This document shows, one piece after another, positions 1 to 62,517 of a stretch of 62,517 nucleotides of DNA; the stretch's first letter is position 1; every line of letters begins with the position of its first letter. This stretch comes from Holophagales bacterium. Lineage in GTDB: Bacteria > Acidobacteriota > Thermoanaerobaculia > Multivoradales > Multivoraceae. The position numbers were made by a program, and so were the translations under genes. The DNA lies in assembly GCA_009837085.1 (NCBI GenBank), contig VXUF01000074.1:1-62517 (forward strand), read 5' to 3'. Under the pieces are notes generated by a model. It worked only from the letters and a program-made list of their open reading frames with translations. It did not search any database and was not told the origin of the DNA.

Positions 1-2
1 GT

Positions 3-131
3 CTTGGGCTGGACGTGGATGTGTCGGAGGGGGAGCCGGAGATGACGGTGGTGATCGAGGGTGCGAAGGGGCCGGTGGAGTTGGTGTCGACTGAGGAGAG
101 CCGGGGGTTGTCGCCGTCTTCGCGGCGGTGA
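3..131 (+). CDS. C-terminal end of an unidentified protein (cut by window edge)
   Basis: Frame 3 is open from the window edge to a TGA at 129-131 and encodes LGLDVDVSEGEPEMTVVIEG and then a Ser/Arg-rich tail. The alternating hydrophobic and acidic pattern looks like real beta-strand protein. Only about 42 residues are visible, so no family can be named. It could also be a chance frame in GC-rich DNA. Confidence 0.35.
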   Translation, partial: LGLDVDVSEGEPEMTVVIEGAKGPVELVSTEESRGLSPSSRR

Positions 132-195
132 TGACGCCTCATCGTCGTGGAGCCGGCCTGCGGCCGGCGCGGTGTTTCTGGCCGCCTTCGGCGGC

Positions 196-295
196 AGCCG
201 GCGGGAACCCGGGTGGCGCGATCCCGCGCCACACGCGTCACAGTCCGTGCGCCCGTCATCGGGCGCACGGATGACACGCCGGCGCACCCAGTGTG
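196..295 (+). repeat. Dispersed GCCGGCG..ACCCAGTGTG repeat, copy 1, interrupted
   Basis: The left half AGCCGGCGGG (196-205) and right half ACGCCGGCGCACCCAGTGTG (276-295) match the repeat found intact at five other sites, but 70 bases separate them here. The interior carries two perfect hairpins: TGGCGCG-ATCC-CGCGCCA (214-231) and TCCGTGCGCCCG-TCAT-CGGGCGCACGGA (244-271). A further hairpin, GCCGCC-TTC-GGCGGC, lies at 181-195. I see nothing else in the gene-less stretch 132-359. No U-tract follows the hairpins. Confidence 0.7.
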
Positions 296-359
296 TGGCG
301 CACGTGTACCGTGCCGCAGCCGGTAAGGTTGGCCTCCCCAACCCTCAACGGGAGAAGAC

Positions 360-1316
360 ATGACGACTCCAGACAATCGGTTTCGCCAGACCGCGTGCTG
401 CTTCGCGGCTGCGGCGCTGGGGCTCGCGGTTGCCGCACCGGCAGCGGCTCAGCTCGACATCGACGCCTGGGCCAAGCAAGCAGGCGAGCAGATCGTCTGG
501 CACCAGACGCAGTTGAGCGACACGGTCTACCTGCTGCTGCCGGAGCCCGGACTGGCCGGGAACCTCGCCGTCTCCGCCGGCGACGACGGCATCCTGATCG
601 TCGACGACGCGATGATGCCGGTGGTGCCGAAGATCAAGGCGGCGGTGGCGAAGATCCAGGAAGGCAGGATCGACTTCGTCGTCAACTCGCACTACCACTT
701 CGACCACGCGGGCGGCAACGCGGGCTTCGGGGCCGACTCCGCGATCGTCGCGCACGCGAACGTGCGCAAGCGGCTGCTGGAGAACCGCCATGCCGGCACC
801 AACTTCTCGGCGACGCCGTTCCCGTCCGAGGCGCTGCCCATCGTGACGTTCAACGAGAGCGTCACCCTGCACTGGAACGGCGAGGCGATCGACGTGATCC
901 ACTTCGGCAACCCGGCCCACACGGACGGCGACGCGGCGATCTTCTTCCGCGACTCGAACGTCGTCCACGCCGGCGACCAGTTCCCCAACCTCGGCGGCTA
1001 CCCGTACATCGACCGGGACGTCGGCGGCAGCGCGCTCGGCCTGCGCGACAACATGGCTCAACTGCTCGAGATCGTTGACGACGACACGCAGATCATCCCC
1101 GGCCATGGGCCGCTGGCGACGAAGGCCGACCTGCAGAAGTACCACGACTACGTCGCGGAGACGATCGACTACATCGACAGGCAGAAGAGCGCCGGCACAT
1201 CGCTCCAGGACGTCCAGAAGGACGGCCTGCCCGAGAAGTACGCGCCCTACGGCAACGGCCCGCTGTCGCCGGAGCCGGTCTGGATCGGCTACGTCTGGGC
1301 CAGCCTCGACGACTGA
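360..1316 (+). CDS. Secreted metallo-beta-lactamase-fold hydrolase
   Basis: 318 residues. The N-terminus has a Sec-type signal (hydrophobic stretch about residues 12-30 ending in APAAAQ). The metal-binding motif HYHFDH is at residues 111-116, and a second zinc-ligand region contains PGHGPL near residue 245. The family binds one or two metal ions and hydrolyses esters, lactams or related bonds; this substrate is unknown. The export signal places it in the periplasm. The ATG at 360 follows a CGGGAGAAG ribosome site. The ABC exporter genes start 17 bases downstream, so co-transcription is possible. It belongs to the broad MBL superfamily and need not be a beta-lactamase. Confidence 0.85.
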   Translation: MTTPDNRFRQTACCFAAAALGLAVAAPAAAQLDIDAWAKQAGEQIVWHQTQLSDTVYLLLPEPGLAGNLAVSAGDDGILIVDDAMMPVVPKIKAAVAKIQEGRIDFVVNSHYHFDHAGGNAGFGADSAIVAHANVRKRLLENRHAGTNFSATPFPSEALPIVTFNESVTLHWNGEAIDVIHFGNPAHTDGDAAIFFRDSNVVHAGDQFPNLGGYPYIDRDVGGSALGLRDNMAQLLEIVDDDTQIIPGHGPLATKADLQKYHDYVAETIDYIDRQKSAGTSLQDVQKDGLPEKYAPYGNGPLSPEPVWIGYVWASLDD

Positions 1317-1332
1317 GACCGCGGCCGCGGCG

Positions 1333-2094
1333 ATGGCCAACGACGTCGTCATCGACGTCCGGGATCTGCGCAAGAGCTACGGGGACCTGGTAGCCGTCGA
1401 CGGGGTCTCGTTCCAGGTCCATCGCGGCGAGATCTTCGGCATGCTGGGCCCGAACGGGGCCGGCAAGACGACCACGGTCGAGATCCTGGAGGGGCTCCGC
1501 CAGGCGGACGGCGGCGAGGCGTTCATCGACGGCGTCGGCGTGAAGAAGAACCGGCGGCGGGTCAAGAGCATGATCGGCGTCCAGCTCCAGCAGAACGCCT
1601 TCTTCGACAACCTGACGCTCCGCGAGACTGTCCAGTTGTTCGCCACGCTCTACGGCTCGGGCGCCTCGCCGGACGAGATGCTGGCCAGGGTCGACCTGGC
1701 GGATCGGGCGAAGTCCCGCTACAAGCACCTGTCCGGGGGCCAGCGGCAGCGCTTCTCCATCGCGGTCGCCACGGTCAACGAACCGGTGGCGATGTTCCTG
1801 GACGAACCGACGACCGGGCTCGACCCGCAGGCCCGCCGCAGGATGTGGAAGCTGATCGACGGCCTGCGCTCGGACGGCATGGCGATCATGCTGACGACCC
1901 ACTACATGGAAGAGGCGGAGGTCCTTTGCGACCGCGTGGCGGTCATCGACCGCGGCTCGATCGTCGCGGTGGACGCGCCGCAGGCGCTGATCGAGCAGTT
2001 GGCGAACCGCGGCGGCCAGGCGGTCCGCCGGGACGGCGCCCTGACGCTCGAAGACGTCTTCCTCGATCTGACCGGGCACCAGCTCGTCGAGTAG
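1333..2094 (+). CDS. ABC transporter ATP-binding protein
   Basis: 253 residues from the ATG at 1333; the longer tracked frame runs back through the previous gene and is not credible. It has Walker A GPNGAGKTT, signature LSGGQRQRF, Walker B MFLDEPTTGLD and an H-loop LTTHYMEEAE. The YMEEAE-type switch region and the adjacent ABC-2 permease fit the DrrA/CcmA-like export class, which moves drugs, lipids or polysaccharides out of the cell. No clear Shine-Dalgarno site precedes the start, suggesting dependence on upstream translation. Confidence 0.92.
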   Translation: MANDVVIDVRDLRKSYGDLVAVDGVSFQVHRGEIFGMLGPNGAGKTTTVEILEGLRQADGGEAFIDGVGVKKNRRRVKSMIGVQLQQNAFFDNLTLRETVQLFATLYGSGASPDEMLARVDLADRAKSRYKHLSGGQRQRFSIAVATVNEPVAMFLDEPTTGLDPQARRRMWKLIDGLRSDGMAIMLTTHYMEEAEVLCDRVAVIDRGSIVAVDAPQALIEQLANRGGQAVRRDGALTLEDVFLDLTGHQLVE

Positions 2095-2104
2095 GGATCC
2101 CGCC

Positions 2105-3223
2105 GTGAAGATCTACCTGGCGTTCATCGGCGCCGAGCTGAAGATGTTCTTCCGCGACCGGGCGGCGCTGTTCTGGTCGCTGGCCTTCCCGACCGTGATG
2201 ATGGTCGTCTTCGGCCTCTTCGACTTCGGCAGCTTCGCCCCGCCGCAGGTGGGCATCGTCGACCAGGCGAAGAACGAGGCGTCGACGTTGCTGGTATCCG
2301 TGCTGAAGGGCGACCTGGGCGGCGAGCCTCTGTTCAACGTCCCGGAATCCGACGATGCCGACTACCTGCGAGCGGAGGTCCTGGCCGGCGACATCACGGC
2401 GGTCATGGTGATTCCGGAGGGCTTCGGCGAACTCGGCGCCTCCTCGATCATCGACCTAACCTTCGACGGCAGGAAGGCCCAGGAGGCGGAGGCGGCCCGA
2501 TCCATCCTCGGCCAGGTGCTCGAGGGCGTGTTCAAGTCCGTCGCCAACGTCCCGGCGGAGTACCGGGTCGAGAACTGGGCGACGATCTCCCCCACCGAAG
2601 TCGCGGGCCGCGGCCAGGGCTACAAGGGCTTCATCGTGCCGGGCATCGTCTCTCTGGCGATCATGCAGAGCGCGCTCTTCGGCGTCGTCTTCACGCTGGT
2701 CCGGCTGCGCAACCAGGGCGTGCTGAAGCGTCTCTACGCCACGCCCATCGGCCCGAATCACTTCCTGGTGGGCTCGCTCACCACCAGGCTCCTCCTGCTC
2801 GTGCTGCAGACGAACGTGCTCCTGCTCGTCGGCATCCTCGTGTCCCGCGTCGACGTGGCCCCGGGCTATCCCCTGTTCTGGCTGGAGGTCATCCCGCTCA
2901 TCTTCCTCGGCGGCCTCGTGTTCGCCTCACTGGGCCTGGCGATCTCCGGCATCGCGAAGACGGAGAACACGGCGGCGCCGCTAGCGAACATCGTGTCGCT
3001 GCCGCTGATGTTCCTGTCGGGCGTGTTCTTCCCCCAGGACGTGCTGCCGGACTGGCTCCTCGCCTTCGCGAAGTGGCTGCCGCTGACCTTCCTGGCCGAC
3101 GCGATGCGAGCGATGGTGAACAGCGGCGAACCGCTGTTCGCCCAGAGCGGCCCGATCCTGGGGCTGGCGGCGTGGGCCGTCCTCTGCTTCGGGCTCGCCG
3201 TGTGGGCGTTCCGGTGGGAGTGA
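2105..3223 (+). CDS. ABC-2 type transporter permease
   Basis: 372 residues from a GTG start, 10 bases after the ATPase stop. One N-terminal membrane segment (LFWSLAFPTVMMVVFGLF) is followed by a soluble loop of about 130 residues, then a C-terminal bundle of about five hydrophobic helices. This is the layout of the ABC2_membrane_3/DrrB family. It should form the membrane pore paired with the preceding ATPase. The transported molecule cannot be read from the sequence. Confidence 0.9.
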   Translation: MKIYLAFIGAELKMFFRDRAALFWSLAFPTVMMVVFGLFDFGSFAPPQVGIVDQAKNEASTLLVSVLKGDLGGEPLFNVPESDDADYLRAEVLAGDITAVMVIPEGFGELGASSIIDLTFDGRKAQEAEAARSILGQVLEGVFKSVANVPAEYRVENWATISPTEVAGRGQGYKGFIVPGIVSLAIMQSALFGVVFTLVRLRNQGVLKRLYATPIGPNHFLVGSLTTRLLLLVLQTNVLLLVGILVSRVDVAPGYPLFWLEVIPLIFLGGLVFASLGLAISGIAKTENTAAPLANIVSLPLMFLSGVFFPQDVLPDWLLAFAKWLPLTFLADAMRAMVNSGEPLFAQSGPILGLAAWAVLCFGLAVWAFRWE

Positions 3224-3253
3224 GGTCGCCGCTTCGCGGCGCGCCTCCTCTCA

Positions 3254-3286
3254 GAAGCCGGCGAGGACGCCGGCGCACCCAGTGTG
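3254..3286 (+). repeat. Dispersed GCCGGCG..ACCCAGTGTG repeat, copy 2
   Basis: GAAGCCGGCGAGGACGCCGG followed by CGCACCCAGTGTG, preceded by a short GCCGC-TTC-GCGGC hairpin. It lies between convergent genes. A partial second unit, GACGCCGGCGCTGCCAGTG, follows at once. Confidence 0.85.
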
Positions 3287-3307
3287 GGACGCCGGCGCTG
3301 CCAGTGC

Positions 3308-4378
3308 CTACTCTCCGCCGGAGCTCTGGGGCTGGTCGTACTCCGATTCGAGCAGGCGGGCGCCGCGCAGGACGTTGCCCATCGCGTAGTTGCCTTCGTG
3401 GCAGGCGTACTCGTAGACCAGGCTGTCCTTCGCCTGCCACGTGTACTCGCCCGCCCAGGGCGCCGTCCAGGAGTTGGGGTCGTCGACGCGGAAGTGGTAG
3501 AGCAGGTTCCCGTCCTCGGTCCGGCTGAACCGCTCCTCCACCACCATCGTCTCGCTGCCCCCGGGCAGGCCGGTCTGGTTGCGGAAGTTGCGGGTGGTAA
3601 CGACCAGGGTGTCGCCGTCCCAGTGGCCGACGCCGTCGCCGAGCCACCAGTTGATCCCGTCGGGGCCGTGCTCGCCGTCGATGGGGATGATCCGCGCGTC
3701 ATGGACCATCTCCGCCATGATGACGACGTGGTTCTCGGTCTGCATGATCCGCGCGTAGTTGTTGTACAGGCTGGGCAGCAGCAGCGGTCCGCCGACGAAA
3801 CCGAGCAGGCAGCGCTCGGCCAGCGCCAGGGTCTCGGGACCGTCAAACGGACCGGGGCCGTCCTGGTCGAGCCAGGAGGCGGTGCCGTCGTTGTTGTGGA
3901 TGAATGACGCGAAGTTCGTCGCCATCCGGCGCATGGCCGCGGGGGTCATCGCGGGCCGCCGGCCGTTCTTCGGCTCGTAGATGATCGAGGTGCGGAACTT
4001 GCCGTCCACGATCACCGCCTCGGAACCGGGGTCGATCCAGAACGCGTTGTAGCCGCCTACGCCGCCGCCACCGAAGCGGTTGTCGCCGTCCCCGCCCTTC
4101 TTGGGTGCGGTCCGATCGGCGCCGCCACCCTTCCGGTCCTCTTCGAGGGACCGCCAGAGCCTGTCCCTTTCCTCCTCCATCTCCTGCGCCTCCTCCGGCG
4201 TCAGGTACAGGTTGTCGCCGTACTGCGGCGGGCGATCGACGGGAGTGATCGTGCCTGCGTCGTAGACGCCCGACAGGTCGGGCTTGCCGTTCGGCATCCG
4301 CTTGATGCCGTCTCCCTCCGCGGCGAGGGCCGGGAGAGCGATGAGCAGGGCGAGCGAGAAGAGGGTGAGCTTGCGCAT
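3308..4378 (-). CDS. Secreted protein of the NGKPDLSGV family, function unknown
   Basis: 356 residues from the ATG at 4378 (MRKLTLFSLALLIALPALAA, a clear signal peptide); the longer tracked frame has no signal at its start. The mature part begins with MPNGKPDLSGVYD, a motif frequent in secreted uncharacterised proteins of Acidobacteriota and relatives. A charged Gly-rich linker around residues 75-100 contains GGGADR and FGGGGVGG. The rest is rich in Trp and Tyr and is probably a beta-rich fold. Its start is 32 bases from the divergent VanY-like gene, so the two likely share a promoter region. I know of no function for the family. Confidence 0.7.
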   Translation of the reverse strand: MRKLTLFSLALLIALPALAAEGDGIKRMPNGKPDLSGVYDAGTITPVDRPPQYGDNLYLTPEEAQEMEEERDRLWRSLEEDRKGGGADRTAPKKGGDGDNRFGGGGVGGYNAFWIDPGSEAVIVDGKFRTSIIYEPKNGRRPAMTPAAMRRMATNFASFIHNNDGTASWLDQDGPGPFDGPETLALAERCLLGFVGGPLLLPSLYNNYARIMQTENHVVIMAEMVHDARIIPIDGEHGPDGINWWLGDGVGHWDGDTLVVTTRNFRNQTGLPGGSETMVVEERFSRTEDGNLLYHFRVDDPNSWTAPWAGEYTWQAKDSLVYEYACHEGNYAMGNVLRGARLLESEYDQPQSSGGE

Positions 4379-4410
4379 GGCTTGAGTCCTTGTTCGGAGA
4401 GAATGGACCG

Positions 4411-5004
4411 ATGCTTGAAGGGACTGGCATCCTAGCACCGGTCAGCCTCTGCCTTCTGCTCACAACGGTCCCTGTTACAGCCCAGCCGACGGACCCAGGG
4501 CCCGAGCAAGTCGAGCTGAACGGCGTCGTCTACGACGTGCCGCCGCCGTGGCGAGGCAACCGCATCGACGAGGCCGCCGACCCGGCCAGGCTGGCCAGGG
4601 TGCCGAGCGAGCTGACGGGAGAGTTCGGCATCTACGTCACCCCGGAAACGCGCGACGCCGTCGTCGCGATGGCGGCGGCCGCCGGAGCCGATGGGGTCGC
4701 GCTCCAGGTGGACTCAGGTTTCCGTAGCTACGGCTTTCAGAGGAAGGTCCTGGAAGGCCTCCTCGCGAACGGCCGGCCGTTCCTCAACGCCGTCCGCTGG
4801 ACCGCGCCGCCGGGCTATTCCGAGCACGTCACCGGCCGCGCCCTCGACTTCGTGCCCAGCGACGCCGAGTTCAAGGACACGGCGGCATACGAGTGGCTGA
4901 GGCGCCACGCCGCCGATTTCTGCTTCACCGAGAGCTACCCGCTGGGCAACGCCGGCGGCTTCGACTGGGAACCCTGGCACTGGCGCTACGACGACTGCAA
5001 GTAG
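4411..5004 (+). CDS. D-alanyl-D-alanine carboxypeptidase, VanY/M15B type
   Basis: 197 residues from the ATG at 4411, which has GGAGAG nine bases upstream; the TTG at 4390 is less likely. A hydrophobic leader (LAPVSLCLLLTTVPVTAQ) exports it. The M15 zinc ligands are visible in SEHVTGRALD and EPWHWRY, and SGFRSYGFQRKV matches the conserved substrate-side motif. The family trims D-Ala from peptidoglycan stems in the periplasm. It could equally be an endopeptidase of the same fold. Confidence 0.85.
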   Translation: MLEGTGILAPVSLCLLLTTVPVTAQPTDPGPEQVELNGVVYDVPPPWRGNRIDEAADPARLARVPSELTGEFGIYVTPETRDAVVAMAAAAGADGVALQVDSGFRSYGFQRKVLEGLLANGRPFLNAVRWTAPPGYSEHVTGRALDFVPSDAEFKDTAAYEWLRRHAADFCFTESYPLGNAGGFDWEPWHWRYDDCK

Positions 5005-5021
5005 GCTGGACTGAGGGAGAC

Positions 5022-6515
5022 ATGGACATGAGAACGATTCAGCACCACGTCAACGGAAACCGCCTTGCCGCCTGCTCCGGCAGGACCCATCCGGTCTTCA
5101 ACCCGGCCACCGGCGAGCAGACCGCGGCGGTCGGTCTGGCGAGCACGGACGAAGTCGACGCCGCGGTGGCGGCAGCCAGGGACGCCTTCAGCGACTGGCG
5201 GCGTACCTCGCTCGCCGTGCGGACGAAGCTGATGTACGCCTTCCGGAACCTGGTCGAGACGCACACGGACGAGCTCGCCCGACTGCTGACCGCCGAGCAC
5301 GGCAAGGTGCTCGCCGACGCCGCCGGCGAGGTGGCCCGGGGGATCGAGAACATCGAGTACGCCTGCGGACTCGCCGACCTGCTGAAGGGGAGCTACAACT
5401 CCCAGGCTTCTACCGGCGTCGACGTCTACTCGGTGCGCGAGCCGCTCGGCGTCGTCGCCGGCATCACGCCATTCAACTTCCCGGCCATGGTGCCGCTGTG
5501 GATGTTCCCGAACGCCGTGGCCTGCGGCAACACGTTCGTGCTCAAGCCCTCGGAGCGCGACCCGTCGGCGCCGCTGCTGCTGGCGGAGCTGTTCGACCAG
5601 GCGGGGTTCCCGCCCGGTGTGTTCAACGTGGTCAACGGTGACAAGGTCGCGGTCGACCGCCTGCTCACTCATCCGGACATCGCGGCGGTGAGCTTCGTCG
5701 GCTCGACGCCGATCGCCCGCTACGTCTACGAGACGGGGACCGGCGCCGGCAAGCGGGTGCAGGCACTGGGTGGAGCGAAGAACCACATGGTCGTGCTCCC
5801 CGATGCCGACGTCGACCTCGCAGCGGACGCCGCGGTCTCCGCCGCCTACGGCTCGGCCGGCGAGCGTTGCATGGCGGTTTCCGTCGTCGTCGCGGTCGGC
5901 GGCGTCGGTGATCCTCTGGTCGGCGCGATCCAGGAGCGGATGGGGAAGCTCTCCATCGGCCCCGGCATGGACGGGAAATCGGAGATGGGTCCACTGATCA
6001 CTCGCGAGCACCGCGACCGCGTGGCCGGCTACGTCGGCGCCGGCGCCGAGGAGGGCGCTACCGTCGTCGTCGACGGCCGCAACGCGACCTTCGACGGCGA
6101 CGGCTTCTTCCTCGGCGTGTCGCTGCTCGACAACGTGACGCCTGACATGACGGTCTACCGCGACGAGATCTTCGGCCCGGTCCTATGCGTGGTCCGCGCT
6201 GACAGCTACCAGGAGGCGGTCGAGTTGGTCGAGCAGAACCCCTGGGGCAACGGCACCGCGATCTTCACCCGCGACGGCGGCGCCGCTCGCCAGTTCCAGG
6301 AGGACGCCGACGCCGGCATGGTCGGCGTCAACGTGCCGATCCCGGTGCCGGTCGGCTACCACTCCTTCGGCGGCTGGAAGCAGTCCCTCTTCGGCGACAC
6401 GCACATGTACGGCCCGGAGGGCGTCCACTTCTACACGAAGGCCAAGGTCGTCACGGCGCGCTGGCCCGACCCGGCGGAGAGCCAGGTGGATCTGGGGTTT
6501 CCGCGGAACCGGTAG
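5022..6515 (+). CDS. mmsA: Methylmalonate-semialdehyde dehydrogenase (CoA-acylating)
   Basis: 497 residues from the ATG at 5022, preceded by GAGGGAGA. Aldehyde-dehydrogenase motifs are present: NFPAMVPLWMFPNAVACGNT, LKPSERDPSAP, the MmsA-typical GGAKNHMVV, and the catalytic Cys at about residue 283 in GERCMAVS. The enzyme oxidises methylmalonate or malonate semialdehyde to propionyl- or acetyl-CoA using NAD and CoA, in valine, thymine or inositol breakdown. The very similar IolA cannot be excluded. It stands alone among genes without an obvious shared pathway. Confidence 0.92.
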   Translation: MDMRTIQHHVNGNRLAACSGRTHPVFNPATGEQTAAVGLASTDEVDAAVAAARDAFSDWRRTSLAVRTKLMYAFRNLVETHTDELARLLTAEHGKVLADAAGEVARGIENIEYACGLADLLKGSYNSQASTGVDVYSVREPLGVVAGITPFNFPAMVPLWMFPNAVACGNTFVLKPSERDPSAPLLLAELFDQAGFPPGVFNVVNGDKVAVDRLLTHPDIAAVSFVGSTPIARYVYETGTGAGKRVQALGGAKNHMVVLPDADVDLAADAAVSAAYGSAGERCMAVSVVVAVGGVGDPLVGAIQERMGKLSIGPGMDGKSEMGPLITREHRDRVAGYVGAGAEEGATVVVDGRNATFDGDGFFLGVSLLDNVTPDMTVYRDEIFGPVLCVVRADSYQEAVELVEQNPWGNGTAIFTRDGGAARQFQEDADAGMVGVNVPIPVPVGYHSFGGWKQSLFGDTHMYGPEGVHFYTKAKVVTARWPDPAESQVDLGFPRNR

Positions 6516-6556
6516 CTAGCGGCTCGCGCGCGCCGCTTTGCGGCTGCGCGCCTGAT

Positions 6557-6584
6557 GCCGGCGGGGACGCCGGCGCACCCAGTG
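6557..6584 (+). repeat. Dispersed GCCGGCG..ACCCAGTG repeat, copy 3
   Basis: GCCGGCGGGGACGCCGGCGC followed by ACCCAGTG, preceded by a GCGCGC / GCGCGC hairpin-forming stretch (6527-6552). It sits in the 71-base gap between convergent genes. Confidence 0.85.
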
Positions 6585-6586
6585 GT

Positions 6587-6973
6587 TCAGTCGAAGGTCC
6601 ACTCCCGGGGCTCCTTGCCCTCTTCGGGCTGAGCCTCGCGGACGACGATCGGCGGGGTCTCGCCCTGTTGGTACGTGAAGACGTACTTCAGGGCCTTGCG
6701 GTTCTCTTCGGGTACCGGGTCGACGTGGGTGGCGAGCTCCGGGCCGTCGAAGACGTTGATCTTGCAGAACTCCTCGGCCTGGCAGACGAACCTGGCCATC
6801 TGGACCCAAGCCTCCATCTGCGTGTCGGGCTCGACCCAGGCGCCGAACGAAAGGCCGGTCAGGCCGATGATGTTCAGCGGCGGCGGAGCGTCGCCTCGCT
6901 GCTGCGCCGGGGCCACGGCGGGGACGGAGAGGAGGAAGGCGATGGCGATCGCAACGGGAGCGCATCGATTCAT
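6587..6973 (-). CDS. Small secreted protein, function unknown
   Basis: 128 residues from the ATG at 6973. The signal peptide is IAIAFLLSVPAVAPAQ, followed by PPPLNIIGLTGLSFGAWVEP. There are two Cys residues in the mature part (VCQAEEFCK), which may form a disulfide. Its start overlaps the stop of the upstream carboxylesterase by 4 bases (ATGA), so translation is probably coupled. I do not recognise the family. Constant pairing with the esterase would suggest a partner or accessory role. Confidence 0.6.
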   Translation of the reverse strand: MNRCAPVAIAIAFLLSVPAVAPAQQRGDAPPPLNIIGLTGLSFGAWVEPDTQMEAWVQMARFVCQAEEFCKINVFDGPELATHVDPVPEENRKALKYVFTYQQGETPPIVVREAQPEEGKEPREWTFD

Positions 6974-8559
6974 GGCTGGGTCACCTCGAAGAAACGGTCC
7001 CATAATGCCATGCGGTCACGGTGGAGGTGGCTGCCGGCCTCGACGGTGGAACCGAACTCGAGGTGGCGGGCCGTGTCCGGCCTGAACTCCGGCCACGCCG
7101 GCAGATCGGGGTTGCCCGGCGGATTCGGATCGCCGGTCGAAGCAAAGGCGACCCAGTAGCCGGACATCGCCTCGGCGAGTTCGTGGTCCTCCTCCGCGTA
7201 CTCGTAGTCCAGCTTGTCCAGGTTGTCGAACGCGTAGGCGATCTCGGCCGCGTGGTAGGCGCCGTAGAACTCCTTCTCGGGGTGCGGCGGGGCGTGGGTG
7301 AAGAAGTAGAGCCAAGCCGGTGAGGACACAGTCTCCGAGAGCGCCGCCCAGGTCTTCATGTGCCAGGCGAAGACGCGGTCGGAGAAGGCGTCGATGAAGG
7401 CCCGCCTCGCGTCCGCGTCGGTCGCCACCGGATAGGCCTCGAAGAACTCGTCGGCTACATCGGGGAACTGGCTCTTCACCAGGAACTCGACCCCGGACTT
7501 GTTCGAGGGAAGCATGCGGCCCATCAGGCTGGTCGCCTCGTCGCGGTTCGACCCGACCAGCACCGGCACGTCGGCCTGCTCGCCGGCCCGGTAGATCTCG
7601 GCCACCTGCTTCGGCAGCACCCAGCCGTCGACGTTCGGCCTGGTCGCGAAGGCGCCCTGCTTCGAAGCCTCGGCGAGGATCGCCTCCGCGTCCAGTTCGC
7701 GCAGGCGGGCGGCCGCGTCGCCGCCCTCGATTCCGAGCCGCCTGGCGAAGGCCTCGCCGGCGCTCTCGGCCGAGCCGTCCTCGGAGGAGCGAAGCACCGG
7801 CAGGCCGTCGAAGAAGCCGCCGCTCTGGCCGATCGCCCGGTGGAACAGGCCGCGGGCCAGTGGTGAAGCCTGCAGCACGTTAACGCTCCAGGCGCCGGCC
7901 GATTCGCCGAAGATCGTCACCCGGTCCGGGTCGCCGCCGAAGGTCGCGATGTTGTCCCGCACCCACTGCAGGGCGAAGATCTGGTCCAGGACGCCGTAGT
8001 TGCCGGAAACCCCCTGGTCGGACTCGGCCGACAGGGCCGGGTGGGCGAGATAGCCGAAAGCGCCCAGCCGGTAGTTCACCGTCACCACGACGACGCCCTT
8101 CCGCGCCAGCGCCGTGCCGTCGTAGAGGGGCAGCGAGCCCGACCCGCGGGTGAGCGCGCCGCCGTGGATCCAGACCATCACCGGCCGGCGATCGCCCTCG
8201 TCGCCCGCGGTCCAGAGGTTGAGGTACAGGCAGTCCTCGCTCACTTCGACCAGGGGCTGGGCGTAGAAGCCGCCCTCGGGGTACGGCGCCTGCATGCAGG
8301 ACGGCGGCTCGACGATCGCGTCGATGGGCGTTCTGCCTGGCGTCACGGGCCGCGGCGGCCGGAAACGGAGGTCGCCGAGCGGCGGCGCGGCATAGGGAAT
8401 GCCGAGATAGGTGTGGAGGTCGGGCTCGTCCTCACCGACGAAGCCCATCACGTAGCCGCTCGTGGTCAGCTTGACCGGCCCGAACTGGGCCGAAGCCGCG
8501 AAGGCAACGAGGAAGAGGGCGGCCGAGGCGAACGCGAAGCGGCGGGGAAGGGGAGTCAT
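6970..8559 (-). CDS. Secreted type B carboxylesterase
   Basis: 529 residues with a signal peptide ending near ASAQ. It has YLGIPYAAPPLGDLRF near the mature N-terminus, an oxyanion-region motif MVWIHGGALTRGSG, and the nucleophile elbow TIFGESAGAWS with Ser at about residue 220. Late residues HAAEIAYAFDN contain the probable catalytic His. This is the alpha/beta-hydrolase COesterase family, acting on ester bonds in the periplasm or outside. It is first in a two-gene unit with the overlapping small secreted protein. Confidence 0.9.
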   Translation of the reverse strand: MTPLPRRFAFASAALFLVAFAASAQFGPVKLTTSGYVMGFVGEDEPDLHTYLGIPYAAPPLGDLRFRPPRPVTPGRTPIDAIVEPPSCMQAPYPEGGFYAQPLVEVSEDCLYLNLWTAGDEGDRRPVMVWIHGGALTRGSGSLPLYDGTALARKGVVVVTVNYRLGAFGYLAHPALSAESDQGVSGNYGVLDQIFALQWVRDNIATFGGDPDRVTIFGESAGAWSVNVLQASPLARGLFHRAIGQSGGFFDGLPVLRSSEDGSAESAGEAFARRLGIEGGDAAARLRELDAEAILAEASKQGAFATRPNVDGWVLPKQVAEIYRAGEQADVPVLVGSNRDEATSLMGRMLPSNKSGVEFLVKSQFPDVADEFFEAYPVATDADARRAFIDAFSDRVFAWHMKTWAALSETVSSPAWLYFFTHAPPHPEKEFYGAYHAAEIAYAFDNLDKLDYEYAEEDHELAEAMSGYWVAFASTGDPNPPGNPDLPAWPEFRPDTARHLEFGSTVEAGSHLHRDRMALWDRFFEVTQP

Positions 8560-8584
8560 CGGCCGGTTCTATCGCACGCCGCGG

Positions 8585-9838
8585 CTACTTGGCGACATCG
8601 TAGGAGGTCAGCGATTCCTGGTCCCGGATGTAGAACGCTCCGTTGGCGACGACCGGATGCGCCCAGGTGAAGTCGCCGCGATACTCGATCTCGAACCGGC
8701 CCCTCTCCTCGTAGCCCTCGGGCGTGGCGACGGCGAGGCCGACCTTGTTCCTCTCGCTGAGGAGGAAGAGCTTGCCGTCGGCCATCACCAGGGAACCCTT
8801 GCCGACGCTGCGGGCGCGCCAGTGGACTTCGCCCGTCTCGATATCGACGCTGGTGAGCGCGGGGCCGAAGAAGCTGTAGAGGGTTCCCTCGTGGGCAACG
8901 ACGCCGCCGTGGTGATTCTGGAGTCGGGTCTCGAAGTACGCCTGCTCGCTGGAGAAGGAACCTCCCTCGTCCTCGACGCTGACCCGGACCGCGCCGCCGC
9001 CGATGCCGTAGGACGCCGAGTAAAAGACGAGGTCGCCGTCCAGAACCGGCGTGGCGATGTTGATCGCGTTCACCGTGGACGGCCGCTCGTAGCGCCACAG
9101 CAGGGCGCCGTCCTCGGCACGAACGCCGACGCCGGCCTCGCCGGTGAAGCCGATCAACACCTCGGTCCCCGCGATCTCGCGCAGGATGAGCGAGGAGTAG
9201 GAGGCGACATCGCCGAGTTCGCTGGAGCGCCAGATCGTGCTGCCGTCAGCCGTCGAGAGCGCCGCGATCGCCCCGTCCCCGCCGCCCGGCATGACGAACA
9301 TCCGGTCGCGCACGACCAACGGCGACTCGCTGATGCCCCAGCGGGTGTTCGGGCTGCCGAAACGGTCGAGCATGTTGAACTGCCAGATCACTTCGCCCGA
9401 GTCCTTCGCGATCTTCGCCACTTCGCCCATGCCGTTCAGGACGAAGAGCGAGTCGCCCTGGATCGTCGGCATCGAGCGCGGGCCGTCGCCTCTGTCCGTA
9501 TGGTCGTACAGGGGGCCCAGCGTTCGTACCCACACCTCGCCGCCGTCGCTCGCACGCAGGCGGAAGACCGCGCTCTCCCCGTCGCGGGTGCCCTGGACGT
9601 AGATCGCGTCGCCCTCGACGGCGACGGTCCCGTAGCCCTGACCGAGCGTCTCGATCTGCCATTTGACGGCTGGGCCCTGCGGCGGCCACTCGTCGATCAG
9701 GCCGGTCTCGGTCGAGATCCCGGCTCGGTCCGGCCCGCGCCACTGCAGCCAGTCGTCGGCGTGCGTTGCCGTCGCGAATCCGGCGGCGAACACGGCCGCA
9801 ACCAACACCTGTGCACCCCTGCTGAACATATGCGTCAT
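8585..9838 (-). CDS. PQQ-like beta-propeller protein
   Basis: 417 residues. The signal peptide covers about the first 27 residues (VLVAAVFAAGFATATHA), then DDWLQWRGPDRAGIS, a common start in secreted PQQ-like propellers of Planctomycetes and Acidobacteria. Repeating blade motifs such as SVDIETGEVHWRA, TADGSTIWR and DGALLWRYE recur about every 45 residues. The fold resembles BamB and quinoprotein dehydrogenases, but no catalytic calcium site or heme motif is visible, so it may be a scaffold. A CAGGAG ribosome site precedes the start. Confidence 0.85.
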   Translation of the reverse strand: MTHMFSRGAQVLVAAVFAAGFATATHADDWLQWRGPDRAGISTETGLIDEWPPQGPAVKWQIETLGQGYGTVAVEGDAIYVQGTRDGESAVFRLRASDGGEVWVRTLGPLYDHTDRGDGPRSMPTIQGDSLFVLNGMGEVAKIAKDSGEVIWQFNMLDRFGSPNTRWGISESPLVVRDRMFVMPGGGDGAIAALSTADGSTIWRSSELGDVASYSSLILREIAGTEVLIGFTGEAGVGVRAEDGALLWRYERPSTVNAINIATPVLDGDLVFYSASYGIGGGAVRVSVEDEGGSFSSEQAYFETRLQNHHGGVVAHEGTLYSFFGPALTSVDIETGEVHWRARSVGKGSLVMADGKLFLLSERNKVGLAVATPEGYEERGRFEIEYRGDFTWAHPVVANGAFYIRDQESLTSYDVAK

Positions 9839-9860
9839 GACCGCTCCTGAGATTTACTGG

Positions 9861-9881
9861 CTGGCCGGCCAGCATTATACT
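9861..9881. promoter_or_regulatory. Bidirectional promoter with palindrome, between PQQ gene and NAD-binding gene
   Basis: A perfect TATAAT lies on the minus strand at 9874-9879, 35 bases before the PQQ-propeller ATG. On the plus strand the same bases give TATACT (9876-9881). Just downstream of the minus-strand -10 box is the palindrome CTGGCCGGCCAG (9861-9872), a possible operator. No strong -35 box is visible. Confidence 0.5.
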
Positions 9882-9980
9882 GACCGGCCGCGAGCCGGAT
9901 CGTACTCGCTCGGGTTTCGCTGCTGAGCGGAGTACGAGATCCAGGGACGCCGCCTGACGGCGAAGCAGAAAGCAGGTCGA

Positions 9981-10673
9981 GTGGAAAGCGACAGCCCGCA
10001 ACTCAAGGCCGTGGTCTTTGGGCCGACGGGCCTGGTCGGCATGGGCGTCACCCGGGCATGGCTCGACGATCCCCGGGTCGCCGAGGTGCGCGCGGTTTCC
10101 CGGCGTCCGTTGCCGTACTCCGCGCCCGGCCTGCGCCCGGTGGAGTGCCGGGACTTCCTGGACCTCGCACCGCTTCGCCAGAGTCTCGAGGGAGTCGATG
10201 CGGTGTGCTATTGCCTGGGGCGGTCCTATAGCCAGGTTCGGGACGCGGCGGAGTACCGCCGGATCACCTACGACTTCGCGCTCGCGGCCGGACGAGCGGT
10301 GCTCGCGGCGAGCCCGAACGCGACCTTCCACTTCGTCAGCGGTTCGGGCACGAGCCTCGAGAGCCGGATGAACTGGGCCCGCGTCAAGGCGGAAACCGAG
10401 CAGGCCCTGTGCGAGCTCGGACTCGGCAGCTGCGTCTGCTGGCGGCCCGCCGGCATCCTCCACGAGGTGAAGCCCGACCGCATGACGGCATACCACCGCA
10501 TGGGTGCCGCGATCGGCGCCCTGCTCCGCGGGTTTCGGTCGCTCACCGTTGGCAACCGGGCGATCGGCGAAGCGATGCTCCAGGCGACGCTGGACGGACG
10601 CCGTGAGGGGATCCTCGAGAACCGGGAGATTCGCGACCTGGCCGACGGATATCGTGCGCGCTCACGGGACTGA
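9981..10673 (+). CDS. NAD(P)-binding atypical SDR protein
   Basis: 230 residues from a GTG preceded by AGCAGG. The N-terminal Rossmann motif is GPTGLVGMG near residues 14-22, and VSRRPLP follows beta-2. The fold class resembles TIP30/YbjT-type atypical short-chain dehydrogenases (NmrA-like), which may act as reductases or redox sensors. The usual YxxxK pair is not evident. It is the first of three co-directional genes with gaps of 19 and 12 bases (with the LLM oxidoreductase and SDR), so it probably belongs to the same catabolic operon. Confidence 0.75.
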   Translation: MESDSPQLKAVVFGPTGLVGMGVTRAWLDDPRVAEVRAVSRRPLPYSAPGLRPVECRDFLDLAPLRQSLEGVDAVCYCLGRSYSQVRDAAEYRRITYDFALAAGRAVLAASPNATFHFVSGSGTSLESRMNWARVKAETEQALCELGLGSCVCWRPAGILHEVKPDRMTAYHRMGAAIGALLRGFRSLTVGNRAIGEAMLQATLDGRREGILENREIRDLADGYRARSRD

Positions 10674-10692
10674 GCAGGAAGGAAGACACCCA

Positions 10693-11760
10693 ATGGAGTT
10701 CTGGACCGCAACCGTCGCCGCGCCGACCCGGAGCGCCGAGTTCGCCCGTCAGGCGGAGGCCAGGGGCTGGGACGGCATGAACGTCGTCGATTCGCAGAAC
10801 CTCTCCGGAGATCCCTATGTTTGCCTCGCGCTGGGCGCCACCGCGACGAAGACGCTGCGGGTGGCGACCTCGGTGACGAACCCGGTCACCCGCCACCCGG
10901 CGACGACGGCGGCGTCGGCGCTCTCGGTCCAGCGGGTCTCGCGGGGCCGCATGGTGTTGGGCATCGGCCGCGGCGACAGCGCGCTGGCGCACCTTGGCCG
11001 CGCGCCCGCCCGCCTCGGCTGGTTCGAGGACTATCTCGTCGTCCTGCAGACCTACCTGCGCGGCGAGGAGGTGGACTTCGAGAACACGGGGATTGCGGAC
11101 GAGGCTGCGCCGCTCGCGGAGAAGCTGGGGCTGGCGCACGGTCCATCGGCCAGCTCCATCCGCTGGATCGGCGACGGTCCGAAGGTCCCGGTAGAGGTGG
11201 CGGCCACAGGGCCCAAGGTGATCGGCATTGCCGCCCGTCAGGCCGACCGGGTCATGCTCGCCGTCGGCGCCGACCCGAAACGCGTCGCCTGGGGAATCGA
11301 GACGGCGCGCAGCGCCGCCGCGGAAGCCGGCCGCGACCCGGAGTCGCTCGAGTTCGGCGCCTACGTGAACGTCGTCTGCTGCGACGATCCGGAGGTCGGC
11401 CGTGAACTCGGCCGTGCCTCCACCGGCCTCTTCGCCCGCTTCTCCGTCATGTATGGAGAGATCTCCGGTCCGGCCGACGACCAGCAGGCCCATGTGTTCC
11501 ACAAGCTCCACGACAGCTACGACATGACCGCCCACGGCCGGGAGGGCGGACAGCAGACGACCGCGCTCACGGACGAGTTCATCGACGGCTACGCGATCGT
11601 CGGGAGCCCTGAGCACTGCGCGGCCAGGCTCGAGGCGCTGCTCGACCTCGGGATCGAGAAGTTCGCGGTCGCCGGGCCGAACTTCCTGGCGCCGAGCGCT
11701 CCTGGCCGGGAGGCCGCGGGGCGGTTCACCGAAGACGTCCTTCCGCGGCTGCGGGGTTAG
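10693..11760 (+). CDS. LLM-class F420-dependent oxidoreductase
   Basis: 355 residues from the ATG at 10693, after a GGAAGGAAG ribosome site. Family hallmarks are visible: EARGWDGMNVVDSQ, RVATSVTNPVTRHPA, RGRMVLGIGRGDSAL and AAVQADRVML-type barrel motifs. Members form a TIM barrel that binds coenzyme F420 or FMN and transfer hydride to alcohols, ketones or enoyl groups. The partner SDR and the acyl-CoA dehydrogenase operon 2-8 kb away suggest breakdown of a lipid-like or cyclic substrate. The cofactor (F420 or FMN) cannot be settled by eye. Confidence 0.85.
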   Translation: MEFWTATVAAPTRSAEFARQAEARGWDGMNVVDSQNLSGDPYVCLALGATATKTLRVATSVTNPVTRHPATTAASALSVQRVSRGRMVLGIGRGDSALAHLGRAPARLGWFEDYLVVLQTYLRGEEVDFENTGIADEAAPLAEKLGLAHGPSASSIRWIGDGPKVPVEVAATGPKVIGIAARQADRVMLAVGADPKRVAWGIETARSAAAEAGRDPESLEFGAYVNVVCCDDPEVGRELGRASTGLFARFSVMYGEISGPADDQQAHVFHKLHDSYDMTAHGREGGQQTTALTDEFIDGYAIVGSPEHCAARLEALLDLGIEKFAVAGPNFLAPSAPGREAAGRFTEDVLPRLRG

Positions 11761-11772
11761 GAGAAACGGAAC

Positions 11773-12651
11773 ATGGAGCTAGCGGGCAGGTCGGCAGTCA
11801 TCACCGGCGGCGGCAACGGCATCGGCCGCGCCATCGCCCTGGCCCTGGCGCGCGAGGGCGCGAACGTCGCGGTCGCCGACCTGGAGCAGGACGCCGCGGA
11901 GAACGTCGCGCGTGAGGTGGAAGCCCTCGGTGCCAAGGCGCTGGCGGCGCGCGTCGACGTGACGCGCGAGGAGGACCTGGAGCGCCTGGCCAACGACGCC
12001 TGGGCGGCCTTCGGGTCCGTCGAGCTGCTGTTCAACAACGCCGGCGTCGGCGCCGGCCGGGCGCCCGCCTACGGGTTCAGCGCCGACGACGTGCGCTGGA
12101 TCCTCAGCGTGAACGTCGAAGGGGTGCTCAACGGCATCCGCGTCTTCGCGCCCCGCTTCATCGAGGGCGGCAGGGAATCCCGCATCGTGAACACCGGCTC
12201 CGAGCACAGCCTCGGCATCCCCTTCCCCGGCTCGTCCGTCTACACCGCGTCGAAGCACGCGGTGCTCGCTATCTCCGACGTGCTGCGCGCGGAACTGCCG
12301 GAGCACGTCGGCGTCAGCGTCTTCTGCCCCGGTTGGGTCGCGACGAGCATCTGGCGTTCCTCCGAGCGCCGGCCCGAGCACCTCGGCGGGCCCCGGGAGG
12401 CCAATCCGGCCGGGGGCAAACTCAGCGCGGAACACGCCATGTCCGCGGCCGAGGCCGCCGACATGGTGCTACAGCAGATCCGCGAAGGCCGCTTCTACCT
12501 GCTGACCCATCCCCACGTCATCGAGTACGCGCAAACCCGGTGGAACGACGTCGAGGTCGCGTTCGCCGAGCAGGCGCCTCGATACGAGGGGGACGACAGG
12601 TACGACGTCGCGAAGGCGATCGCGCGGCTCCGGGCGGCGCGGGCCGGCTAG
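11773..12651 (+). CDS. Short-chain dehydrogenase/reductase (classical SDR)
   Basis: 292 residues, with a GGAGA ribosome site overlapping the preceding stop. The NAD(P)-binding motif ITGGGNGIGRA is near residues 11-21, FNNAGVG follows beta-4, and the catalytic YTASK has Tyr at about residue 157. Asp at the end of beta-2 (VADLEQ) favours NAD. It oxidises or reduces a hydroxyl/keto substrate. As the last gene of the plus-strand operon it could supply a beta-oxidation-like or LvaD-like step together with the divergent island genes. Confidence 0.9.
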   Translation: MELAGRSAVITGGGNGIGRAIALALAREGANVAVADLEQDAAENVAREVEALGAKALAARVDVTREEDLERLANDAWAAFGSVELLFNNAGVGAGRAPAYGFSADDVRWILSVNVEGVLNGIRVFAPRFIEGGRESRIVNTGSEHSLGIPFPGSSVYTASKHAVLAISDVLRAELPEHVGVSVFCPGWVATSIWRSSERRPEHLGGPREANPAGGKLSAEHAMSAAEAADMVLQQIREGRFYLLTHPHVIEYAQTRWNDVEVAFAEQAPRYEGDDRYDVAKAIARLRAARAG

Positions 12652-12700
12652 CGCCATCGCCAGCGCAGCGCCCGCTCGCGAAGGACAACGGGCTTGCCGC

Positions 12701-13909
12701 TCACTGGCGGCCGGCTCTACGGGCCCCGCCCCGAAGACGGTCGAAGTAGGCCGTGTCGGCCACGGCTCCCTTCGGCGAGGTGGCGCCGGTGATGAGCCGG
12801 TCGCGCAGGCGCTGGCGATCGAGATCGACCGTTGACGCAGCAGGATTCGCTGCCAGCTGGGCGAAGGGGCCGGGGTCACGGCTCTCGCGGTAGCAGTCGA
12901 CGATCGGTTCGAGGTCGCTCGGGCTGGCGCCGTGGAGGATGACGCCGTCGGCGCCGACGTCGAACTGGCCGCGGATCTTCTCGACGCAGCGGGCGGGCGA
13001 GCCGGTAGCGGCGGGGGCGAGCCAGTCTTCGGGAATCAGCGGGGCGATCCGTTCCAGCTCCTCGGTAGTAGCCAGGCTGTCGATCGCACCGCGGAAGCCG
13101 GCGACCAGAGGGTCGGCGCGAAAGCGCTCCAGCACTTTCGGGTCCCAGCGGTTCGTCTCGACCATCAGGTCGCCGTAGGCCTGCAGGTAGGTCGCCATCC
13201 GGCCGACCGTCTTCTTCAGGCGTACCGGCTCGGGTAGGTGATCGCCGATCGTGGCGAAGCAGGACCACACCCGGACCGAGGCCGGGTCGCGGCCGGCCTG
13301 TTCCGCCGCCCGCTTCACGGTGCGCACGCAGCGGGCCAGCGTTTCGTCGGTGAAGAAGGTGTGGAGCACCACCGCGTCGAAGGCCCGGCCGCCGAGCGCC
13401 AGCGAGTTCGGGCCGAAGGCGGTCAGGGTCATCGGGATCTCGTCGTGCGCCTCGGCACCGAGGCGCAGCACGGGGAAGCGGCCCGCCGGCCCGTCGTGGC
13501 CGACGATCGTCTCGCCCCGCCACATCCGGCGCATCAGGCCGACGAAGTCCTCCATCTGCGCGGTGGTGATCCGGGGCAGGCCGAGCGCATCGAACACGCG
13601 GGCGATGCCGCGGCCCAGGCCCAGCGAGAAGCGGCCGCCGGTCAAGCGGTGCATCGTCAGCGCGTAGGAAGCGGTGATCAACGGGTGCCGGGTGTTCTGG
13701 TTCGTCGCGGCGGTGGCGATGCCGAGTTCCGTCGAACAGGCCGCGGCGGCGCCGGAGAGGGTGGCCGCCTCCTTGACGTTGAAGCGCTCCGAGATGAAGA
13801 CGGAGCCGAAGCCCATCACCTCGCCGGCGCGCACCTCCTCGAACAGCTCGGCCGGAGACTCGGGCTGGCCGGCCAGGGTGTAGAAGGCGAGTTCGTTCAT
13901 CCGTTGCAT
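12701..13909 (-). CDS. LLM-class F420-dependent oxidoreductase (TIGR03857-like)
   Basis: 402 residues; the ATGs at 13909 and 13900 are both possible. MGFGSVFISERFNVKEAA, AATNQNTRHPLITA and GGRFSLGLGRG are typical of the F420-type LLM group, and the opening NELAFYTLAGQPESP resembles the subfamily known as TIGR03857. The second LLM gene of the window is on the opposite strand, converging with the SDR operon. It probably reduces or oxidises a catabolic intermediate with F420 or FMN. Confidence 0.82.
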   Translation of the reverse strand: MQRMNELAFYTLAGQPESPAELFEEVRAGEVMGFGSVFISERFNVKEAATLSGAAAACSTELGIATAATNQNTRHPLITASYALTMHRLTGGRFSLGLGRGIARVFDALGLPRITTAQMEDFVGLMRRMWRGETIVGHDGPAGRFPVLRLGAEAHDEIPMTLTAFGPNSLALGGRAFDAVVLHTFFTDETLARCVRTVKRAAEQAGRDPASVRVWSCFATIGDHLPEPVRLKKTVGRMATYLQAYGDLMVETNRWDPKVLERFRADPLVAGFRGAIDSLATTEELERIAPLIPEDWLAPAATGSPARCVEKIRGQFDVGADGVILHGASPSDLEPIVDCYRESRDPGPFAQLAANPAASTVDLDRQRLRDRLITGATSPKGAVADTAYFDRLRGGARRAGRQ

Positions 13910-13940
13910 CGCGGCGATCCTTCCATGGCCGCCTGCGGCG

Positions 13941-13973
13941 GAAGCCGGCGGGGACGCCGGCGCACCCAGTGTG
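13941..13973 (+). repeat. Dispersed GCCGGCG..ACCCAGTGTG repeat, copy 4
   Basis: GAAGCCGGCGGGGACGCCGG followed by CGCACCCAGTGTG, preceded by GGCCGCC-TGC-GGCGG. It lies between the kinase gene and the second LLM gene, both on the minus strand. Confidence 0.85.
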
Positions 13974-13990
13974 CGACCCGTGCGGACTTC

Positions 13991-15067
13991 CTAGAGCAGT
14001 GCGGCCGAGTCCAGGTCGAGGGCGTGGCGGGTGTGCCGCCTGGTCATCGCGACGAACATCTCGTTGCCGCGTTCGGTTTCGCGGACCATCATCGAGGCGA
14101 TCACGCAGACGCCGAACCCGGCGAAGGCGCCGAGCCGGTAGTCGTTCCAGCAGGCGTCCCGGGAGTAGCCCTCGATGCCGGCGGCGACCAGCCGCTGGTA
14201 GTACGCGCTGACGATCTCCGCCTCGCATCGCCGGCGGAGGGCCGGGTCCAGGCTGCCGCCCAGAAAGTAGGCGACATCGCCCAGTGGACGTCCGATCGTG
14301 ATGCTCTGCCAGTCGACCGCCGTGATCGCGGGCGGCGAAGTGCGCGGATCGATCAGCAGGTTGTCGAGCCGGTAGTCGATGTGGACGAGGGAGAACGGGT
14401 CGGGCGCGTCGCCGGTCCAGGCTGACTCGGCCTCGCCGTAGACGCTGAGGACCTCCCGCGAGTCGTTCTCGAGCCGGTCGCCGTAGCGGTCGAGGAAGCC
14501 GGGCAACAGGGTCTGGTAGCGGCGGTGGTGGGCCGCCGAGAGTTCGGGGCTCGGCCGGCCCAACCACCCCGCTTCGAGCAGGGAGGCATCGTTCCACACC
14601 GGGCCGTGCAGGCCGGCGAGTTCGAGCACCGCCGCCCGCGCCACGTCTTCCTTGCAGCCGGCGATCTGATCGCCCTGCTCCGCCGGCGCCTCGTCGCTCA
14701 TCAGGACGGCGAAGTGCGGGCCTTGGCCCTCGATCCCGGCGAAGTAGCAGCGCGGCGTCGAGATCGCGAGACGGGCCTGAATCTCCTGGTAGAAGCGCAC
14801 TTCCTTGAGGTAGTTCCGCAGCACGACGCCGGTCGCCCGGCTCGACGGATCGTCGGACGGGAACTTCCCGACCAGGGTGCGGGGCGCGTCCGCGGAGCCT
14901 TCGCCGTACTCCAGGCGGTAGCGAATGCAGCGTCCGAGCTGCCCGGTGCCGATGTCGGAGGCCTCGAAGCCGAGCACCTCGACCTCGTGGCCCGCGGCGC
15001 GGAGCTGCTCCGCGAGCCACTCCGCGCTCACCTCCCCGGCGGTGGGAATGAACGGCGCCGGAGTCAC
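13991..15067 (-). CDS. APH-fold phosphotransferase (EcKinase-like/ACAD10-11 kinase-domain-like)
   Basis: 358 residues from a GTG at 15067; the 865-residue tracked frame runs through the upstream gene. It has the kinase-like catalytic loop LVHIDYRLDNLL (Brenner HxDxxxxN form) near residue 236 and the metal-binding AVDWQSI about 20 residues later. N-lobe residues TLVGKFPSDDP hold the probable ATP-binding Lys. The family phosphorylates small hydroxyl compounds. Eukaryotic ACAD10/11 fuse such a kinase to an acyl-CoA dehydrogenase, and LvaA is a bacterial member acting on 4-hydroxyacyl-CoA. The 4-base GTGA overlap with the binding-protein gene places it last in the acyl-CoA dehydrogenase operon. 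Confidence 0.82.
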   Translation of the reverse strand: MTPAPFIPTAGEVSAEWLAEQLRAAGHEVEVLGFEASDIGTGQLGRCIRYRLEYGEGSADAPRTLVGKFPSDDPSSRATGVVLRNYLKEVRFYQEIQARLAISTPRCYFAGIEGQGPHFAVLMSDEAPAEQGDQIAGCKEDVARAAVLELAGLHGPVWNDASLLEAGWLGRPSPELSAAHHRRYQTLLPGFLDRYGDRLENDSREVLSVYGEAESAWTGDAPDPFSLVHIDYRLDNLLIDPRTSPPAITAVDWQSITIGRPLGDVAYFLGGSLDPALRRRCEAEIVSAYYQRLVAAGIEGYSRDACWNDYRLGAFAGFGVCVIASMMVRETERGNEMFVAMTRRHTRHALDLDSAALL

Positions 15068-16866
15068 TCGGCCGCCGGGCGCTCGCGCCACCAGCCCGGA
15101 CCGACCCGCGACGGCCAGCCCTCGGGCGGAGTCGGCCACAGGAGGATCGTGCCCATCGGACCGAGTTCGACACCGCGGATGTCGTCGTTGAACACCCAGA
15201 GGAAGCTGACGTGGAACAGGAACAGGACCGGCTGGTCGCGATAGACCTCGCGGTGGATCTCCCGGTAGATCGCCGCGCGTCTCTCGCCGTCCTGCTCCCG
15301 CTTGCCCAGGTCGAAGAGCTCGTCGACCCTGGGGTTCGAGTAGCCGCCGCTGTTGCGACCGCCGTCGTAGGCGTCGGTGGCTAGCTGGTTGCGGAGGGCG
15401 TTCGGATCCTGGGTCGTGCCGACGATCGTCCCGAGCGCCTGGAACTCGTGGGCGAGCCGCCTCTCGTTGAGCGAAGCGCTCTCGTAGGCGCGGGTCACCA
15501 TCTCGACACCGAGGCGGCGGAAGTCCTCCCGCAGGATGTCGAGCGTCGGCGGCACGTAGGTCAGGCCGGCGGTGTACGACAACTCGAAGCTGAAGCGGAC
15601 CCGCTCGCCGTCGATCTCCTTGTAGCGCCAACCGGTGTCGGGGTCGGCGAGCCAACCGGCCTGGTCGAGGAGTTCGGCGGCGCGCTCCAGGTCGTAGTCG
15701 AGCGCCTGTTCGAGGATCGCCGGTTCGTAGTCCCAGCGGCGTTCTTCCACCATGAAGCCGTAGGAACGCCGGTACAGGCCGTGGCCGACCCGGCGCAGCA
15801 CCGTCTCCGCGTCGTAGGCGTGGGCGAGCGCCCGGCGCACCAGGGGGTCGGTGAAGAAGGGATTGCTGCCGTCCATGTTCCAGAGGAGGCTGAGCAGCAA
15901 CGCCGACGCGTGGCGGCCCTTGACGCCTCTCTCCTCGAACAGTTCCCCCTTCGCCTGCCGGGCGAAGATGTTCGCGTCGACGTAGACTTGGTCGTACTCG
16001 CCTCCCAGGAACTGCAGGAAGGCGAGGTTCCGGTCCGGCTGGAACTTGAAGATCATCGTCTTCGCGGCCGGCGGCGCGCGGTCGAACAGGTAGTGGTCTT
16101 CCCACCGCTCGAGGACGACCCGATCGTTGTTCCGCCATTCCACGAAGCGGAACGGGCCGCTGCCGATCACCGCCTCGCGGCCGTAGCGGTTGTAGTAGGG
16201 CGAGGACCGGAGCGTCGGATCGGCGGCGCGCTCGGCGGCGTCGCCCACGATGTGGAGCGGCATGATGGGAAAGGCGAGCGCCTCCAGGCGAAGCTGCGGC
16301 GCCAGGAGCCCGGCGAAGTCGAAGCGCACCCGGTGCTCGCCTGGCGCCGTGGCCCCGACGACGAGGTCGCGCGTCGTCGGCCAGTAGCTCACCGGTACCC
16401 GTTCGTCGCGCAGGGCTTCGAGCGAGAACACGACGTCGTGCGCCGTCCACGGCTCGCCGTCGTGCCAGCGCAGCTCGGGATTCAACTCCAGGGTGACGGA
16501 GCGCAGATCCTCCGACGGTTGCACCGCGAGCACGACGTTCGAGTTCCAGTCGTAGTCCGACGGGTTGCCGTGGCGGACGACGAGCCACTCGAAGAGCATC
16601 CCGAACATCGTCCAGGCGGACGCCGCGCCGGACGGAAAGAGCGGATTGAGCGTCGCCGGCTGGGCGAAGTCGTGGCGGACGATCGTCGTCGCGGTGTCGG
16701 CCCGCTGCGGATCGGCGATCGGGTACAACTCATGCAACGACGGCGGATCGACCAGAGGATCGGCCAACGGGTCGTAGTCGCCGCCGGTATCGACCACGGG
16801 AAGCGGATTGCCGCAGGCGCCGGCCAGGAGGCCGCCCGCCACCGCCAGCCGCCACCGGGGGTTCAC
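15064..16866 (-). CDS. Peptide/nickel-type ABC substrate-binding lipoprotein
   Basis: 600 residues. A lipoprotein signal has its lipobox in LLAGAC (Cys18). SBP_bac_5 family features are present: PATLNPLFPSGAASA, LNPELRWHDGEPWTAHDVVFSL, GSGPFRFVEWRNNDRVV and a C-terminal lobe with DPNALRNQLATDAYDGG. The class captures peptides or other solutes for an ABC importer. No permease or ATPase gene follows, which is unusual. It lies between an acyl-CoA dehydrogenase and a kinase, overlapping each by 4 bases, so it is probably co-translated with them and may bind their substrate. Confidence 0.88.
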   Translation of the reverse strand: MNPRWRLAVAGGLLAGACGNPLPVVDTGGDYDPLADPLVDPPSLHELYPIADPQRADTATTIVRHDFAQPATLNPLFPSGAASAWTMFGMLFEWLVVRHGNPSDYDWNSNVVLAVQPSEDLRSVTLELNPELRWHDGEPWTAHDVVFSLEALRDERVPVSYWPTTRDLVVGATAPGEHRVRFDFAGLLAPQLRLEALAFPIMPLHIVGDAAERAADPTLRSSPYYNRYGREAVIGSGPFRFVEWRNNDRVVLERWEDHYLFDRAPPAAKTMIFKFQPDRNLAFLQFLGGEYDQVYVDANIFARQAKGELFEERGVKGRHASALLLSLLWNMDGSNPFFTDPLVRRALAHAYDAETVLRRVGHGLYRRSYGFMVEERRWDYEPAILEQALDYDLERAAELLDQAGWLADPDTGWRYKEIDGERVRFSFELSYTAGLTYVPPTLDILREDFRRLGVEMVTRAYESASLNERRLAHEFQALGTIVGTTQDPNALRNQLATDAYDGGRNSGGYSNPRVDELFDLGKREQDGERRAAIYREIHREVYRDQPVLFLFHVSFLWVFNDDIRGVELGPMGTILLWPTPPEGWPSRVGPGWWRERPAAE

Positions 16867-18107
16867 GCGTTGCGCTTGATGTCCCGGAACGGACCCTGGT
16901 CGGCGCGATATCCCTTCGGCATCCCCAGCACGCGTTCGGAGATGATGTTGCGCTGGATCTCGTCCGTGCCGCCGGCGATCGAGATCGCGGGCACCGAGAC
17001 CAGGACCTCCGCGATGATCCCGTCCGCGGCGGAGTCGGGACCGCTCAGCATGGCGTCCGCCCCCGAGATCATCGTGTGGACGTAGGAGGCCTGGCGGGCG
17101 ATGACGCTCGCGGCGAGCTTGCCGATCGACCCGGCCGGGATGATCTCCGTGGTGCCGGCCTTGCGCCTGGCCTCGGCGCTGTCGGAGGCGAGCCGCGCCC
17201 CTGTGTACAGACAGATCAGCTTCGCAATCTCCTGCCGCGTCGCCGGATCGTTGATCGCACCGGTCTCCCGGGCCCGCGGCAGGACGAGGTCAACCCGGCC
17301 CTCGCGCTGTGGATACCAGGTATAGGGCTCGGTGGCGATCCGGAGCTCCTCTTCGTACTCCGCGTAGATCGGCCCCTGCTTCGGGCCGTCGAGCGAAGAC
17401 CCCCGAACCCGGCGGCTGAAGCCGCGACGTTCGAAGGAGAGCGTGGTCTTCGCCACGTGCCAGCCGTTGCCCTCGCCGCCGATCAGGTCTTCGGGCGGCA
17501 CCTCGGCGTTCGTCATGAAGACCTCGTTGAACGACTGGTGCCCGTTCATCTGCCGGAGCGGACGCGCCTCGACTCCGGGCTGGCGCATGTCGAGCAGGAA
17601 GTAGCTGATCCCCTGGTGCTTCGGAACATCCCAGTCGGTGCGCGCGACGAGCAGCCCGAAGTCCGCGTGGTGGGCGCTCGTGTTCCAGACCTTCTGGCCG
17701 TTGACGATCCACTTGCCGTCCTTGAACTCGGCCCGGGTGCTGAGGCCCGCCAGGTCGGAGCCGCTGCCCGGCTCGCTGAAGAGCTGGCACCAGGTGTGCT
17801 CGCCGGTCAGGATGGGTCGCAGGAAGCGCCCCTTCTGGTCGTCCGATCCGCAGGCCAGGATCGTCTCGGAAGCCAGTCCTCGCGGGCCGACCTGAGCGGC
17901 CGGAACCACGTCCTTCTCCCGGAAGACCTCGGCGACGACCGCGGTCTCGTCGAGCGTGAAACCACGTCCGTACCACTCCTCGGGCCAGTGCGGCGCGGCC
18001 CAGCCGCCTTCGAGCAGAATGTTCCGCCATTCAACCAGGGGCCGGTCCACGCGCCAGTTGGCGTCCAGCCAGGCCGAGACCTCGCGCCGAATCTGGTCCG
18101 GTGTCAT
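16863..18107 (-). CDS. Acyl-CoA dehydrogenase, catalytic-type subunit
   Basis: 414 residues from the ATG at 18107. MTPDQIRREVSAWLDANWR is a normal family start; the longer frame reads through the neighbour. It has the FAD-binding signature CQLFSEPGSGSDLAGL and VWNTSAHHADFGLLVART, and the C-terminal SIAGGTDEIQRNIISERVLGMP holds a probable catalytic or flavin-contact region. It overlaps the genes on both sides by 4 bases. Pairing of two different-length acyl-CoA dehydrogenases in an operon resembles the alpha2beta2 enzymes of steroid side-chain breakdown in actinobacteria. Confidence 0.92.
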   Translation of the reverse strand: MTPDQIRREVSAWLDANWRVDRPLVEWRNILLEGGWAAPHWPEEWYGRGFTLDETAVVAEVFREKDVVPAAQVGPRGLASETILACGSDDQKGRFLRPILTGEHTWCQLFSEPGSGSDLAGLSTRAEFKDGKWIVNGQKVWNTSAHHADFGLLVARTDWDVPKHQGISYFLLDMRQPGVEARPLRQMNGHQSFNEVFMTNAEVPPEDLIGGEGNGWHVAKTTLSFERRGFSRRVRGSSLDGPKQGPIYAEYEEELRIATEPYTWYPQREGRVDLVLPRARETGAINDPATRQEIAKLICLYTGARLASDSAEARRKAGTTEIIPAGSIGKLAASVIARQASYVHTMISGADAMLSGPDSAADGIIAEVLVSVPAISIAGGTDEIQRNIISERVLGMPKGYRADQGPFRDIKRNA

Positions 18108-19204
18108 GCCGCGCCCTCCAGCATCGTCATCATCCGTTCCCGATGGATCGCCGGCGTGCCGAACAGGACCTCGGACGCCTTCGCCCGCTTGAACCAGAGG
18201 TGGGTGTCGTTCTCCCAGGTGAAGCCGATGCCACCGCGCAACTGGATGCCGGCTCTCGCCGCGCTCATGTAGGCGTCGGCCGCCGCCGCCTTCGCCATGC
18301 TGGCGACGTAGGGCTCGCCCTCCCCGGCGTCGAGGCACCGCGCCGAGTGGTGGGTGAGCGCCCGGGCGATCTCGATCTCGAGCAACAGGTCGGCGCAGCG
18401 GTGCTTGAGCGCCTGAAAGGAGCCGATCGGCCGGCCGAACTGGTAACGCTCCTTCGTGTAGTTCACCGTGGTCTCGAAGAGATGCTGCGCTCCGCCGATC
18501 ATCTCGTGGGCGAGGGCGGAGCAGATCCGGTCCCAGATCCGGCTAAGGGCCTCGCGGGTCACATCGCCGACGCGGCGGGCCGGAACGTCGGTGAACGCGA
18601 CCCGGGACAGCTTGCGCGTCGGATCGACGACCTGGAGCGGCTCGACCATAAGGCCTGACGCGCCGCCCTGGACCGCGTGAAGACCGAGCCCGCCGACACC
18701 CCTCGCCACGACCAGCAACAGGTCGGCGACATGCGCATCGACGGCCATCGCGGCCGTTCCGGACAGCTTCCCGTCCTCCACCACGCGGATCGAGCTACCG
18801 ACGCCGGCTGGACCGTTCAGGTCGTCCAGCACGAGAGTGGCGATCGTCGAGCCGTCGGCGACTCCCGGCAGCAGCGGCTGCCGGTCCGACTCGTTCGCCG
18901 CCTCGAGCAGCGCGGTCCCGGCCATCACCGCCGAAGCGAACCAGGGACCGCAGAACAGCGTGCGTCCCATCTCCTCGGCGACGATGCCGAGCTCGACCGC
19001 GCCGCCGCCGGCGCCATCGTAGGCCTCGGGAACGTGGACGCCGGCCAGCCCGGCGTCGCCGCAGAGTTCCTGCCAGACCGCCTCGTCGTAGCCCCGATCC
19101 GAGGCCATCTGCTCGCGGACGGCCGTCGCCGGCGACTTATCGCGCAAGGCGCGGGACACGACGTCGCGGAGAAGGTTCTGCTCCTTGGAGAACTCCGTCT
19201 GCAC
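18104..19204 (-). CDS. Acyl-CoA dehydrogenase, partner subunit
   Basis: 366 residues from a GTG at 19204, chosen because GGAGG lies 4 bases upstream; the 529-residue frame is not supported. It has an acyl-CoA dehydrogenase N-terminal helix domain (VHVPEAYDGAGGGAVELGIV) and a C-terminal domain with YTKERYQFGRPIGSFQALKH and QLRGGIGFTWENDTHLWFKR. The usual middle-domain FAD signature of catalytic subunits is weak here, and where catalytic subunits carry Glu this copy cannot be judged by eye. It heads the four-gene operon and probably forms a heteromer with the next gene product. Confidence 0.9.
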   Translation of the reverse strand: MQTEFSKEQNLLRDVVSRALRDKSPATAVREQMASDRGYDEAVWQELCGDAGLAGVHVPEAYDGAGGGAVELGIVAEEMGRTLFCGPWFASAVMAGTALLEAANESDRQPLLPGVADGSTIATLVLDDLNGPAGVGSSIRVVEDGKLSGTAAMAVDAHVADLLLVVARGVGGLGLHAVQGGASGLMVEPLQVVDPTRKLSRVAFTDVPARRVGDVTREALSRIWDRICSALAHEMIGGAQHLFETTVNYTKERYQFGRPIGSFQALKHRCADLLLEIEIARALTHHSARCLDAGEGEPYVASMAKAAAADAYMSAARAGIQLRGGIGFTWENDTHLWFKRAKASEVLFGTPAIHRERMMTMLEGAA

Positions 19205-19330
19205 GCTACCTCCTGTCGCCACGCATGAGCCTGGGTCCGCAGCGTACCCGAGGGGGGATAGAGTCGCGATGGCCCCGGAGCCAGCATCTACTGAGTGACC
19301 AGCCACCACTTTACTCGCGCCAGGCCAGGC

Positions 19331-19987
19331 ATGACAGAGTCCAGCCCCTTGAATTCGAGAACCGACGGCCAGGCCGCGAGGCGACCACGCCGTACCCAGG
19401 CCGAACGGCGGGCCGAGTCGGAACGCGAGATTCTGCGCGCGGCCGCGACGCTGTTCGGCCGCCAGGGCTATATCGCAACGACGCTGGAGCAGATCGGCAA
19501 GGAAGCCGGGTACTCGAGCGCGCTCGTGTCGCTCCGGTACGGCTCCAAGGAGGGGATCGTCGAGGCGATCGTCGATCGCTCGCAGACCAGGGCCAGCGAC
19601 GATGTCTTCGAACCGGAACAGGGCGTGACCGGCATGGCGGCTCTGAACCGCATCTTCACCGGCTACTCGGAACTGCTCCGCGACGCCGAACACTGGATGC
19701 GCGCGCTGTTCATGCTGATGGCTGATTCACTCGGGCCGCTGAACGCGAAGATCGACCTGTTCCGCGCCGGCAACGACCGCTTCGCCGCCGCCATCGAACG
19801 CGCCGTTCGCGAAGGGCAGAAAGCCCGCGAGATCCGGACCGATGTCGATCCGACCGGGACGGCGTTCGAGATTCTCGCTTCGGTCAGAGGTACAACCCTC
19901 CTCTGGCTGCTCGACCCGGAGAAGATCGATCTCGTCGCGGCCATCGAGGATCTCCGCGCGAGCGTCGAGGACCGACTGTCGGCCTGA
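19331..19987 (+). CDS. TetR-family transcriptional regulator
   Basis: 218 residues from the ATG at 19331; a GTG at 19295 would add 12 residues. The N-terminal helix-turn-helix region reads REILRAAATLFGRQGYIATT, then LEQIGKEAGYSSALVSLRYGSKE, a typical TetR signature. The rest is an all-helical ligand domain. It is divergent from the acyl-CoA dehydrogenase operon with 126 bases between starts, so it probably represses that operon and is released by an acyl-CoA or the pathway substrate. A convergent hairpin GCCGCC-ACA-GGCGGC (19997-20011) follows. Confidence 0.9.
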   Translation: MTESSPLNSRTDGQAARRPRRTQAERRAESEREILRAAATLFGRQGYIATTLEQIGKEAGYSSALVSLRYGSKEGIVEAIVDRSQTRASDDVFEPEQGVTGMAALNRIFTGYSELLRDAEHWMRALFMLMADSLGPLNAKIDLFRAGNDRFAAAIERAVREGQKAREIRTDVDPTGTAFEILASVRGTTLLWLLDPEKIDLVAAIEDLRASVEDRLSA

Positions 19988-19996
19988 GTCGACGGC

Positions 19997-20011
19997 GCCG
20001 CCACAGGCGGC
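19997..20011. terminator. Possible shared terminator hairpin
   Basis: GCCGCC-ACA-GGCGGC sits in the 29-base gap between the convergent TetR and GST genes. There is no U-tract, so only the stem and its position support it. Confidence 0.35.
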
Positions 20012-20016
20012 CGGCT

Positions 20017-20889
20017 TCAGTCCGCTTCCGGTTCGAGCTTGTCCTGGGTCTTCGTCTCGAAGTCGGCGGCGCCGTGGCGCTCGCGTAGCTGGGTTTCCGG
20101 CGGTCCCCACGCGCGGTTCACCATCCGGCCCCGCTTCACCGCCGGGCGTTTGGCGATCTCGCGGCCCCACCGGTTCACGTTCTCGTAGCTCTGCCCCTCG
20201 ATGAACTCGCCGGCCTCGTAGAGATGGCCGGCGGCCAGCGCGCCGTACCAGGGCCAGATCGCCATGTCGGCGATGGAGTATTCGTCCCCCGCCATGTAGC
20301 GGGCGTCCGCCAGGTGACGGTCGAGCACGTCGAGCTGGCGCTTCACTTCCATCGTGAACCGGTCGATCGCGTACTCGATCTTCTCCGGCGCGTAGGCGTA
20401 GAAGTGACCGAAACCGCCGCCCAGGTAGGGAGCGCTTCCCATCTGCCAGAACAGCCAGGAAAGGCACTCGGTTCGGGGGCCATGTTCCCGCGGCAGGAAG
20501 TCACCGAACTTCTCGGCCAGATAGAGCAGGATGGCGCCCGATTCGAAGACGCGGGTGGGCGGCTCCGTGCCGTGGTCGACGAGCGCGGGGATCTTGGAGT
20601 TCGGATTCGCCGCGACGAAGCCGCTCGAAAACTGGTTCCCGTCGCCGATGTTGATCAGGTAGGCGTCGTACTCCGCGTCGCGACCAAGCTCAAGGAGCTC
20701 CTCGAGCATCACCGTGACCTTCACTCCGTTCGGAGTGGCGAGCGAGTAGAGCTGAAGCGGATGCTCGCCCACCGGCAGCTCCGCGTCGTGCGTTGGGCCG
20801 GCGATCGGCCGATTGATCTTGGCGAAGCGGCCACCACTCTCGGTGTCCCACTTCCAGACCTTGGGCGGGGTGTATTGCGTGTCGTTCAT
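20017..20889 (-). CDS. yghU: Glutathione-dependent disulfide-bond oxidoreductase, YghU type
   Basis: 290 residues from the ATG at 20889 (MNDTQYTPPKVWKWDTESGG), which aligns from residue 1 with E. coli YghU as I remember it; the upstream extension lies in the tRNA spacer. Motifs are NRPIAGPTHDAELPVG, LYSLATPNGVKVTVMLEELL, NPNSKIPALVDH and ESGAILLYLAEKFG in the thioredoxin-like domain, then GGGFGHFYAYAP in the helical domain. The enzyme reduces disulfides using glutathione. That is odd beside a bacillithiol gene pair in the same window, so the physiological thiol is open. Confidence 0.92.
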   Translation of the reverse strand: MNDTQYTPPKVWKWDTESGGRFAKINRPIAGPTHDAELPVGEHPLQLYSLATPNGVKVTVMLEELLELGRDAEYDAYLINIGDGNQFSSGFVAANPNSKIPALVDHGTEPPTRVFESGAILLYLAEKFGDFLPREHGPRTECLSWLFWQMGSAPYLGGGFGHFYAYAPEKIEYAIDRFTMEVKRQLDVLDRHLADARYMAGDEYSIADMAIWPWYGALAAGHLYEAGEFIEGQSYENVNRWGREIAKRPAVKRGRMVNRAWGPPETQLRERHGAADFETKTQDKLEPEAD

Positions 20890-20901
20890 GAGAGAGAGTG
20901 G

Positions 20902-20975
20902 TGCACCCTGGAGGAGTCGAACCCCCAACCTTTGGATCCGTAGTCCAACGCTCTATCCAGTTGAGCTAAGGGTGC
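20902..20975 (-). tRNA. tRNA-Arg (anticodon ACG)
   Basis: Read on the minus strand, GCACCCT pairs with AGGGTGC as the acceptor stem, with discriminator A. The anticodon arm is TTGGA-CTACGGA-TCCAA, giving ACG, and the T-arm is GGGGG-TTCGACT-CCTCC. CCA is not encoded. The A34 of this tRNA is the standard target of TadA, whose gene is also in the window. Confidence 0.95.
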
Positions 20976-21048
20976 ATTTCGAGCCGCCGCACCGAGCGAG
21001 TGCGGAACCCTAGCAGCTTGCCGATGAGAAGGGGAGCGGCGCCGGCTC

Positions 21049-21966
21049 CTAGCCGGAGAGGTCGATGAAGCGGTCGCACTGGGCCCGCACCAGCGCGTCG
21101 CCTCCAGCACCCCCGAGACCGATCACGGTCACGCCGTTCTGTTGCAGCTTGGCGACCAGAGGCAGCATCTGCACCGACGTCGCGCCCAGCACCACCGTGC
21201 CGACGCCACGCTTCGTGTAGCACAGCTCCAGGGCGTCCACGACGATCCGCACCGCGGCGGAGCAACCGCGCACTTCCGTGCCCGAGGGCACGTCGACGAC
21301 TTCGACACCACCGCCGTGGAGCGCGTTGCGATCGAGTCGCTGGTCGCTCGCGTCGGCGTACACGCGGCGCAGGACGAACTTGCCGAGTTCGCCGTCCAGC
21401 CGGGCGAGCAGCCCCTCAGTATCGATCTCCGAGGCGTCTCCCAGGCTGCGCTCCAACCCGCCCAGGTCGAGTAGAGCGGCCGCGCGCCCTGCTCTGCCGG
21501 ATCTCGCTGCCGTCGACGCGGCGCGGCTGCGCCGGGCCTCCGCGACATTGCCGGCCTCGGCCTGCTCCCGAACTTCCGGACCGCCGCCACGCGCACCCCG
21601 CCGTGAACGCCGCCCGCCGCGGCGCCGGCGCCGGCGCCGCTTGGCCGGAGCGGGCGCTACGGCCTCGGTGGCCTCCGGGGTCGCCCGGGCTGGCTCCGCC
21701 GGCTCGGTCGCCGCCTCCAGCGCGGCGGACACGGCTGGCTCCACCGACTCGGCGTCCTCGGCCTCCGCCTCCGAGCTGTCTCCCTTCACCTCCTCTGTCG
21801 CTGGTGGAGCATCGCCCGGCTCGCCATCGGGAGCGGTAACCGCCCCCGCTTCGACCGGGGCCGCGGCCTCGGGCTGCTCCTCGCTCTCGGCGCCCACCGC
21901 TCCCGACCGCGCCGGTTCACGTCTCTCCTCCGCCGCCGGTCTCCGCCACCAGGGATTCACTCTCAC
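21049..21966 (-). CDS. NYN/PIN-like domain protein with acidic and Arg-rich linker
   Basis: 305 residues from a GTG preceded by AGGGGG. Residues about 15-105 are an acidic Ala/Glu/Pro-rich low-complexity region. A basic tract KRRRRRRRGGRRSRRGARGG follows, like RNA-binding tails of RNase E. The C-terminal 130 residues look like a NYN (LabA-type) domain: ALLDLGGLERSLGD, VRIVVDALELCY, then VVLGATSVQMLPLVAKLQQN and VTVIGLGG. In active NYN nucleases that strand reads like SGDSDF, so key acidic residues seem lost here. It may bind RNA without cutting it. The family call is by pattern only. Confidence 0.6.
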   Translation of the reverse strand: MRVNPWWRRPAAEERREPARSGAVGAESEEQPEAAAPVEAGAVTAPDGEPGDAPPATEEVKGDSSEAEAEDAESVEPAVSAALEAATEPAEPARATPEATEAVAPAPAKRRRRRRRGGRRSRRGARGGGPEVREQAEAGNVAEARRSRAASTAARSGRAGRAAALLDLGGLERSLGDASEIDTEGLLARLDGELGKFVLRRVYADASDQRLDRNALHGGGVEVVDVPSGTEVRGCSAAVRIVVDALELCYTKRGVGTVVLGATSVQMLPLVAKLQQNGVTVIGLGGAGGDALVRAQCDRFIDLSG

Positions 21967-22052
21967 TTTCCCCCTATCGGAAGTCCTTTTCGGGTGCTCC
22001 GGCGCGGGCTGAAACCGGCGCCGCCACCATGCTTATCGCCGCCGGGGGATTG

Positions 22053-22058
22053 TATAGT
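22053..22058 (+). promoter_or_regulatory. TATAGT -10 box, 7 nt before GTG start
   Basis: TATAGT ends 7 bases before the GTG of the deoxynucleoside kinase gene. This spacing would start transcription at or next to the start codon, giving a leaderless mRNA. No clear -35 box is seen. Confidence 0.5.
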
Positions 22059-22065
22059 CCGGGCA

Positions 22066-22716
22066 GTGCCCGTAGACGCGCTCCCGTATCGGTACCTGGC
22101 CGTCGACGGACCGATCGGCGTAGGCAAGACGACCCTGGTCGAGATGCTCGCGCAACGCTTCGAGGGCGTGAAGATCCTCGAAGACGTGGACAACCCGTTC
22201 CTCGAGGCTTTCTACCGCGACCGGCCCGGCACCGCCTTCCAGACCGAGCTCTACTTCCTGCTGACGCGCTACAAGCAGCAGCTCGACCTGGCCCAGGAAG
22301 AGCTGTTCGAGCCGGTTCGCCTCGCCGACTACACTTTCGCCAAGAGCAGGCTGTTCGCCTACCTGAACCTGACGGACGGCGACCTGATGCTGTTCGAGAA
22401 GCTCTACGATCTGCTCGAGCCGCAGCTGAGCCAACCGGACCTGCTGATCTTCCTGACCGCCGACATCGACACCTGCATGGCGCGGATTCACAAGCGCCGC
22501 CGCGCCATCGAGCAGAACATTTCGGCCGACTACCTGGGCGAGCTGATCGAGGCCTACAACCACCACTACTACCACTACGATGGGTCGCCCCTGCTCGTCG
22601 TGGACAGCCGCAACCTGGACTTCGAGCACAAACCGACCGACTTCGAGGAGCTGCTCCACCACATTTCGCGGCAGATCCGCGGCACCGAGTACTTCGTGCC
22701 CGCCCGCAGCGCCTGA
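22066..22716 (+). CDS. Deoxynucleoside kinase (deoxyadenosine/deoxyguanosine kinase family)
   Basis: 216 residues from the GTG at 22066; the ORF track extends further upstream, but the extension has no family character and would overlap the promoter. P-loop [14 protein letters not shown] is at about residues 14-27. The dNK signature [14 protein letters not shown] and [15 protein letters not shown] follow, and the DRS-like lid region contains [13 protein letters not shown]. The enzyme phosphorylates deoxynucleosides with ATP in salvage. thiG follows after 10 bases and could be co-transcribed. Confidence 0.88.
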
Positions 22717-22726
22717 GAATCAGACC

Positions 22727-23506
22727 ATGACCACTCCAGAGCCTCTCGTCATCGCCGGCCGCCAGTTCCGTTCGCGTCTCATCCTCGGCACCGGCAAGTA
22801 CTGCGACGAACAGGTGATGGTCGACGCCTTCGACGCCTCCGGCACCGAGATGGTCACGGTGGCGCTGCGGCGGGTCAACCTCGACGACCTGGGCAAGGGC
22901 TCGCTGATCGACCACATCGACCAGGACCGCTACCTGCTGCTGCCCAACACCGCCGCCTGCTACACCGCCGACGAGGCGGTGCGGACAGCGCGGCTGGCGC
23001 GCGAACTCGGCGGCTGGAACTGGGTCAAGCTGGAGGTGATCGGCGACGAGAAGACGCTCTTCCCCGACAACGAGGAACTGCTTGCGGCCACCCGGGAACT
23101 GGTCGCCGATGACTTCATCGTGCTCCCCTACACGACGGACGATCCGATCACCTGCCGCAAGCTCGAGGACCTCGGCGCGGCCGCGGTGATGCCGCTCGCG
23201 GCGCCGATCGGCTCGGGGATGGGCATCCGCAATCCCGCGAACCTGCGGATCATCGTCGAGCAGGCGAACGTACCCGTCATCGTGGACGCCGGCGTCGGCA
23301 CAGCGAGCGATGCCGCCCTGGCGATGGAGCTGGGCGCGGACGGCGTGCTGATGAACACCGGCGTCGCCGGCGCCCAGGATCCGGTGCGGATGGCCCGGGC
23401 GATGAAGCTGGCGGTCGAGGCCGGCTGGCTGGCGGCCAACGCCGGGCGGATTCCGCGGAAGTTGTACGCGACGGCGTCGTCGCCTGCGGAGGGCGTGATT
23501 ACCTGA
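22727..23506 (+). CDS. thiG: Thiazole synthase
   Basis: 259 residues from the ATG at 22727; the upstream frame runs inside the kinase gene. Strong ThiG motifs are present: [54 protein letters not shown] and [21 protein letters not shown]. ThiG condenses deoxyxylulose phosphate, dehydroglycine and ThiS thiocarboxylate into the thiazole of thiamin. No thiS, thiF or thiH gene is nearby, so the partners lie elsewhere. The 3' end overlaps convergent tsaD by 8 bases. Confidence 0.95.
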
Positions 23507-24605
23507 AGGGGATGCGACTCTCCGCATCCGCGGAGCGGGGGTCGTCGGTGTCGCCACGGCGGAGGCGCAGCAGGCCGGCGTGGGCGATCATCGCCGCGTT
23601 GTCTCCGCAGTAGCGAAGCGGCACGAGCAGCACGTCGGCGCCGCGACGCTCACCCCAGGCCGCAACCTCCCGCCGCAGCAGGCGGTTCGCCGCCACGCCG
23701 CCCGAGACGGAGAGGCGCTCCACCGGCCGCTCCTCGCTGAGCCGGTCCAGGCGGTCGATCAACTGCGCGACCGCGGCGCGCCGGAAACCGGCGAGGAGGT
23801 CGAGCACGTCCCGCGGCCAGGACTCGTCGTCGCCGGCGGCGACCGCCGGCTCCCCCTCCGCACCGCCGTTCCCCGCCTCGATCTCGCCGAGCGCGCGCAG
23901 CGCCTGGCTCTTCAGTCCCGAGTACGAGAAGGCCAGCTCGTCGGACTTGATCCGGGCCACCCGGAACGGCTGGGCCGCCGGATCGCCGAGCTCGGCCAGC
24001 CGGTCGACCTCGGCGCCGGCCGGGAAGGCCAGGCCGACACGGTGGCCGATCTTGTCGAAGGCCTCGCCGATCGCGTCGTCCAGGGTCTCGGCCAGGCTGG
24101 TCACGGCGCCGGACGGACCGTCGACGGCGAGCAGGCTGGTGTGGCCGCCGGAGACGACCAGGCCGACCATCGACTCGGGTACGGACCGGCTCGCGCCGTC
24201 GGTCCGGAGCAGGGGCGAGAAGAGGTGGCCTTCCAGGTGATGCACGGCCAGGAAGGGCACGTCGAGCGAGTAGCTGATCGCCTTGCCGAGAGAGAGTCCG
24301 ACGAGAAGGGACCCCACGAGGCCGGGTCCACGGGTCGCCGCGACCGCGCCGACATCGGACCAGTCCACACCCGCCTCCTGAAGCGCCGCCGCCGACACCG
24401 CGGGCCAGTTACGGAGGTGTTCCCGGGACGCCGCCTCCGGTACGACGCCGCCGAACGGACGGTGCACGTCCAGTTGGCTCGAGACCACGGAAGAGAGCAC
24501 CCGGCCCTCCGCGTCGAGCACCGCGCAGGCGGTGTCGTCGCAGGACGACTCGATGCCAAGGACGAAGCCCTCGAACGGGCCGGCCGCTTCGTTGGCCGCG
24601 GACAT
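23499..24605 (-). CDS. tsaD: tRNA N6-adenosine threonylcarbamoyltransferase
   Basis: 368 residues from the ATG at 24605; the 800-residue frame reads antisense to pgk. Kae1/TsaD motifs are all visible: [13 protein letters not shown], the Fe-binding [25 protein letters not shown] and [13 protein letters not shown]. With TsaB, TsaE and TsaC products it makes t6A37 in tRNAs reading ANN codons. A GATAAC hexamer (minus strand, 24615-24620) lies 9 bases before the ATG and may be a -10 box of a nearly leaderless transcript. Confidence 0.95.
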
Positions 24606-24671
24606 GCCGGCGACGTTATCCTCCCCCTCCACCGACGCCGGCCGGCGCGGCGGCCCAACGAGATCGCGACC

Positions 24672-25892
24672 TTGATCTTCCCACCGAGCTTCCGTGACGG
24701 CGCTCTCGCCCTGCGAGGCCGCCGCGTCATCGTCCGGGTCGATTTCAACGTGCCGATGGCCGGCGAACGGGTGCTCGACACGACGCGCCTGCGGGAAGCG
24801 GCGCCCACGATCGAGACTCTCCGGGACGCGAGCGCCCGCGTCGTCCTGCTTTCCCACCGCGGCCGGCCGCGAGGCAAGGCCGACCCGGGACTCAGCCTGC
24901 GTCCGGTCGCCGGCGCCCTGTCCTCCATCCTCGAACGGCCCGTCGCCTTCGCCGCGGACTGTGTCGGGACGGCCGCCCGGAACGCCGCCGCCGCGCTCGG
25001 CGACGGGGACGCGCTGCTCTGCGAGAACCTCCGCTTCCACGCCGGCGAGGAAGCGAACGATCCGGCCTTCGCCGCCGAGCTGGCCGCCCTCGGCGAGGTC
25101 TATGTCAACGACGCGTTCGGCACCGCCCACCGCGCCCATGCCTCCACCGCGGCCATCTGCGGCTCCGTCGAGCAGGCCTTCAGCGGGCTGCTGCTCGACC
25201 GCGAACTGCGGCAGCTCGGCCGGCTGCTCGACGAACCGCCGCGACCCTTCGTGCTCGTCACCGGGGGCGCGAAGATCCGGGGCAAGATCGGCGCGCTGCG
25301 ACGCCTGCTGCCGCTGGTCGACCGTGTCCTGGTCGGCGGAGGCATGTCGAACACGTTCCTGGCAGCCCGCGGCGCCGAGCTCGGTTCCTCGCTGGTCGAG
25401 TCGGAGAGCCTCGACCTGGCGCGTGAGATCGAGACCGAGACCACGGCCGGCGGCGCCGAGCTGCTCCTGCCCATCGACGTCGTGGTCACGGACTCGCTCG
25501 AAGCAACGCCACCGGAACGGCGGGTCCGCACGGTGCCGGTGGAGGACGGCGTGCCGCCCGGTTGGCTCGCGGTCGACATCGGACCGCAAACCCGGTCCGC
25601 CTTCGAAGCCGCGATCGCCGGTGCCGCCACCCTGTTCTGGAACGGTCCGATGGGCGTCTTCGAGACCCGGCCCTTCGATGCCGGCAGCCTCGCCGTGGCC
25701 CGGGCCGTCGCCGCCTGCGACGGGTTCACCGTCATCGGCGGCGGCGAGACGGTGGCGGCGGTCAGGCAGGAGAACCTGTCCGGGAGAATCGATCACGTCT
25801 CGACCGGCGGCGGCGCTTCCCTGGCGCTGCTCGCCGGCGAGAAACTGCCGGCCGTCGAAGCACTGCACGCGCGCGGCGGGGAGGAAGCATGA
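24672..25892 (+). CDS. pgk: Phosphoglycerate kinase
   Basis: 406 residues from a TTG at 24672 (IFPPSFRDGALALRGRRVIV), the only sensible start upstream of the conserved RVDFNVP. Motifs are LLSHRGRPRGK, CENLRFHAGEE, NDAFGTAHRAHAS, FWNGPMGVFE and GGGETVAAV with STGGGASLALL. It transfers phosphate between 1,3-bisphosphoglycerate and ADP in glycolysis. It overlaps tpiA by 4 bases and forms a pgk-tpiA-secG cluster, an arrangement widespread in bacteria. Confidence 0.96.
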   Translation: MIFPPSFRDGALALRGRRVIVRVDFNVPMAGERVLDTTRLREAAPTIETLRDASARVVLLSHRGRPRGKADPGLSLRPVAGALSSILERPVAFAADCVGTAARNAAAALGDGDALLCENLRFHAGEEANDPAFAAELAALGEVYVNDAFGTAHRAHASTAAICGSVEQAFSGLLLDRELRQLGRLLDEPPRPFVLVTGGAKIRGKIGALRRLLPLVDRVLVGGGMSNTFLAARGAELGSSLVESESLDLAREIETETTAGGAELLLPIDVVVTDSLEATPPERRVRTVPVEDGVPPGWLAVDIGPQTRSAFEAAIAGAATLFWNGPMGVFETRPFDAGSLAVARAVAACDGFTVIGGGETVAAVRQENLSGRIDHVSTGGGASLALLAGEKLPAVEALHARGGEEA

Positions 25893-26665
25893 CGCGCACA
25901 CCGATCATCGCCGGCAACTGGAAGATGAACCTGCTCCGCGCGGACGTTGCGGCCTACGCCGAGGCTCTCGCGGCCGCGGGCCCGCCCGAGGCGCCGGTCG
26001 ACGTCGTCCTGTTCCCGACGCCCGTCTACGTCGGACTCGCGGCCACGGCGATGCCCGGCTGGGCCGCCGTCGGCGCCCAGGACGTCCACGCCGAGGACGG
26101 CGGTGCCTACACCGGCGACGTCGCCGCCGCGCAGATCGTCGATGCCGGCGCTTCGTGGGCCCTGGCCGGCCACTCCGAGCGGCGCCAGTACCACGGCGAA
26201 TCGAACGACGACGTGGCGCACAAGGCCCGGCGGGCCCTCGGCGCCGGTCTGTTCCCGGTCGTCTGCGTGGGCGAAACGCTGGAACAGAGGGAGCGAGACG
26301 AGACCGAGGCGGTCCTCGACGCCCAGTTGGGAGCCGTCCTGGAAGTGCTGGCCGCGGCCGACGGCGCCGGAGTCGGCGCCGTGGTCGCCTACGAACCGGT
26401 GTGGGCGATCGGCACCGGTCTCAGCGCCTCGCCCGAGATCGCCGCCTCCGTTCACGGCCACCTGCGGGCCCGGCTGAACGGCCACCAGGCCGGACTCGGC
26501 GACTCGACCAGGATCCTCTACGGCGGCTCGGTGAACGCCGAAAACTGCCGCGATCTGATCGGCCGAGCCGACATCGACGGCTTTCTCATTGGCGGCGCAA
26601 GTCTTGATCCTGCCTCGTTCCTGCGTATCATTCGTCTTTCCACGGGTTCCGCCGGTGGCTCCTGA
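25889..26665 (+). CDS. tpiA: Triosephosphate isomerase
   Basis: 258 residues from an ATG that overlaps the pgk stop (ATGA) and is preceded by GGAGGAAG inside pgk. Catalytic motifs GNWKMN, AGHSERRQY and YEPVWAIGTG are intact, and the phosphate-binding YGGSVN and GGASL loops are near the end. It interconverts dihydroxyacetone phosphate and glyceraldehyde 3-phosphate. Overlap indicates coupled translation with pgk. Confidence 0.97.
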   Translation: MTRTPIIAGNWKMNLLRADVAAYAEALAAAGPPEAPVDVVLFPTPVYVGLAATAMPGWAAVGAQDVHAEDGGAYTGDVAAAQIVDAGASWALAGHSERRQYHGESNDDVAHKARRALGAGLFPVVCVGETLEQRERDETEAVLDAQLGAVLEVLAAADGAGVGAVVAYEPVWAIGTGLSASPEIAASVHGHLRARLNGHQAGLGDSTRILYGGSVNAENCRDLIGRADIDGFLIGGASLDPASFLRIIRLSTGSAGGS

Positions 26666-26720
26666 GCCCTGACGAACGGAGCCGTGCTCGCGCTGCGGAT
26701 ACTCCAGAGGGGAGATTGAC

Positions 26721-27116
26721 TTGATCTTCGTGCTGTATGCCGTCCACGTGACGGTTTCGCTGTTTCTGGTCCTCGTCGTCCTGCTGCAGCAGGGCAAGGG
26801 GGCCGACCTGTCCGTGTTCGGCGGCGGCGCGTCTCAAGCCGCCTTCGGCGCCCGCGGCGCGGCCACGCTTCTGCACAAGCTGACCGTCGGGTGCTTCGTC
26901 CTGTTCATCCTCACGACCCTCTCGATCGGCTTTCTGCAGAAGCAGGACACCTCATCGGTCATGAGTGGCGTCGGCTCCGTGATGGACGAAGTCCAGGCCA
27001 CCGAGCCGGCAGAGACCCCGGCTTCGACGGCGCCGGCCCAGGAAACCGAAGGCGCGCCGGCGGAAGGCGACTCGACCGATGCCGGAACCGGGTCCGAGAC
27101 CAACAACCAGGGTTAG
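26721..27116 (+). CDS. secG: Preprotein translocase subunit SecG
   Basis: 131 residues from a TTG with GAGGGGA upstream. Two membrane helices are separated by the conserved loop LQQGKGADLSVFGGGASQAAFG, the SecG signature. A Pro/Ala/Glu-rich acidic tail of about 50 residues follows. SecG aids SecYEG translocation in the inner membrane. It sits between tpiA and tRNA-Leu, a common genomic neighbourhood for secG. Confidence 0.94.
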   Translation: MIFVLYAVHVTVSLFLVLVVLLQQGKGADLSVFGGGASQAAFGARGAATLLHKLTVGCFVLFILTTLSIGFLQKQDTSSVMSGVGSVMDEVQATEPAETPASTAPAQETEGAPAEGDSTDAGTGSETNNQG

Positions 27117-27139
27117 ATCCAGCGGACGACGTGGCCAGA

Positions 27140-27224
27140 GCCGAAGTGGCGGAATTGGTAGACGCGCACGGTTGAGGGCCGTGTGGGGCAACCCGTGCCG
27201 GTTCGAGTCCGGCCTTCGGCACCA
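27140..27224 (+). tRNA. tRNA-Leu (anticodon GAG)
   Basis: GCCGAAG pairs with CTTCGGC, discriminator A, and CCA is encoded. The anticodon arm is CACGG-TTGAGGG-CCGTG, giving GAG. A class II variable arm (TGGGG..CCC) is present. Confidence 0.96.
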
Positions 27225-27253
27225 CCCTCCAAGCAACACCCGCCGCGACGTGA

Positions 27254-27285
27254 CCGGCGCGGCCAGCCTCCGGCCGAGGCGCCGG
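27254..27285. terminator. Possible bidirectional terminator hairpin
   Basis: CCGGCGC-GGCC, loop, GGCC-GA-GGCGCCGG forms a long stem with one bulge in the gap between tRNA-Leu and the convergent cyclophilin gene. There is no U-tract. Confidence 0.4.
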
Positions 27286-27287
27286 CC

Positions 27288-27866
27288 CTACTGCCGCTTG
27301 ACGCTCTTGATGACGATGGTCTCGACGGGCTGAGCCTCGCTCAACTGACCGGGCCGGTTGACCTCGACGGTCGCGATGGCGTCGACCACCTCCATGCCCT
27401 CGACAACCTTGCCGAACACCGCGTAGCCGCCACCGTAGGAGTCCAGGCTCTCGTTGTCCGCATGGTTGATGAAGAACTGCGCGGTCGCGGAGTGCAGCTC
27501 CTGGGTCCGGGCCATGGCGACCGATCCGCGCACGTTCGAAAGACCGTTGCCCGCTTCGTTCTGAATCGGCGGGCGCGTGATCTTCTTCTGAAGATCCGAC
27601 GTGAAGCCGCCGCCCTGGATCATGAAGTCCTCGATCGTCCGGTGGAAGATCGTCCCGTCGTACCATCCGCGGTCCACGTAATCGAGGAAGTTCTCAACCG
27701 TGATCGGCGCCTTCTCCGGGTTCAGTTCCAGCACGATCGTGCCGTGGCTCGTTTCGAGGGCTACCCTCGGGGGACTGTCCTGGCCGAAGCTCGGCGCGGC
27801 CAGCAAGACGGTGGAAGCGGCGTAGATCAAGAAACGACTCCAGGGTCCGGTTTGTGAACTGTGCAT
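27288..27866 (-). CDS. ppiA: Secreted cyclophilin-type peptidyl-prolyl isomerase
   Basis: 192 residues, with GGAG 11 bases before the ATG. The N-terminal signal (FLIYAASTVLLAAPSFGQ) directs it to the periplasm. The cyclophilin core shows TVENFLDYVDRGWYDGTIFHR, FMIQGGGF, MART-containing GSVAMARTQELHSATAQFFIN and YAVFGKVVEGMEVV. It catalyses proline cis-trans isomerisation of exported proteins. Confidence 0.92.
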   Translation of the reverse strand: MHSSQTGPWSRFLIYAASTVLLAAPSFGQDSPPRVALETSHGTIVLELNPEKAPITVENFLDYVDRGWYDGTIFHRTIEDFMIQGGGFTSDLQKKITRPPIQNEAGNGLSNVRGSVAMARTQELHSATAQFFINHADNESLDSYGGGYAVFGKVVEGMEVVDAIATVEVNRPGQLSEAQPVETIVIKSVKRQ

Positions 27867-27883
27867 CTGGTCGATCTCCAGAG

Positions 27884-28702
27884 ATGAAACCGCCCGGGCC
27901 GGATGCCGCGGGCGCGAAGCGCGGGCGGCCCGAGAGCTTGCGCCGCGGGACGCAGCGTAGCAAGTCTGCGGCGGAAGTTCCCGGGCGAGGACGGGATGGG
28001 CCGAAACACCGAGCCCGCGAGGGGTTTCGGGGCGCTAGCAGCCGGATCGTCGGCGTCGTCCTGGCCGGCGGCGAAGGACGCAGGTTGGGGGGCAACAAGG
28101 CCGTCCTCCGTCTCCCCAGGTCGCGATCCGGTGAGCCGGGGCCGACGCTCGTCGACTGGGCGGTCACCCGGCTTGCCGCTGTCGCCGCGGTCGAGGAGAT
28201 CGTCGTCGCCGCCGGTGACTTCGGCGCCGAAGTCGGTTCGGTCGACCGCGGCCTCGGTGTCTCGGTAGCGCCGGACGGACCCGGCTCGGGCCCTGCGGCC
28301 GGGGTGTTGGGGGCGGCCCGCTCCCGGCCGGGGCATCGCCTGCTGGTCCTGGCCTGCGACCTGCCGTTGGTACCGGTCGGCCTGCTCAGCAATCTCGCCG
28401 CGTCGGACGCCGAACTGGCACCGGCCGCTGAGGACCCCGGCAACCCACGATCCATGAACCCGACCTGCGCGCTGTGGACGCCGCCCGCCCTCAAACGGCT
28501 GGCGGTGCGGATCGAAGAGGGCGACAACCGTCTCTATCCTCTCACCCGATGCGCCGCCTTGCGGATCGGGCCGGTCGACGCGGGCCGGTTCGGAGACCCC
28601 GAGGACGTCCTGCTGAACGTGAACACGGCCGCCGACTGGGAGCGGGCCCGCCGGCTGGTCGAGCGGGAGTCAGGCCGGCGAAGCCGGTGCGCCGGCCGCT
28701 GA
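27884..28702 (+). CDS. mobA: Molybdenum cofactor guanylyltransferase
   Basis: 272 residues if the ATG at 27884 is used. The conserved part starts only about 55 residues in at IVGVVLAGGEGRRLGGNKA, and no good ribosome site is seen, so the true start is uncertain (a TTG at 27938 is another option). LAGGEGRRLGG with NKA is the GTP-binding motif, and ACDLPLVPVGLL holds the metal-binding Asp. It attaches GMP to molybdopterin. No other moco gene is in the window. The 3' end overlaps the convergent DUF971 gene by 33 bases. Confidence 0.8.
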   Translation: MKPPGPDAAGAKRGRPESLRRGTQRSKSAAEVPGRGRDGPKHRAREGFRGASSRIVGVVLAGGEGRRLGGNKAVLRLPRSRSGEPGPTLVDWAVTRLAAVAAVEEIVVAAGDFGAEVGSVDRGLGVSVAPDGPGSGPAAGVLGAARSRPGHRLLVLACDLPLVPVGLLSNLAASDAELAPAAEDPGNPRSMNPTCALWTPPALKRLAVRIEEGDNRLYPLTRCAALRIGPVDAGRFGDPEDVLLNVNTAADWERARRLVERESGRRSRCAGR

Positions 28703-29014
28703 TCGCCGCTCGCGGCACTCCTCGCAGGGGCAGAGGCTCCGCAGGAAGTCGAAGCGGTAGATGCCGGTCCAGTGCCCGTCCGACCAGGCGATGCTGAGCG
28801 CGTAGTTGCCGACCTGGGAAACCGTCTGCGCGGTCACCGGCCGCGGCGGCGGCTGAAAGCGGATCGGGCCGGCATTGTGGCCCTGGCACATGGCGCAGGG
28901 GCAGTAGCCGCGCAGGACGTCGTACTCGTAGTCGCTCTCGTGGCCGTCCTGCCAGCGCACGCGCAGCAGGCGCGCCCCGTGGTCCCGGCGGACTTCGGTG
29001 GGCCAGGCGGTCAT
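28670..29014 (-). CDS. DUF971 family protein
   Basis: 114 residues. It matches the DUF971 domain (the N-terminal zinc-binding domain of gamma-butyrobetaine hydroxylases): VRWQDGHESDYEYDVLRGYCPCAMCQGH, then GNYALSIAWSDGHWTGIYRFDFLRSLCPCEECR. Two CPCxxC clusters probably bind zinc. The standalone form has been linked to iron-sulfur or redox contexts, but no role is proven. One base separates it from the upstream YidD-like gene. Confidence 0.85.
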   Translation of the reverse strand: MTAWPTEVRRDHGARLLRVRWQDGHESDYEYDVLRGYCPCAMCQGHNAGPIRFQPPPRPVTAQTVSQVGNYALSIAWSDGHWTGIYRFDFLRSLCPCEECRERRSAAGAPASPA

Positions 29015-29015
29015 G

Positions 29016-29393
29016 TCAATCGGAAGCCGGCCGGAGGGCCGGCGCGCCGGCAGCCGCTGCCACGGTCGGCAGATCTACCGTGCCGGCCGGCGTCCAGGGG
29101 CCGCAGCGGACAAGCCGGGCCATGCTGCGCAGGGCGCCCGCCGCCAGGCCGCGGCTGCGTATCGTCTCCCGTGCGTACTCGCTGCACGTGGGCTCGAAGC
29201 GACAGCGGACACCCGCGCGCGAGAGCAGTGGCGAAACGGTCGCCTGGTAGGCGCCGATCAGTGCGTCGGCGCCACGCGCCGAGAGCTGGTTCTCCGGCGG
29301 CCTCGCCATGTCGAACGCAGCGATGGCAACCAGGGCCAAGCCAACGAACAAGAGCACCCGAAAGGTCGCCGCTTTCCGGCGCGTCTTTCCCAC
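29016..29393 (-). CDS. YidD-like membrane protein (second copy)
   Basis: 125 residues from a GTG at 29393, which gives a membrane segment (RVLLFVGLALVAIAAF); an ATG at 29309 would give 97 residues without it. The YidD signature is clear: LIGAYQATVSPLLS, RCRFEPTCSEYARETI and RSMARLVRCGPW. Classic YidD is encoded beside rnpA/yidC and helps membrane insertion; that copy is present at 57659-57913. This paralogue has an extra N-terminal helix. Its start abuts repeat copy 5. Confidence 0.75.
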   Translation of the reverse strand: MGKTRRKAATFRVLLFVGLALVAIAAFDMARPPENQLSARGADALIGAYQATVSPLLSRAGVRCRFEPTCSEYARETIRSRGLAAGALRSMARLVRCGPWTPAGTVDLPTVAAAAGAPALRPASD

Positions 29394-29395
29394 AA

Positions 29396-29425
29396 GCCGG
29401 CGAGGACGCCGGCGCACCCAGTGTG
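29396..29425 (+). repeat. Dispersed GCCGGCG..ACCCAGTGTG repeat, copy 5
   Basis: GCCGGCGAGGACGCCGGCGC followed by ACCCAGTGTG. It lies directly upstream of the YidD-like gene (minus strand) and downstream of the DUF4870 gene. Confidence 0.85.
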
Positions 29426-29446
29426 AGGCCGGTTCCCGGGCTCGAG

Positions 29447-29842
29447 TCAGAAGCGCTCGACCAGTGGTGTCAACACCGGTATCTGAAGGCGCCCGCCGTT
29501 GACCCCACGCACGATGCAGGCGATCCGCACCAGGACGAAGGCGACGAACAACATGAAGATGAACGGCGCCAGGAAGCAGCCGATGCCGCCGGTCGCGAAC
29601 AGGGCGATCTGGAGGACGACCCACAACATGAACTCCGCGGCCATCAGGACCAGGCCGTGCTTGGCGTGCCAGCGGACCTCTTCGTCCCGTTCCTCGATGA
29701 GCAGAGGGACCAGGACCAGGACCCAAAGATAGGCGAGGACCACCATCAGATTCCGGTTCGAGGAGGAACCGTCCGAAGCGGGCGGCTCCGGCGGCGCGGG
29801 TGGCTCGGGCGGTGCGGGCGGGGGCGTTTCCGGTTCTGTCAT
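29447..29842 (-). CDS. DUF4870 membrane protein (Tic20-like)
   Basis: 131 residues. A Pro-rich cytosolic N-terminus (PPPAPPEPPAPPEPPASD) is followed by three hydrophobic helices. Between helices 1 and 2 is EERDEEVRWHAKHGLVLM, the charged loop typical of DUF4870/Tic20-like proteins. Function is unknown. Its start overlaps the bshA stop by 4 bases. Confidence 0.78.
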   Translation of the reverse strand: MTEPETPPPAPPEPPAPPEPPASDGSSSNRNLMVVLAYLWVLVLVPLLIEERDEEVRWHAKHGLVLMAAEFMLWVVLQIALFATGGIGCFLAPFIFMLFVAFVLVRIACIVRGVNGGRLQIPVLTPLVERF

Positions 29843-31017
29843 GCCTCTACCTTCTCAAGGAGCGGACTGTCCTCGGATGCGGCCGCTCGGCCAATAGTCA
29901 GTGTAGCGCGATACAACTCCCGGTACCGAGCGACGATCCGGCGACGGTCGAAGCGCGAACGCGCCCACTTGCGGCCGTGCACCGCGAAGGCCTGCCGTCG
30001 TGCGGGGTCGCGCAGGAGGGCAACGCAGCTAGCCGCCAGTGCTTCGACATCACCGACCGGGCAGAGCAGTCCGTTGCGGTTCTCGCAGACCACTTCGGGC
30101 ACACCCCCGGTACGGGTCGCCACGACCGGCACACCGAGAGCCAGGGCCTCGAGCGACGCCAGGCCGAAGCTCTCGCTCTCCGAAGCGGAGAGGAACAGGT
30201 CGCCCTGCTCCAGGATCGGTTCCACGTGGGTCTGGTTGCCGAGGAAGGTCACGTGGTCCCCGATCCCCAGTTCGCGGCACCGGCGCTCGGCGCCGGCCCG
30301 CTCCGGACCATCCCCGACCATGCACAAGCGCGCGGGTATCTCGCGCAGCACCAACGCGAACGCCGCGATGACGTCCGCCGCCCGCTTGACCGGACGGAAG
30401 TTCGAAACGTGGACGACCAGCCCGGACTCGGCGGCCGACGCGGGCTCTCGGCGGCGGCCGGCGGCGGCCGGCGGAACGAAGTTGGGAATCACGTCGACCG
30501 GTTCGTCGAGGGAGAAACGCTCCGTCGCCTCGCGCGCCAGGGCCTCGGACGGCGCCGTGACGCGATCGCTGCTTCGCAGCGCCCAGCCGACGATGTCCCG
30601 ATAGCTGGGGCGCGCGCCCACCAGGGTCACGTCCGTGCCGTGGACCGTGGTCACGATCGGGCACGGCGGTCGATCGCCTACGCCTTCCGCGAGCAGCCGC
30701 CTGGCCAGCAGCGCGGCCACGGCATGCGGCGCGGCGTAGTGGGCGTGCAGGACGTCGAGGCGGGCGGACGCGGCGACCTCGGCCAGGCGGTTGGCCAGGG
30801 CCAGGGTCTGCAGCGGCCGATCGAACAGGCCGTACTCCTGGATTTCCGATCCGTCGACGCGGTGAAAGTGGACGTTCGCCCGTTCGCCGAGGCGCGGGGG
30901 CCTGTCCGAACTGACGACATGGACGACATCGCCTCCCTCGGCCAGCGCGAGAGCCAGCTCCGAGGCGACCACACCGGAGCCGCCGAAGCTGGGAAGGCAG
31001 CAGATTCCAATCCGCAT
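29839..31017 (-). CDS. bshA: N-acetyl-alpha-D-glucosaminyl L-malate synthase (bacillithiol step 1)
   Basis: 392 residues, a GT4-type glycosyltransferase with the BshA hallmarks MRIGICCLPSFGGSGVVASE, VLHAHYAAPHAVAA, TTVHGTDVTLVGARPSYR and VIPNFVPP. The donor-binding motif ASESESFGLASLEALALGVP is in the C-terminal domain. BshA joins UDP-GlcNAc and L-malate, the first step to bacillithiol. bshC lies 11 bases upstream, supporting the assignment. bshB, the deacetylase, is not in the window. Confidence 0.93.
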   Translation of the reverse strand: MRIGICCLPSFGGSGVVASELALALAEGGDVVHVVSSDRPPRLGERANVHFHRVDGSEIQEYGLFDRPLQTLALANRLAEVAASARLDVLHAHYAAPHAVAALLARRLLAEGVGDRPPCPIVTTVHGTDVTLVGARPSYRDIVGWALRSSDRVTAPSEALAREATERFSLDEPVDVIPNFVPPAAAGRRREPASAAESGLVVHVSNFRPVKRAADVIAAFALVLREIPARLCMVGDGPERAGAERRCRELGIGDHVTFLGNQTHVEPILEQGDLFLSASESESFGLASLEALALGVPVVATRTGGVPEVVCENRNGLLCPVGDVEALAASCVALLRDPARRQAFAVHGRKWARSRFDRRRIVARYRELYRATLTIGRAAASEDSPLLEKVEA

Positions 31018-31028
31018 CGGATCCTCTT

Positions 31029-32720
31029 CTACGCGGGCGGACGAATGCCGGTTTCGTTCGCTGCCGCTGTTTCGTCGGCGGCCGGGCGGGCGCGGCCCAG
31101 CGACAGGGGTTGTAGGCGCCGCGGATCCCTGTCGATCGACCCGAGTTCCCGCACCAGGGCGCGACCGTACGACGCCAGGCAGTGAAGGGAGGTGAACTCC
31201 CGCTCCTGGAGCTTGCCGTTCGGCAGGCAGTGCGCGCGCAGCCTAATGACACGCCCGCGCAGCACCTCGTCGCGGCGCGCGGCCGCGGCGACGACGCGCC
31301 GTTCGAAGAGCGCGAAGGTCCGTTTCAGGTTCGCCCCGGTCTTCTGCAACGCGGTTCCCAGGGACTCATCCACCGACGTCTGCCCCGCCGCCAGATCGTC
31401 GATTGCCGCTTCCAGCTTCTCGCCGGCGGCGCCGAGGAAGTCGAGGTCGAGGCGGGAGGCGAGGAGCTCGTCGAGCTCATCGGGCCGGGAGAGCACGGCC
31501 GCCAGGTCGATTCCCTCCGCCTCCAGTCCGTCCAGCCAGCGGCGCTCGCGAGCGCCAAGCAGGACGACCTGGGGACGCAGCACGATCGCCGGGGCCGGCA
31601 CGTCGACTTCGCCGTAGAGAGAGCGCGCCTGGGTCATATAGGCGAGTTCACCCGGGCCGAGGATCTGAAGCGCCGTGCCGAACACCGCGTCCTGGACCAC
31701 GGGGCGAGCCAGTACGCCCGGGCTGAGGGACTGCGGCTGCCGGTCGAGGCCTTCGAGCAGCGCGCCGACCTCGCCGGCGCCGCCGCCGCGCAACCGGTAA
31801 CCGCCGTTTCCCGTCCACACCACCCGCCGCCGTTCGCCGGCATCGTCGATCAGAAACAGGGGCGCTTCGCCCTGGCGCGACCGGACCTGCAGCCGGACTC
31901 CGCGCTGCTCCAGTTCAGCCGCCGCCGACGCGAGAGCCCCGTCGACCTCGCGGCGGCGTTCGATCAGCCGCCGCAGCACCGGAACCGACGCCTCTTTCAG
32001 AGCCGGAAGCTGCGAGTCGACGAGCAGCGGGCAGCGATCGCCGAGGAACCGCACCATGAGCCGCGCGAAGGACTCCGTGAAGCAGCGATCCGGATCCAGG
32101 TCGTTCCGGCAGTCGTCCAGCCAGCGACGGTAGTCCTCGTTCGGCGCCGCGTCGCGGACCCTGGCCAGCAGCGCCGCGGCTTCGGGTCCGAGGTGGCGGC
32201 CGCCCACCGGAACGAGAGGCTCCGGGTCCTCGCCCAGGGTGAGCGGCTCCGGGCCCGCGGGCGGAAAGAAGGCGCGGGCCACCTCGGCGTAGTCGTGGTC
32301 CTCGGACGCCATCCAGAACAGCGGCACGGCGCGCCGGCCGCGCCGAGTCAGCGCCTCGGCCCACCGGACGCAGGCCGCCGCCTTGGTCAGCGTGAACAGC
32401 GGCCCCGCCGCCAGGCCGCATTGTTGACCCGTGATGACGACCAGGGTCGCCGGGTCGGCAAGGGCTTCGGCGAGGCCGGCGGCGCCCGGGTGGCCGTAGC
32501 GGGTGTTGGCCTCGGCAAGGGCCGCGGCGACCGCCTTTCGATTGGCCGCCGGGTCCTCCGGCGCCCTTACCTGATCCTCGTCGCCGGGCAGCACGAACCG
32601 CAGCGGCTCGAGCAGGTCGAGGTCCCGGCCGTCGAGGAAGCGTCGCGGCAGATCGCCGAGCAGCCCGCACGCGCAGAGGTCGGGGCCGCTCGAGGCGGCG
32701 CTGGATGGGCGATTCGACAC
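31029..32720 (-). CDS. bshC: Bacillithiol biosynthesis cysteine-adding enzyme
   Basis: 563 residues from a GTG at 32720, with AGGA about 12 bases upstream; the longer frame overlaps dusB and is rejected. BshC-type motifs are VVITGQQCGLAAGPLFTLTK, FWMASEDHDYAEVA, VVQDAVFGTALQILGPGELA and a long helical region around residues 430-500. BshC is thought to add cysteine to GlcN-malate, finishing bacillithiol. It is encoded immediately before bshA, so both probably form one operon with DUF4870. Confidence 0.92.
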   Translation of the reverse strand: MSNRPSSAASSGPDLCACGLLGDLPRRFLDGRDLDLLEPLRFVLPGDEDQVRAPEDPAANRKAVAAALAEANTRYGHPGAAGLAEALADPATLVVITGQQCGLAAGPLFTLTKAAACVRWAEALTRRGRRAVPLFWMASEDHDYAEVARAFFPPAGPEPLTLGEDPEPLVPVGGRHLGPEAAALLARVRDAAPNEDYRRWLDDCRNDLDPDRCFTESFARLMVRFLGDRCPLLVDSQLPALKEASVPVLRRLIERRREVDGALASAAAELEQRGVRLQVRSRQGEAPLFLIDDAGERRRVVWTGNGGYRLRGGGAGEVGALLEGLDRQPQSLSPGVLARPVVQDAVFGTALQILGPGELAYMTQARSLYGEVDVPAPAIVLRPQVVLLGARERRWLDGLEAEGIDLAAVLSRPDELDELLASRLDLDFLGAAGEKLEAAIDDLAAGQTSVDESLGTALQKTGANLKRTFALFERRVVAAAARRDEVLRGRVIRLRAHCLPNGKLQEREFTSLHCLASYGRALVRELGSIDRDPRRLQPLSLGRARPAADETAAANETGIRPPA

Positions 32721-32774
32721 GGCGGCAGATCCTACAGGCGTCGGGGCAGCGTCTCCGCCTTCACGGTGGAGGCG

Positions 32775-32780
32775 TAGAAT
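32775..32780 (+). promoter_or_regulatory. TAGAAT -10 box, 7 nt before GTG start
   Basis: TAGAAT is followed by seven bases and then the dusB GTG. No ribosome site lies between. The layout suggests a leaderless dusB transcript. Confidence 0.55.
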
Positions 32781-32787
32781 CGGCACC

Positions 32788-33819
32788 GTGACTGCGTCCT
32801 CGCCAGCGATGCCGCCGCTCGAGCCGATGGTCATCGGCCGGGGCGACCGCGCCGTGACGATCGATCCGCCCCTGTTCCTGGCGCCGATGGCCGGCGTGAC
32901 GGACCGGGACTTCCGGTTGATCGTCCGCCGCATCGGCGGCGTCGGCCTGGTGTCGATGGAGTTCATCTCCTCGCGGGCGATCGTCGACGGCAACCAGCGC
33001 ACGCGGGACCTCATGTACTTCGCCGAGGAGGAGCGGCCGCTGGCGATCCAGATCTACGGCTCGGACGCGGAGACGATGGCCGAAGCGGCCGAGGTCGTCG
33101 AAGAGCTCGGCCCCGACGTCTGCGACATCAACATGGGCTGTCCGGCCAACAAGGTGCTGAAGGGCTGCGCCGGCGCGGCCCTGATGGGCGACCTCGACCT
33201 CGCCGGCCGCATCATCCGGGAAGTGCGGAGCCGCATCCGGATTCCCCTTACCGTCAAGTTCCGGCTCGGTCTCAACCACACCGAGACCAACTACCTCGAC
33301 CTGGGGCGCCTCTGCGAAGACCTCGGCGTCGACGCCGTCACGATGCACGCGCGGACCGCGAAGCAGATGTTCCGCGGGGAGGCGGACTGGACCCACCTGG
33401 CCCGGCTCAGGGAGGCTCTCGCCATTCCGGTCATCGGCAACGGTGACATCACCACCCCCGAGGACGCCGAGCGACTGCTGCGGCAGACCGGCTGCGACGG
33501 CGTCATGGTAGGCCGCGGCGCGACCCGCAACCCGTGGATCTTCCATCAGATCCGGAGTCACCTGCTCGGCACGGAGGCGCCTGCGCCCACCCTGATCGAC
33601 CGGCGCGACCTGATCCTGGGCCATTTCCACATGGTGGCAGAACGGGAAGCCAACCGCTTCGCCTTGCACAAGCTGCGGAAATTCACCGGCTGGTACACCT
33701 ACGGACTACCTAACGGCAAACGTCTGCGCCAGCAGATCCAGCAACTCGACACGGTGGAAAAGTTCCTGGTCGCGGTCGAAGCCTTTTTCGACCAGCAGCT
33801 CGACGAGCTGGCCGCCTAG
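32788..33819 (+). CDS. dusB: tRNA-dihydrouridine synthase, DusB type
   Basis: 343 residues. Dus motifs are LAPMAGVTDRDFRLIVRRIG, INMGCPANKVLKGCAGAALM (with the catalytic Cys), VKFRLG, TMHARTAKQMFRGEADW and IGNGDITTPEDA, all on an FMN-binding barrel. A C-terminal helical tRNA-binding domain follows. The enzyme reduces uridines in the tRNA D-loop. Confidence 0.94.
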   Translation: MTASSPAMPPLEPMVIGRGDRAVTIDPPLFLAPMAGVTDRDFRLIVRRIGGVGLVSMEFISSRAIVDGNQRTRDLMYFAEEERPLAIQIYGSDAETMAEAAEVVEELGPDVCDINMGCPANKVLKGCAGAALMGDLDLAGRIIREVRSRIRIPLTVKFRLGLNHTETNYLDLGRLCEDLGVDAVTMHARTAKQMFRGEADWTHLARLREALAIPVIGNGDITTPEDAERLLRQTGCDGVMVGRGATRNPWIFHQIRSHLLGTEAPAPTLIDRRDLILGHFHMVAEREANRFALHKLRKFTGWYTYGLPNGKRLRQQIQQLDTVEKFLVAVEAFFDQQLDELAA

Positions 33820-33842
33820 GGCGCCACGCGGGCCGCCCCACC

Positions 33843-34328
33843 GTGGATCGACAGGTTGAAGTCGAGCTCGAGCTGACGCCCGACGAGGCGCTCGAGGCGC
33901 TCTCGGACGGCGCCGATGCCTGGAACGGAACCTGGCACCGACACGGCGGCGGCGGCCAGTTGACGCTGCCGGTGGCGGCCGGCATCCGCCATGGCGTCCT
34001 GCACGGCGAGGTCTCCGTCCAGCCCAGTGGCGAAGGAGTCCGCGTGACTTACCACGTGGAGCGCGCGGAGTATCAGACGAACGCCGGCGCGGTCCTCATC
34101 CTTGCCCTGGGCGCGCTGGGTGTTCTGGCCATGCTGGCCTGGCCCTTGCTGCCCGGAACGTCCCCGAACCTCGCCGGCAGCGGCTTCATCATGATCCTGC
34201 TCGCCTGGCTGGTCGTCGGTTCCAGGCTGAGGCACAGGAGCGCCGCGGACTTCCTGGCCAGCCTCGGGCCGCGGCCCGGCGAAACTCCTGCAGGCCCGTT
34301 CGCTCCGCGCCAGAAAGAAACCACCTAG
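33843..34328 (+). CDS. Membrane protein of unknown function
   Basis: 161 residues from a GTG. The first 80 residues are soluble and beta-rich with a Gly patch (HRHGGGGQLTLPVAAG). Two membrane helices follow (AVLILALGALGVLAMLAWPLL and FIMILLAWLVVG), then a short basic tail. I do not recognise a family. It follows dusB by 23 bases and ends at a strong hairpin. Confidence 0.6.
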   Translation: MDRQVEVELELTPDEALEALSDGADAWNGTWHRHGGGGQLTLPVAAGIRHGVLHGEVSVQPSGEGVRVTYHVERAEYQTNAGAVLILALGALGVLAMLAWPLLPGTSPNLAGSGFIMILLAWLVVGSRLRHRSAADFLASLGPRPGETPAGPFAPRQKETT

Positions 34329-34331
34329 TGA

Positions 34332-34351
34332 CCCGGGTCTTCTGACCCGGG
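34332..34351 (+). terminator. Hairpin terminator candidate
   Basis: CCCGGGTC-TTCT-GACCCGGG is a perfect 8-bp stem directly after the stop of the membrane protein gene, followed by CTCCTTCAC. Confidence 0.55.
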
Positions 34352-34423
34352 CTCCTTCACCCCGCAACCCTGATGGCCATGGTCATGACCATGGCCCGGA
34401 GACGTGATACCGTCGCCGGCACC

Positions 34424-34696
34424 ATGGAACGGACGATCAAGGCCTCCGAGTTCAAGGCCACGTGTCTGAAGCTGATGGACGAAGTCGCCCAAAGCGGAAC
34501 GGAAGTGGTCATCACCAAGAACGGCAAGCCGGTGTCGCGGCTCGTGCCGTACCGGGAGAAGCCGAAGAGCCTCTTCGGTTGTCTCCGGGGTCAGATCGAG
34601 ATCACCGGCGACATCATGTCTCCACTTGAAGACGAGTGGGGCGGGTGGGACGGGGAGCGGGAACTCGCGCTGATTCGGGGCGAGGATCCCGACTGA
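34424..34696 (+). CDS. Antitoxin, Phd/YefM family
   Basis: 90 residues from the ATG at 34424. MERTIKASEFKATCLKLMDEV and VVITKNGKPVSRLVPY are the Phd/YefM DNA-binding fold signature. The C-terminus is acidic (EDEWGGWDGERELALIRGED), as expected for a toxin-binding tail. The VapC toxin gene starts 13 bases downstream. A GATACC hexamer 12 bases upstream of the ATG may be the promoter -10 box. Confidence 0.9.
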   Translation: MERTIKASEFKATCLKLMDEVAQSGTEVVITKNGKPVSRLVPYREKPKSLFGCLRGQIEITGDIMSPLEDEWGGWDGERELALIRGEDPD

Positions 34697-34709
34697 GCGG
34701 GAGACTCCG

Positions 34710-35108
34710 TTGCTGCTCCTCGACACCCACGTTCTTCTCTGGATGGTGTTCGGCAACGAGCGTTTCGGAGCCGGGGCGCGCCGCGCTGCTGACGAGGCAG
34801 TGGCGGCGGGCAACGCCGCTGCGTCCGCTATCTCGTTCTGGGAGATCGCGATGCTCGTCGCGAAGCGCCGCCTCCAGATACCCTGGGCGGCAGAGGCGCT
34901 GCGACGCTACCTGCTGGATCACAGCCTCAACGAGATCCCCGTGGACGGCGAGATAGCGCTACGGGCGGGTTTCCTCACCGACCTGCACGGCGACCCGGCC
35001 GACCGGATCATCGTCGCGACGGCCCTGGGCGGCCACCGGCTGGTGACGGCCGACCGGCGGTTGCTCGACTGGCCCGGGAACATCCAGCGGCTTCGCGCAA
35101 CCCGGTAA
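34710..35108 (+). CDS. vapC: Toxin ribonuclease, VapC/PIN family
   Basis: 132 residues from a TTG with GAGCGGGAGA upstream. The PIN acidic residues are visible: Asp5 in LLLDTHVLLWM, Glu in SFWEIAMLVAKRRL, Asp residues in HGDPADRIIVATAL and LVTADRRLLDW. Such toxins cleave tRNA or rRNA when freed from the antitoxin. It pairs with the preceding Phd-type antitoxin. The pair stands alone between housekeeping genes. Confidence 0.92.
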   Translation: MLLLDTHVLLWMVFGNERFGAGARRAADEAVAAGNAAASAISFWEIAMLVAKRRLQIPWAAEALRRYLLDHSLNEIPVDGEIALRAGFLTDLHGDPADRIIVATALGGHRLVTADRRLLDWPGNIQRLRATR

Positions 35109-35142
35109 ACACGGGGCACGCCGTGCGATACTCGCCGGCTCC

Positions 35143-37365
35143 ATGCGCTTGAAGCACCCTTGGACAAGGCGGTTCACCGCAACGGCCCTCGCGCTCGCGA
35201 CGATCGGCTGTGCGGTCGACACGGAGACCGGGCAAGACCCGCAGGCAGGCGCTAGCAGCACCCATGGCGCACCCGGCTGGGCCGCCGACGTCGTCATCCA
35301 CCGCGACGAGTGGGGCGTACCGCACATCAAGGCATCCACCGACGCCGCGGTCGCCTTCGGTTCGGCGTGGGCGCAGTGCGAAGACCACTTCTTCCAGCTC
35401 GAGGACACCTACATCAAGGCGCTCGGCCGGTACGCGGAGGTCGTCGGCGAGTCCGGGTTCCGCAGCGACCTCGAGGTCGCCCTCTTCGACCTGGTAGGCA
35501 CCTCCCGCCGCGACTTCCCCAACCTGCCCGAGAACATCCGGCGCATCGGCGAGGCCTTCGCGGCCGGCTACAACTACTACCTGGAGCGGCACCCCGAGGA
35601 GAAGCCGCGCCTGCTGACGCGCATGGAGCCCTTCCACGTTCTCGCCTTCGAGCGCTACATGATCCTCGGCCGCCTGCTCGGCGCGGCCCACGCGCCGCGC
35701 GGCCGGCTGCCACGGCTGGCCGAGGAGCTGGCCGCGTCCCTGGGCTCGAACCAGTGGGCCGTCGCCCCGTCGAAGACGCGCGACGGCAACGCGATGCTGT
35801 TCATCAATCCCCACCAGCCCTGGTACGGCTCGGGCATGTTCACGGAGATGCACGTGGTGAGCGACGAGGGGCTCAACTTCTCGGGCGCGATGTACCCGGG
35901 TGGCCCGCTGCCGACCGCCGGCTTCAACGAGCGGCTCGGCTGGGCGTACACGGTCAACGCCGCCGACATCTCGGACACCTACCGTTTGACCTTCGACCAC
36001 CCGAGCGACCCGCTCAAGTACCGCTACGGCGATGGCTACCGCCAGGCCGAGGAGTGGCGCGCCACGATCCACGTCCTGGGCGACGACGGCACTCTCGAGC
36101 CGCGCGAGGTCGCGCTCCGGCGCTCGCACCACGGCCCGATCATCGCCAGGGAGGACGACCGGCACTACCTCGCCGTCCGCGTGCCGCGGCTCTACGAGGG
36201 CAGCCGCATGGTCCAGGCACTGGCGCAGGCCAAGGCGCGGACCTTCGAGGAGTGGTACGCCGCCGTCTCGATGCAACTGCTGCAGACGTTCAACACGACC
36301 TACGCCGACGCCGACGGGAACATCTTCTACCTGTACAACGGCACGTTCGCCCGCCGCGACCCGTCCGTCGACTGGACGAAGCCCGTCGACGGCGCCGACC
36401 CGAACAACGAGTGGGGGCCGTTCCACCCCCTCGAGGAACTGCCGCAGGTCCTCAACCCGCCGTCCGGCTTCGTCCAGAACTGCAACTCGACGCCCTTCAC
36501 GACGACCGACGACGGCAACCCCTCGCTGCTCGACTTCCCGCCCTACATGGTCGAGGACAAGCACGACGACAAGCGCCGCGCGAAGGTGGCCCGCTACCTG
36601 CTCCGCAACGCCCGCGATCTCACCTTCGAGGACTTCCAGGACCTCGCCTACGACACGACGCTCTACTGGCCGATGACGGAGATCCCCGTCTACGCCCGCC
36701 GCCTCGAGCAGCTCGAGCGCACCGATCCGGACCTCGCCGCCCGCGTCCGCCCCTACCTGGAGCACCTGCTGGACTGGGACTACAGGAGCTCCCTGACCTC
36801 CACGCAGGCCACCCTGGCGGTCGGCTGGTACGAGGAGCTCTACGGCCGCGGCTACCCGGTCGAGACCCTGAAACCGGAGTACGTGAACGACATGCCGGCG
36901 CGGTTCGTCGCCCTCGAGCGGGCAGCCGAGAAGCTCACCGAGCTCTACGGCGACTGGCGCGTGCCCTACGGCGACATCCACCGCATCCAGCGCCACGCGA
37001 ACCAACCCTCCGCCGGAGGCGTCCCCTTCTCCGACGACGAACCCAGCCTGCCGCTCGCCGGCGTCCGCGGGCCCCTCGGCGTCGCCTTCACGCTCTACCA
37101 CTCGCCGCCCACCACCCTCGAGAACGGGGAAGAGCGCAAGCTCCGCTACGCCGCGACCGGCGCCTCCTACATGGCCGTCTACGAGTTCGGCGAGAAGACC
37201 CGCGGAGCGAGTTACCTCCACTACGGCCAGAACCACCGCTCCGAGTCGCCCCACTTCTTCGACCAAGCGAAGCTGCTCTCTGAACGACGCTTCAAGCCGG
37301 CCTGGATCTACTGGGAGGACGTGGAGGCAAACACGGTGCGGACGTACCGGCCGGGCGAGTTCTGA
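35143..37365 (+). CDS. Penicillin acylase family lipoprotein
   Basis: 740 residues. The leader TATALALATIGC suggests a lipoprotein. This is the Ntn-hydrolase S45 family: a precursor cut before the nucleophile Ser at about residue 202 in LGSNQWAVAPSKT, with INPHQPW, AYTVNAADISDTYRL and RRSHHGPII downstream and a late asparagine in FNTTYADADGNIFYLYNG. Members cleave amide bonds of acylated amines, including N-acyl homoserine lactones. The substrate here is unknown. GATACT ten bases before the ATG may be a -10 box. Confidence 0.9.
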   Translation: MRLKHPWTRRFTATALALATIGCAVDTETGQDPQAGASSTHGAPGWAADVVIHRDEWGVPHIKASTDAAVAFGSAWAQCEDHFFQLEDTYIKALGRYAEVVGESGFRSDLEVALFDLVGTSRRDFPNLPENIRRIGEAFAAGYNYYLERHPEEKPRLLTRMEPFHVLAFERYMILGRLLGAAHAPRGRLPRLAEELAASLGSNQWAVAPSKTRDGNAMLFINPHQPWYGSGMFTEMHVVSDEGLNFSGAMYPGGPLPTAGFNERLGWAYTVNAADISDTYRLTFDHPSDPLKYRYGDGYRQAEEWRATIHVLGDDGTLEPREVALRRSHHGPIIAREDDRHYLAVRVPRLYEGSRMVQALAQAKARTFEEWYAAVSMQLLQTFNTTYADADGNIFYLYNGTFARRDPSVDWTKPVDGADPNNEWGPFHPLEELPQVLNPPSGFVQNCNSTPFTTTDDGNPSLLDFPPYMVEDKHDDKRRAKVARYLLRNARDLTFEDFQDLAYDTTLYWPMTEIPVYARRLEQLERTDPDLAARVRPYLEHLLDWDYRSSLTSTQATLAVGWYEELYGRGYPVETLKPEYVNDMPARFVALERAAEKLTELYGDWRVPYGDIHRIQRHANQPSAGGVPFSDDEPSLPLAGVRGPLGVAFTLYHSPPTTLENGEERKLRYAATGASYMAVYEFGEKTRGASYLHYGQNHRSESPHFFDQAKLLSERRFKPAWIYWEDVEANTVRTYRPGEF

Positions 37366-37415
37366 GGGCAGCCCCAAGGCCGCCTGAACGAGGCCGGCCG
37401 TTGGCGGCGCTTTGC

Positions 37416-37421
37416 TACGCT
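37416..37421 (+). promoter_or_regulatory. TACGCT -10 box, 7 nt before GTG start
   Basis: TACGCT is followed by GGTGAGA and a GTG at 37429. If transcription starts at the usual distance, the mRNA begins at this second GTG rather than the first at 37423. Confidence 0.45.
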
Positions 37422-37422
37422 G

Positions 37423-37947
37423 GTGAGAGTGAAGGTCGGCCGCCACCTCGTGCTTTCGATCTGCGCGGCTCTTGCCGCTACGGCGACCGTGGCCGACTGC
37501 GAGGAAAGCCTTGCCGCCCTTGAGGCCGGCGACTACGAGGAGAGCAGCGGCCAGACCACGGAAGCGATCGCCGCCTCCGAGCAGGCGATCCGCATCTCCG
37601 CCGACCCGGGGTGGCGAGCACACTGCGCCCTGGGTGAGGTCCTCACCCGCCAGGGCCGGTACCGGGCCGCCAAGAAGGAGTTCAAGACCGCCCTGGGGCT
37701 TGCCGCCGGCTCAGACCGGAAGGTGGTCTGGAGTTGGCTCGGCAATCTCTACTGGCAGCAGCAGCGGTACACCAGGGCCGAACGGGCATGGGAGAAGGCA
37801 GGCGAGTTCGCGCCCCCGGCAAGGGTGCGTGAGCGCTACCGCCGGCAGCCCTTCGGCAACGGGTTGATCGAGGTCAACCACCCTCGGTCAAAAGGCCCTG
37901 CGTGGCTGCCGCACGGGTCCCCCGCGCCCGTTCCCGTGGACGGTTGA
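37423..37947 (+). CDS. Secreted TPR-like repeat protein, function unknown
   Basis: 174 residues from GTG 37423, or 172 from GTG 37429, which suits the promoter better. The signal is LVLSICAALAATATVADC. The mature part has two to three TPR-like helix pairs: ALGEVLTRQGRYRAAKKEFK and WLGNLYWQQQRYTRAERAWEKA. TPR units mediate protein contacts. No partner is evident; tmRNA lies downstream. Confidence 0.65.
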   Translation: MRVKVGRHLVLSICAALAATATVADCEESLAALEAGDYEESSGQTTEAIAASEQAIRISADPGWRAHCALGEVLTRQGRYRAAKKEFKTALGLAAGSDRKVVWSWLGNLYWQQQRYTRAERAWEKAGEFAPPARVRERYRRQPFGNGLIEVNHPRSKGPAWLPHGSPAPVPVDG

Positions 37948-37975
37948 CCGCTCGACTGCAGCAATACGGTAGAAT
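37944..37975 (+). promoter_or_regulatory. tmRNA promoter
   Basis: TTGACC (37944-37949) and TAGAAT (37970-37975) precede the tmRNA 5' end at 37987. The spacer is 20 bases, longer than usual, so the -35 choice is uncertain. The -10 box agrees with the TAnnnT pattern seen elsewhere in the window. Confidence 0.55.
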
Positions 37976-37986
37976 CGCGGGTCCCT

Positions 37987-38333
37987 GGGGGCGCATGGCT
38001 TCGACGGGAGATCATGCGGTTCGGGGGTTGCGTGCCGAGTCCGACTCGTAAACCGGGCTTTTACACTCGCCAACGACGAATTGGCACTGGCGGCTTAAGA
38101 GCCGTCACGGTCCTGCCGGAGCCTTGATTCGCGGCGCCGTCAGGAGCGACACTCAAAGTGGATCAAACGTCTGAGCGCTGCTCCGAACTCAGGCCGGATC
38201 ACTTCGGAGCTAGACCGTCGGCCGTGGTGGCCTTCTACCCAAGCCGGCAGCGACTGATCGAGTGAAGGCTACGCACGTAGATCCCTCGCGCCGAGTCTCG
38301 CGGACGTGGGTTCGATTCCCACCGCCTCCACCA
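37987..38333 (+). ncRNA. ssrA: Transfer-messenger RNA
   Basis: The 5' GGGGGCGCATGGCTTCGAC and the 3' GGGTTCGATTCCCACCGCCT end followed by CCACCA are diagnostic. GGGGGCG pairs with CGCCTCC as acceptor stem. The tag frame at 38069-38098 reads ANDELALAA then TAA. It rescues stalled ribosomes and tags the peptides for proteolysis. Confidence 0.96.
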
Positions 38334-38354
38334 TCCCCGCTCCATCGGTCGGGC

Positions 38355-38360
38355 CATAAT
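38355..38360 (+). promoter_or_regulatory. CATAAT -10 box of the TonB receptor gene
   Basis: CATAAT lies 36 bases before the ATG, and GGGAGGT follows as a strong ribosome site. This gene therefore has a conventional leader. Confidence 0.45.
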
Positions 38361-38396
38361 GCCCGGAACACCTACCACTTGGGAGGTACTGACCCG

Positions 38397-41003
38397 ATGG
38401 ACGCCTCACACCCTGGACCACGACGACTGGGCCTCGCTGCCGTGCTGCTGGCTTCCGCCGCGGCGGCCGCGACAGCTCAGACAACAGGAACCGTCGAAGG
38501 CGTCGTCGTCGACGCGGACGGCACTCCGCTACCCGGTGTCACCGTGACCGTGACCGGCCCGGGGGTGCGCCAGGAGCGGATCACCCAGAGCGACGGCGCC
38601 TACGCGAGCACCGGTCTCTCGGCCGGTGACTATGTCGTCACGGCGACTCTGCTGGGCTTCGAAACAGCCGAGAGTCCGGTTTCGCTCGGCGCTGGCGCCA
38701 CCGAGAACGTCCGGCTCGTCCTCCACGTCGTCAGACTGCTCGAGACCGTGACCGTCGTGGCCGAGGAACCCCGGACGTTCGCGCGGAACATCGTCTCCCA
38801 GCCGATGCTGCTCCAGCAGTCGAAGATCACCAACGTGACGTCGGTGGTCGACAACCTGCCGGGAGTCTCGGTCCAGGAGGGCGACTCCTACGGCTTCGAC
38901 GACTGGTCGGCCAACGTCGCCATGCGGGGCTTCCAGGTAACGATCAACGACGTGCAGATCGGAACCACGATCGACGGGTTCCCGAACGGCACCTCGGACT
39001 ACTGGAGCGGCGCCAAGGCGAACCGCTTCGTCGATCCGATGAACCTCGGCGGAGTCGAGGTGTCGCAGGGGACGGCCGACATCGCTTCGCGGTCCGTCGA
39101 GGCGCTCGGCGGCACGTTCAACTACCTGACCGACGACCCCGCGGACGAACGGACCTACACGGCATCGATGACACTGGGCGAGTACCAGGGCCAGCGCTTC
39201 TTCATGCGCGTCGACACCGGGCCGATCTTCGGAGGCAACACCCGCGCGTGGATCGCCGCGACCCGCCAGGGAGCGACCGACTGGATGGAGGGTTCGGCGC
39301 TCAACGAGCGCGAGCACGTCGCGATGAAGCTCGTCTCGTCCCAAGGCCGGGTCGATCTGACGAGCTACATCTCGTACGACAACATCCACGAGGACGTCTA
39401 TCAGCGCCTCTACAGCGACAGCGACTTCCGGGCCAATCCGCGCTGGGACCGCCTGATCGGCGACTGGCCCGGGGTGCCGTACCTGAACCAGTTCTACCGG
39501 CGCGGCTGGCAGACCCGGCGCAGCAACACGTTCGGCTACCTGAAAGCGGACTGGTCGTTCGGCGAGGAGCTCTCGCTAAGCCTGGCCGGCTACTTTCATC
39601 GCAACCGGGGCCGGGGGGACTGGCTGCCGCCCTACATCGTCGACATCACCGACGACGGGGGCGGCGCCGAATCGGAGCTGTTCGGCGGCTCCACGGTACG
39701 GGGCGGCTCGCAGCTCGGGCTGATCCGTTTCGTCGGCCCCGACGGCGCCGCCGTGGCGCCTGTGCCGGGTTGTACCTCGTCGTTCCTCTTCAACTACTAC
39801 GGCCCGGGCGGCCCGGAAGTCGATCCGGCGTGCCATCCGGGCGCGACGGCGGTGCAGTCGTACCGGCACAGCCACTACGGCAAGGACCGCGTCGGGGTCA
39901 CGCTCGACCAGGAGTGGCTCACGACGATCGGCAACACCGGCAGCAAGCTGCGCGCCGGCATCTGGTACGAGGACTCGAAGCGCGACCTCGGACGGGACTG
40001 GCACCAGATCCTCGATCCGGTGATCAACTTCCAGTGGCACGCGACGCCCTACTGGCACCAGTACCAGTGGGAGTTCCCGCAGAGCGTGATGATGCTGTAC
40101 GCGGAGGAGACGCTCTACGCCGGGCGCTTCACTCTGGCCGGCGGTCTCAAGAAGTACCTGGTCGACGTGTCGCGCGAGGACCAGTTCCTTGTCGACCCGA
40201 ACCTGACGGTCGACTCCGACTCGAGTCTGCTCCTCTCGGGCGGCGTCACCTACGAGACGCCGGTCGAAGGCCTGGACCTCTTCGCCGGCTACGCGGAGAA
40301 CTTCAGGGCGATCGGCAGCACGCTGCTGGAGGTGCCGGGGCGCAGCCTGGCCGCGCTCGAGCCCGAAACCGCCTCGAACATCGACGTAGGCCTGCAGTAC
40401 TCGGCCGAACGGCTGGCGCTGAGCGCCACCGGCTACGTCATCGACTTCGACAACCGGATCTTCTACCTCGGACCGCAGACGCCGGCCGGCCCCAACTACC
40501 TCATTCCGGGCGGCGGCGCCTACTTCAACGCGGGCGGCATCGAGACAAACGGCGTCGAACTCTCGGCGACGGTGCAGATGCCGCACCAGCTCTCCCTCTA
40601 CACGGCCTACACGCTCAACAACTCCGAGTACGTCGGCAGCGGCGACGCCCTGGTGGACGCGAACCAGAACATCATGCCGGGGACGGACGTCACCGGCGTG
40701 CCGGACCGCCTGTGGGTCGTCTCGCTCGACCGGTCCGGTCCCCTGAGCGCGGGCATCAGCGCGAAGTACACGTCGGCGCGGCGGGTCAGCCTGGTCGCCG
40801 ACTGGACCACGGACGACTACTGGTTGATGGACGCCTACGTCGTCTTTTCGGGCGAGGTGCTGAGCGACCTGCTCCGCTCGACGACGTTCGAGCTGGTCGC
40901 CAACAACCTGTTTGACGAGGCCTACCTCTCCGCGATCACCGAGAACGCGGCCTGGCTGGGGGCGTCGCGGTCCGTGTCGATGACGGTCACTTTCTCGTTC
41001 TGA
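38397..41003 (+). CDS. TonB-dependent outer membrane receptor
   Basis: 868 residues from the ATG at 38397, with GGGAGGT upstream. A signal peptide (AAVLLASAAAAATAQ) is followed by a carboxypeptidase-like regulatory domain, GTVEGVVVDADGTPLPGVTV, then a plug domain (SVVDNLPGVSVQEGDSYGF, VEVSQGTADIASRSVEALGG) and a beta-barrel ending in SVSMTVTFSF with a terminal Phe. It imports a large solute using TonB energy. The ligand is unknown, and no transport genes adjoin it. Confidence 0.92.
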   Translation: MDASHPGPRRLGLAAVLLASAAAAATAQTTGTVEGVVVDADGTPLPGVTVTVTGPGVRQERITQSDGAYASTGLSAGDYVVTATLLGFETAESPVSLGAGATENVRLVLHVVRLLETVTVVAEEPRTFARNIVSQPMLLQQSKITNVTSVVDNLPGVSVQEGDSYGFDDWSANVAMRGFQVTINDVQIGTTIDGFPNGTSDYWSGAKANRFVDPMNLGGVEVSQGTADIASRSVEALGGTFNYLTDDPADERTYTASMTLGEYQGQRFFMRVDTGPIFGGNTRAWIAATRQGATDWMEGSALNEREHVAMKLVSSQGRVDLTSYISYDNIHEDVYQRLYSDSDFRANPRWDRLIGDWPGVPYLNQFYRRGWQTRRSNTFGYLKADWSFGEELSLSLAGYFHRNRGRGDWLPPYIVDITDDGGGAESELFGGSTVRGGSQLGLIRFVGPDGAAVAPVPGCTSSFLFNYYGPGGPEVDPACHPGATAVQSYRHSHYGKDRVGVTLDQEWLTTIGNTGSKLRAGIWYEDSKRDLGRDWHQILDPVINFQWHATPYWHQYQWEFPQSVMMLYAEETLYAGRFTLAGGLKKYLVDVSREDQFLVDPNLTVDSDSSLLLSGGVTYETPVEGLDLFAGYAENFRAIGSTLLEVPGRSLAALEPETASNIDVGLQYSAERLALSATGYVIDFDNRIFYLGPQTPAGPNYLIPGGGAYFNAGGIETNGVELSATVQMPHQLSLYTAYTLNNSEYVGSGDALVDANQNIMPGTDVTGVPDRLWVVSLDRSGPLSAGISAKYTSARRVSLVADWTTDDYWLMDAYVVFSGEVLSDLLRSTTFELVANNLFDEAYLSAITENAAWLGASRSVSMTVTFSF

Positions 41004-41019
41004 CCCGAGGGCCCGGGTC
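41002..41019. terminator. Bidirectional terminator candidate
   Basis: GACCCG-AGGGCC-CGGGTC forms a 6-bp stem in the 15-base gap between the convergent receptor and DUF2332 genes, overlapping both stop codons. Confidence 0.45.
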
Positions 41020-42065
41020 TAAGGGTTCCGCCACTCGATCCACCAGCCGTGGGGCGAGGCCCGGGCGAGCAGCTCCGTTTCGCCTGAACCGCCGCGGTAT
41101 CTGGTCAGAGTCAGGCTCGGCGGATGGACGCCTTCGAGGGCCACCCGCCAAACGGGCCGTTCCCGGCTCCGGGCCTCCAGCGCTTCCGTGAGGCGCCGCC
41201 TGCCCTCGCGGGGAACCTGGTACATCGCGATCGTGGAGTAGACGACCAGCGCCACCTCGGCCGGGACACGCTCGAGCAGGTGCGACAGGTCCCTGGACGC
41301 GTCGCCCCGATGGAGGCCGATCGGGCTCTGCTTCAATTCGGCCGCCGCGTCGACGAGCTGGGCGTGGCGCTCCACGTGCTCCGGCCAGATCAGCGCTCGC
41401 AGCCAGAGCAACTCATCCGGGTCGGCGAGGTCGATGGGGCTCAGGTCGATTCCGTCGCGGCTCGCTACCGGGATCTCCAGTGGAGGCGCCGGCAGCGTGC
41501 CGGGGCCCCGCAGATCGGCTTCGAGTTCAACCCGCGCCGCCTCTCTTCCCCAGCGCAGGACCTCGCTTCCGTCTCGCAGATACCGGTAGGCGTAGCGATC
41601 GAAGTTCAGGTTCAGGCCGGCGCTGGCGCCGACATCGATCAGGGCGAGCGGCGCTCCGGCCTCGCGGTGGACCAGGCCGAACGCCGGCAGCAGACAGGTG
41701 CAGCGCCGCACGACCTGGGTCTGGGTGCGACGAGAGGCGATCAGGTCCGCGACCGCCTCGCGGTGTTCGAGGCAGAACGCCCGGAAGGGCGGGAAGGCTT
41801 CGCCCGGCGGCGGTTCCGGGCCCGAGAGAATCGGGTAGTGCCCAGCCAGCGGATGTTCGACTCCCCGCAGGAGCAGGTACTGCACCGCCCCGAAGAGCAT
41901 GTTCGGCGCCGGCTGACCTTGTTGCCGTCGTGCCGCGAGTGCCAGCAGTTCGCCGTCTCCCGCCACGCCCGCGGCGAGTGCCGCGTACGTTGGCGAGTCG
42001 AGGTCCGGCGCTTCGACCCGCGCGAACTGCTCAAAGGCGGCGCTGAGGTCCGGATACCCGCTCAA
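41019..42065 (-). CDS. DUF2332 family protein
   Basis: 348 residues from a TTG at 42065. The family pattern SPTYAALAAGVAGDGELLALA, PAPNMLFGAVQYLLLRGVEHPLAGHYP and LIDVGASAGLNLNFDRYAYRY is clear; the last piece resembles a methyltransferase-like Rossmann loop. No function is established for DUF2332. The start region lies inside the left copy of a 35-bp repeat also found at the mtnA stop, which suggests the gene once followed mtnA directly. Confidence 0.85.
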   Translation of the reverse strand: MSGYPDLSAAFEQFARVEAPDLDSPTYAALAAGVAGDGELLALAARRQQGQPAPNMLFGAVQYLLLRGVEHPLAGHYPILSGPEPPPGEAFPPFRAFCLEHREAVADLIASRRTQTQVVRRCTCLLPAFGLVHREAGAPLALIDVGASAGLNLNFDRYAYRYLRDGSEVLRWGREAARVELEADLRGPGTLPAPPLEIPVASRDGIDLSPIDLADPDELLWLRALIWPEHVERHAQLVDAAAELKQSPIGLHRGDASRDLSHLLERVPAEVALVVYSTIAMYQVPREGRRRLTEALEARSRERPVWRVALEGVHPPSLTLTRYRGGSGETELLARASPHGWWIEWRNP

Positions 42066-42085
42066 CGGCCGGCAACGCCTCGGTC
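42051..42085 (+). repeat. Left copy of 35-bp direct repeat
   Basis: CGGATACCCGCTCAACGGCC followed by GGCAACGCCTCGGTC. It matches 43884-43918 with three mismatches, and the two copies bracket the metallopeptidase gene. It covers the TTG start of DUF2332. Confidence 0.85.
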
Positions 42086-42165
42086 GGCTTGCCGCGGCGC
42101 ACGCAGCTCGGCGGCGCTACCCATATGATGGCAATACAACGACAAGCAGCACTCCGGGGGGACAC

Positions 42166-43875
42166 ATGATAGCTACCCGTAATCTTCTGCTGGTGTTGGC
42201 GGCCGTACTCGCCGGCTTCCTCCTTTACCTGTTGCTGTCGAGTGATCCCGGAGGCGACCCGCCGGAAACCGGGACGACTCAGGCTGTCGCAAGCACCGAC
42301 TACGCCGAGCTGGTATCCCTCTTCGGAGACTTCCGTTCGTTCGAGCAAGCCGGCTCCGGCAACATCCAGTCCTATTCGCAGAGCGGCTGGATCCTGTCGA
42401 ACCTGGACGCTGCGCCAGACTTCTCCGCCGCTGCAATGGCGGAGAAGTACGGTGAGTTGAGGACGTTTCAGGAGCGGCTGGAGTCGATCGATCCCACGGG
42501 CTGGACGATCCCGGAACAGGTCGACTACCACCTCGTCCGGGCGGAGATGAATGGCTATGAGTTCCAGCACCGGGTTCTCAGCCCATGGTCCACGGATCCC
42601 GGCTTCTACAACGACGTGATCGCCACGTTCGCCTGGGTAGCTGAGCCGCCTCTGCGGGGAGACGAGGTCGCGGATCTGCAGTCAAGGCTCAGATCGGTGC
42701 CCGATCTCGTACAGCAGGGGAAGGAGAATCTTCATGACTTTTCACTGATCGCCGTCGACCTCGCCACTCTGGCCATTCTCTCCATTGGAGACACCAGATC
42801 GGCCTATGAATCGCTCGCACAGGGCCTGAGGAGTCATCATCCGGAGCTCGTACCCGACATCGAGTCGGCCCTGGTCGCCATCGACGACTATGAGGACTGG
42901 ATACGGTCCAACGAACATCGGATGACCGGCACTACGGGGATAGGCAAGGAAAACTACAACTGGCTGCTCAGGAACGTCTATCTGTTTCCCTATACCTGGG
43001 ACGACATCCGAACGATCGTCGAACTCGAAGACAATCGCGTGATCAGCTTTCAGCGACTGGAGGAACACCGGAATCGCGACGTTCCACCAATCACACCGGT
43101 CGGCTCACAGCTCGAGTACAGGGAAGGCATCGAGGAAGCCGTCGATCACATCATGAGCTTCCTGCGCAACGAGGAGATCCTGACCATGCACGACTTCCTT
43201 GTGCCGGATGACTACTTCGACTCGCGGCTCTTCGGGAAGGGGTACTCCCTGGAGGATCCCTGGCCCGAGACGCACGACTATTTCTTCAATTTCTCTCACC
43301 GGGAAGCGGTGATGGAGAACACCCATGAGCTGGTCGGCCATCATTTCGACATGCTCAGAGCGCAGCGCGAAAGTCACCCGATCCGTGGCGGGGAGCGGGC
43401 GTACAAGATCTCGACGGCTCGCGACGAGGGCCTCGCGTTTGCCCTCGAGGAACTACTGATGCATGCGGGCTACCTGGACGGACGCAATCCTCACGGCAGG
43501 GAGATCACCTATGAACAGGCGGCTTTCCGCACCGTGCGCGCACTCTCCGACATCTACATGCACAGCGGTGACTGGAATCTGGAAGAAGCGATGCGCTTCT
43601 GTATCGACAATGCGCCGCATGGCGAGTTGCTGGAGGGTAGTCACCATCTGTGGTTCGAACTGGATACGACGCTGCGCGGCGTGGGGCACCACATGCTCAT
43701 GGTCCTGGGAAAGGTCCAGTTCATGAAACTGATGCGAGACCGCGCCAATCAACTCGGCGACGACTTCGACTTGCGGCAGTTCCTGGACGAGGTCTACGCC
43801 GCGGGCCAGATGCCCTGGTCGCTCATCCGGTGGGAGATGACCGGGTACGACGACGAGGTCTCACAACTCTGGTAG
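42166..43875 (+). CDS. DUF885-like gluzincin metallopeptidase, membrane-anchored
   Basis: 569 residues from an ATG with a GGGGGG ribosome site. One N-terminal membrane helix (LLLVLAAVLAGFLLYLLL) tethers it outside. The possible zinc motif HELVGHHFDM has three residues between Glu and His, as in HELLGH of dipeptidyl-peptidase III. DEGLAFALEELLMHAGYL follows about 40 residues later, like the EGWALY/AE helix of DUF885 proteins. Codon choice looks less GC-biased than the neighbours (many Tyr TAT, Ile ATC/ATA-type variation and AGG Arg). The flanking direct repeats suggest the segment was inserted. Confidence 0.75.
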   Translation: MIATRNLLLVLAAVLAGFLLYLLLSSDPGGDPPETGTTQAVASTDYAELVSLFGDFRSFEQAGSGNIQSYSQSGWILSNLDAAPDFSAAAMAEKYGELRTFQERLESIDPTGWTIPEQVDYHLVRAEMNGYEFQHRVLSPWSTDPGFYNDVIATFAWVAEPPLRGDEVADLQSRLRSVPDLVQQGKENLHDFSLIAVDLATLAILSIGDTRSAYESLAQGLRSHHPELVPDIESALVAIDDYEDWIRSNEHRMTGTTGIGKENYNWLLRNVYLFPYTWDDIRTIVELEDNRVISFQRLEEHRNRDVPPITPVGSQLEYREGIEEAVDHIMSFLRNEEILTMHDFLVPDDYFDSRLFGKGYSLEDPWPETHDYFFNFSHREAVMENTHELVGHHFDMLRAQRESHPIRGGERAYKISTARDEGLAFALEELLMHAGYLDGRNPHGREITYEQAAFRTVRALSDIYMHSGDWNLEEAMRFCIDNAPHGELLEGSHHLWFELDTTLRGVGHHMLMVLGKVQFMKLMRDRANQLGDDFDLRQFLDEVYAAGQMPWSLIRWEMTGYDDEVSQLW

Positions 43876-43883
43876 CGCAGGCG

Positions 43884-43918
43884 CGGATACCCACTCAACG
43901 GCCGGCAACGTCTCGATC
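43884..43918 (+). repeat. Right copy of 35-bp direct repeat
   Basis: CGGATACCCACTCAACGGCC followed by GGCAACGTCTCGATC. It covers the mtnA stop codon. See the left copy at 42051-42085. Confidence 0.85.
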
Positions 43919-44926
43919 TCTGAACGCCGAGGCGATCGACTCTCGATAGGGCGGCCGGAGCACGCCGGCGTCGGTGATCAACGCTGCCACCAACTCCGCC
44001 GGCGTGACGTCGAACGCCAGGTTGAGGGCCTCGGTCTCCCGGGGCGCGATCCGCTTGCCGAAGGCGTGGACCACCTCCCCGGCGTCGCGCTCCTCGATCG
44101 GAATGTCGGCGCCCGAGGCCGTGTGGCGATCGATCGTCGACAGCGGCGCCGCGACGTAGAAGGGAACGCCGTGCCGCGCCGCCAGCACGGCGACCGGGTA
44201 GGTGCCGACCTTGTTCGCCACGTCGCCGTTGGCGGCGATCCGGTCAGCGCCGACGACGATCTTCTGAACCCAGCCGCGAGCGATGATGGCGCCGGCGCTG
44301 TTGTCCGTGATCAGCCGGTGCGGTATCTCCAACCGGCTGAGTTCCCAGGTTGTCAGCCGCGAGCCCTGGAGCAGGGGCCGGGTCTCGTCGACCCACACGC
44401 TGGCGAGCCTCCCCGCCGACCACGCCGCCTCGACCACGCCGATTGCCGTGCCGTAGCCGGCCGTCGCCAGCGCGCCGGCGTTGCAGTGGGTCAGGACGCG
44501 GTCGCCCTCCTCGAACAGCTCCCGGCCGAAAGCGCCGATCCGGCGGTTGGCCTCGACGTCCTCCCGGTGCAGATCACCAGCCCAGTTCAGCAGTCGCTGG
44601 CGCAACTCCGTGTGCGCGCCGGCTTCGACGCAGCGGTCACGCACTACGCGGCCCTGGTCCAGAGCCCAGCACAGGTTCACCGCCGTCGGTCGGGTCGCGA
44701 GCAGAAGTTCGTAGGCGGCATCGAAGTCCCCGGCGCCCAGCACCAGGCCGTAGGCCGCCGCAACTCCGATCGCAGGCGCACCCCGCACCGAGAGACGGCG
44801 AACCGCACCGGCTACGTCTTCGGGCCGGCGGCAGTGAAGCCATACCTGCTGCTCCGGAAGCAGGGTCTGGTCCAGCAGCAGAAGCTCACCGTCACTCCAC
44901 CGGATCGGCGAGAAACCGTCTGCCAT
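43895..44926 (-). CDS. mtnA: S-methyl-5-thioribose-1-phosphate isomerase
   Basis: 343 residues with the family motifs LLLDQTLLPEQQVWL, VRGAPAIGVAAAYGL, LTHCNAGALATAGYGTA, VDETRPLLQGSRLT and the catalytic GADRIAANGDVANKVGTY. The enzyme opens the ribose ring in methionine salvage. Eukaryotic-type eIF2B-alpha-like proteins share the fold, but the Cys and Asp of MtnA are present. No other mtn gene is in the window. Confidence 0.95.
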   Translation of the reverse strand: MADGFSPIRWSDGELLLLDQTLLPEQQVWLHCRRPEDVAGAVRRLSVRGAPAIGVAAAYGLVLGAGDFDAAYELLLATRPTAVNLCWALDQGRVVRDRCVEAGAHTELRQRLLNWAGDLHREDVEANRRIGAFGRELFEEGDRVLTHCNAGALATAGYGTAIGVVEAAWSAGRLASVWVDETRPLLQGSRLTTWELSRLEIPHRLITDNSAGAIIARGWVQKIVVGADRIAANGDVANKVGTYPVAVLAARHGVPFYVAAPLSTIDRHTASGADIPIEERDAGEVVHAFGKRIAPRETEALNLAFDVTPAELVAALITDAGVLRPPYRESIASAFRDRDVAGR

Positions 44927-44948
44927 TCCCGAAGCCTAGCGCGCCGCT

Positions 44949-45548
44949 TCAGACGGCCTTCCACTCCTCCCGGTCCCGCACGTAGCGGAGGATCTGGATC
45001 TTGCCGGTGCGGTTGTGGACCCGAACCGCGAACAGGTGATAGCCGTCCGTGAGGAAGACGGTGCCAGGGCTCGCCGTGCCAAGCGGCCCGAACGATGCCA
45101 GGTTGCTGCGGCCGAACCGCACCGGGTCGTCCAGACGGTCCAGCCGGTCCGAACCGGTGAACCCGCGGGGCTCGAGATCGTCCGGGACGCCGAAACGCAC
45201 ACCGCTGCCGACATGGAGCAGGCGCGCCGGTCGGCGAACTCGCGGGTCGGTTCCGGTCCTCAGGTCCGCGGTGCGCACACCGTCGCCGTCACCGTCCGCA
45301 TAGAGCGAGAAGACGGAAGGCACTCCGTTGGGCACCGCTTCGTCGACCTCGAACCGCACCGCAATCGCGACTCCGTGCCGGACCGCGCTGGCACGAGCGG
45401 TCCAGAAGGCTGCCGCGACCTCGGATGCCGCCAGGCGCACCCGGTGCTGGGAGATCTGCTGGCGCAGGGGCGGCGCCGACAGGGTCGCAAGCAGGGCGAG
45501 CAACGCGGTAGCGATCAGGAGTTCGAGCAGCGTAAAGCCGTGGGGCAT
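44949..45548 (-). CDS. Type II secretion/type IV pilin-like pseudopilin (GspH/FimT)
   Basis: 199 residues from the ATG at 45548, chosen because it gives the short prepilin leader MPHG before FTLLELLIATALLALLATLS, the peptidase cleavage and N-methylation motif. The rest is a beta-rich globular domain (GspH/FimT-like) with an Asp-rich loop DGDGDGVRTADLRTGTD that may bind calcium. No other pilus genes are nearby, so it may be a minor pseudopilin. The ComEA-like protein gene adjoins upstream. Confidence 0.85.
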   Translation of the reverse strand: MPHGFTLLELLIATALLALLATLSAPPLRQQISQHRVRLAASEVAAAFWTARASAVRHGVAIAVRFEVDEAVPNGVPSVFSLYADGDGDGVRTADLRTGTDPRVRRPARLLHVGSGVRFGVPDDLEPRGFTGSDRLDRLDDPVRFGRSNLASFGPLGTASPGTVFLTDGYHLFAVRVHNRTGKIQILRYVRDREEWKAV

Positions 45549-45600
45549 GGAGACGGACGTTCGCCCGCCCGCCTCCATGCCCCGGAGGACCCCGCTCCGC

Positions 45601-45969
45601 TCAGGGGCCGTCGGAGGGGCCATCCGACCCCGACCCGCCGGCCGGTTCTGTCTCTTCCCGGGGAATCCGCACCTTCTCGGTCAACGTCGTCTCGCCCTCG
45701 ATCGTCACGTATGGCCGCATCCGCTCGAACGAGCGCTCGCCGATGCCGCGCACGAGCATCAGATCGGCAGGCGACTCGAACTTGCCGTTGTCGGTGCGGA
45801 ACTCCACGATCCGCCCGGCCGTCGAGGGCCCGACGCCCGGCAGCAGGGAAAGGGCGGCAGCGTCGGCCGTATTGATGTTGACCACACCGTCCGCCGCTAT
45901 GGCGGGCAGCGCCGCCAGCAGGCTCAGCAGCGCCACTGCCAGAAGTGCGGTCCTGTTTCGTCTTGTCAT
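45601..45969 (-). CDS. ComEA-like helix-hairpin-helix protein
   Basis: 122 residues from the ATG at 45969, which has GGAG six bases upstream; the ATG at 45975 is too close to it. A signal sequence (ALLAVALLSLLAALPAIAA) is followed by the double helix-hairpin-helix VVNINTADAAALSLLPGVGPSTAGRIVEF and LMLVRGIGERSFERMRPYV, typical of DNA-binding ComEA. The C-terminus is acidic and Gly-rich. It probably binds DNA in the periplasm. With the adjacent pseudopilin, a DNA-uptake role is a reasonable inference. Confidence 0.85.
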   Translation of the reverse strand: MTRRNRTALLAVALLSLLAALPAIAADGVVNINTADAAALSLLPGVGPSTAGRIVEFRTDNGKFESPADLMLVRGIGERSFERMRPYVTIEGETTLTEKVRIPREETEPAGGSGSDGPSDGP

Positions 45970-46257
45970 GTGCATCTCCGTTTGTCCCCCGGGAGTTCCG
46001 GTGTTGTTGCGGGTGTTCTTTCTCCGACGACCCGGTGCAGGAGTGAGCCTTGGGAGGTGTTAGGGGGGCACCGCAGTGCCCCCCTGATCCCTTGCCAAAC
46101 TGGTTTTCAGTTGACCCTTGGGCACCTCCTGGCTCCGAATCCGTAGGTGCCTCTCGCCTCTTTCAAGTTCCCGGCCAACTATCGACCACTTCGCTAAGTG
46201 AACCAAACAAAGGAGGTTAGAGACACAGGAGGCGCCGCGGACCGAACCGATTCGTCA

Positions 46258-46371
46258 ATGCAACTTGACTCGCTCATCACCCTGAGCGGCCCGGATCTCG
46301 CTGAGCTCGTTGAGCGGAGCAGCGGGTCGGTTCCGGGGTCAAGAGAACTGGACGGACTCCAGGTTGTCTGA
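46258..46371 (+). CDS. Possible 37-residue small protein
   Basis: ATG to TGA encodes MQLDSLITLSGPDLAELVER and a Ser/Gly-rich rest ending in LDGLQVV. It is too short for the ORF track. The amphipathic LDSLITLSGPDLAELVER looks protein-like, but no ribosome site precedes it and I know no family. Confidence 0.25.
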   Translation: MQLDSLITLSGPDLAELVERSSGSVPGSRELDGLQVV

Positions 46372-46423
46372 CCCGTAGCCACCACCCGGGGAGACGGAAG
46401 CGCGGGCCCCTGCCGGCTCGTTG

Positions 46424-46429
46424 TAGATT
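46424..46429 (+). promoter_or_regulatory. TAGATT -10 box, 9 nt before lepB ATG
   Basis: TAGATT is followed by nine bases and the first lepB ATG, with no ribosome site, consistent with a leaderless or nearly leaderless mRNA. Confidence 0.5.
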
Positions 46430-46438
46430 AGCCGGCCG

Positions 46439-47176
46439 ATGGTACGCGACCAGAAGCGAGCGCCGGAGCACCCCAGGGCGCGCCACACCTCAGTGATCCG
46501 CGAGTACGTCGAGGCGTTGATCGTGGCCGCCGTCTTTCTCGGGTTCACGAACAACTTCGTGCTGAAGACCTTCTACATCCCGAGCGGCTCGATGGAGAAC
46601 ACGCTGCTCATCGGCGACCACCTGTTCGTGAACCGCTACATCTTCGGGCCCCGTCCGACGATGCTCGAACAGAAGCTGCTCCCAGGCCGCGAGGTCCAGC
46701 GTGGCGACATCGTCATCTTCCGATCGCCAGAGACGCCGAAGCTGGACCTGGTCAAACGGTGCATCGGCCTGGCCGGCGACAAGCTGAACATGGTCAACAA
46801 GCAGCTCTTCGTGAACGGCAAGCCGGTCGATGACGACGCCTACGTGATCCACCGGGATGAGAAGGTCTTTCCGCCAATGGGTTCGTACGGCGAGTACAGG
46901 ACGAGTCGGGACAATTGGGGGCCGATCATCGTCCCTGACGATCACCTCTTCTGTATGGGCGACAACCGAGACGAGTCCCTGGACTCCCGAGCGTGGGGAA
47001 CGGTACCGCTGAAGCTCATCAAGGGCCGCGCGGTCATGGTCTACTGGTCGTACGGCGGAGAAACGTCGGACGGCACCTGGCATGGCTTCGGCCACCGCCT
47101 CAAGCAGCTCATGAACACGGCCCTCGGATTCCTGACCAAGACCCGCTGGGAGCGAACGTTCAAGCTCATCCAGTAG
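46439..47176 (+). CDS. lepB: Signal peptidase I
   Basis: 245 residues. A single N-terminal membrane helix (YVEALIVAAVFLGFTNNFVL) is followed by the S26 boxes: FYIPSGSMENTLLIGDHLFVN with catalytic Ser51, and GDIVIFRSPETPKLDLVKRCIGLAGD with catalytic Lys106. The box E region is FCMGDNRDESLDSRAWG. It removes signal peptides from exported proteins at the inner membrane. A second, divergent copy follows 13 bases later. Confidence 0.95.
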   Translation: MVRDQKRAPEHPRARHTSVIREYVEALIVAAVFLGFTNNFVLKTFYIPSGSMENTLLIGDHLFVNRYIFGPRPTMLEQKLLPGREVQRGDIVIFRSPETPKLDLVKRCIGLAGDKLNMVNKQLFVNGKPVDDDAYVIHRDEKVFPPMGSYGEYRTSRDNWGPIIVPDDHLFCMGDNRDESLDSRAWGTVPLKLIKGRAVMVYWSYGGETSDGTWHGFGHRLKQLMNTALGFLTKTRWERTFKLIQ

Positions 47177-47189
47177 GACGCTGAGGCAC

Positions 47190-47837
47190 GTGACGCCGAA
47201 CGTCTCGTGGCGCCGCACGATACTGACCGACGTCGCGGCGGCGCTGCTCGTCGCGGCCGTGTTCGCCCTGTTCACCAGGGCGTTCCTAGTGCAGGCCTAC
47301 CGGATACCGTCCGAGTCGATGGAGCCGGCGCTTCTGGTCGGCGACCACCTGCTGATCAACAAGTTCATCTTCGGCGCCGGGGCCGGCCGCTGGGGTCCTC
47401 TCGTGCCTCAGCGCGAAGTCCGGCGAGGCGACCTCGTCACGTTCCAGGGCATCGAGGACGCGTCCCAGGAGCTGCTGAAGCGCTGCGTCGCGACCGCCGG
47501 TGACGAAGTCGAGATCGAGGCGAAGCGGCTCCGCCTGGGCGGAGGCCCCGTCGACGAGTCGGCGTACGTGGTCCACTCGGACGTGCTGGTCTATCCCCGG
47601 TCCGACTTCCTCCACGAAACGGTCTGGCGCCGGGACTCATTCGGTCCCGAGCGGGTGCCCGATCGGAGTCTGTTCTGCCTCGGAGACAATCGGGACATCT
47701 CGCGTGACTCCCGCTTCTTCGGGTCGGTCGGAACGGACCTCGTGCGAGGCCGACCACTACTCGTCTACTGGTCGCGGGACCGGGAGGCGGGCCGTTGGGG
47801 GTTCCGCTGGCGGCGTACCTTGCACGTTCCGCGCTGA
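47190..47837 (+). CDS. lepB: Signal peptidase I, second copy
   Basis: 215 residues from a GTG with CTGAGG upstream. It has one membrane helix (AAALLVAAVFALFTRAFLV), RIPSESMEPALLVGDHLLIN with Ser43, LLKRCVATAGDEV with Lys97, and FCLGDNRDISRDSRFFG. Both catalytic residues are intact. It differs clearly from the first copy, with Glu replacing Gly before the Ser, so the pair may serve different precursors. Confidence 0.94.
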   Translation: MTPNVSWRRTILTDVAAALLVAAVFALFTRAFLVQAYRIPSESMEPALLVGDHLLINKFIFGAGAGRWGPLVPQREVRRGDLVTFQGIEDASQELLKRCVATAGDEVEIEAKRLRLGGGPVDESAYVVHSDVLVYPRSDFLHETVWRRDSFGPERVPDRSLFCLGDNRDISRDSRFFGSVGTDLVRGRPLLVYWSRDREAGRWGFRWRRTLHVPR

Positions 47838-47864
47838 ACGCGGACCGGTCGTCCGCTACCGGTC

Positions 47865-48563
47865 TCACTGGTCGCAGGCTTCAGCCAGCGCCGCCAGGGC
47901 GGCTTCCGGATCAGCCGCCCGTGTCAGTGGCCGGCCGATCACCAGCAGGTCCGCCCCCGCCCCCAGCGCCGACGACGGCGACGCGACCCGACGCTGATCG
48001 TCGTCGCCGGCCCTTGAATCGAAGCGGATACCGGGGCTTACCAGCAGCAGCTCCGGGCCCAGCCGGGCACGAAGAGTCGCCAACTCGAGAGGCGAGCAGA
48101 CCACGCCGGCGCAGCCCGCAGCTTTCGCCGACCTGGCCCAGGACAGGACGCGGTCGCCCGCCGTGCCGGGCAGGTCGAGATCCTGGAGATCGTCGGCGCT
48201 CAGGTGAGTGAGCACGGTGATCCCCAGCACCCGCACGTCGTCTCCGGCCTCCTCCGCCGCTGCCTCGAGCATCCGACGCCCGCCGCCCGCATGCACCGTC
48301 AGGTACGTCACGCCCAGTTCCTTCGCCGCACCCACCGCACCCGCCACGGTGCTCGGGATGTCGTGGAACTTCATGTCGAGGAAGACGTCGGCGCCAGTGG
48401 CGGCGGCCTCCCGCACGGCGTCCCGGCCCCATCGCAGGAAGACGCGCGGGCCCACCTTCAGGACGCCGACGCGCGGCCCGAACAGGCCGCACCAGCGGCT
48501 GAAGGTGTCGCGATCGTCGGTGTCGAGAGCGACCGCGACGCGCTGCAGTTTCGTTCCGGTCAT
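47865..48563 (-). CDS. pyrF: Orotidine 5'-phosphate decarboxylase
   Basis: 232 residues. The catalytic DxKxxD reads FLDMKFHDIPSTV (Asp63, Lys65, Asp68). VALDTDDRD begins the barrel, and the phosphate-binding end contains LLVSPGIRF and VIGRPLTRAADP. It makes UMP. It is last of pyrK-pyrD-pyrF, overlapping pyrD by 4 bases. Confidence 0.95.
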   Translation of the reverse strand: MTGTKLQRVAVALDTDDRDTFSRWCGLFGPRVGVLKVGPRVFLRWGRDAVREAAATGADVFLDMKFHDIPSTVAGAVGAAKELGVTYLTVHAGGGRRMLEAAAEEAGDDVRVLGITVLTHLSADDLQDLDLPGTAGDRVLSWARSAKAAGCAGVVCSPLELATLRARLGPELLLVSPGIRFDSRAGDDDQRRVASPSSALGAGADLLVIGRPLTRAADPEAALAALAEACDQ

Positions 48564-49504
48564 TCCGGCCTCGCCGCCGCCCCGATCAGGGAATCGACCG
48601 AGGGGATACCCTCGGCCCGCAAGCGCTCCCGCAGTCCGTCGACCAGCCGCTCCGCGGTACGGGGGTCGCGGAACAGCGCCGTGCCAACCTGTACGGCCGA
48701 GGCGCCGGCCAGCAGGAACTCCAGCACGTCGTCGACCGTCTCGATGCCGCCAATCCCGATGACCGGCAGGTCCACCTCGCGCGCGACATCGAAGACGATG
48801 CGCAGCGCCAGCGGCTTGATCGCCGGCCCCGACAGACCGCCGCGGATCGTCGACAGGATCGGTCGCATGGTCGCCGTGTCGATCGCCATTCCGACGAACG
48901 TGTTCACCGCCGACAGGATGTCGGCGCCGCCTTCCTTCGCCGCCCTTGCGAGGGCCTGCGGCGACGTCACGTTGGGCGACAGCTTGACGACGATCGGCTT
49001 GCCGGTCGCCGACCTCACGCGTCGCACCAGACGGGAGAGGATCTCCGGGTCGTGTCCGAACTCGATGCCGCCCTTGCTCACGTTCGGGCAGGAGACGTTC
49101 AACTCGACCGCGGCGATGCCCTCGTACGGGTCAACGCGCTCGGCGAGCCGCACGTAGTCGTCCTGGGCGTATCCGAACAGGTTGACGATCACTTTGGGCG
49201 GAAGGTCCCTCAACCCCGGCAGCACGTCGATCAGGAACCGGTCCACGCCAATGTTCTGCAGCCCGATCGAGTTCAACATCCCGCCACGGGTCTCGGCGAT
49301 CCGGATCGGCGGATTGCCGGCCAGCGGCTCGAGCGACAGGCCTTTGGTCACCAGGCCGCCCAGGCGATGAAGGTCGGCGCGCTCCGCGAACTCCAGGCCG
49401 TAACCGAAGGTGCCGCTCGCGGTGAGGATCGGGTTCTGCAGCCGAAGCGGGCCGACCCGGGTCGACAGATCCGGCGAAGCGAGGCTGGACGCTCCGGCGC
49501 TCAC
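48560..49504 (-). CDS. pyrD: Dihydroorotate dehydrogenase, type 1B catalytic subunit
   Basis: 314 residues from a GTG at 49504 that overlaps the pyrK stop (GTGA). Motifs are LQNPILTASGTFGYG, GGMLNSIGLQNIGVD, ELNVSCPNVSKGG with the Cys base typical of class 1, and IGIGGIETVDD with a flavin-binding GTALFRDP. With PyrK it passes electrons from dihydroorotate to NAD. The longer tracked start has no family support. Confidence 0.95.
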   Translation of the reverse strand: MSAGASSLASPDLSTRVGPLRLQNPILTASGTFGYGLEFAERADLHRLGGLVTKGLSLEPLAGNPPIRIAETRGGMLNSIGLQNIGVDRFLIDVLPGLRDLPPKVIVNLFGYAQDDYVRLAERVDPYEGIAAVELNVSCPNVSKGGIEFGHDPEILSRLVRRVRSATGKPIVVKLSPNVTSPQALARAAKEGGADILSAVNTFVGMAIDTATMRPILSTIRGGLSGPAIKPLALRIVFDVAREVDLPVIGIGGIETVDDVLEFLLAGASAVQVGTALFRDPRTAERLVDGLRERLRAEGIPSVDSLIGAAARPE

Positions 49505-50313
49505 CACGCCACCTCCTCCAGGCGGAAGACGGGCCCCTGGCGGCAGCAGAGCGCGTAACCGCCGTTCTTCAGCGCTACGGCGCAGCCCAGGCAGGCGCCG
49601 TAGCCGCAACCCATCGGCGTCTCGGTCGCGGCTTCGCCGGCGATTCCGGCGGCGGCCGCGATCCGCGCCACCGCCGCCATCAAGCCGTGCGGTCCGCAGG
49701 TGAAGACCGTCGTGTAGCCCGCGCCGGCGCGCAGGCCCGCCTCCAGCGGCGCCGTGATCAAACCGCGCTCACCGGCGCTGCCGTCCTCGGTCGTCTTCAC
49801 CAACCGGCCGCCCGCACGCTCGCTGAGACGCCGGAAGGTCTCCGCCTCGACCAGGTCCTCCGCGCTGCGGCCCCCATAGAAGAAATCGAAGGACCGGCCG
49901 GCCCGTTCCAGGGCCTCGGCCAGCAGACCCAGCCCGGCGGATCCGATCCCGCCCGCGACCAGCGCAGCCCGGCCGGACTCGGATGCGCTGTCTGCCACAC
50001 TATGAAATCCCGTGCCCAGAGGGCCGAGAACCGGGATCCGTTCGCCGGGGACACAGGCGGCAAGGGCCTCCGTGCCGCGACCGATGACCTTCCCGAGCAA
50101 TGAGATGACCAGCGAGCCGTCGGACGTCGCCTCCTGGGCGTAAACCGAGAACGCCCGCCGAAGATACGGCTCGGGCCGGTTGGCGCCCGCGACCATGACG
50201 AACTGGCCGGGTTCCGCGGGCACCATGGCGGCCACGCGTGCCCGCAGCAGGAAGTACGGCAGAGGCAACGCCTGGACATCGAGCACTTCTCCTCTCGAGT
50301 CCACTGCCGCCAT
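49501..50313 (-). CDS. pyrK: Dihydroorotate dehydrogenase electron-transfer subunit
   Basis: 270 residues from the ATG at 50313. FAD domain LRRAFSVYAQE, NAD-binding GGIGSAGLGLLAEAL and the [2Fe-2S] motif CGYGACLGCAVALKNGGYALC are in order. It shuttles electrons from PyrD to NAD. It is the first gene of the overlapping pyrK-pyrD-pyrF unit. Confidence 0.94.
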   Translation of the reverse strand: MAAVDSRGEVLDVQALPLPYFLLRARVAAMVPAEPGQFVMVAGANRPEPYLRRAFSVYAQEATSDGSLVISLLGKVIGRGTEALAACVPGERIPVLGPLGTGFHSVADSASESGRAALVAGGIGSAGLGLLAEALERAGRSFDFFYGGRSAEDLVEAETFRRLSERAGGRLVKTTEDGSAGERGLITAPLEAGLRAGAGYTTVFTCGPHGLMAAVARIAAAAGIAGEAATETPMGCGYGACLGCAVALKNGGYALCCRQGPVFRLEEVAW

Positions 50314-50377
50314 GGCGCGGCGAGGGTAGCACCGTCCGGGGAGACCGCGGCGCACGTGCAGGCGGTCCCCGGCCCGC

Positions 50378-50383
50378 TAGAGT
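50378..50383 (+). promoter_or_regulatory. TAGAGT -10 box, 7 nt before GTG start
   Basis: TAGAGT, seven bases, then GTG at 50391. The same spacing precedes the dNK, dusB and TPR-protein genes. Confidence 0.5.
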
Positions 50384-50390
50384 CGCTTCA

Positions 50391-52040
50391 GTGCATCGGG
50401 AACGCCTCCTCGCCGGCGCCGCCTGCGCGGTACCCGGCCTTCTTGCCGGGATCCACCTCACCGGACTTCTCTTCTTTCTCAACCCCCACCTGCCGTTCCA
50501 CCCCTGGCCCGTCATCCGGACCAGTGCGTACTACGGAGTCCTGGGAGCTCTCGCTATCGGCGCGTTGCTCCTCGCCGTGTCCTGGCGCCGGCCCGAGCGC
50601 GCCCTTCGGGTCCTGCCATGGTCGATGGCCACTGTGTTCGGCGCAGCCGCGGTGCTCGACCTCACCCACGCCGCCCGCTACGAGCAGTTTCTGCCGCCCG
50701 GAATCCACGACCGCCTGATCAAGGCCGGTCTCTGGCTCGTCCTTGCTTCGCTGATCACTGCCTACACGGCGTTCCTGCACAGCTACAGGCGAAAGCGCCC
50801 GTACGGTGCCCGCTCCCGCTTCGGCATCGCCGGCCTGGCGGTGTTGACCGTCTACTCCGTCTTCGAGCGGCGCGAAGCCTTCGACCCGCCGCCGCCTACC
50901 ACGCCGCGTGCCGCCGCGATCGACTCCGTACCGCCGCCGAACCTGCTGATCGTGGGCCTCGACGGCGCCTCGCTCGACGCCATCCTGCCCCTCTCGGAAC
51001 AGGGCCTGCTGCCTTTCTTCTCCGAATCCATGCGCGCGGGAAGCTATGGCCGGGCAGAGTCGATCGAACCGGCGGTCCGGCTCCCACTGTGGACGACCGT
51101 CGTCACCGGAAAGTACCCGTTCCGCCACGGCGTCGTCGCGGAGCAGACCCGCGGAGCTCCGTCTTTGCCGGGAGAGCGTTTTCATCTCACTCCGGGCGCC
51201 ATCGCCTTCGGCATCTGGGGCGACCGCGGCGCCAGCGAGGGTGGACCGGCGATTCAGGCCTCGGCGCCGGCACTGTGGCAGATCGCCGGAGGGTTCGGTC
51301 TCGACTCGGTCGTTCTCGACTTCGGTGTTGGCCTCACCGACGTCTCGGGCGCGCGCGCAGCGGCTCTCGGGTCGGCAATGGTGGACGAGCGCCTCGCCCG
51401 CCTGGGAGACGGCCCGCCGTCCGCCCTGTACACGGCGGCGCTTCGCGATCTCGAAACCCAGAGCCAACTGCTGACGACGCTCGGGTCGCGCGCCCAGGAG
51501 GACTCGCGGCTCGTCGTCTTCGCGTTGATGGACGGCCTGGCGGACGTCTCCCGGCTCTACTACGACTCCTACGAGGCGGTTCAGTTCGACGGCGACCAGG
51601 CGCAGGTTCGCCTGGACCGGGCGCGATGGCTGTCCGCCTACTACGCGTTCCTCGACGGCCTGGTCGCCGAGGCCTGGGAAGCGCTTCCACGCCCGCGCAT
51701 GCTGGCCGTCGTGAGCGCCTACGGATTCGAACGGTCCGGACCGATCCGCCGTCTTCTGGGCCGCTGGAGCGAAGCGCCCGCGATTCCGGGCGGCGGCTTC
51801 CAGACCCCGGACGGCGTCCTCCTGCTTCGCGGCCAGGGCATCAGGGAGGACTTCCTGTTGACCGGGCTGGGAATCCAGGACGTGGCGCCGACGCTGCTCT
51901 ACGCGCTGAACCTGCCGGTGGCGAGGGACATCGACGGTCGGGTCATCACCGAGTCGTTCGAACTCGCCACCCTTGCTCGCCGCCCGATCGCCTTCGTTCC
52001 ATCATATGAAACAGCGCCGGGTGGCACCGGCCAGCGCTAA
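50391..52040 (+). CDS. Membrane protein with alkaline-phosphatase-fold domain, probably inactive
   Basis: 549 residues from the GTG at 50391, chosen by the promoter spacing. There are four or five N-terminal membrane helices, then a domain starting NLLIVGLDGASLDAILPLSE and RLPLWTTVVTGKYPFRHGV, as in type I phosphodiesterase/alkaline phosphatases. Active relatives carry a D..H pair and an SDHG motif; here these read VFALMDGLADVSRLYY and VVSAYGFERSG, so several metal ligands appear missing. It may bind rather than cleave a phosphorylated molecule. Confidence 0.72.
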   Translation: MHRERLLAGAACAVPGLLAGIHLTGLLFFLNPHLPFHPWPVIRTSAYYGVLGALAIGALLLAVSWRRPERALRVLPWSMATVFGAAAVLDLTHAARYEQFLPPGIHDRLIKAGLWLVLASLITAYTAFLHSYRRKRPYGARSRFGIAGLAVLTVYSVFERREAFDPPPPTTPRAAAIDSVPPPNLLIVGLDGASLDAILPLSEQGLLPFFSESMRAGSYGRAESIEPAVRLPLWTTVVTGKYPFRHGVVAEQTRGAPSLPGERFHLTPGAIAFGIWGDRGASEGGPAIQASAPALWQIAGGFGLDSVVLDFGVGLTDVSGARAAALGSAMVDERLARLGDGPPSALYTAALRDLETQSQLLTTLGSRAQEDSRLVVFALMDGLADVSRLYYDSYEAVQFDGDQAQVRLDRARWLSAYYAFLDGLVAEAWEALPRPRMLAVVSAYGFERSGPIRRLLGRWSEAPAIPGGGFQTPDGVLLLRGQGIREDFLLTGLGIQDVAPTLLYALNLPVARDIDGRVITESFELATLARRPIAFVPSYETAPGGTGQR

Positions 52041-52077
52041 AGCCGCAAGGCGAGCAAGCCCGCGACGGGGTTCGCGG

Positions 52078-52518
52078 CTAGTGTGCGACGTGCTCCTCGC
52101 TTTCCGGCTCGTTCTCACCCTGGGCCGACTCGACGATCGCGGGCTCTCCTGAGGCCGGGGGCCGGGAGGGTTTCGACTGCATCGTGCACTGGCCCTGGAA
52201 GAACGCGCCGCTCTCGATAACGAGAATCGGAGCGTTGATCTCCCCCTCGACCCGGCCCCTGGCGCCGATCTCGGTCCGTCGGGTGGTCTCGACCCGCCCC
52301 TCGAGGCGGCCCGATACATGGAGTTCGCCTACAGCAACGACCCCTTCTACGACTCCGCCCTCGCCGATGATCAGTTGGCCTTCCGATTCCACGGTGCCCT
52401 TGAACCGTCCATGCACCCGGAAGGTGTCCTCGAATCTCAGTTCCCCATGGACCTCGCAGCCGGTGTCAAGGAAGCCATTCAGTTCTCCGGGAGAGCCGGT
52501 TCTCAGGGTCTTGGACAT
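52078..52518 (-). CDS. Bactofilin
   Basis: 146 residues. The central bactofilin (DUF583) beta-helix is visible as repeating strands: GELRFEDTFRVHGRFKGTV, GQLIIGEGGVVEGVVAVGEL, VSGRLEGRVE and GARGRVEGEINA. Both tails are disordered and the C-terminus is acidic. Bactofilins polymerise without nucleotide and organise cell shape or, in Myxococcus, ParABS. It is directly downstream of parB here, which fits such a role. Confidence 0.93.
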   Translation of the reverse strand: MSKTLRTGSPGELNGFLDTGCEVHGELRFEDTFRVHGRFKGTVESEGQLIIGEGGVVEGVVAVGELHVSGRLEGRVETTRRTEIGARGRVEGEINAPILVIESGAFFQGQCTMQSKPSRPPASGEPAIVESAQGENEPESEEHVAH

Positions 52519-52541
52519 AGCTCAGCACGCTCCGACGTTGG

Positions 52542-53417
52542 TCACTCCGCCGACAGCCGTTCGTACAGCCGAATCAGCTCCGGCTCGGAGTGGAAGTGGA
52601 TCTTGAGTACGCCGCCGCCACGCGCGCGACGGCTGATTTCGACTCGGGTCTGCAGTCTACGCGTCAATCGCTCGACCGCGTGCGCGGTGTCCGGGTCACT
52701 CCCGCCAGCCGTGGCTGTCGCGGCACGTTTCTTCCGCGGCCCGGAGGAGACGATCCGCTCCAACTCCCGGGCGCTGAGCGATTCCCGTTCGGCCCGCGCC
52801 GCCAGTTCGACCTGGCTCTTCTCGTCTCCGAGCGACAGGAGCGGACGGGCCTGGCCCGCAGTCAGCGCTCCCGAACGAATCCGCTCCTGCACGGCACCGG
52901 GTAAGCGCAACAGGCGCAGCGAGTTCGCGACTGCGGCGCGGCTGCGGCCAACGCGGTTGGCGACCTCCTGCTGCGAGAGTCCAAACTCCTCGCTCAATGC
53001 TCTAAACGCCTCGGCTTCTTCCAGCGCGTTCAGGTCGGCGCGCTGCAGGTTCTCGACCAGCGCGAGTTCAAGGAGTTCGCGGTCGCTCCCCACCTCGCGG
53101 AAAACGACTGGAACCGTCTCCAGTCCGGCCTTCCGGGCCGCGCGCCAGCGGCGCTCTCCCGCGACGATTCGATAGGCGCCGCCACGGTCGGGATCTCCCG
53201 TCACGACCAACGGCTGGAGTACTCCCCGCTTGGAGATCGACGCGGCGAGATCCGCCAGCTCGGTGTCGTCGAACCGGTCGCGTGGCTGGCGACTGTTCGG
53301 CTCGAGTTGAGCGACGGGCAGTTCCCGGACCGCGCGCGGAGCAGCCGGCGGAAGAGCGCCGCTATCGGCGAAGAGGGCATCCAGTCCACGGCCCAATCCC
53401 GGGCGCCGGCCGCTCAT
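52542..53417 (-). CDS. parB: Chromosome-partitioning protein ParB
   Basis: 291 residues. [12 protein letters not shown] is the N-terminal ParA-contact motif, GERRWRAA the CTP-binding box, [27 protein letters not shown] the helix-turn-helix. A C-terminal dimer domain ends the protein. It binds parS; two sites are 1.4 kb upstream. It overlaps parA by 4 bases. Confidence 0.96.
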
Positions 53418-54175
53418 CGGGGGCGGCGGCCCGCCAGTTCGTGCGCCAAACCAAGGTATGCCTGTGAACCCTTGCTCTTGATGTCGTACTGGAGGACCGG
53501 CATACCGTAACTTGGGGCTTCCGCGAGGCGAACGTTGCGCGGGACGATCGTATCGCAGACGATCGATCCGAAGTGCTTGCGCACCTCCTGCGCCACGTCC
53601 CGCGAGAGGTTCGTGCGATCGTCGTACATGGTCAGCACGACGCCGGCGATCTCTAATTCGGGCCGCCCCAGCTCCCGCACCCGCTGCACGGTCGCCAGAA
53701 GCTCGCTGATCCCCTCAAGCGCGAAGTACTCGCACTGCAGCGGCACGATGATCGCGTCGGCGGCGAATAGCGCGTTCAGGGTCAACCGGCCCAGCGCGGG
53801 CGGGCAGTCCACGAAGATCCGCTCGTAGCGGCCGTCCAGTTCCTCGAGCGACGACAGAAGCCGCCGGATCCACTGCTGATCCTGCTGCAGGCCGAACTCG
53901 GCCCCCACGAGGTCCCGGTTGGCCGGCAGCAGGTCGAGATAAGGAAAACCGCTGGCGACGACCACGTCTCCAGCGCTCGCCTCGCCGGACAGCACGTCGA
54001 ACAGGGTCGGCGGTCGCCCCGACCAGCCGACGCCGCGGCTCGCATTGCCCTGCGGATCGCTGTCCACCAGCAGGACCTTGCGCTCCATTGCGCCGAACGC
54101 CGCCGCCAGGTTGATCGCCGACGTCGTCTTGCCGACACCGCCCTTCTGATTGGCGACCGCCAGGACGTCAGCCAC
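53414..54175 (-). CDS. parA: Chromosome-partitioning ATPase ParA (Soj)
   Basis: 253 residues. Deviant Walker [18 protein letters not shown], Walker [14 protein letters not shown] and [13 protein letters not shown] are intact. It moves ParB-parS complexes over the nucleoid. It overlaps rsmG upstream by 8 bases and parB downstream by 4. Confidence 0.96.
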
Positions 54176-54806
54176 GGTGACGCGGCCGGAGACAGAGAAT
54201 CCGCCGGTGGGGGCTGTCTGGCAGATTCATCTCTTGTTCCACAGTACAGGTATCCAGCAGACCGGTCGCAAGGCGCCGGCCCGCCCACACCACGAGGCGG
54301 CCCTCATCCGGCAACGCTTCCACCAGGCGAGCCATCGTGGGCTCCGGGAGCCGAAGGCCACGAATCGTCGCGCACTCTACCGCCCCCGCGAGCCGCAGGG
54401 CGAGATCGGCATCAAACCGCTCCCTGACGACCCGAACGTTGGGCAGACCGAGCTCTCGTGCTGCCTCCGCCAGGAACGCGGCTTTCCGTTCGCGCGCCTC
54501 GACCAGAGTCACCGGCCGTTCGGGATGCCGGGCCGCGAGCACCAGCCCAGGGAACCCGGCGCCACTGCCGATGTCGAGAAGCCCGGGCTCGCCGCTACCT
54601 GCTGCCGTCGACGCTCGCCAGTACGCCCTCGCCGCGATCGATTCCGCGTAGTGGCGACGAATCCACTCTCCAGGCTCCACTTCGCCAACCAGCCGCACCA
54701 CCCGGTTCCATCGCTCCAGGAGCTCGGCATGGCAAGCCAGCCGGTCGACCACTTCCGACGGCAACTCGGCGCTGAACTCCCGCTGAAACAGGTGGCGGTG
54801 TTTCAC
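54168..54806 (-). CDS. rsmG: 16S rRNA (guanine527-N7)-methyltransferase
   Basis: 212 residues from a GTG at 54806 inside the first parS site. This puts the conserved LLERWNRVV at residue 33, the usual distance for RsmG; the tracked ATG at 54887 adds 27 residues that mostly encode the two parS sites. The SAM motif [17 protein letters not shown] is clear, with [18 protein letters not shown] after it. It methylates G527 of 16S rRNA. The rsmG-parA-parB order is the common origin-side arrangement. Confidence 0.9.
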
Positions 54807-54814
54807 GTGAAACA
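54799..54814. promoter_or_regulatory. parS centromere site 1
   Basis: TGTTTCACGTGAAACA matches the universal 16-bp palindromic ParB site with no mismatch. It overlaps the proposed rsmG start codon. Confidence 0.97.
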
Positions 54815-54836
54815 CCTGCGAGGCGGTTGGCGTGGG

Positions 54837-54852
54837 TGTTTCACGTGAAACA
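54837..54852. promoter_or_regulatory. parS centromere site 2
   Basis: A second perfect TGTTTCACGTGAAACA lies 38 bases from the first, start to start. Confidence 0.97.
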
Positions 54853-54958
54853 GCGGGAATCGTCCGCCCGCCGTTGACCGTTCCCACCGCACCAGTCCTG
54901 CGAGGCTACTCTCTCCCACAAAGGAGCGAGGCTGGCGCCTCGCCCGATCTGCCCAAAG

Positions 54959-54988
54959 GCCGGCGAGGACGCCGGCGCACCCAGTGTG
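54959..54988 (+). repeat. Dispersed GCCGGCG..ACCCAGTGTG repeat, copy 6
   Basis: GCCGGCGAGGACGCCGGCGC followed by ACCCAGTGTG, in the gap between parS and jag. Apart from it I see only short GC-rich stems in 54888-55116; no mnmE or mnmG gene is present where many genomes have one. Confidence 0.85.
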
Positions 54989-55116
54989 GACCGCCGTACA
55001 GACCTGTGCAGCTATCTCCTGTGGAGCTCCATGCTCAGGGGTCCTGCGTCCCGCCTGGCACTGCCTCCAGTCAGGAGCAGGGTCCGGAGGGGTGCACGCC
55101 GCGGCGCGACGGACCG

Positions 55117-55893
55117 CTACTGCAGGCGGATGCTGACGCGTTTGAAGTAGCCGTTGCCCTGGCTTTCGGTTTCGACGTCCGGGTCGTCGGCCAGGGTCAG
55201 GTGGACGATGCGGCGGTCGGCCGGGTTCATGGGACGGAGGGTGCGCGTGCCGCCGCGGCGGACGACCTCCTCGGCCACGCGGCGGGCGAGGCCTCGCAGG
55301 CGTTCTTCCTTCTTGCGCTGGTAGCCACCGCTGTCCAGACGGCACGGGATGATCCGCCCGACCTGGCCGTACATGACCCGCGGCAGAAGGTGCTGGAGCG
55401 CCAGCAGGACCTGGCCCTCGTCCTCCACGAGCAACTCCTCGTCCACGCCCTCGATCTCGACCTCCAACCTCTCATCGGTCAGGACGATCTCCGCCGAAAC
55501 CTCGAGATCGGCCAGTTCCAGCAGCTGATTCAGCGCCGCATGCGCGATCGAGAGGACCTCCTCGGAGTTCTGTTCGGGCGCCTCCGCTTCAACGGCCACC
55601 GTCGCGTCGTCCTCCGGCGCCGGCTCCGCGGCAGCGGGAACCGTCGCCTCGACGACAGGCTCGGCCACCACTTCGGCCGGGCTTTCGCTTTCGACAGCAC
55701 CGTCGTCAACGCTGCGGCCAACGCTGGCCGGGTCGACGCGAATCACCACGCGGCGGTGCTTCACGAAGCCGTGCCGCTTCTCCACCCGGTCGAACTCGAT
55801 CTGCTCCGGCGCAACGCCGAAGTGGTTCGCGGCCGCCAGGATGGCCCGGGACTCCGTCTCTCCCGAGAAGAACATGCTGTTCATCGCATTCAT
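55117..55893 (-). CDS. jag: RNA-binding protein Jag/KhpB
   Basis: 258 residues. The Jag_N domain (MFFSGETESRAILAAANHFGV, IEFDRVEKRHGFVKHRRVVIRV) is followed by an acidic Ala/Glu/Val linker, a KH-type region (VLTDERLEVEIEGVDEELLVEDEGQVLLALQHLL) and an R3H domain (MNPADRRIVHLTLADDP). It binds RNA and influences cell envelope or division genes in Gram-positives. It sits between yidC and rsmG as in many bacteria. The acidic linker is long. Confidence 0.92.
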   Translation of the reverse strand: MNAMNSMFFSGETESRAILAAANHFGVAPEQIEFDRVEKRHGFVKHRRVVIRVDPASVGRSVDDGAVESESPAEVVAEPVVEATVPAAAEPAPEDDATVAVEAEAPEQNSEEVLSIAHAALNQLLELADLEVSAEIVLTDERLEVEIEGVDEELLVEDEGQVLLALQHLLPRVMYGQVGRIIPCRLDSGGYQRKKEERLRGLARRVAEEVVRRGGTRTLRPMNPADRRIVHLTLADDPDVETESQGNGYFKRVSIRLQ

Positions 55894-55909
55894 CGCTGCT
55901 GTCCTGTCC

Positions 55910-57649
55910 TCACTTCTTCTTCGTCTCGGTCGTCTGCGCGGCCGGTTCGCCGCCCAGGTAACCCCTCTTCTTCAGCTTGTTGTAGACGCCCGTCTGCACG
56001 ATGCCCAGCACGTTGTTCGTCAGCCAGTAGAGAACCAGACCGCTGGGGAAACTGAACGAGAAAATCGTGAACCAGATCGGCATCGTGTTGATGATCAGCT
56101 TCTGGGTCCTGTTCGCCGGCGGCGGCAACATCCGCTGCTGGAGGAACTGGGAAGCTCCCATGACCAGGGGCAACACGTAGATCGGATCCGGCAGGGCCAG
56201 GTTCCCGATCCAGCCGAGCCAGGACGCGTCCCAGAGCTCGACTGCCTCGCTCAGGAGACGGAAGAAGCCGAAGAAGACAGGCATCTGGAACAGGATCGGC
56301 AGACAGCCGCTGGCCGGGTTCACGCCTTCCTCCCGGAACAGTCCCTGAATCTCCTCGTTCATCTTGCGCTGCTGGTCCATGCGAGGCCGGCCCTTGCCGT
56401 CCTTAAGCTTGGGCCGGTACTTGGCGCGGATCGCTTCCATGCGCGGATTCAGCTTCTGGATCCGCTGCATGGAGACCTGGCTCTTGTGGGTCAGCGGGAA
56501 CAGAACGAGCCGGATCAGCACCGTCATCAGGACGATGCTCCACCCGTAGTTCGCCACGATGTTGTCGTAAATCCAGCGTAAACCGAACTGGAGAGGGCGG
56601 GAGATGACGCCGAAGAAGCCGTAGCGAACCGTCTTCTCGAGTCGCACGCGCATGGCCGCCAGCGCGTCGTACTGCTTGTCGCCGAAGTAGGCCCGTCCGG
56701 CGAGCTGGCCGCCCGACCCTTCGAGCACGAGCATCAGGTCGCGAGTCAGGTCTTCCGTCGTGACGTCGCCGGCCTCGAACAGGGTGAAGCCGCGCAGGCT
56801 GCCGTCGCTCTCATCCAGATTGGCCACGGGTAGCGCCTGAACCGCACCCCGGGCTCCTGACGGAATGACGGCGGTGATGAAGTAACGGTCTTCGAGCGCC
56901 ACCCAGCGGGCGCCTTCGCCGAGTTGCTGCGGATCGTCCGCCCGACGCGGCTCGAGGGAGTCCATCTCGCCGCCCGCGAACCACGTGGCCGCTCGCCGTT
57001 GCTGGCTCGACAGGCGGCTCTCCAGTTCGTCCACGCTCGGGTTCCGGATGCCCGGACCCAGCACCAGGCCCCAGGCGTCGCCCGGCGACTGGACCTCGTA
57101 AAGGAAGGTCAGGCCGCCGCCCTGGGGGTTCACCGTCGGGAAGCGAAATGTCTTCGTGGCCGAGCCCCGGTCCCCGCTGTAGCGGAAGACGACCCGCTCG
57201 TCACCATTCTCCCGGGAGCGTTCCACGACGAACAGGGCTTCGTTGAGGGGCGAGTCCCGCTGCGGCCCCGACAGGCCGAAGGGATACGGCTGGCCGGGCT
57301 CGCGCCTGCGCACCAGTTCGACGGGCTCGGCGCCGTCCGGGCGCGCCAGCTCGAAGGACAGTAACTGGGCGCCCCGGTTCGTGAACTCGAGTCGGGCGTT
57401 GCCGGACTCGATGATCACCCTCTCCTCAAGGGACGCTTCCACCCGTTCGAAGACCGCCACCGGTGCGACGGTCTCGGCCTGCGTGGCCGGAACCCGCGCC
57501 GGCGTCTCCGACTGCGTCCTCGGCGCTTCCTCCCCAACCACGACCGGAGTCCGTTCCACCGGCGGTGGCGGCGGAGCGACGAACGTCGACCAGAGCAGGA
57601 GGACGCCGAGCGACAGCAGCGCCGCCAGGAGGAGTCTGCGGTTGTCCAT
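55910..57649 (-). CDS. yidC: Membrane protein insertase YidC
   Basis: 579 residues. An N-terminal helix (LLLAALLSLGVLLLWSTFV) is followed by a large periplasmic domain of about 310 residues, as in Gram-negative YidC. The insertase core has GWSIVLMTVLIRLVLFPLTHKSQ with the conserved Arg, and GCLPILFQMPVFFGFFRLL. It inserts inner-membrane proteins, alone or with SecYEG. It follows yidD by 9 bases. Confidence 0.96.
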   Translation of the reverse strand: MDNRRLLLAALLSLGVLLLWSTFVAPPPPPVERTPVVVGEEAPRTQSETPARVPATQAETVAPVAVFERVEASLEERVIIESGNARLEFTNRGAQLLSFELARPDGAEPVELVRRREPGQPYPFGLSGPQRDSPLNEALFVVERSRENGDERVVFRYSGDRGSATKTFRFPTVNPQGGGLTFLYEVQSPGDAWGLVLGPGIRNPSVDELESRLSSQQRRAATWFAGGEMDSLEPRRADDPQQLGEGARWVALEDRYFITAVIPSGARGAVQALPVANLDESDGSLRGFTLFEAGDVTTEDLTRDLMLVLEGSGGQLAGRAYFGDKQYDALAAMRVRLEKTVRYGFFGVISRPLQFGLRWIYDNIVANYGWSIVLMTVLIRLVLFPLTHKSQVSMQRIQKLNPRMEAIRAKYRPKLKDGKGRPRMDQQRKMNEEIQGLFREEGVNPASGCLPILFQMPVFFGFFRLLSEAVELWDASWLGWIGNLALPDPIYVLPLVMGASQFLQQRMLPPPANRTQKLIINTMPIWFTIFSFSFPSGLVLYWLTNNVLGIVQTGVYNKLKKRGYLGGEPAAQTTETKKK

Positions 57650-57658
57650 CGGTCTCAG

Positions 57659-57913
57659 TTAGCCCTTGGCGGCCCCGGGCTCCACGTTCCGCGCCGCGGG
57701 CGGCAGGTCGATCCCGCCGCGGCCCAGGGGCTGGCAGCGCAGGAGCCTGCCAAGCGTCAGCCACGTTCCCGCGATCAGCCCGTGGCTTCTGAGCGCGACC
57801 TGACCGTACTCGGAACAGGTCGGAGTGAAGCGGCAAGCCCTCGGGAGCAACGGCGAAAGCCAACTCTTGTACGCCCGGAGCACCGCCACGGCGAGCCTCG
57901 CCAGCGGGTTCAT
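57659..57913 (-). CDS. yidD: Membrane protein insertion efficiency factor YidD
   Basis: 84 residues. LRAYKSWLSPLLPRACRFTPTCSEYGQVAL and RLLRCQPLGRGGIDLPP are the YidD signature with its Cys residues. It lies between rnpA and yidC, overlapping rnpA by 4 bases. A longer paralogue is at 29016-29393. Confidence 0.95.
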   Translation of the reverse strand: MNPLARLAVAVLRAYKSWLSPLLPRACRFTPTCSEYGQVALRSHGLIAGTWLTLGRLLRCQPLGRGGIDLPPAARNVEPGAAKG

Positions 57914-58329
57914 CGCCGCGACCTCCCGCGGTTGCGGGACCTGCCGCCGGAACCGCCTCGCCTCGTCACCGTCTCGAAGAGCCGATCCAGCTCGCGGTAG
58001 AACGTCCGGCGGTTGGCGGTGGCCGCGGCCGCCTTCAGGTGCACGACGATGTCCACAGCCGGTAACCGCTCCCGCCCTACGACCTGGCGGTAGTGCTCCT
58101 GCACGCGCCGGCGAAGCCGGTTGCGCGTCACGGCGCCTCCCACCCGACGACCAGCGGTGAGTCCCAATCGAGCGTGGCCTGCTTCGTTGCGACGCACGTG
58201 GAAGATAGCGAACTCGCCGTGCAGCCGCCGACTCCGGCGGTAGACCCGCCGGTAGTCGCTACTCGACCGCATCCGCTCGGCCCCCTGCTCGAAGCCGGAG
58301 GTGCGAGCGAGGTTCCCCGATCGGTTCAA
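57910..58329 (-). CDS. rnpA: Ribonuclease P protein component
   Basis: 139 residues from a TTG two bases after the rpmH stop; an ATG at 58272 would give 120 residues starting at MRSSSDYRRVYRR. GLTAGRRVGGAVTRNRLRRRVQEHYR is the family RNR signature. The C-terminus is Arg/Gly-rich. It assists the RNase P RNA in cutting tRNA 5' leaders. Confidence 0.92.
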   Translation of the reverse strand: MNRSGNLARTSGFEQGAERMRSSSDYRRVYRRSRRLHGEFAIFHVRRNEAGHARLGLTAGRRVGGAVTRNRLRRRVQEHYRQVVGRERLPAVDIVVHLKAAAATANRRTFYRELDRLFETVTRRGGSGGRSRNRGRSRR

Positions 58330-58331
58330 CG

Positions 58332-58466
58332 TCAGACCGTCAGCCGTTTGCGGCCCTTGCGGCGGCGGCGCGACAGGATCGCGCGACCGTGCCTGGTCCT
58401 CATCCGCAGACGGAAACCGTGCTTCTTCTTGCGACGCCGATTGTTCGGCTGGTATGTCCTCTTCAC
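58332..58466 (-). CDS. rpmH: 50S ribosomal protein L34
   Basis: 44 residues from a GTG with AAGGAAGGAAGG upstream, a very strong ribosome site. [20 protein letters not shown] and [20 protein letters not shown] are diagnostic. rpmH-rnpA-yidD-yidC is the classic order near the chromosome origin. Confidence 0.97.
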
Positions 58467-58489
58467 GTTCCTTCCTTCCTTAGGGCGTG

Positions 58490-58579
58490 TGGCGGAGAGG
58501 GTGGGATTCGAACCCACGGACCGCGTAAACGGTCAACGGTTTTCGAGACCGCCCCATTCGACCACTCTGGCACCTCTCC
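58490..58579 (-). tRNA. tRNA-Ser (anticodon CGA)
   Basis: GGAGAGG pairs with CCTCTCC; CCA is encoded. Anticodon arm GCGGT-CTCGAAA-ACCGT gives CGA. A long variable arm identifies class II serine tRNA. Confidence 0.96.
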
Positions 58580-58626
58580 CCGTTTGCGGGCCGCCCGGCG
58601 CATCTCGTCCCCTGCCGCCCTGGTCA

Positions 58627-58706
<80 letters not shown>

Positions 58707-58716
<10 letters not shown>

Positions 58717-59228
58717 TCAATCGAAAGCCCGCTCGACCGTAGACGCCGGAAGAACGCGCGCAACAAGGCTGAGCTCTCCTCCGCCAGGACGCCGGAGCAT
58801 ACCGTGATTTGGTGATTCAGTCCCGGTTCGCGAACGACGTTCCCGAGCGAGCCGCAGAAGCCACCCTTCGGATCGCGGGCTCCGAACACGAGCCGGTCCA
58901 CCCGGGCGTTGACCATCGCACCGGCGCACATGGCGCAGGGCTCGAGCGTCACGTACACCGAGCAACCGTTCAGCCGCCAGTCCTCCTGCCCGGCCGAAGC
59001 TTCCGCCAGGGCGATCATCTCGGCGTGCGCCAGCGGGTCTCCCCAGCTCTCCCTTCGGTTATGGCCGCGGCCGATGACCACGCCGTCGCGCACCACCACG
59101 GCCCCCACTGGTACCTCGCCGGCGGTCGCGGCCAGCCGGGCTTCATCGAGAGCCAGTTCCATGGCGGTTCGATCGTCCAAGCAACTCACGCTAGCAGTCG
59201 TCCGGACGGGATGATTCACTGGTACCAT
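58707..59228 (-). CDS. tadA: tRNA adenosine(34) deaminase
   Basis: 173 residues from the ATG at 59228; a GTG at 59189 would remove 13 poorly conserved residues. The zinc deaminase motifs are PLAHAEMIAL and VTLEPCAMCAGAMV. It converts A34 to inosine in tRNA-Arg(ACG), which is encoded at 20902-20975. Its last codons and TGA lie within the 5' end of tRNA-Ser(GGA). Confidence 0.94.
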
Positions 59229-59277
59229 TCCCTACGCTTCCCGCGGCGTAGAACAGGCTCGGGATCGAGAAGTGACC

Positions 59278-59383
59278 GAAGGGTTCGGGCCCTGTGAATC
59301 GAACGGCCCCGAACCTCGTCAGGCCCGGAAGGGAGCAGCGATAGGGTGTTCGTTTCGAGGGCGCAGTTCAGCCGGAACCCTTC
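59278..59383 (+). ncRNA. ffs: Signal recognition particle RNA (4.5S type)
   Basis: The universal apical motif is present as GTCAGGCCCGGAAGGGAGCA. GAAGGGTTC (59278-59286) pairs with GAACCCTTC (59375-59383) to close the hairpin, and CGAAC/GTTCG pairs inside. It binds Ffh to target membrane proteins. dnaX begins 33 bases downstream, a common ffs-dnaX-ybaB-recR order. Confidence 0.9.
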
Positions 59384-59416
59384 AGTGACTTCTCAATCAG
59401 GCGCCCCGTTCAGGCC

Positions 59417-61111
59417 ATGACCTACCAGGCGCTGGCCCGCAAGTGGCGGCCTCAGACGTTCGCCGACCTGGTCGGCCAGGAGGCGATCGTCACCGCCCTG
59501 CGCAACGCGTTGAGGGACGGCCGCATCGCGCAGGCCTACCTCTTCTCCGGCATCCGCGGCGTCGGCAAGACGACCGCCGCGCGAGTCCTCGCCAAGGCCC
59601 TGAATTGCCTCGGCGCCGACGGCTCCGCCAAAGGCCCGGTGTCCGAACCGTGCGACACCTGCCTGGTCTGCACGGAGATCCGGGAAGCGGGCGATCTCGA
59701 CGTGATCGAGATCGACGCCGCCACCTACTCGAAAGTAGAGCAGGTCCGGGACCTGACCGAGAGCCTGAGGTACGGTCCCGCCCGCGACCGCTACAAGGTC
59801 GTCGTTCTGGACGAAATCCACCGGCTGTCCGCCTCCGCCTTCGACGCGCTGCTCAAGATCGTCGAGGAACCGCCGCCACACCTGACCTTCATCTTCGCGA
59901 CGACCGAGATCGAGAAGGTACCGGCGACCGTCCTCTCGCGCTGCCAGGAGTTCCACTTCCGGCGCGTGCCGCCCGAGCCGATGGTCGCCCACCTGCGACG
60001 CATCTGCGACGCCGAGGGCTTCGAAGCCAGCGACCCCGCCCTCCGTCTGATTGCCCGCGCCTCCGAGGGCAGCGTACGGGACGCCGTCGCCCTGCTCGAT
60101 CAGCTCGCCACGTTCGGCAACGGCAGGCTCGTCGACGAGGATGTTGGACGTCTGCTCGGCGGCATCGACACGGCACTGCTCTCAAGCCTGCTCGAAGCGG
60201 TCCTGGCCGGTGGCGGTGCTCGGGTGTCGACGACGATCCGCGAAGTCGAGGACGGCGGCAGTGACCCCAGGCAGGTGTTCACCTACTTCCTTGGATATCT
60301 GCGGAGCGCGCTGCATCTCGCTCAGGGCCTCGACCCGGATCTACTCGACCTGCCCGCCGAAGCGGCCGCGGACCTCAAGAAAACCGCGGCAACCGCGGGC
60401 TACGAGAACCTGCTCAGGCTCCTGCATCTCCTCCTCAGCAGCGAGACGATCGTCCGGCGCGCGGACGCTCCAGGCCTCGCCCTGGAAGTGGCGCTCCTGC
60501 GTGCAGCCGAACTCCCGAGACTCGTACGGATCGAGCGGCTGGCGGCCGGCTTCCCGGCGGACGCGGAACCCCAAGGCACTGGGCCCCCGAGCGCCCGAGC
60601 CGAGGCCCCGGCACCGCGCCGCGAACCGGGAGAGACCCCGGCCGCAGCATCTCCCCCGGGCGGCGCCGCCCCGGTCGTCAAACGGCTCGAGAGCGAGAGC
60701 CCCCTCCTGGCGGGCCTGCTTGATTTCCACCACGCGGGCCTTGAGGTGCGCGGCAACACCCTCGTCATCGAGGCCGACCCGGAACTCAAGAGCGCACTTC
60801 AGGACGAGACCCGCACCGCCCAACTCGACGACGCCGTGCGCTTCGTACTCGGACCCGACGCCGGCTGGAAGGTGACGGCGGCGGCTCCGGGAGGAGCGGC
60901 CGCACCGCCGCCGGCTACCCCGGCGCCGCCTCCCCAAGGCCCGGCGTCGCGCCGCGATCCGGGCCCGCCGGCCTCCGAGCGCACGCCCGCGCGGCGCGCG
61001 GCCGGCCCCGCCAACGAGGCGCGCAGGGCGGCCGAGGCCGACCCCGGCGTCCGAGCCGTGCTCGACGTCTTCGGCGGCCGCGTACTCGAGGTCCGACCCA
61101 AGACCCCTTGA
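59417..61111 (+). CDS. dnaX: DNA polymerase III subunit gamma/tau
   Basis: 564 residues. Walker A SGIRGVGKTTAARVLAKAL, a four-Cys zinc module (NCLGAD to CDTCLVC), Walker B VVLDEIHRLSASAFDALLKI, and sensor motifs FIFATTEIEKVPATVLSRCQ are in order. A Pro/Ala-rich linker follows residue 390, then a tau-like tail. It loads the beta clamp. Confidence 0.96.
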   Translation: MTYQALARKWRPQTFADLVGQEAIVTALRNALRDGRIAQAYLFSGIRGVGKTTAARVLAKALNCLGADGSAKGPVSEPCDTCLVCTEIREAGDLDVIEIDAATYSKVEQVRDLTESLRYGPARDRYKVVVLDEIHRLSASAFDALLKIVEEPPPHLTFIFATTEIEKVPATVLSRCQEFHFRRVPPEPMVAHLRRICDAEGFEASDPALRLIARASEGSVRDAVALLDQLATFGNGRLVDEDVGRLLGGIDTALLSSLLEAVLAGGGARVSTTIREVEDGGSDPRQVFTYFLGYLRSALHLAQGLDPDLLDLPAEAAADLKKTAATAGYENLLRLLHLLLSSETIVRRADAPGLALEVALLRAAELPRLVRIERLAAGFPADAEPQGTGPPSARAEAPAPRREPGETPAAASPPGGAAPVVKRLESESPLLAGLLDFHHAGLEVRGNTLVIEADPELKSALQDETRTAQLDDAVRFVLGPDAGWKVTAAAPGGAAAPPPATPAPPPQGPASRRDPGPPASERTPARRAAGPANEARRAAEADPGVRAVLDVFGGRVLEVRPKTP

Positions 61112-61144
61112 GAACCCATCCACGGAGCACAGGAACAGCAGCGA

Positions 61145-61438
61145 ATGAACATTCAGAAGTTGATGCGGCAGGCCCAGCAGATGCAGGAGCAGATGCGGCG
61201 CGACCTGGCGACCGCCGAGTTCACCGCGAGTGTCGGCGGCGGCATGGTCGAGGTGCGGATGAACGGCGAGAAGGAGGTCCTGGCGGTGCACATCGACGCC
61301 GAGGTCCTCGACCCGGAGGATCCGGCCATGGTCCAGGACCTCGTCCAGGCCGCGGTGAACGAAGCGGGACGCAAGGTGAACGAGTACGTGGGGCAACGGA
61401 TCGGCAACATGGCCGGCGGCATTCCCGGCCTCACCTGA
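61145..61438 (+). CDS. ybaB: Nucleoid-associated protein YbaB/EbfC
   Basis: 97 residues. MNIQKLMRQAQQMQEQMRRD and VGGGMVEVRMNGEKEVLAVHID are typical. It forms a DNA-binding dimer with a tweezer shape. It lies between dnaX and recR; its stop and the recR start share one base (TGATG). Confidence 0.95.
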   Translation: MNIQKLMRQAQQMQEQMRRDLATAEFTASVGGGMVEVRMNGEKEVLAVHIDAEVLDPEDPAMVQDLVQAAVNEAGRKVNEYVGQRIGNMAGGIPGLT

Positions 61439-62025
61439 TGCCGGCCGACCCGCTGTCGAACCTGGTCGAGGAGCTCTCGCGCCTCCCAAGCATCGGTCCG
61501 AAGACCGCGCGACGGCTGGCTCACCATCTCCTCCGCGCCGACCGGTCCCGCGCCGAAGCTCTCGCGCAGGCGGTGGTCGACGTCAAGGAGCGCATGATCC
61601 ACTGCTCGACCTGCCACCAGATCACGGCAGTGGATCCATGCTCCATCTGCAGCGATCCGCAACGCGACAAGAGCAAGCTCTGCGTCGTCGAGGAGCCCTT
61701 CAACATCGAGCCGATCGAACGCACCGGCGAGTTCCACGGCCTCTACCACGCCCTGCTGGGCTCCCTCTCCCCCCAACGCGGCGTCGGCCCGGACGAACTC
61801 ACCGTCGCCTCCCTCCTCGACCGCCTCGAAGGAGTCGAAGAGGCCATCCTCGCCATGAACCCCAACGTCGAAGGCGAAGCCACCGCCCTCTACCTCGCCA
61901 ACCTCCTCAACCGCCGAGGCGTCCGAGTCACCCGCCTCGCCTTCGGCCTCCCCGTAGGCGGCGACATCGACTACGCCGACCAGGTCACCCTCGCCCGCTC
62001 GCTTGCGGGCCGCCGCGATTTGTAG
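61438..62025 (+). CDS. recR: Recombination mediator RecR
   Basis: 195 residues from the ATG at 61438. A helix-hairpin-helix (LSRLPSIGPKTARRLAHHLL), a four-Cys zinc finger (CSTCHQITAVDPCSIC) and a Toprim domain (LCVVEEPFNIEPIERTG) are in order. It helps RecFO load RecA on gaps. It ends the dnaX-ybaB-recR unit. Confidence 0.96.
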   Translation: MPADPLSNLVEELSRLPSIGPKTARRLAHHLLRADRSRAEALAQAVVDVKERMIHCSTCHQITAVDPCSICSDPQRDKSKLCVVEEPFNIEPIERTGEFHGLYHALLGSLSPQRGVGPDELTVASLLDRLEGVEEAILAMNPNVEGEATALYLANLLNRRGVRVTRLAFGLPVGGDIDYADQVTLARSLAGRRDL

Positions 62026-62033
62026 TTCGGCCG

Positions 62034-62210
62034 CCTGTAGCGGCTCCCGGGGGGAGGGTCCCAGACGGACGCTCACCCCCGCTTGGTGGATGGGAGGTTG
62101 GGGGTTCGCTGCGGCCGCCTGCGCTCCGCTATGCCCGTGGTTCATGGAAGGACATGGGCAGTCGCTTGGCTCTAGCCCGCTGGGACCCTCCCCCCGGGAG
62201 CCGCTACAGG
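62034..62210. mobile_element. 177-bp element with perfect 30-bp terminal inverted repeats
   Basis: CCTGTAGCGGCTCCCGGGGG plus GAGGGTCCCA (62034-62063) is the exact reverse complement of 62181-62210. The interior of 117 bases has no convincing gene. This is the shape of a MITE or a very long hairpin directly after recR. No clear target-site duplication is visible. Confidence 0.6.
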
Positions 62211-62517
62211 CTGGACGATCTCGGTGGCTGGCACCGCTGGGTTGGGCTCCGGGGACGCGCGGCGGCCTGCTGGGGTGCGCGGGTCTGTAGCCGGGGTCTC
62301 CTGACCCCCAGGAGAACCTGCGCCGAAGCGGCGACCATTCTCGGGGGAACCAACGGGATCCAGAGTCGCGACCTGCACTCAGCTCCGGGAAATCATGACC
62401 GTAGGAAACCGTCCGCTCGGAGGGTCGCTCGACTTCACCGGAATGGGTGATCGCGTCGCCGGGCAAGCACGAAGTCCTGGGGCGTCCAGTCCGGGTCTGT
62501 CGCGCGGGGGGGGGGGG
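62211..62517. other. Region without a convincing gene to window end
   Basis: The hairpin GGGGTC-TCCT-GACCCC (62293-62308) is the only clear structure. An open frame starts at the ATG at 62395 (MTVGNRPLGGSLDFTGMGDR) and runs off the end, but it lacks a ribosome site. The last 12 bases are all G, which looks like an assembly or sequencing artefact at a contig end. Confidence 0.4.

Follow-up and report, generated by a model that had tools for sequence, protein, structure and literature searches.

Kinases of the APH fold that work together with acyl-CoA dehydrogenases are known from ACAD10 and ACAD11 and from the LvaA/LvaC pair, in which the kinase phosphorylates 4-hydroxyacyl-CoA and the dehydrogenase eliminates the phosphate to yield 2-enoyl-CoA; the catalytic Asp in the dehydrogenase domain of ACAD11 is D753 (PMC12440821), and LvaC is 56-62% identical to the domains of ACAD10/11 (PMC11342911). 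The heteromeric acyl-CoA dehydrogenases Tcur3481-Tcur3483, FadE26-FadE27/ChsE4-ChsE5, PimC-PimD and IpdE1-IpdE2 each consist of two degenerate subunits, encoded in tandem, whose FAD-binding and catalytic motifs complement each other. Tcur3481/3483 and IpdE2 use steroid acyl-CoAs. As to kinases of the same fold, the EcKL phosphotransferases and the 25-hydroxysteroid kinase (25-HSK) should be mentioned; the gene of the lyase acting after 25-HSK is unknown, while a "luciferase" band was co-enriched with 25-HSK activity (PMC8449060).

The locus discussed here belongs to a Holophagales bacterium, which is sponge-dwelling, and was analyzed within a window of 62,517 nucleotides (the whole stretch of contig VXUF01000074.1). 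Its features are as follows.

10693 to 11760, plus strand: LLM1 oxidoreductase, not TIGR03857; adjoins the SDR gene
11773 to 12651, plus strand: SDR dehydrogenase (Pfam), convergent to the operon
12701 to 13909, minus strand: LLM2, F420-type oxidoreductase of the TIGR03857 family (NCBIfam), gained or lost jointly with the kinase
13991 to 15067, minus strand: EcKL-like APH-fold small-molecule kinase with K68, H229-x-D231-x4-N236 and D252-W-Q
15064 to 16866, minus strand: SBP_bac_5 solute-binding lipoprotein (Pfam), N-terminus ...LLAGAC
16863 to 18107, minus strand: acyl-CoA dehydrogenase (ACAD) alpha subunit (Pfam, NCBIfam and PDB comparisons)
18104 to 19204, minus strand: ACAD beta subunit, first gene of the operon, GTG start preceded by AGGAGGT
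19295 to 19987 from an upstream GTG, with a probable ATG start at 19331, plus strand: divergent TetR-family regulator (Pfam)

The four minus-strand genes between 13991 and 19204, whose families were established by Pfam, constitute a genuine operon, with a divergent TetR gene next to it, in agreement with the first-pass annotation of this DNA, which had described the successive 4-base overlaps and the divergent TetR gene. The overlaps are ATGA between the beta and alpha genes (18104-18107) and GTGA both between alpha and the binding protein (16863-16866) and between the latter and the kinase (15064-15067). Since an exact 4-base overlap is possible in 9 of the 33 same-strand neighbor pairs of the window, three of them in succession are unremarkable here; they argue for co-transcription and for nothing beyond it. 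Promoter and terminator scans gave no result. The operon extends beyond these four genes: the LLM2 gene, located 81 bases past the kinase gene on the same strand, is part of it and behaves like a partner of the kinase. In relatives, the TetR gene is also found beside the operon.

Judging from their sequences, the two dehydrogenase genes seem to encode a pair of subunits that complement each other in a single heteromeric enzyme of the PimCD / Tcur3481-3483 / IpdE kind. The alpha subunit retains SEPGSGSD, KVWNTS and GGTDEIQ, with a possible catalytic Glu within LSFER, and lacks R-x-x-F-G; the beta subunit retains the R-x-x-F-G and GGIG motifs and has lost the FAD-binding middle-domain motif. Motif loss in the tandem is, in other words, complementary, the FAD-binding middle domain being confined to alpha and the R-x-x-F-G/GGIG C-terminal elements to beta. 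The best solved-structure relatives of both subunits are the Tcur3483/Tcur3481 pair, and the best NCBIfam scores were to PimC for alpha and to IpdE2/PimD for beta; the pair is, however, distant in sequence from the known heteromeric enzymes, all these scores being under the equivalog cut-offs, and differs from them in that the binding protein and kinase genes come next in order.

The earlier reading of the locus as a split ACAD10/11 operon, with LvaA/LvaC-like phosphorylation of a 4-hydroxyacyl-CoA and elimination of phosphate by the dehydrogenase, draws on the presence of kinase and dehydrogenase genes in one operon, as in those systems, and the adjacency of an APH-fold kinase gene to acyl-CoA dehydrogenase genes was indeed confirmed by Pfam. 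The label itself has to be withdrawn with regard to the dehydrogenases, as Tcur3483/3481, PimC and IpdE2 score far higher: against alpha, Tcur3483 scored 107 bits and ACAD11 50 bits, and for beta the top 60 PDB matches did not include ACAD11. The heteromeric nature of the pair and the closeness of the published LvaC to the ACAD10/11 domains count against this reading as well. Two further differences from ACAD10/ACAD11 and LvaA/LvaC are the binding protein gene, which lies in between, and the pairing of the kinase with an LLM gene and not with the dehydrogenase.

As for the kinase, its motifs (the ATP-site Lys, the HxDxxxxN loop and the metal-binding Asp) are intact, with K68, H229 and D252 invariant and D231 and N236 conserved at 90% or more in the family, and its structure model has a confident kinase fold (pLDDT 92). 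In our tree, which did not include the LvaA and ACAD10 sequences, it groups with the EcKL-type "DWQ" clade and is well separated from the other sampled clade of phosphotransferases (100/99); the fold, the EcKL Pfam match, the HxDxxxxN loop and the metal-binding Asp are all shared with EcKL phosphotransferases. This clade assignment tends to weaken the ACAD10/11 reading. In its favor, the nearest sequence relatives of solved structure for the kinase-family profile were 3dxp (8e-11) and, after it, the kinase domain of ACAD11 (1e-7), both ahead of other solved structures; these matches cover only about 80 residues of the catalytic core. The alternative foreseen by the first-pass annotation, an ecdysteroid-type kinase with no acyl-CoA link, was borne out in its first half: the kinase is of that type, yet many of its relatives are encoded among CoA-type catabolic genes (CaiB, AMP-binding, MaoC, ACAD and thiolase).

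Comparison with other genomes separates the parts of the locus. An orthologue of the beta subunit is present in all 20 genomes of the genus, whereas the binding protein, the kinase and LLM2 are variable among genus-mates. In 8 of the 20 genus-mates the dehydrogenase occurs with no kinase detected, several of them having a complete locus with only the kinase and LLM2 genes missing, which is why a universal kinase-dehydrogenase link was rejected; with this, the ACAD10/11 reading appears quite improbable to us. The expected conservation of gene order in relatives holds within the genus and fails outside it. Among 19 genus-mates the kinase and LLM2 are jointly present or jointly absent, at a single site beside the binding protein gene; the sole exception is a genome (G009) whose contig ends inside the kinase. 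In three genomes without this two-gene cassette (G002, G006 and G014) the binding protein gene directly abuts the 3' end of the SDR gene, and in G012 and G010 other inserts occupy this site. On the ACAD tree the history of the cassette requires at least 4 changes, the simplest scenario having 6, and a single origin in the genus is accordingly not supported. In a sister genus (G023) both the kinase and the LLM are present, unlinked. The kinase was found in 9 of 297 genomes of the phylum, a rarity consistent with horizontal arrival.

The strongest partner of the kinase is LLM2, not the dehydrogenase. LLM2 is well over the cut-off of TIGR03857 (403.2 bits against 218.4), a family of LLM F420-dependent oxidoreductases (MSMEG_2249 type) itself annotated as "hypothetical equivalog". 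The His of the TDHY motif of the related Mer enzymes is replaced in LLM2 by Arg (SERF), and the E-R of SERF is invariant among the TIGR03857 members aligned. The genome also encodes a homologue of the F420 ligase CofE (E 2e-75), an enzyme of F420 synthesis, in keeping with a supply of F420 in the cell. The kinase-LLM2 link holds across phyla, while the kinase is tied to the dehydrogenase in this gene order at the genus level only, and even there inconstantly. Adjacent kinase-TIGR03857 pairs occur on plasmids of Rhodococcus and Pseudonocardia, in R. pyridinivorans at two places, with LLM identities of 54-60%. Other TIGR03857 genes adjoin members of a second phosphotransferase clade in Streptomyces, Rhodococcus, Novosphingobium and Croceicoccus. 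On an M. avium plasmid, a non-TIGR03857 LLM directly follows one kinase, and a TIGR03857 gene is three genes away from a second. The pair is not obligatory, as the kinase family occurs with no TIGR03857 gene recognized nearby in Gammaproteobacteria and Blastococcus. LLM1 homologues on plasmids, taken as a control, gave too few matches to be useful. In the literature searched we found no description of the kinase-LLM pair or of a regular TIGR03857-phosphotransferase neighborhood.

The binding protein is a later addition in our view. The remark of the first-pass annotation that it lacks a permease of its own proved correct: no BPD_transp_1 match was found on the window contig, hence no permease gene is near it. 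Though related to AppA and NikA, it stands apart from ABC importers of the Opp/Dpp peptide and NikA type in having neither a permease nor an ATPase gene next to it; the genome holds three such permease-less paralogues, this one included, and its structure model is too poor to be of use (pLDDT 45).

The variability of the binding protein, kinase and LLM2 among genus-mates would also suit a loose aggregate, that is, a housekeeping heteromeric dehydrogenase operon joined by unrelated inserts (binding protein, detoxifying kinase and LLM) that share a transcript only. The constancy of the dehydrogenase alone, the other inserts at the same site and the commonness of short overlaps in the window speak for it; the retention of the overlapping starts across genus members and the recurrence of the kinase-LLM pair in distant bacteria amid CoA-type catabolic genes make it unlikely.

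Another possibility is that the kinase is a 25-HSK-like kinase of steroid or terpenoid alcohols, and that LLM2 or the dehydrogenase then removes the phosphate in the course of sterol side-chain breakdown. The steroid acyl-CoA substrates of the dehydrogenase relatives and the sponge-type MAGs that are the nearest named relatives fit this, as do the unassigned follow-on lyase and, possibly, the co-enriched "luciferase" band mentioned above. A fold comparison of the kinase model brought up 25-HSK (9fsg, 9ft5), among others; the likeness is by fold alone (TM about 0.5, 16-18% identity), PsiK, choline kinase and APH match equally well, and 25-HSK was not among the sequence matches, although 9fsg was possibly not in the set searched. 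The genome search for steroid core genes returned two KshA_C matches and about nine P450s, with no core-degradation cluster around the two KshA_C-type genes or in the regions examined (contigs C28, C87, C46 and C102). We consider this explanation rather unlikely.

Our preferred reading, which we hold with about equal confidence and reserve, is that the operon is controlled by TetR, serves the catabolism of a bulky hydroxylated lipid acid and carries an added cassette for phosphorylation and redox steps. We infer the substrate class, the order of steps, the LLM reaction, the role of the binding protein and the control by TetR as follows. The core alpha/beta dehydrogenase would desaturate an acyl-CoA that is bulky, branched or carries a ring, and the permease-less lipoprotein probably scavenges the substrate or hands it on. 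The EcKL-type kinase would phosphorylate a hydroxyl of the lipophilic substrate, and the TIGR03857 LLM with F420 may act on the phosphorylated (or co-modified) product by a redox step or by phosphate elimination, after which the molecule could enter the beta-oxidation route of the dehydrogenase. The two-gene cassette would have been gained or lost repeatedly. That EcKL/APH kinases and TIGR03857 LLMs form a widespread module, turning the alcohol of a lipophile into a phosphate ester for subsequent F420-dependent removal or transformation, is a more doubtful proposal.

In general, the tempting analogy with ACAD10/11 gives way to a testable alternative partnership, that of a kinase with an F420-type oxidoreductase family having no assigned reaction. 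The kinase and TIGR03857 travel jointly in Acidobacteriota and Actinomycetota, and Sphingomonadales show a parallel pairing. If the module is real, it would match the LvaA/LvaC pair of kinase and flavoenzyme on the deazaflavin side, and phospho-lyase steps still without an assigned enzyme, that of the 25-phosphosteroid lyase among them, could be of this type. Should the two enzymes act in series, TIGR03857 would gain a function, and the pair could account for the entry of hydroxylated lipids or sterols into beta-oxidation, both in sponge symbionts and in actinobacteria of the soil.

The first-pass annotation had described four minus-strand genes, each overlapping the next by 4 bases, with a TetR gene divergent from them, and this layout is borne out by the coordinates and by the successive overlaps (ATGA, GTGA, GTGA):

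18104-19204, minus strand, acyl-CoA dehydrogenase subunit gene (ACAD beta)
16863-18107, minus strand, acyl-CoA dehydrogenase subunit gene (ACAD alpha)
15064-16866, minus strand, SBP_bac_5 solute-binding lipoprotein gene
13991-15067, minus strand, APH-fold kinase gene

Since an exact four-base overlap is possible in 9 of the 33 same-strand neighbour pairs of the window, such overlaps are an operon mark and nothing rarer. The host is an Acidobacteriota MAG closest, among named records, to Holophagales/Thermoanaerobaculia MAGs and 'Candidatus Multivorans thiocomprendens'; judging by the record names, we take these to be of sponge origin. Elsewhere in the window (34373-35108) a likely Phd/VapC-type toxin-antitoxin pair was seen by eye.

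According to Pfam, the FAD-binding middle domain is present in alpha only, and the full-strength C-terminal domain mainly in beta. Alpha carries the motifs SEPGSGSD, KVWNTS, GGTDEIQ and LSFER and lacks R-x-x-F-G, while RYQFG and LRGGIG occur in beta, from which the alpha motifs are all absent. LSFER aligns with LNHER of Tcur3483, and its Glu would occupy the position of the catalytic base of FadE26-type subunits. Among solved structures, alpha is closest to Tcur3483 and beta to Tcur3481, which together make up one steroid dehydrogenase; the NCBIfam matches are to PimC (alpha) and IpdE2/PimD (beta), every one of them below cut-off. Such complementarity and these matches point to what is most likely a single heteromeric enzyme for a bulky acyl-CoA, rather than to two dehydrogenases of a split ACAD10/11-like unit, as initially proposed; the ACAD10/11/LvaC type was rejected for this enzyme in view of its relatives.

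No permease is encoded near the binding protein, as had been noticed, but this is not peculiar to such a unit. Among the eight SBP_bac_5 genes of the genome, five have permease genes nearby, and three (those of the window and of contigs C89 and C116, the latter two close to contig ends) do not; inspection by eye of the matching loci in the near-closed genome G010 revealed no permease either. Thus, the missing permease is a habit of this subfamily, the two paralogues of which are about 43% identical. Contig C95 carries a permease pair without an SBP match.

Of the 20 genus-mates compared, all have the dehydrogenase, 16 the SBP orthologue and 12 the kinase. LLM2, the TIGR03857-family F420-type oxidoreductase gene following the kinase (12701-13909), was found in 11 of the 12 kinase-bearing genomes, the contig of the twelfth (G009) ending inside the kinase, and in none of the eight lacking the kinase. 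On the dehydrogenase tree of 19 genus members, including the window's genome, kinase presence requires about six changes, at least four of them forced by well-supported branches; draft assemblies may contribute some spurious absences (e.g., the G011 contig ends inside ACAD alpha). In G002, G006 and G014 the end of the SBP gene coincides with that of the convergent SDR gene; the flank there reads ...GAGCGCC / GCTAGC(C)GGCCCG..., on either side of the spot which in the window holds kinase and LLM2. Hence, given their joint presence and absence and this empty site, the two genes behave as one cassette. In a sister genus (G023) both are present and non-adjacent. Other inserts occur between SBP and SDR in some genus-mates (L089 4000-6800 and L099 15240-15569 in the stretches compared), such as an HTH gene in G012, and a RelE-like gene follows LLM2 in G010, which suggests that genes are often exchanged at this site.

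The genome also contains a hairpin repeat, dispersed and mostly intergenic, with the consensus CACACTGGGTGCGCCGGCGTCC(C/T)CGCCGGC; its 16-base core occurs 298 times with at most one mismatch, against 0 times for the reversed control. Kinase and LLM2 have one copy between them. The copies in the window are:

276-293, hairpin repeat
3267-3284, hairpin repeat
6567-6584, hairpin repeat
13954-13971, hairpin repeat
29406-29423, hairpin repeat
54969-54986 (-), hairpin repeat

The kinase-TIGR03857 adjacency recurs in distant bacteria. On plasmids of Rhodococcus pyridinivorans (two places) and Pseudonocardia, the gene directly after a kinase with 33-35% identity to that of the window encodes a TIGR03857 protein 54-60% identical to LLM2. 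In Streptomyces, Rhodococcus, Novosphingobium and Croceicoccus, TIGR03857 genes further removed in sequence lie next to phosphotransferases of another clade; two further Rhodococcus records show the adjacency by annotation, and in M. avium the phosphotransferase is three genes away. A phosphotransferase lies within about 4 kb of every annotated TIGR03857 place opened in this plasmid-only sample, in which some of the records are near-identical. Neighbours at the distant loci include P450s, CaiB-type CoA transferases, MaoC, AMP-binding enzymes, ACAD, thiolase, and alcohol and aldehyde dehydrogenases.

At the gammaproteobacterial loci (L029 1059-3379; L031-L037), the kinase instead comes after an arylsulfatase or a CYP153-type P450 gene, close to a TAXI-type TRAP transporter; alkylsulfatase and AMACR/CaiB-type genes also accompany it. 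At one of these loci the gene 2 bases upstream encodes a CYP153 alkane hydroxylase. DUF7064/DUF7065 proteins or look-alikes often adjoin the kinase (G021, G023, Blastococcus, plasmids), their identity being Pfam-confirmed on plasmids and a likeness by eye elsewhere. Lipocalin-like neighbours were seen at L051 3959-5227, L052 7734-8915, L038 8988-9989, L101 6202-7179 and L102 11225-12187; this kind of protein might be an additional partner for kinases of the EcKL type. PEP-utilizing enzyme/pyruvate phosphate dikinase-like genes occur near Mycobacterium and Rhodococcus plasmid kinases (L102, L103, L106, L108), in places beside P450 and SurE or tyrosine-phosphatase genes.

As to the kinase itself, K68, H229, D231, N236, D252-W-Q and D264 are kept in the alignment of 26 relatives. 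APH and EcKL score nearly equally in Pfam for the window kinase, and EcKL scores above APH for its actinobacterial relatives. AlphaFold models the kinase with confidence (pLDDT 92); the fold matches, each at TM ~0.5, are PsiK, 3dxp, choline kinases, APH(2'') and 25-hydroxysteroid kinase. By sequence profile, 3dxp and the ACAD11 kinase domain are the nearest solved proteins, over about 80 residues. The kinase clade is separated from the second phosphotransferase clade with support of 100/99 in a tree built without LvaA or ACAD10 sequences.

F420 use by LLM2 is plausible because a CofE homologue was found in the genome. The residues invariant in aligned TIGR03857 members (E41, R42, K46, R74-H75-P76, R100, R127-R128) would suit an anionic substrate. 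Kinase and elimination chemistry has published precedents in LvaA/LvaC and ACAD10/11, acting on 4-hydroxyacyl-CoAs (PMC11342911, PMC12440821), and in 25-hydroxysteroid kinase, whose lyase is still unknown (PMC8449060); these serve here as analogies only. The best-supported model reads the unit as an operon for lipid-acid catabolism in which, in some strains, a phosphorylation/redox cassette supplements the dehydrogenase; its interest lies mainly in the kinase-LLM pair.
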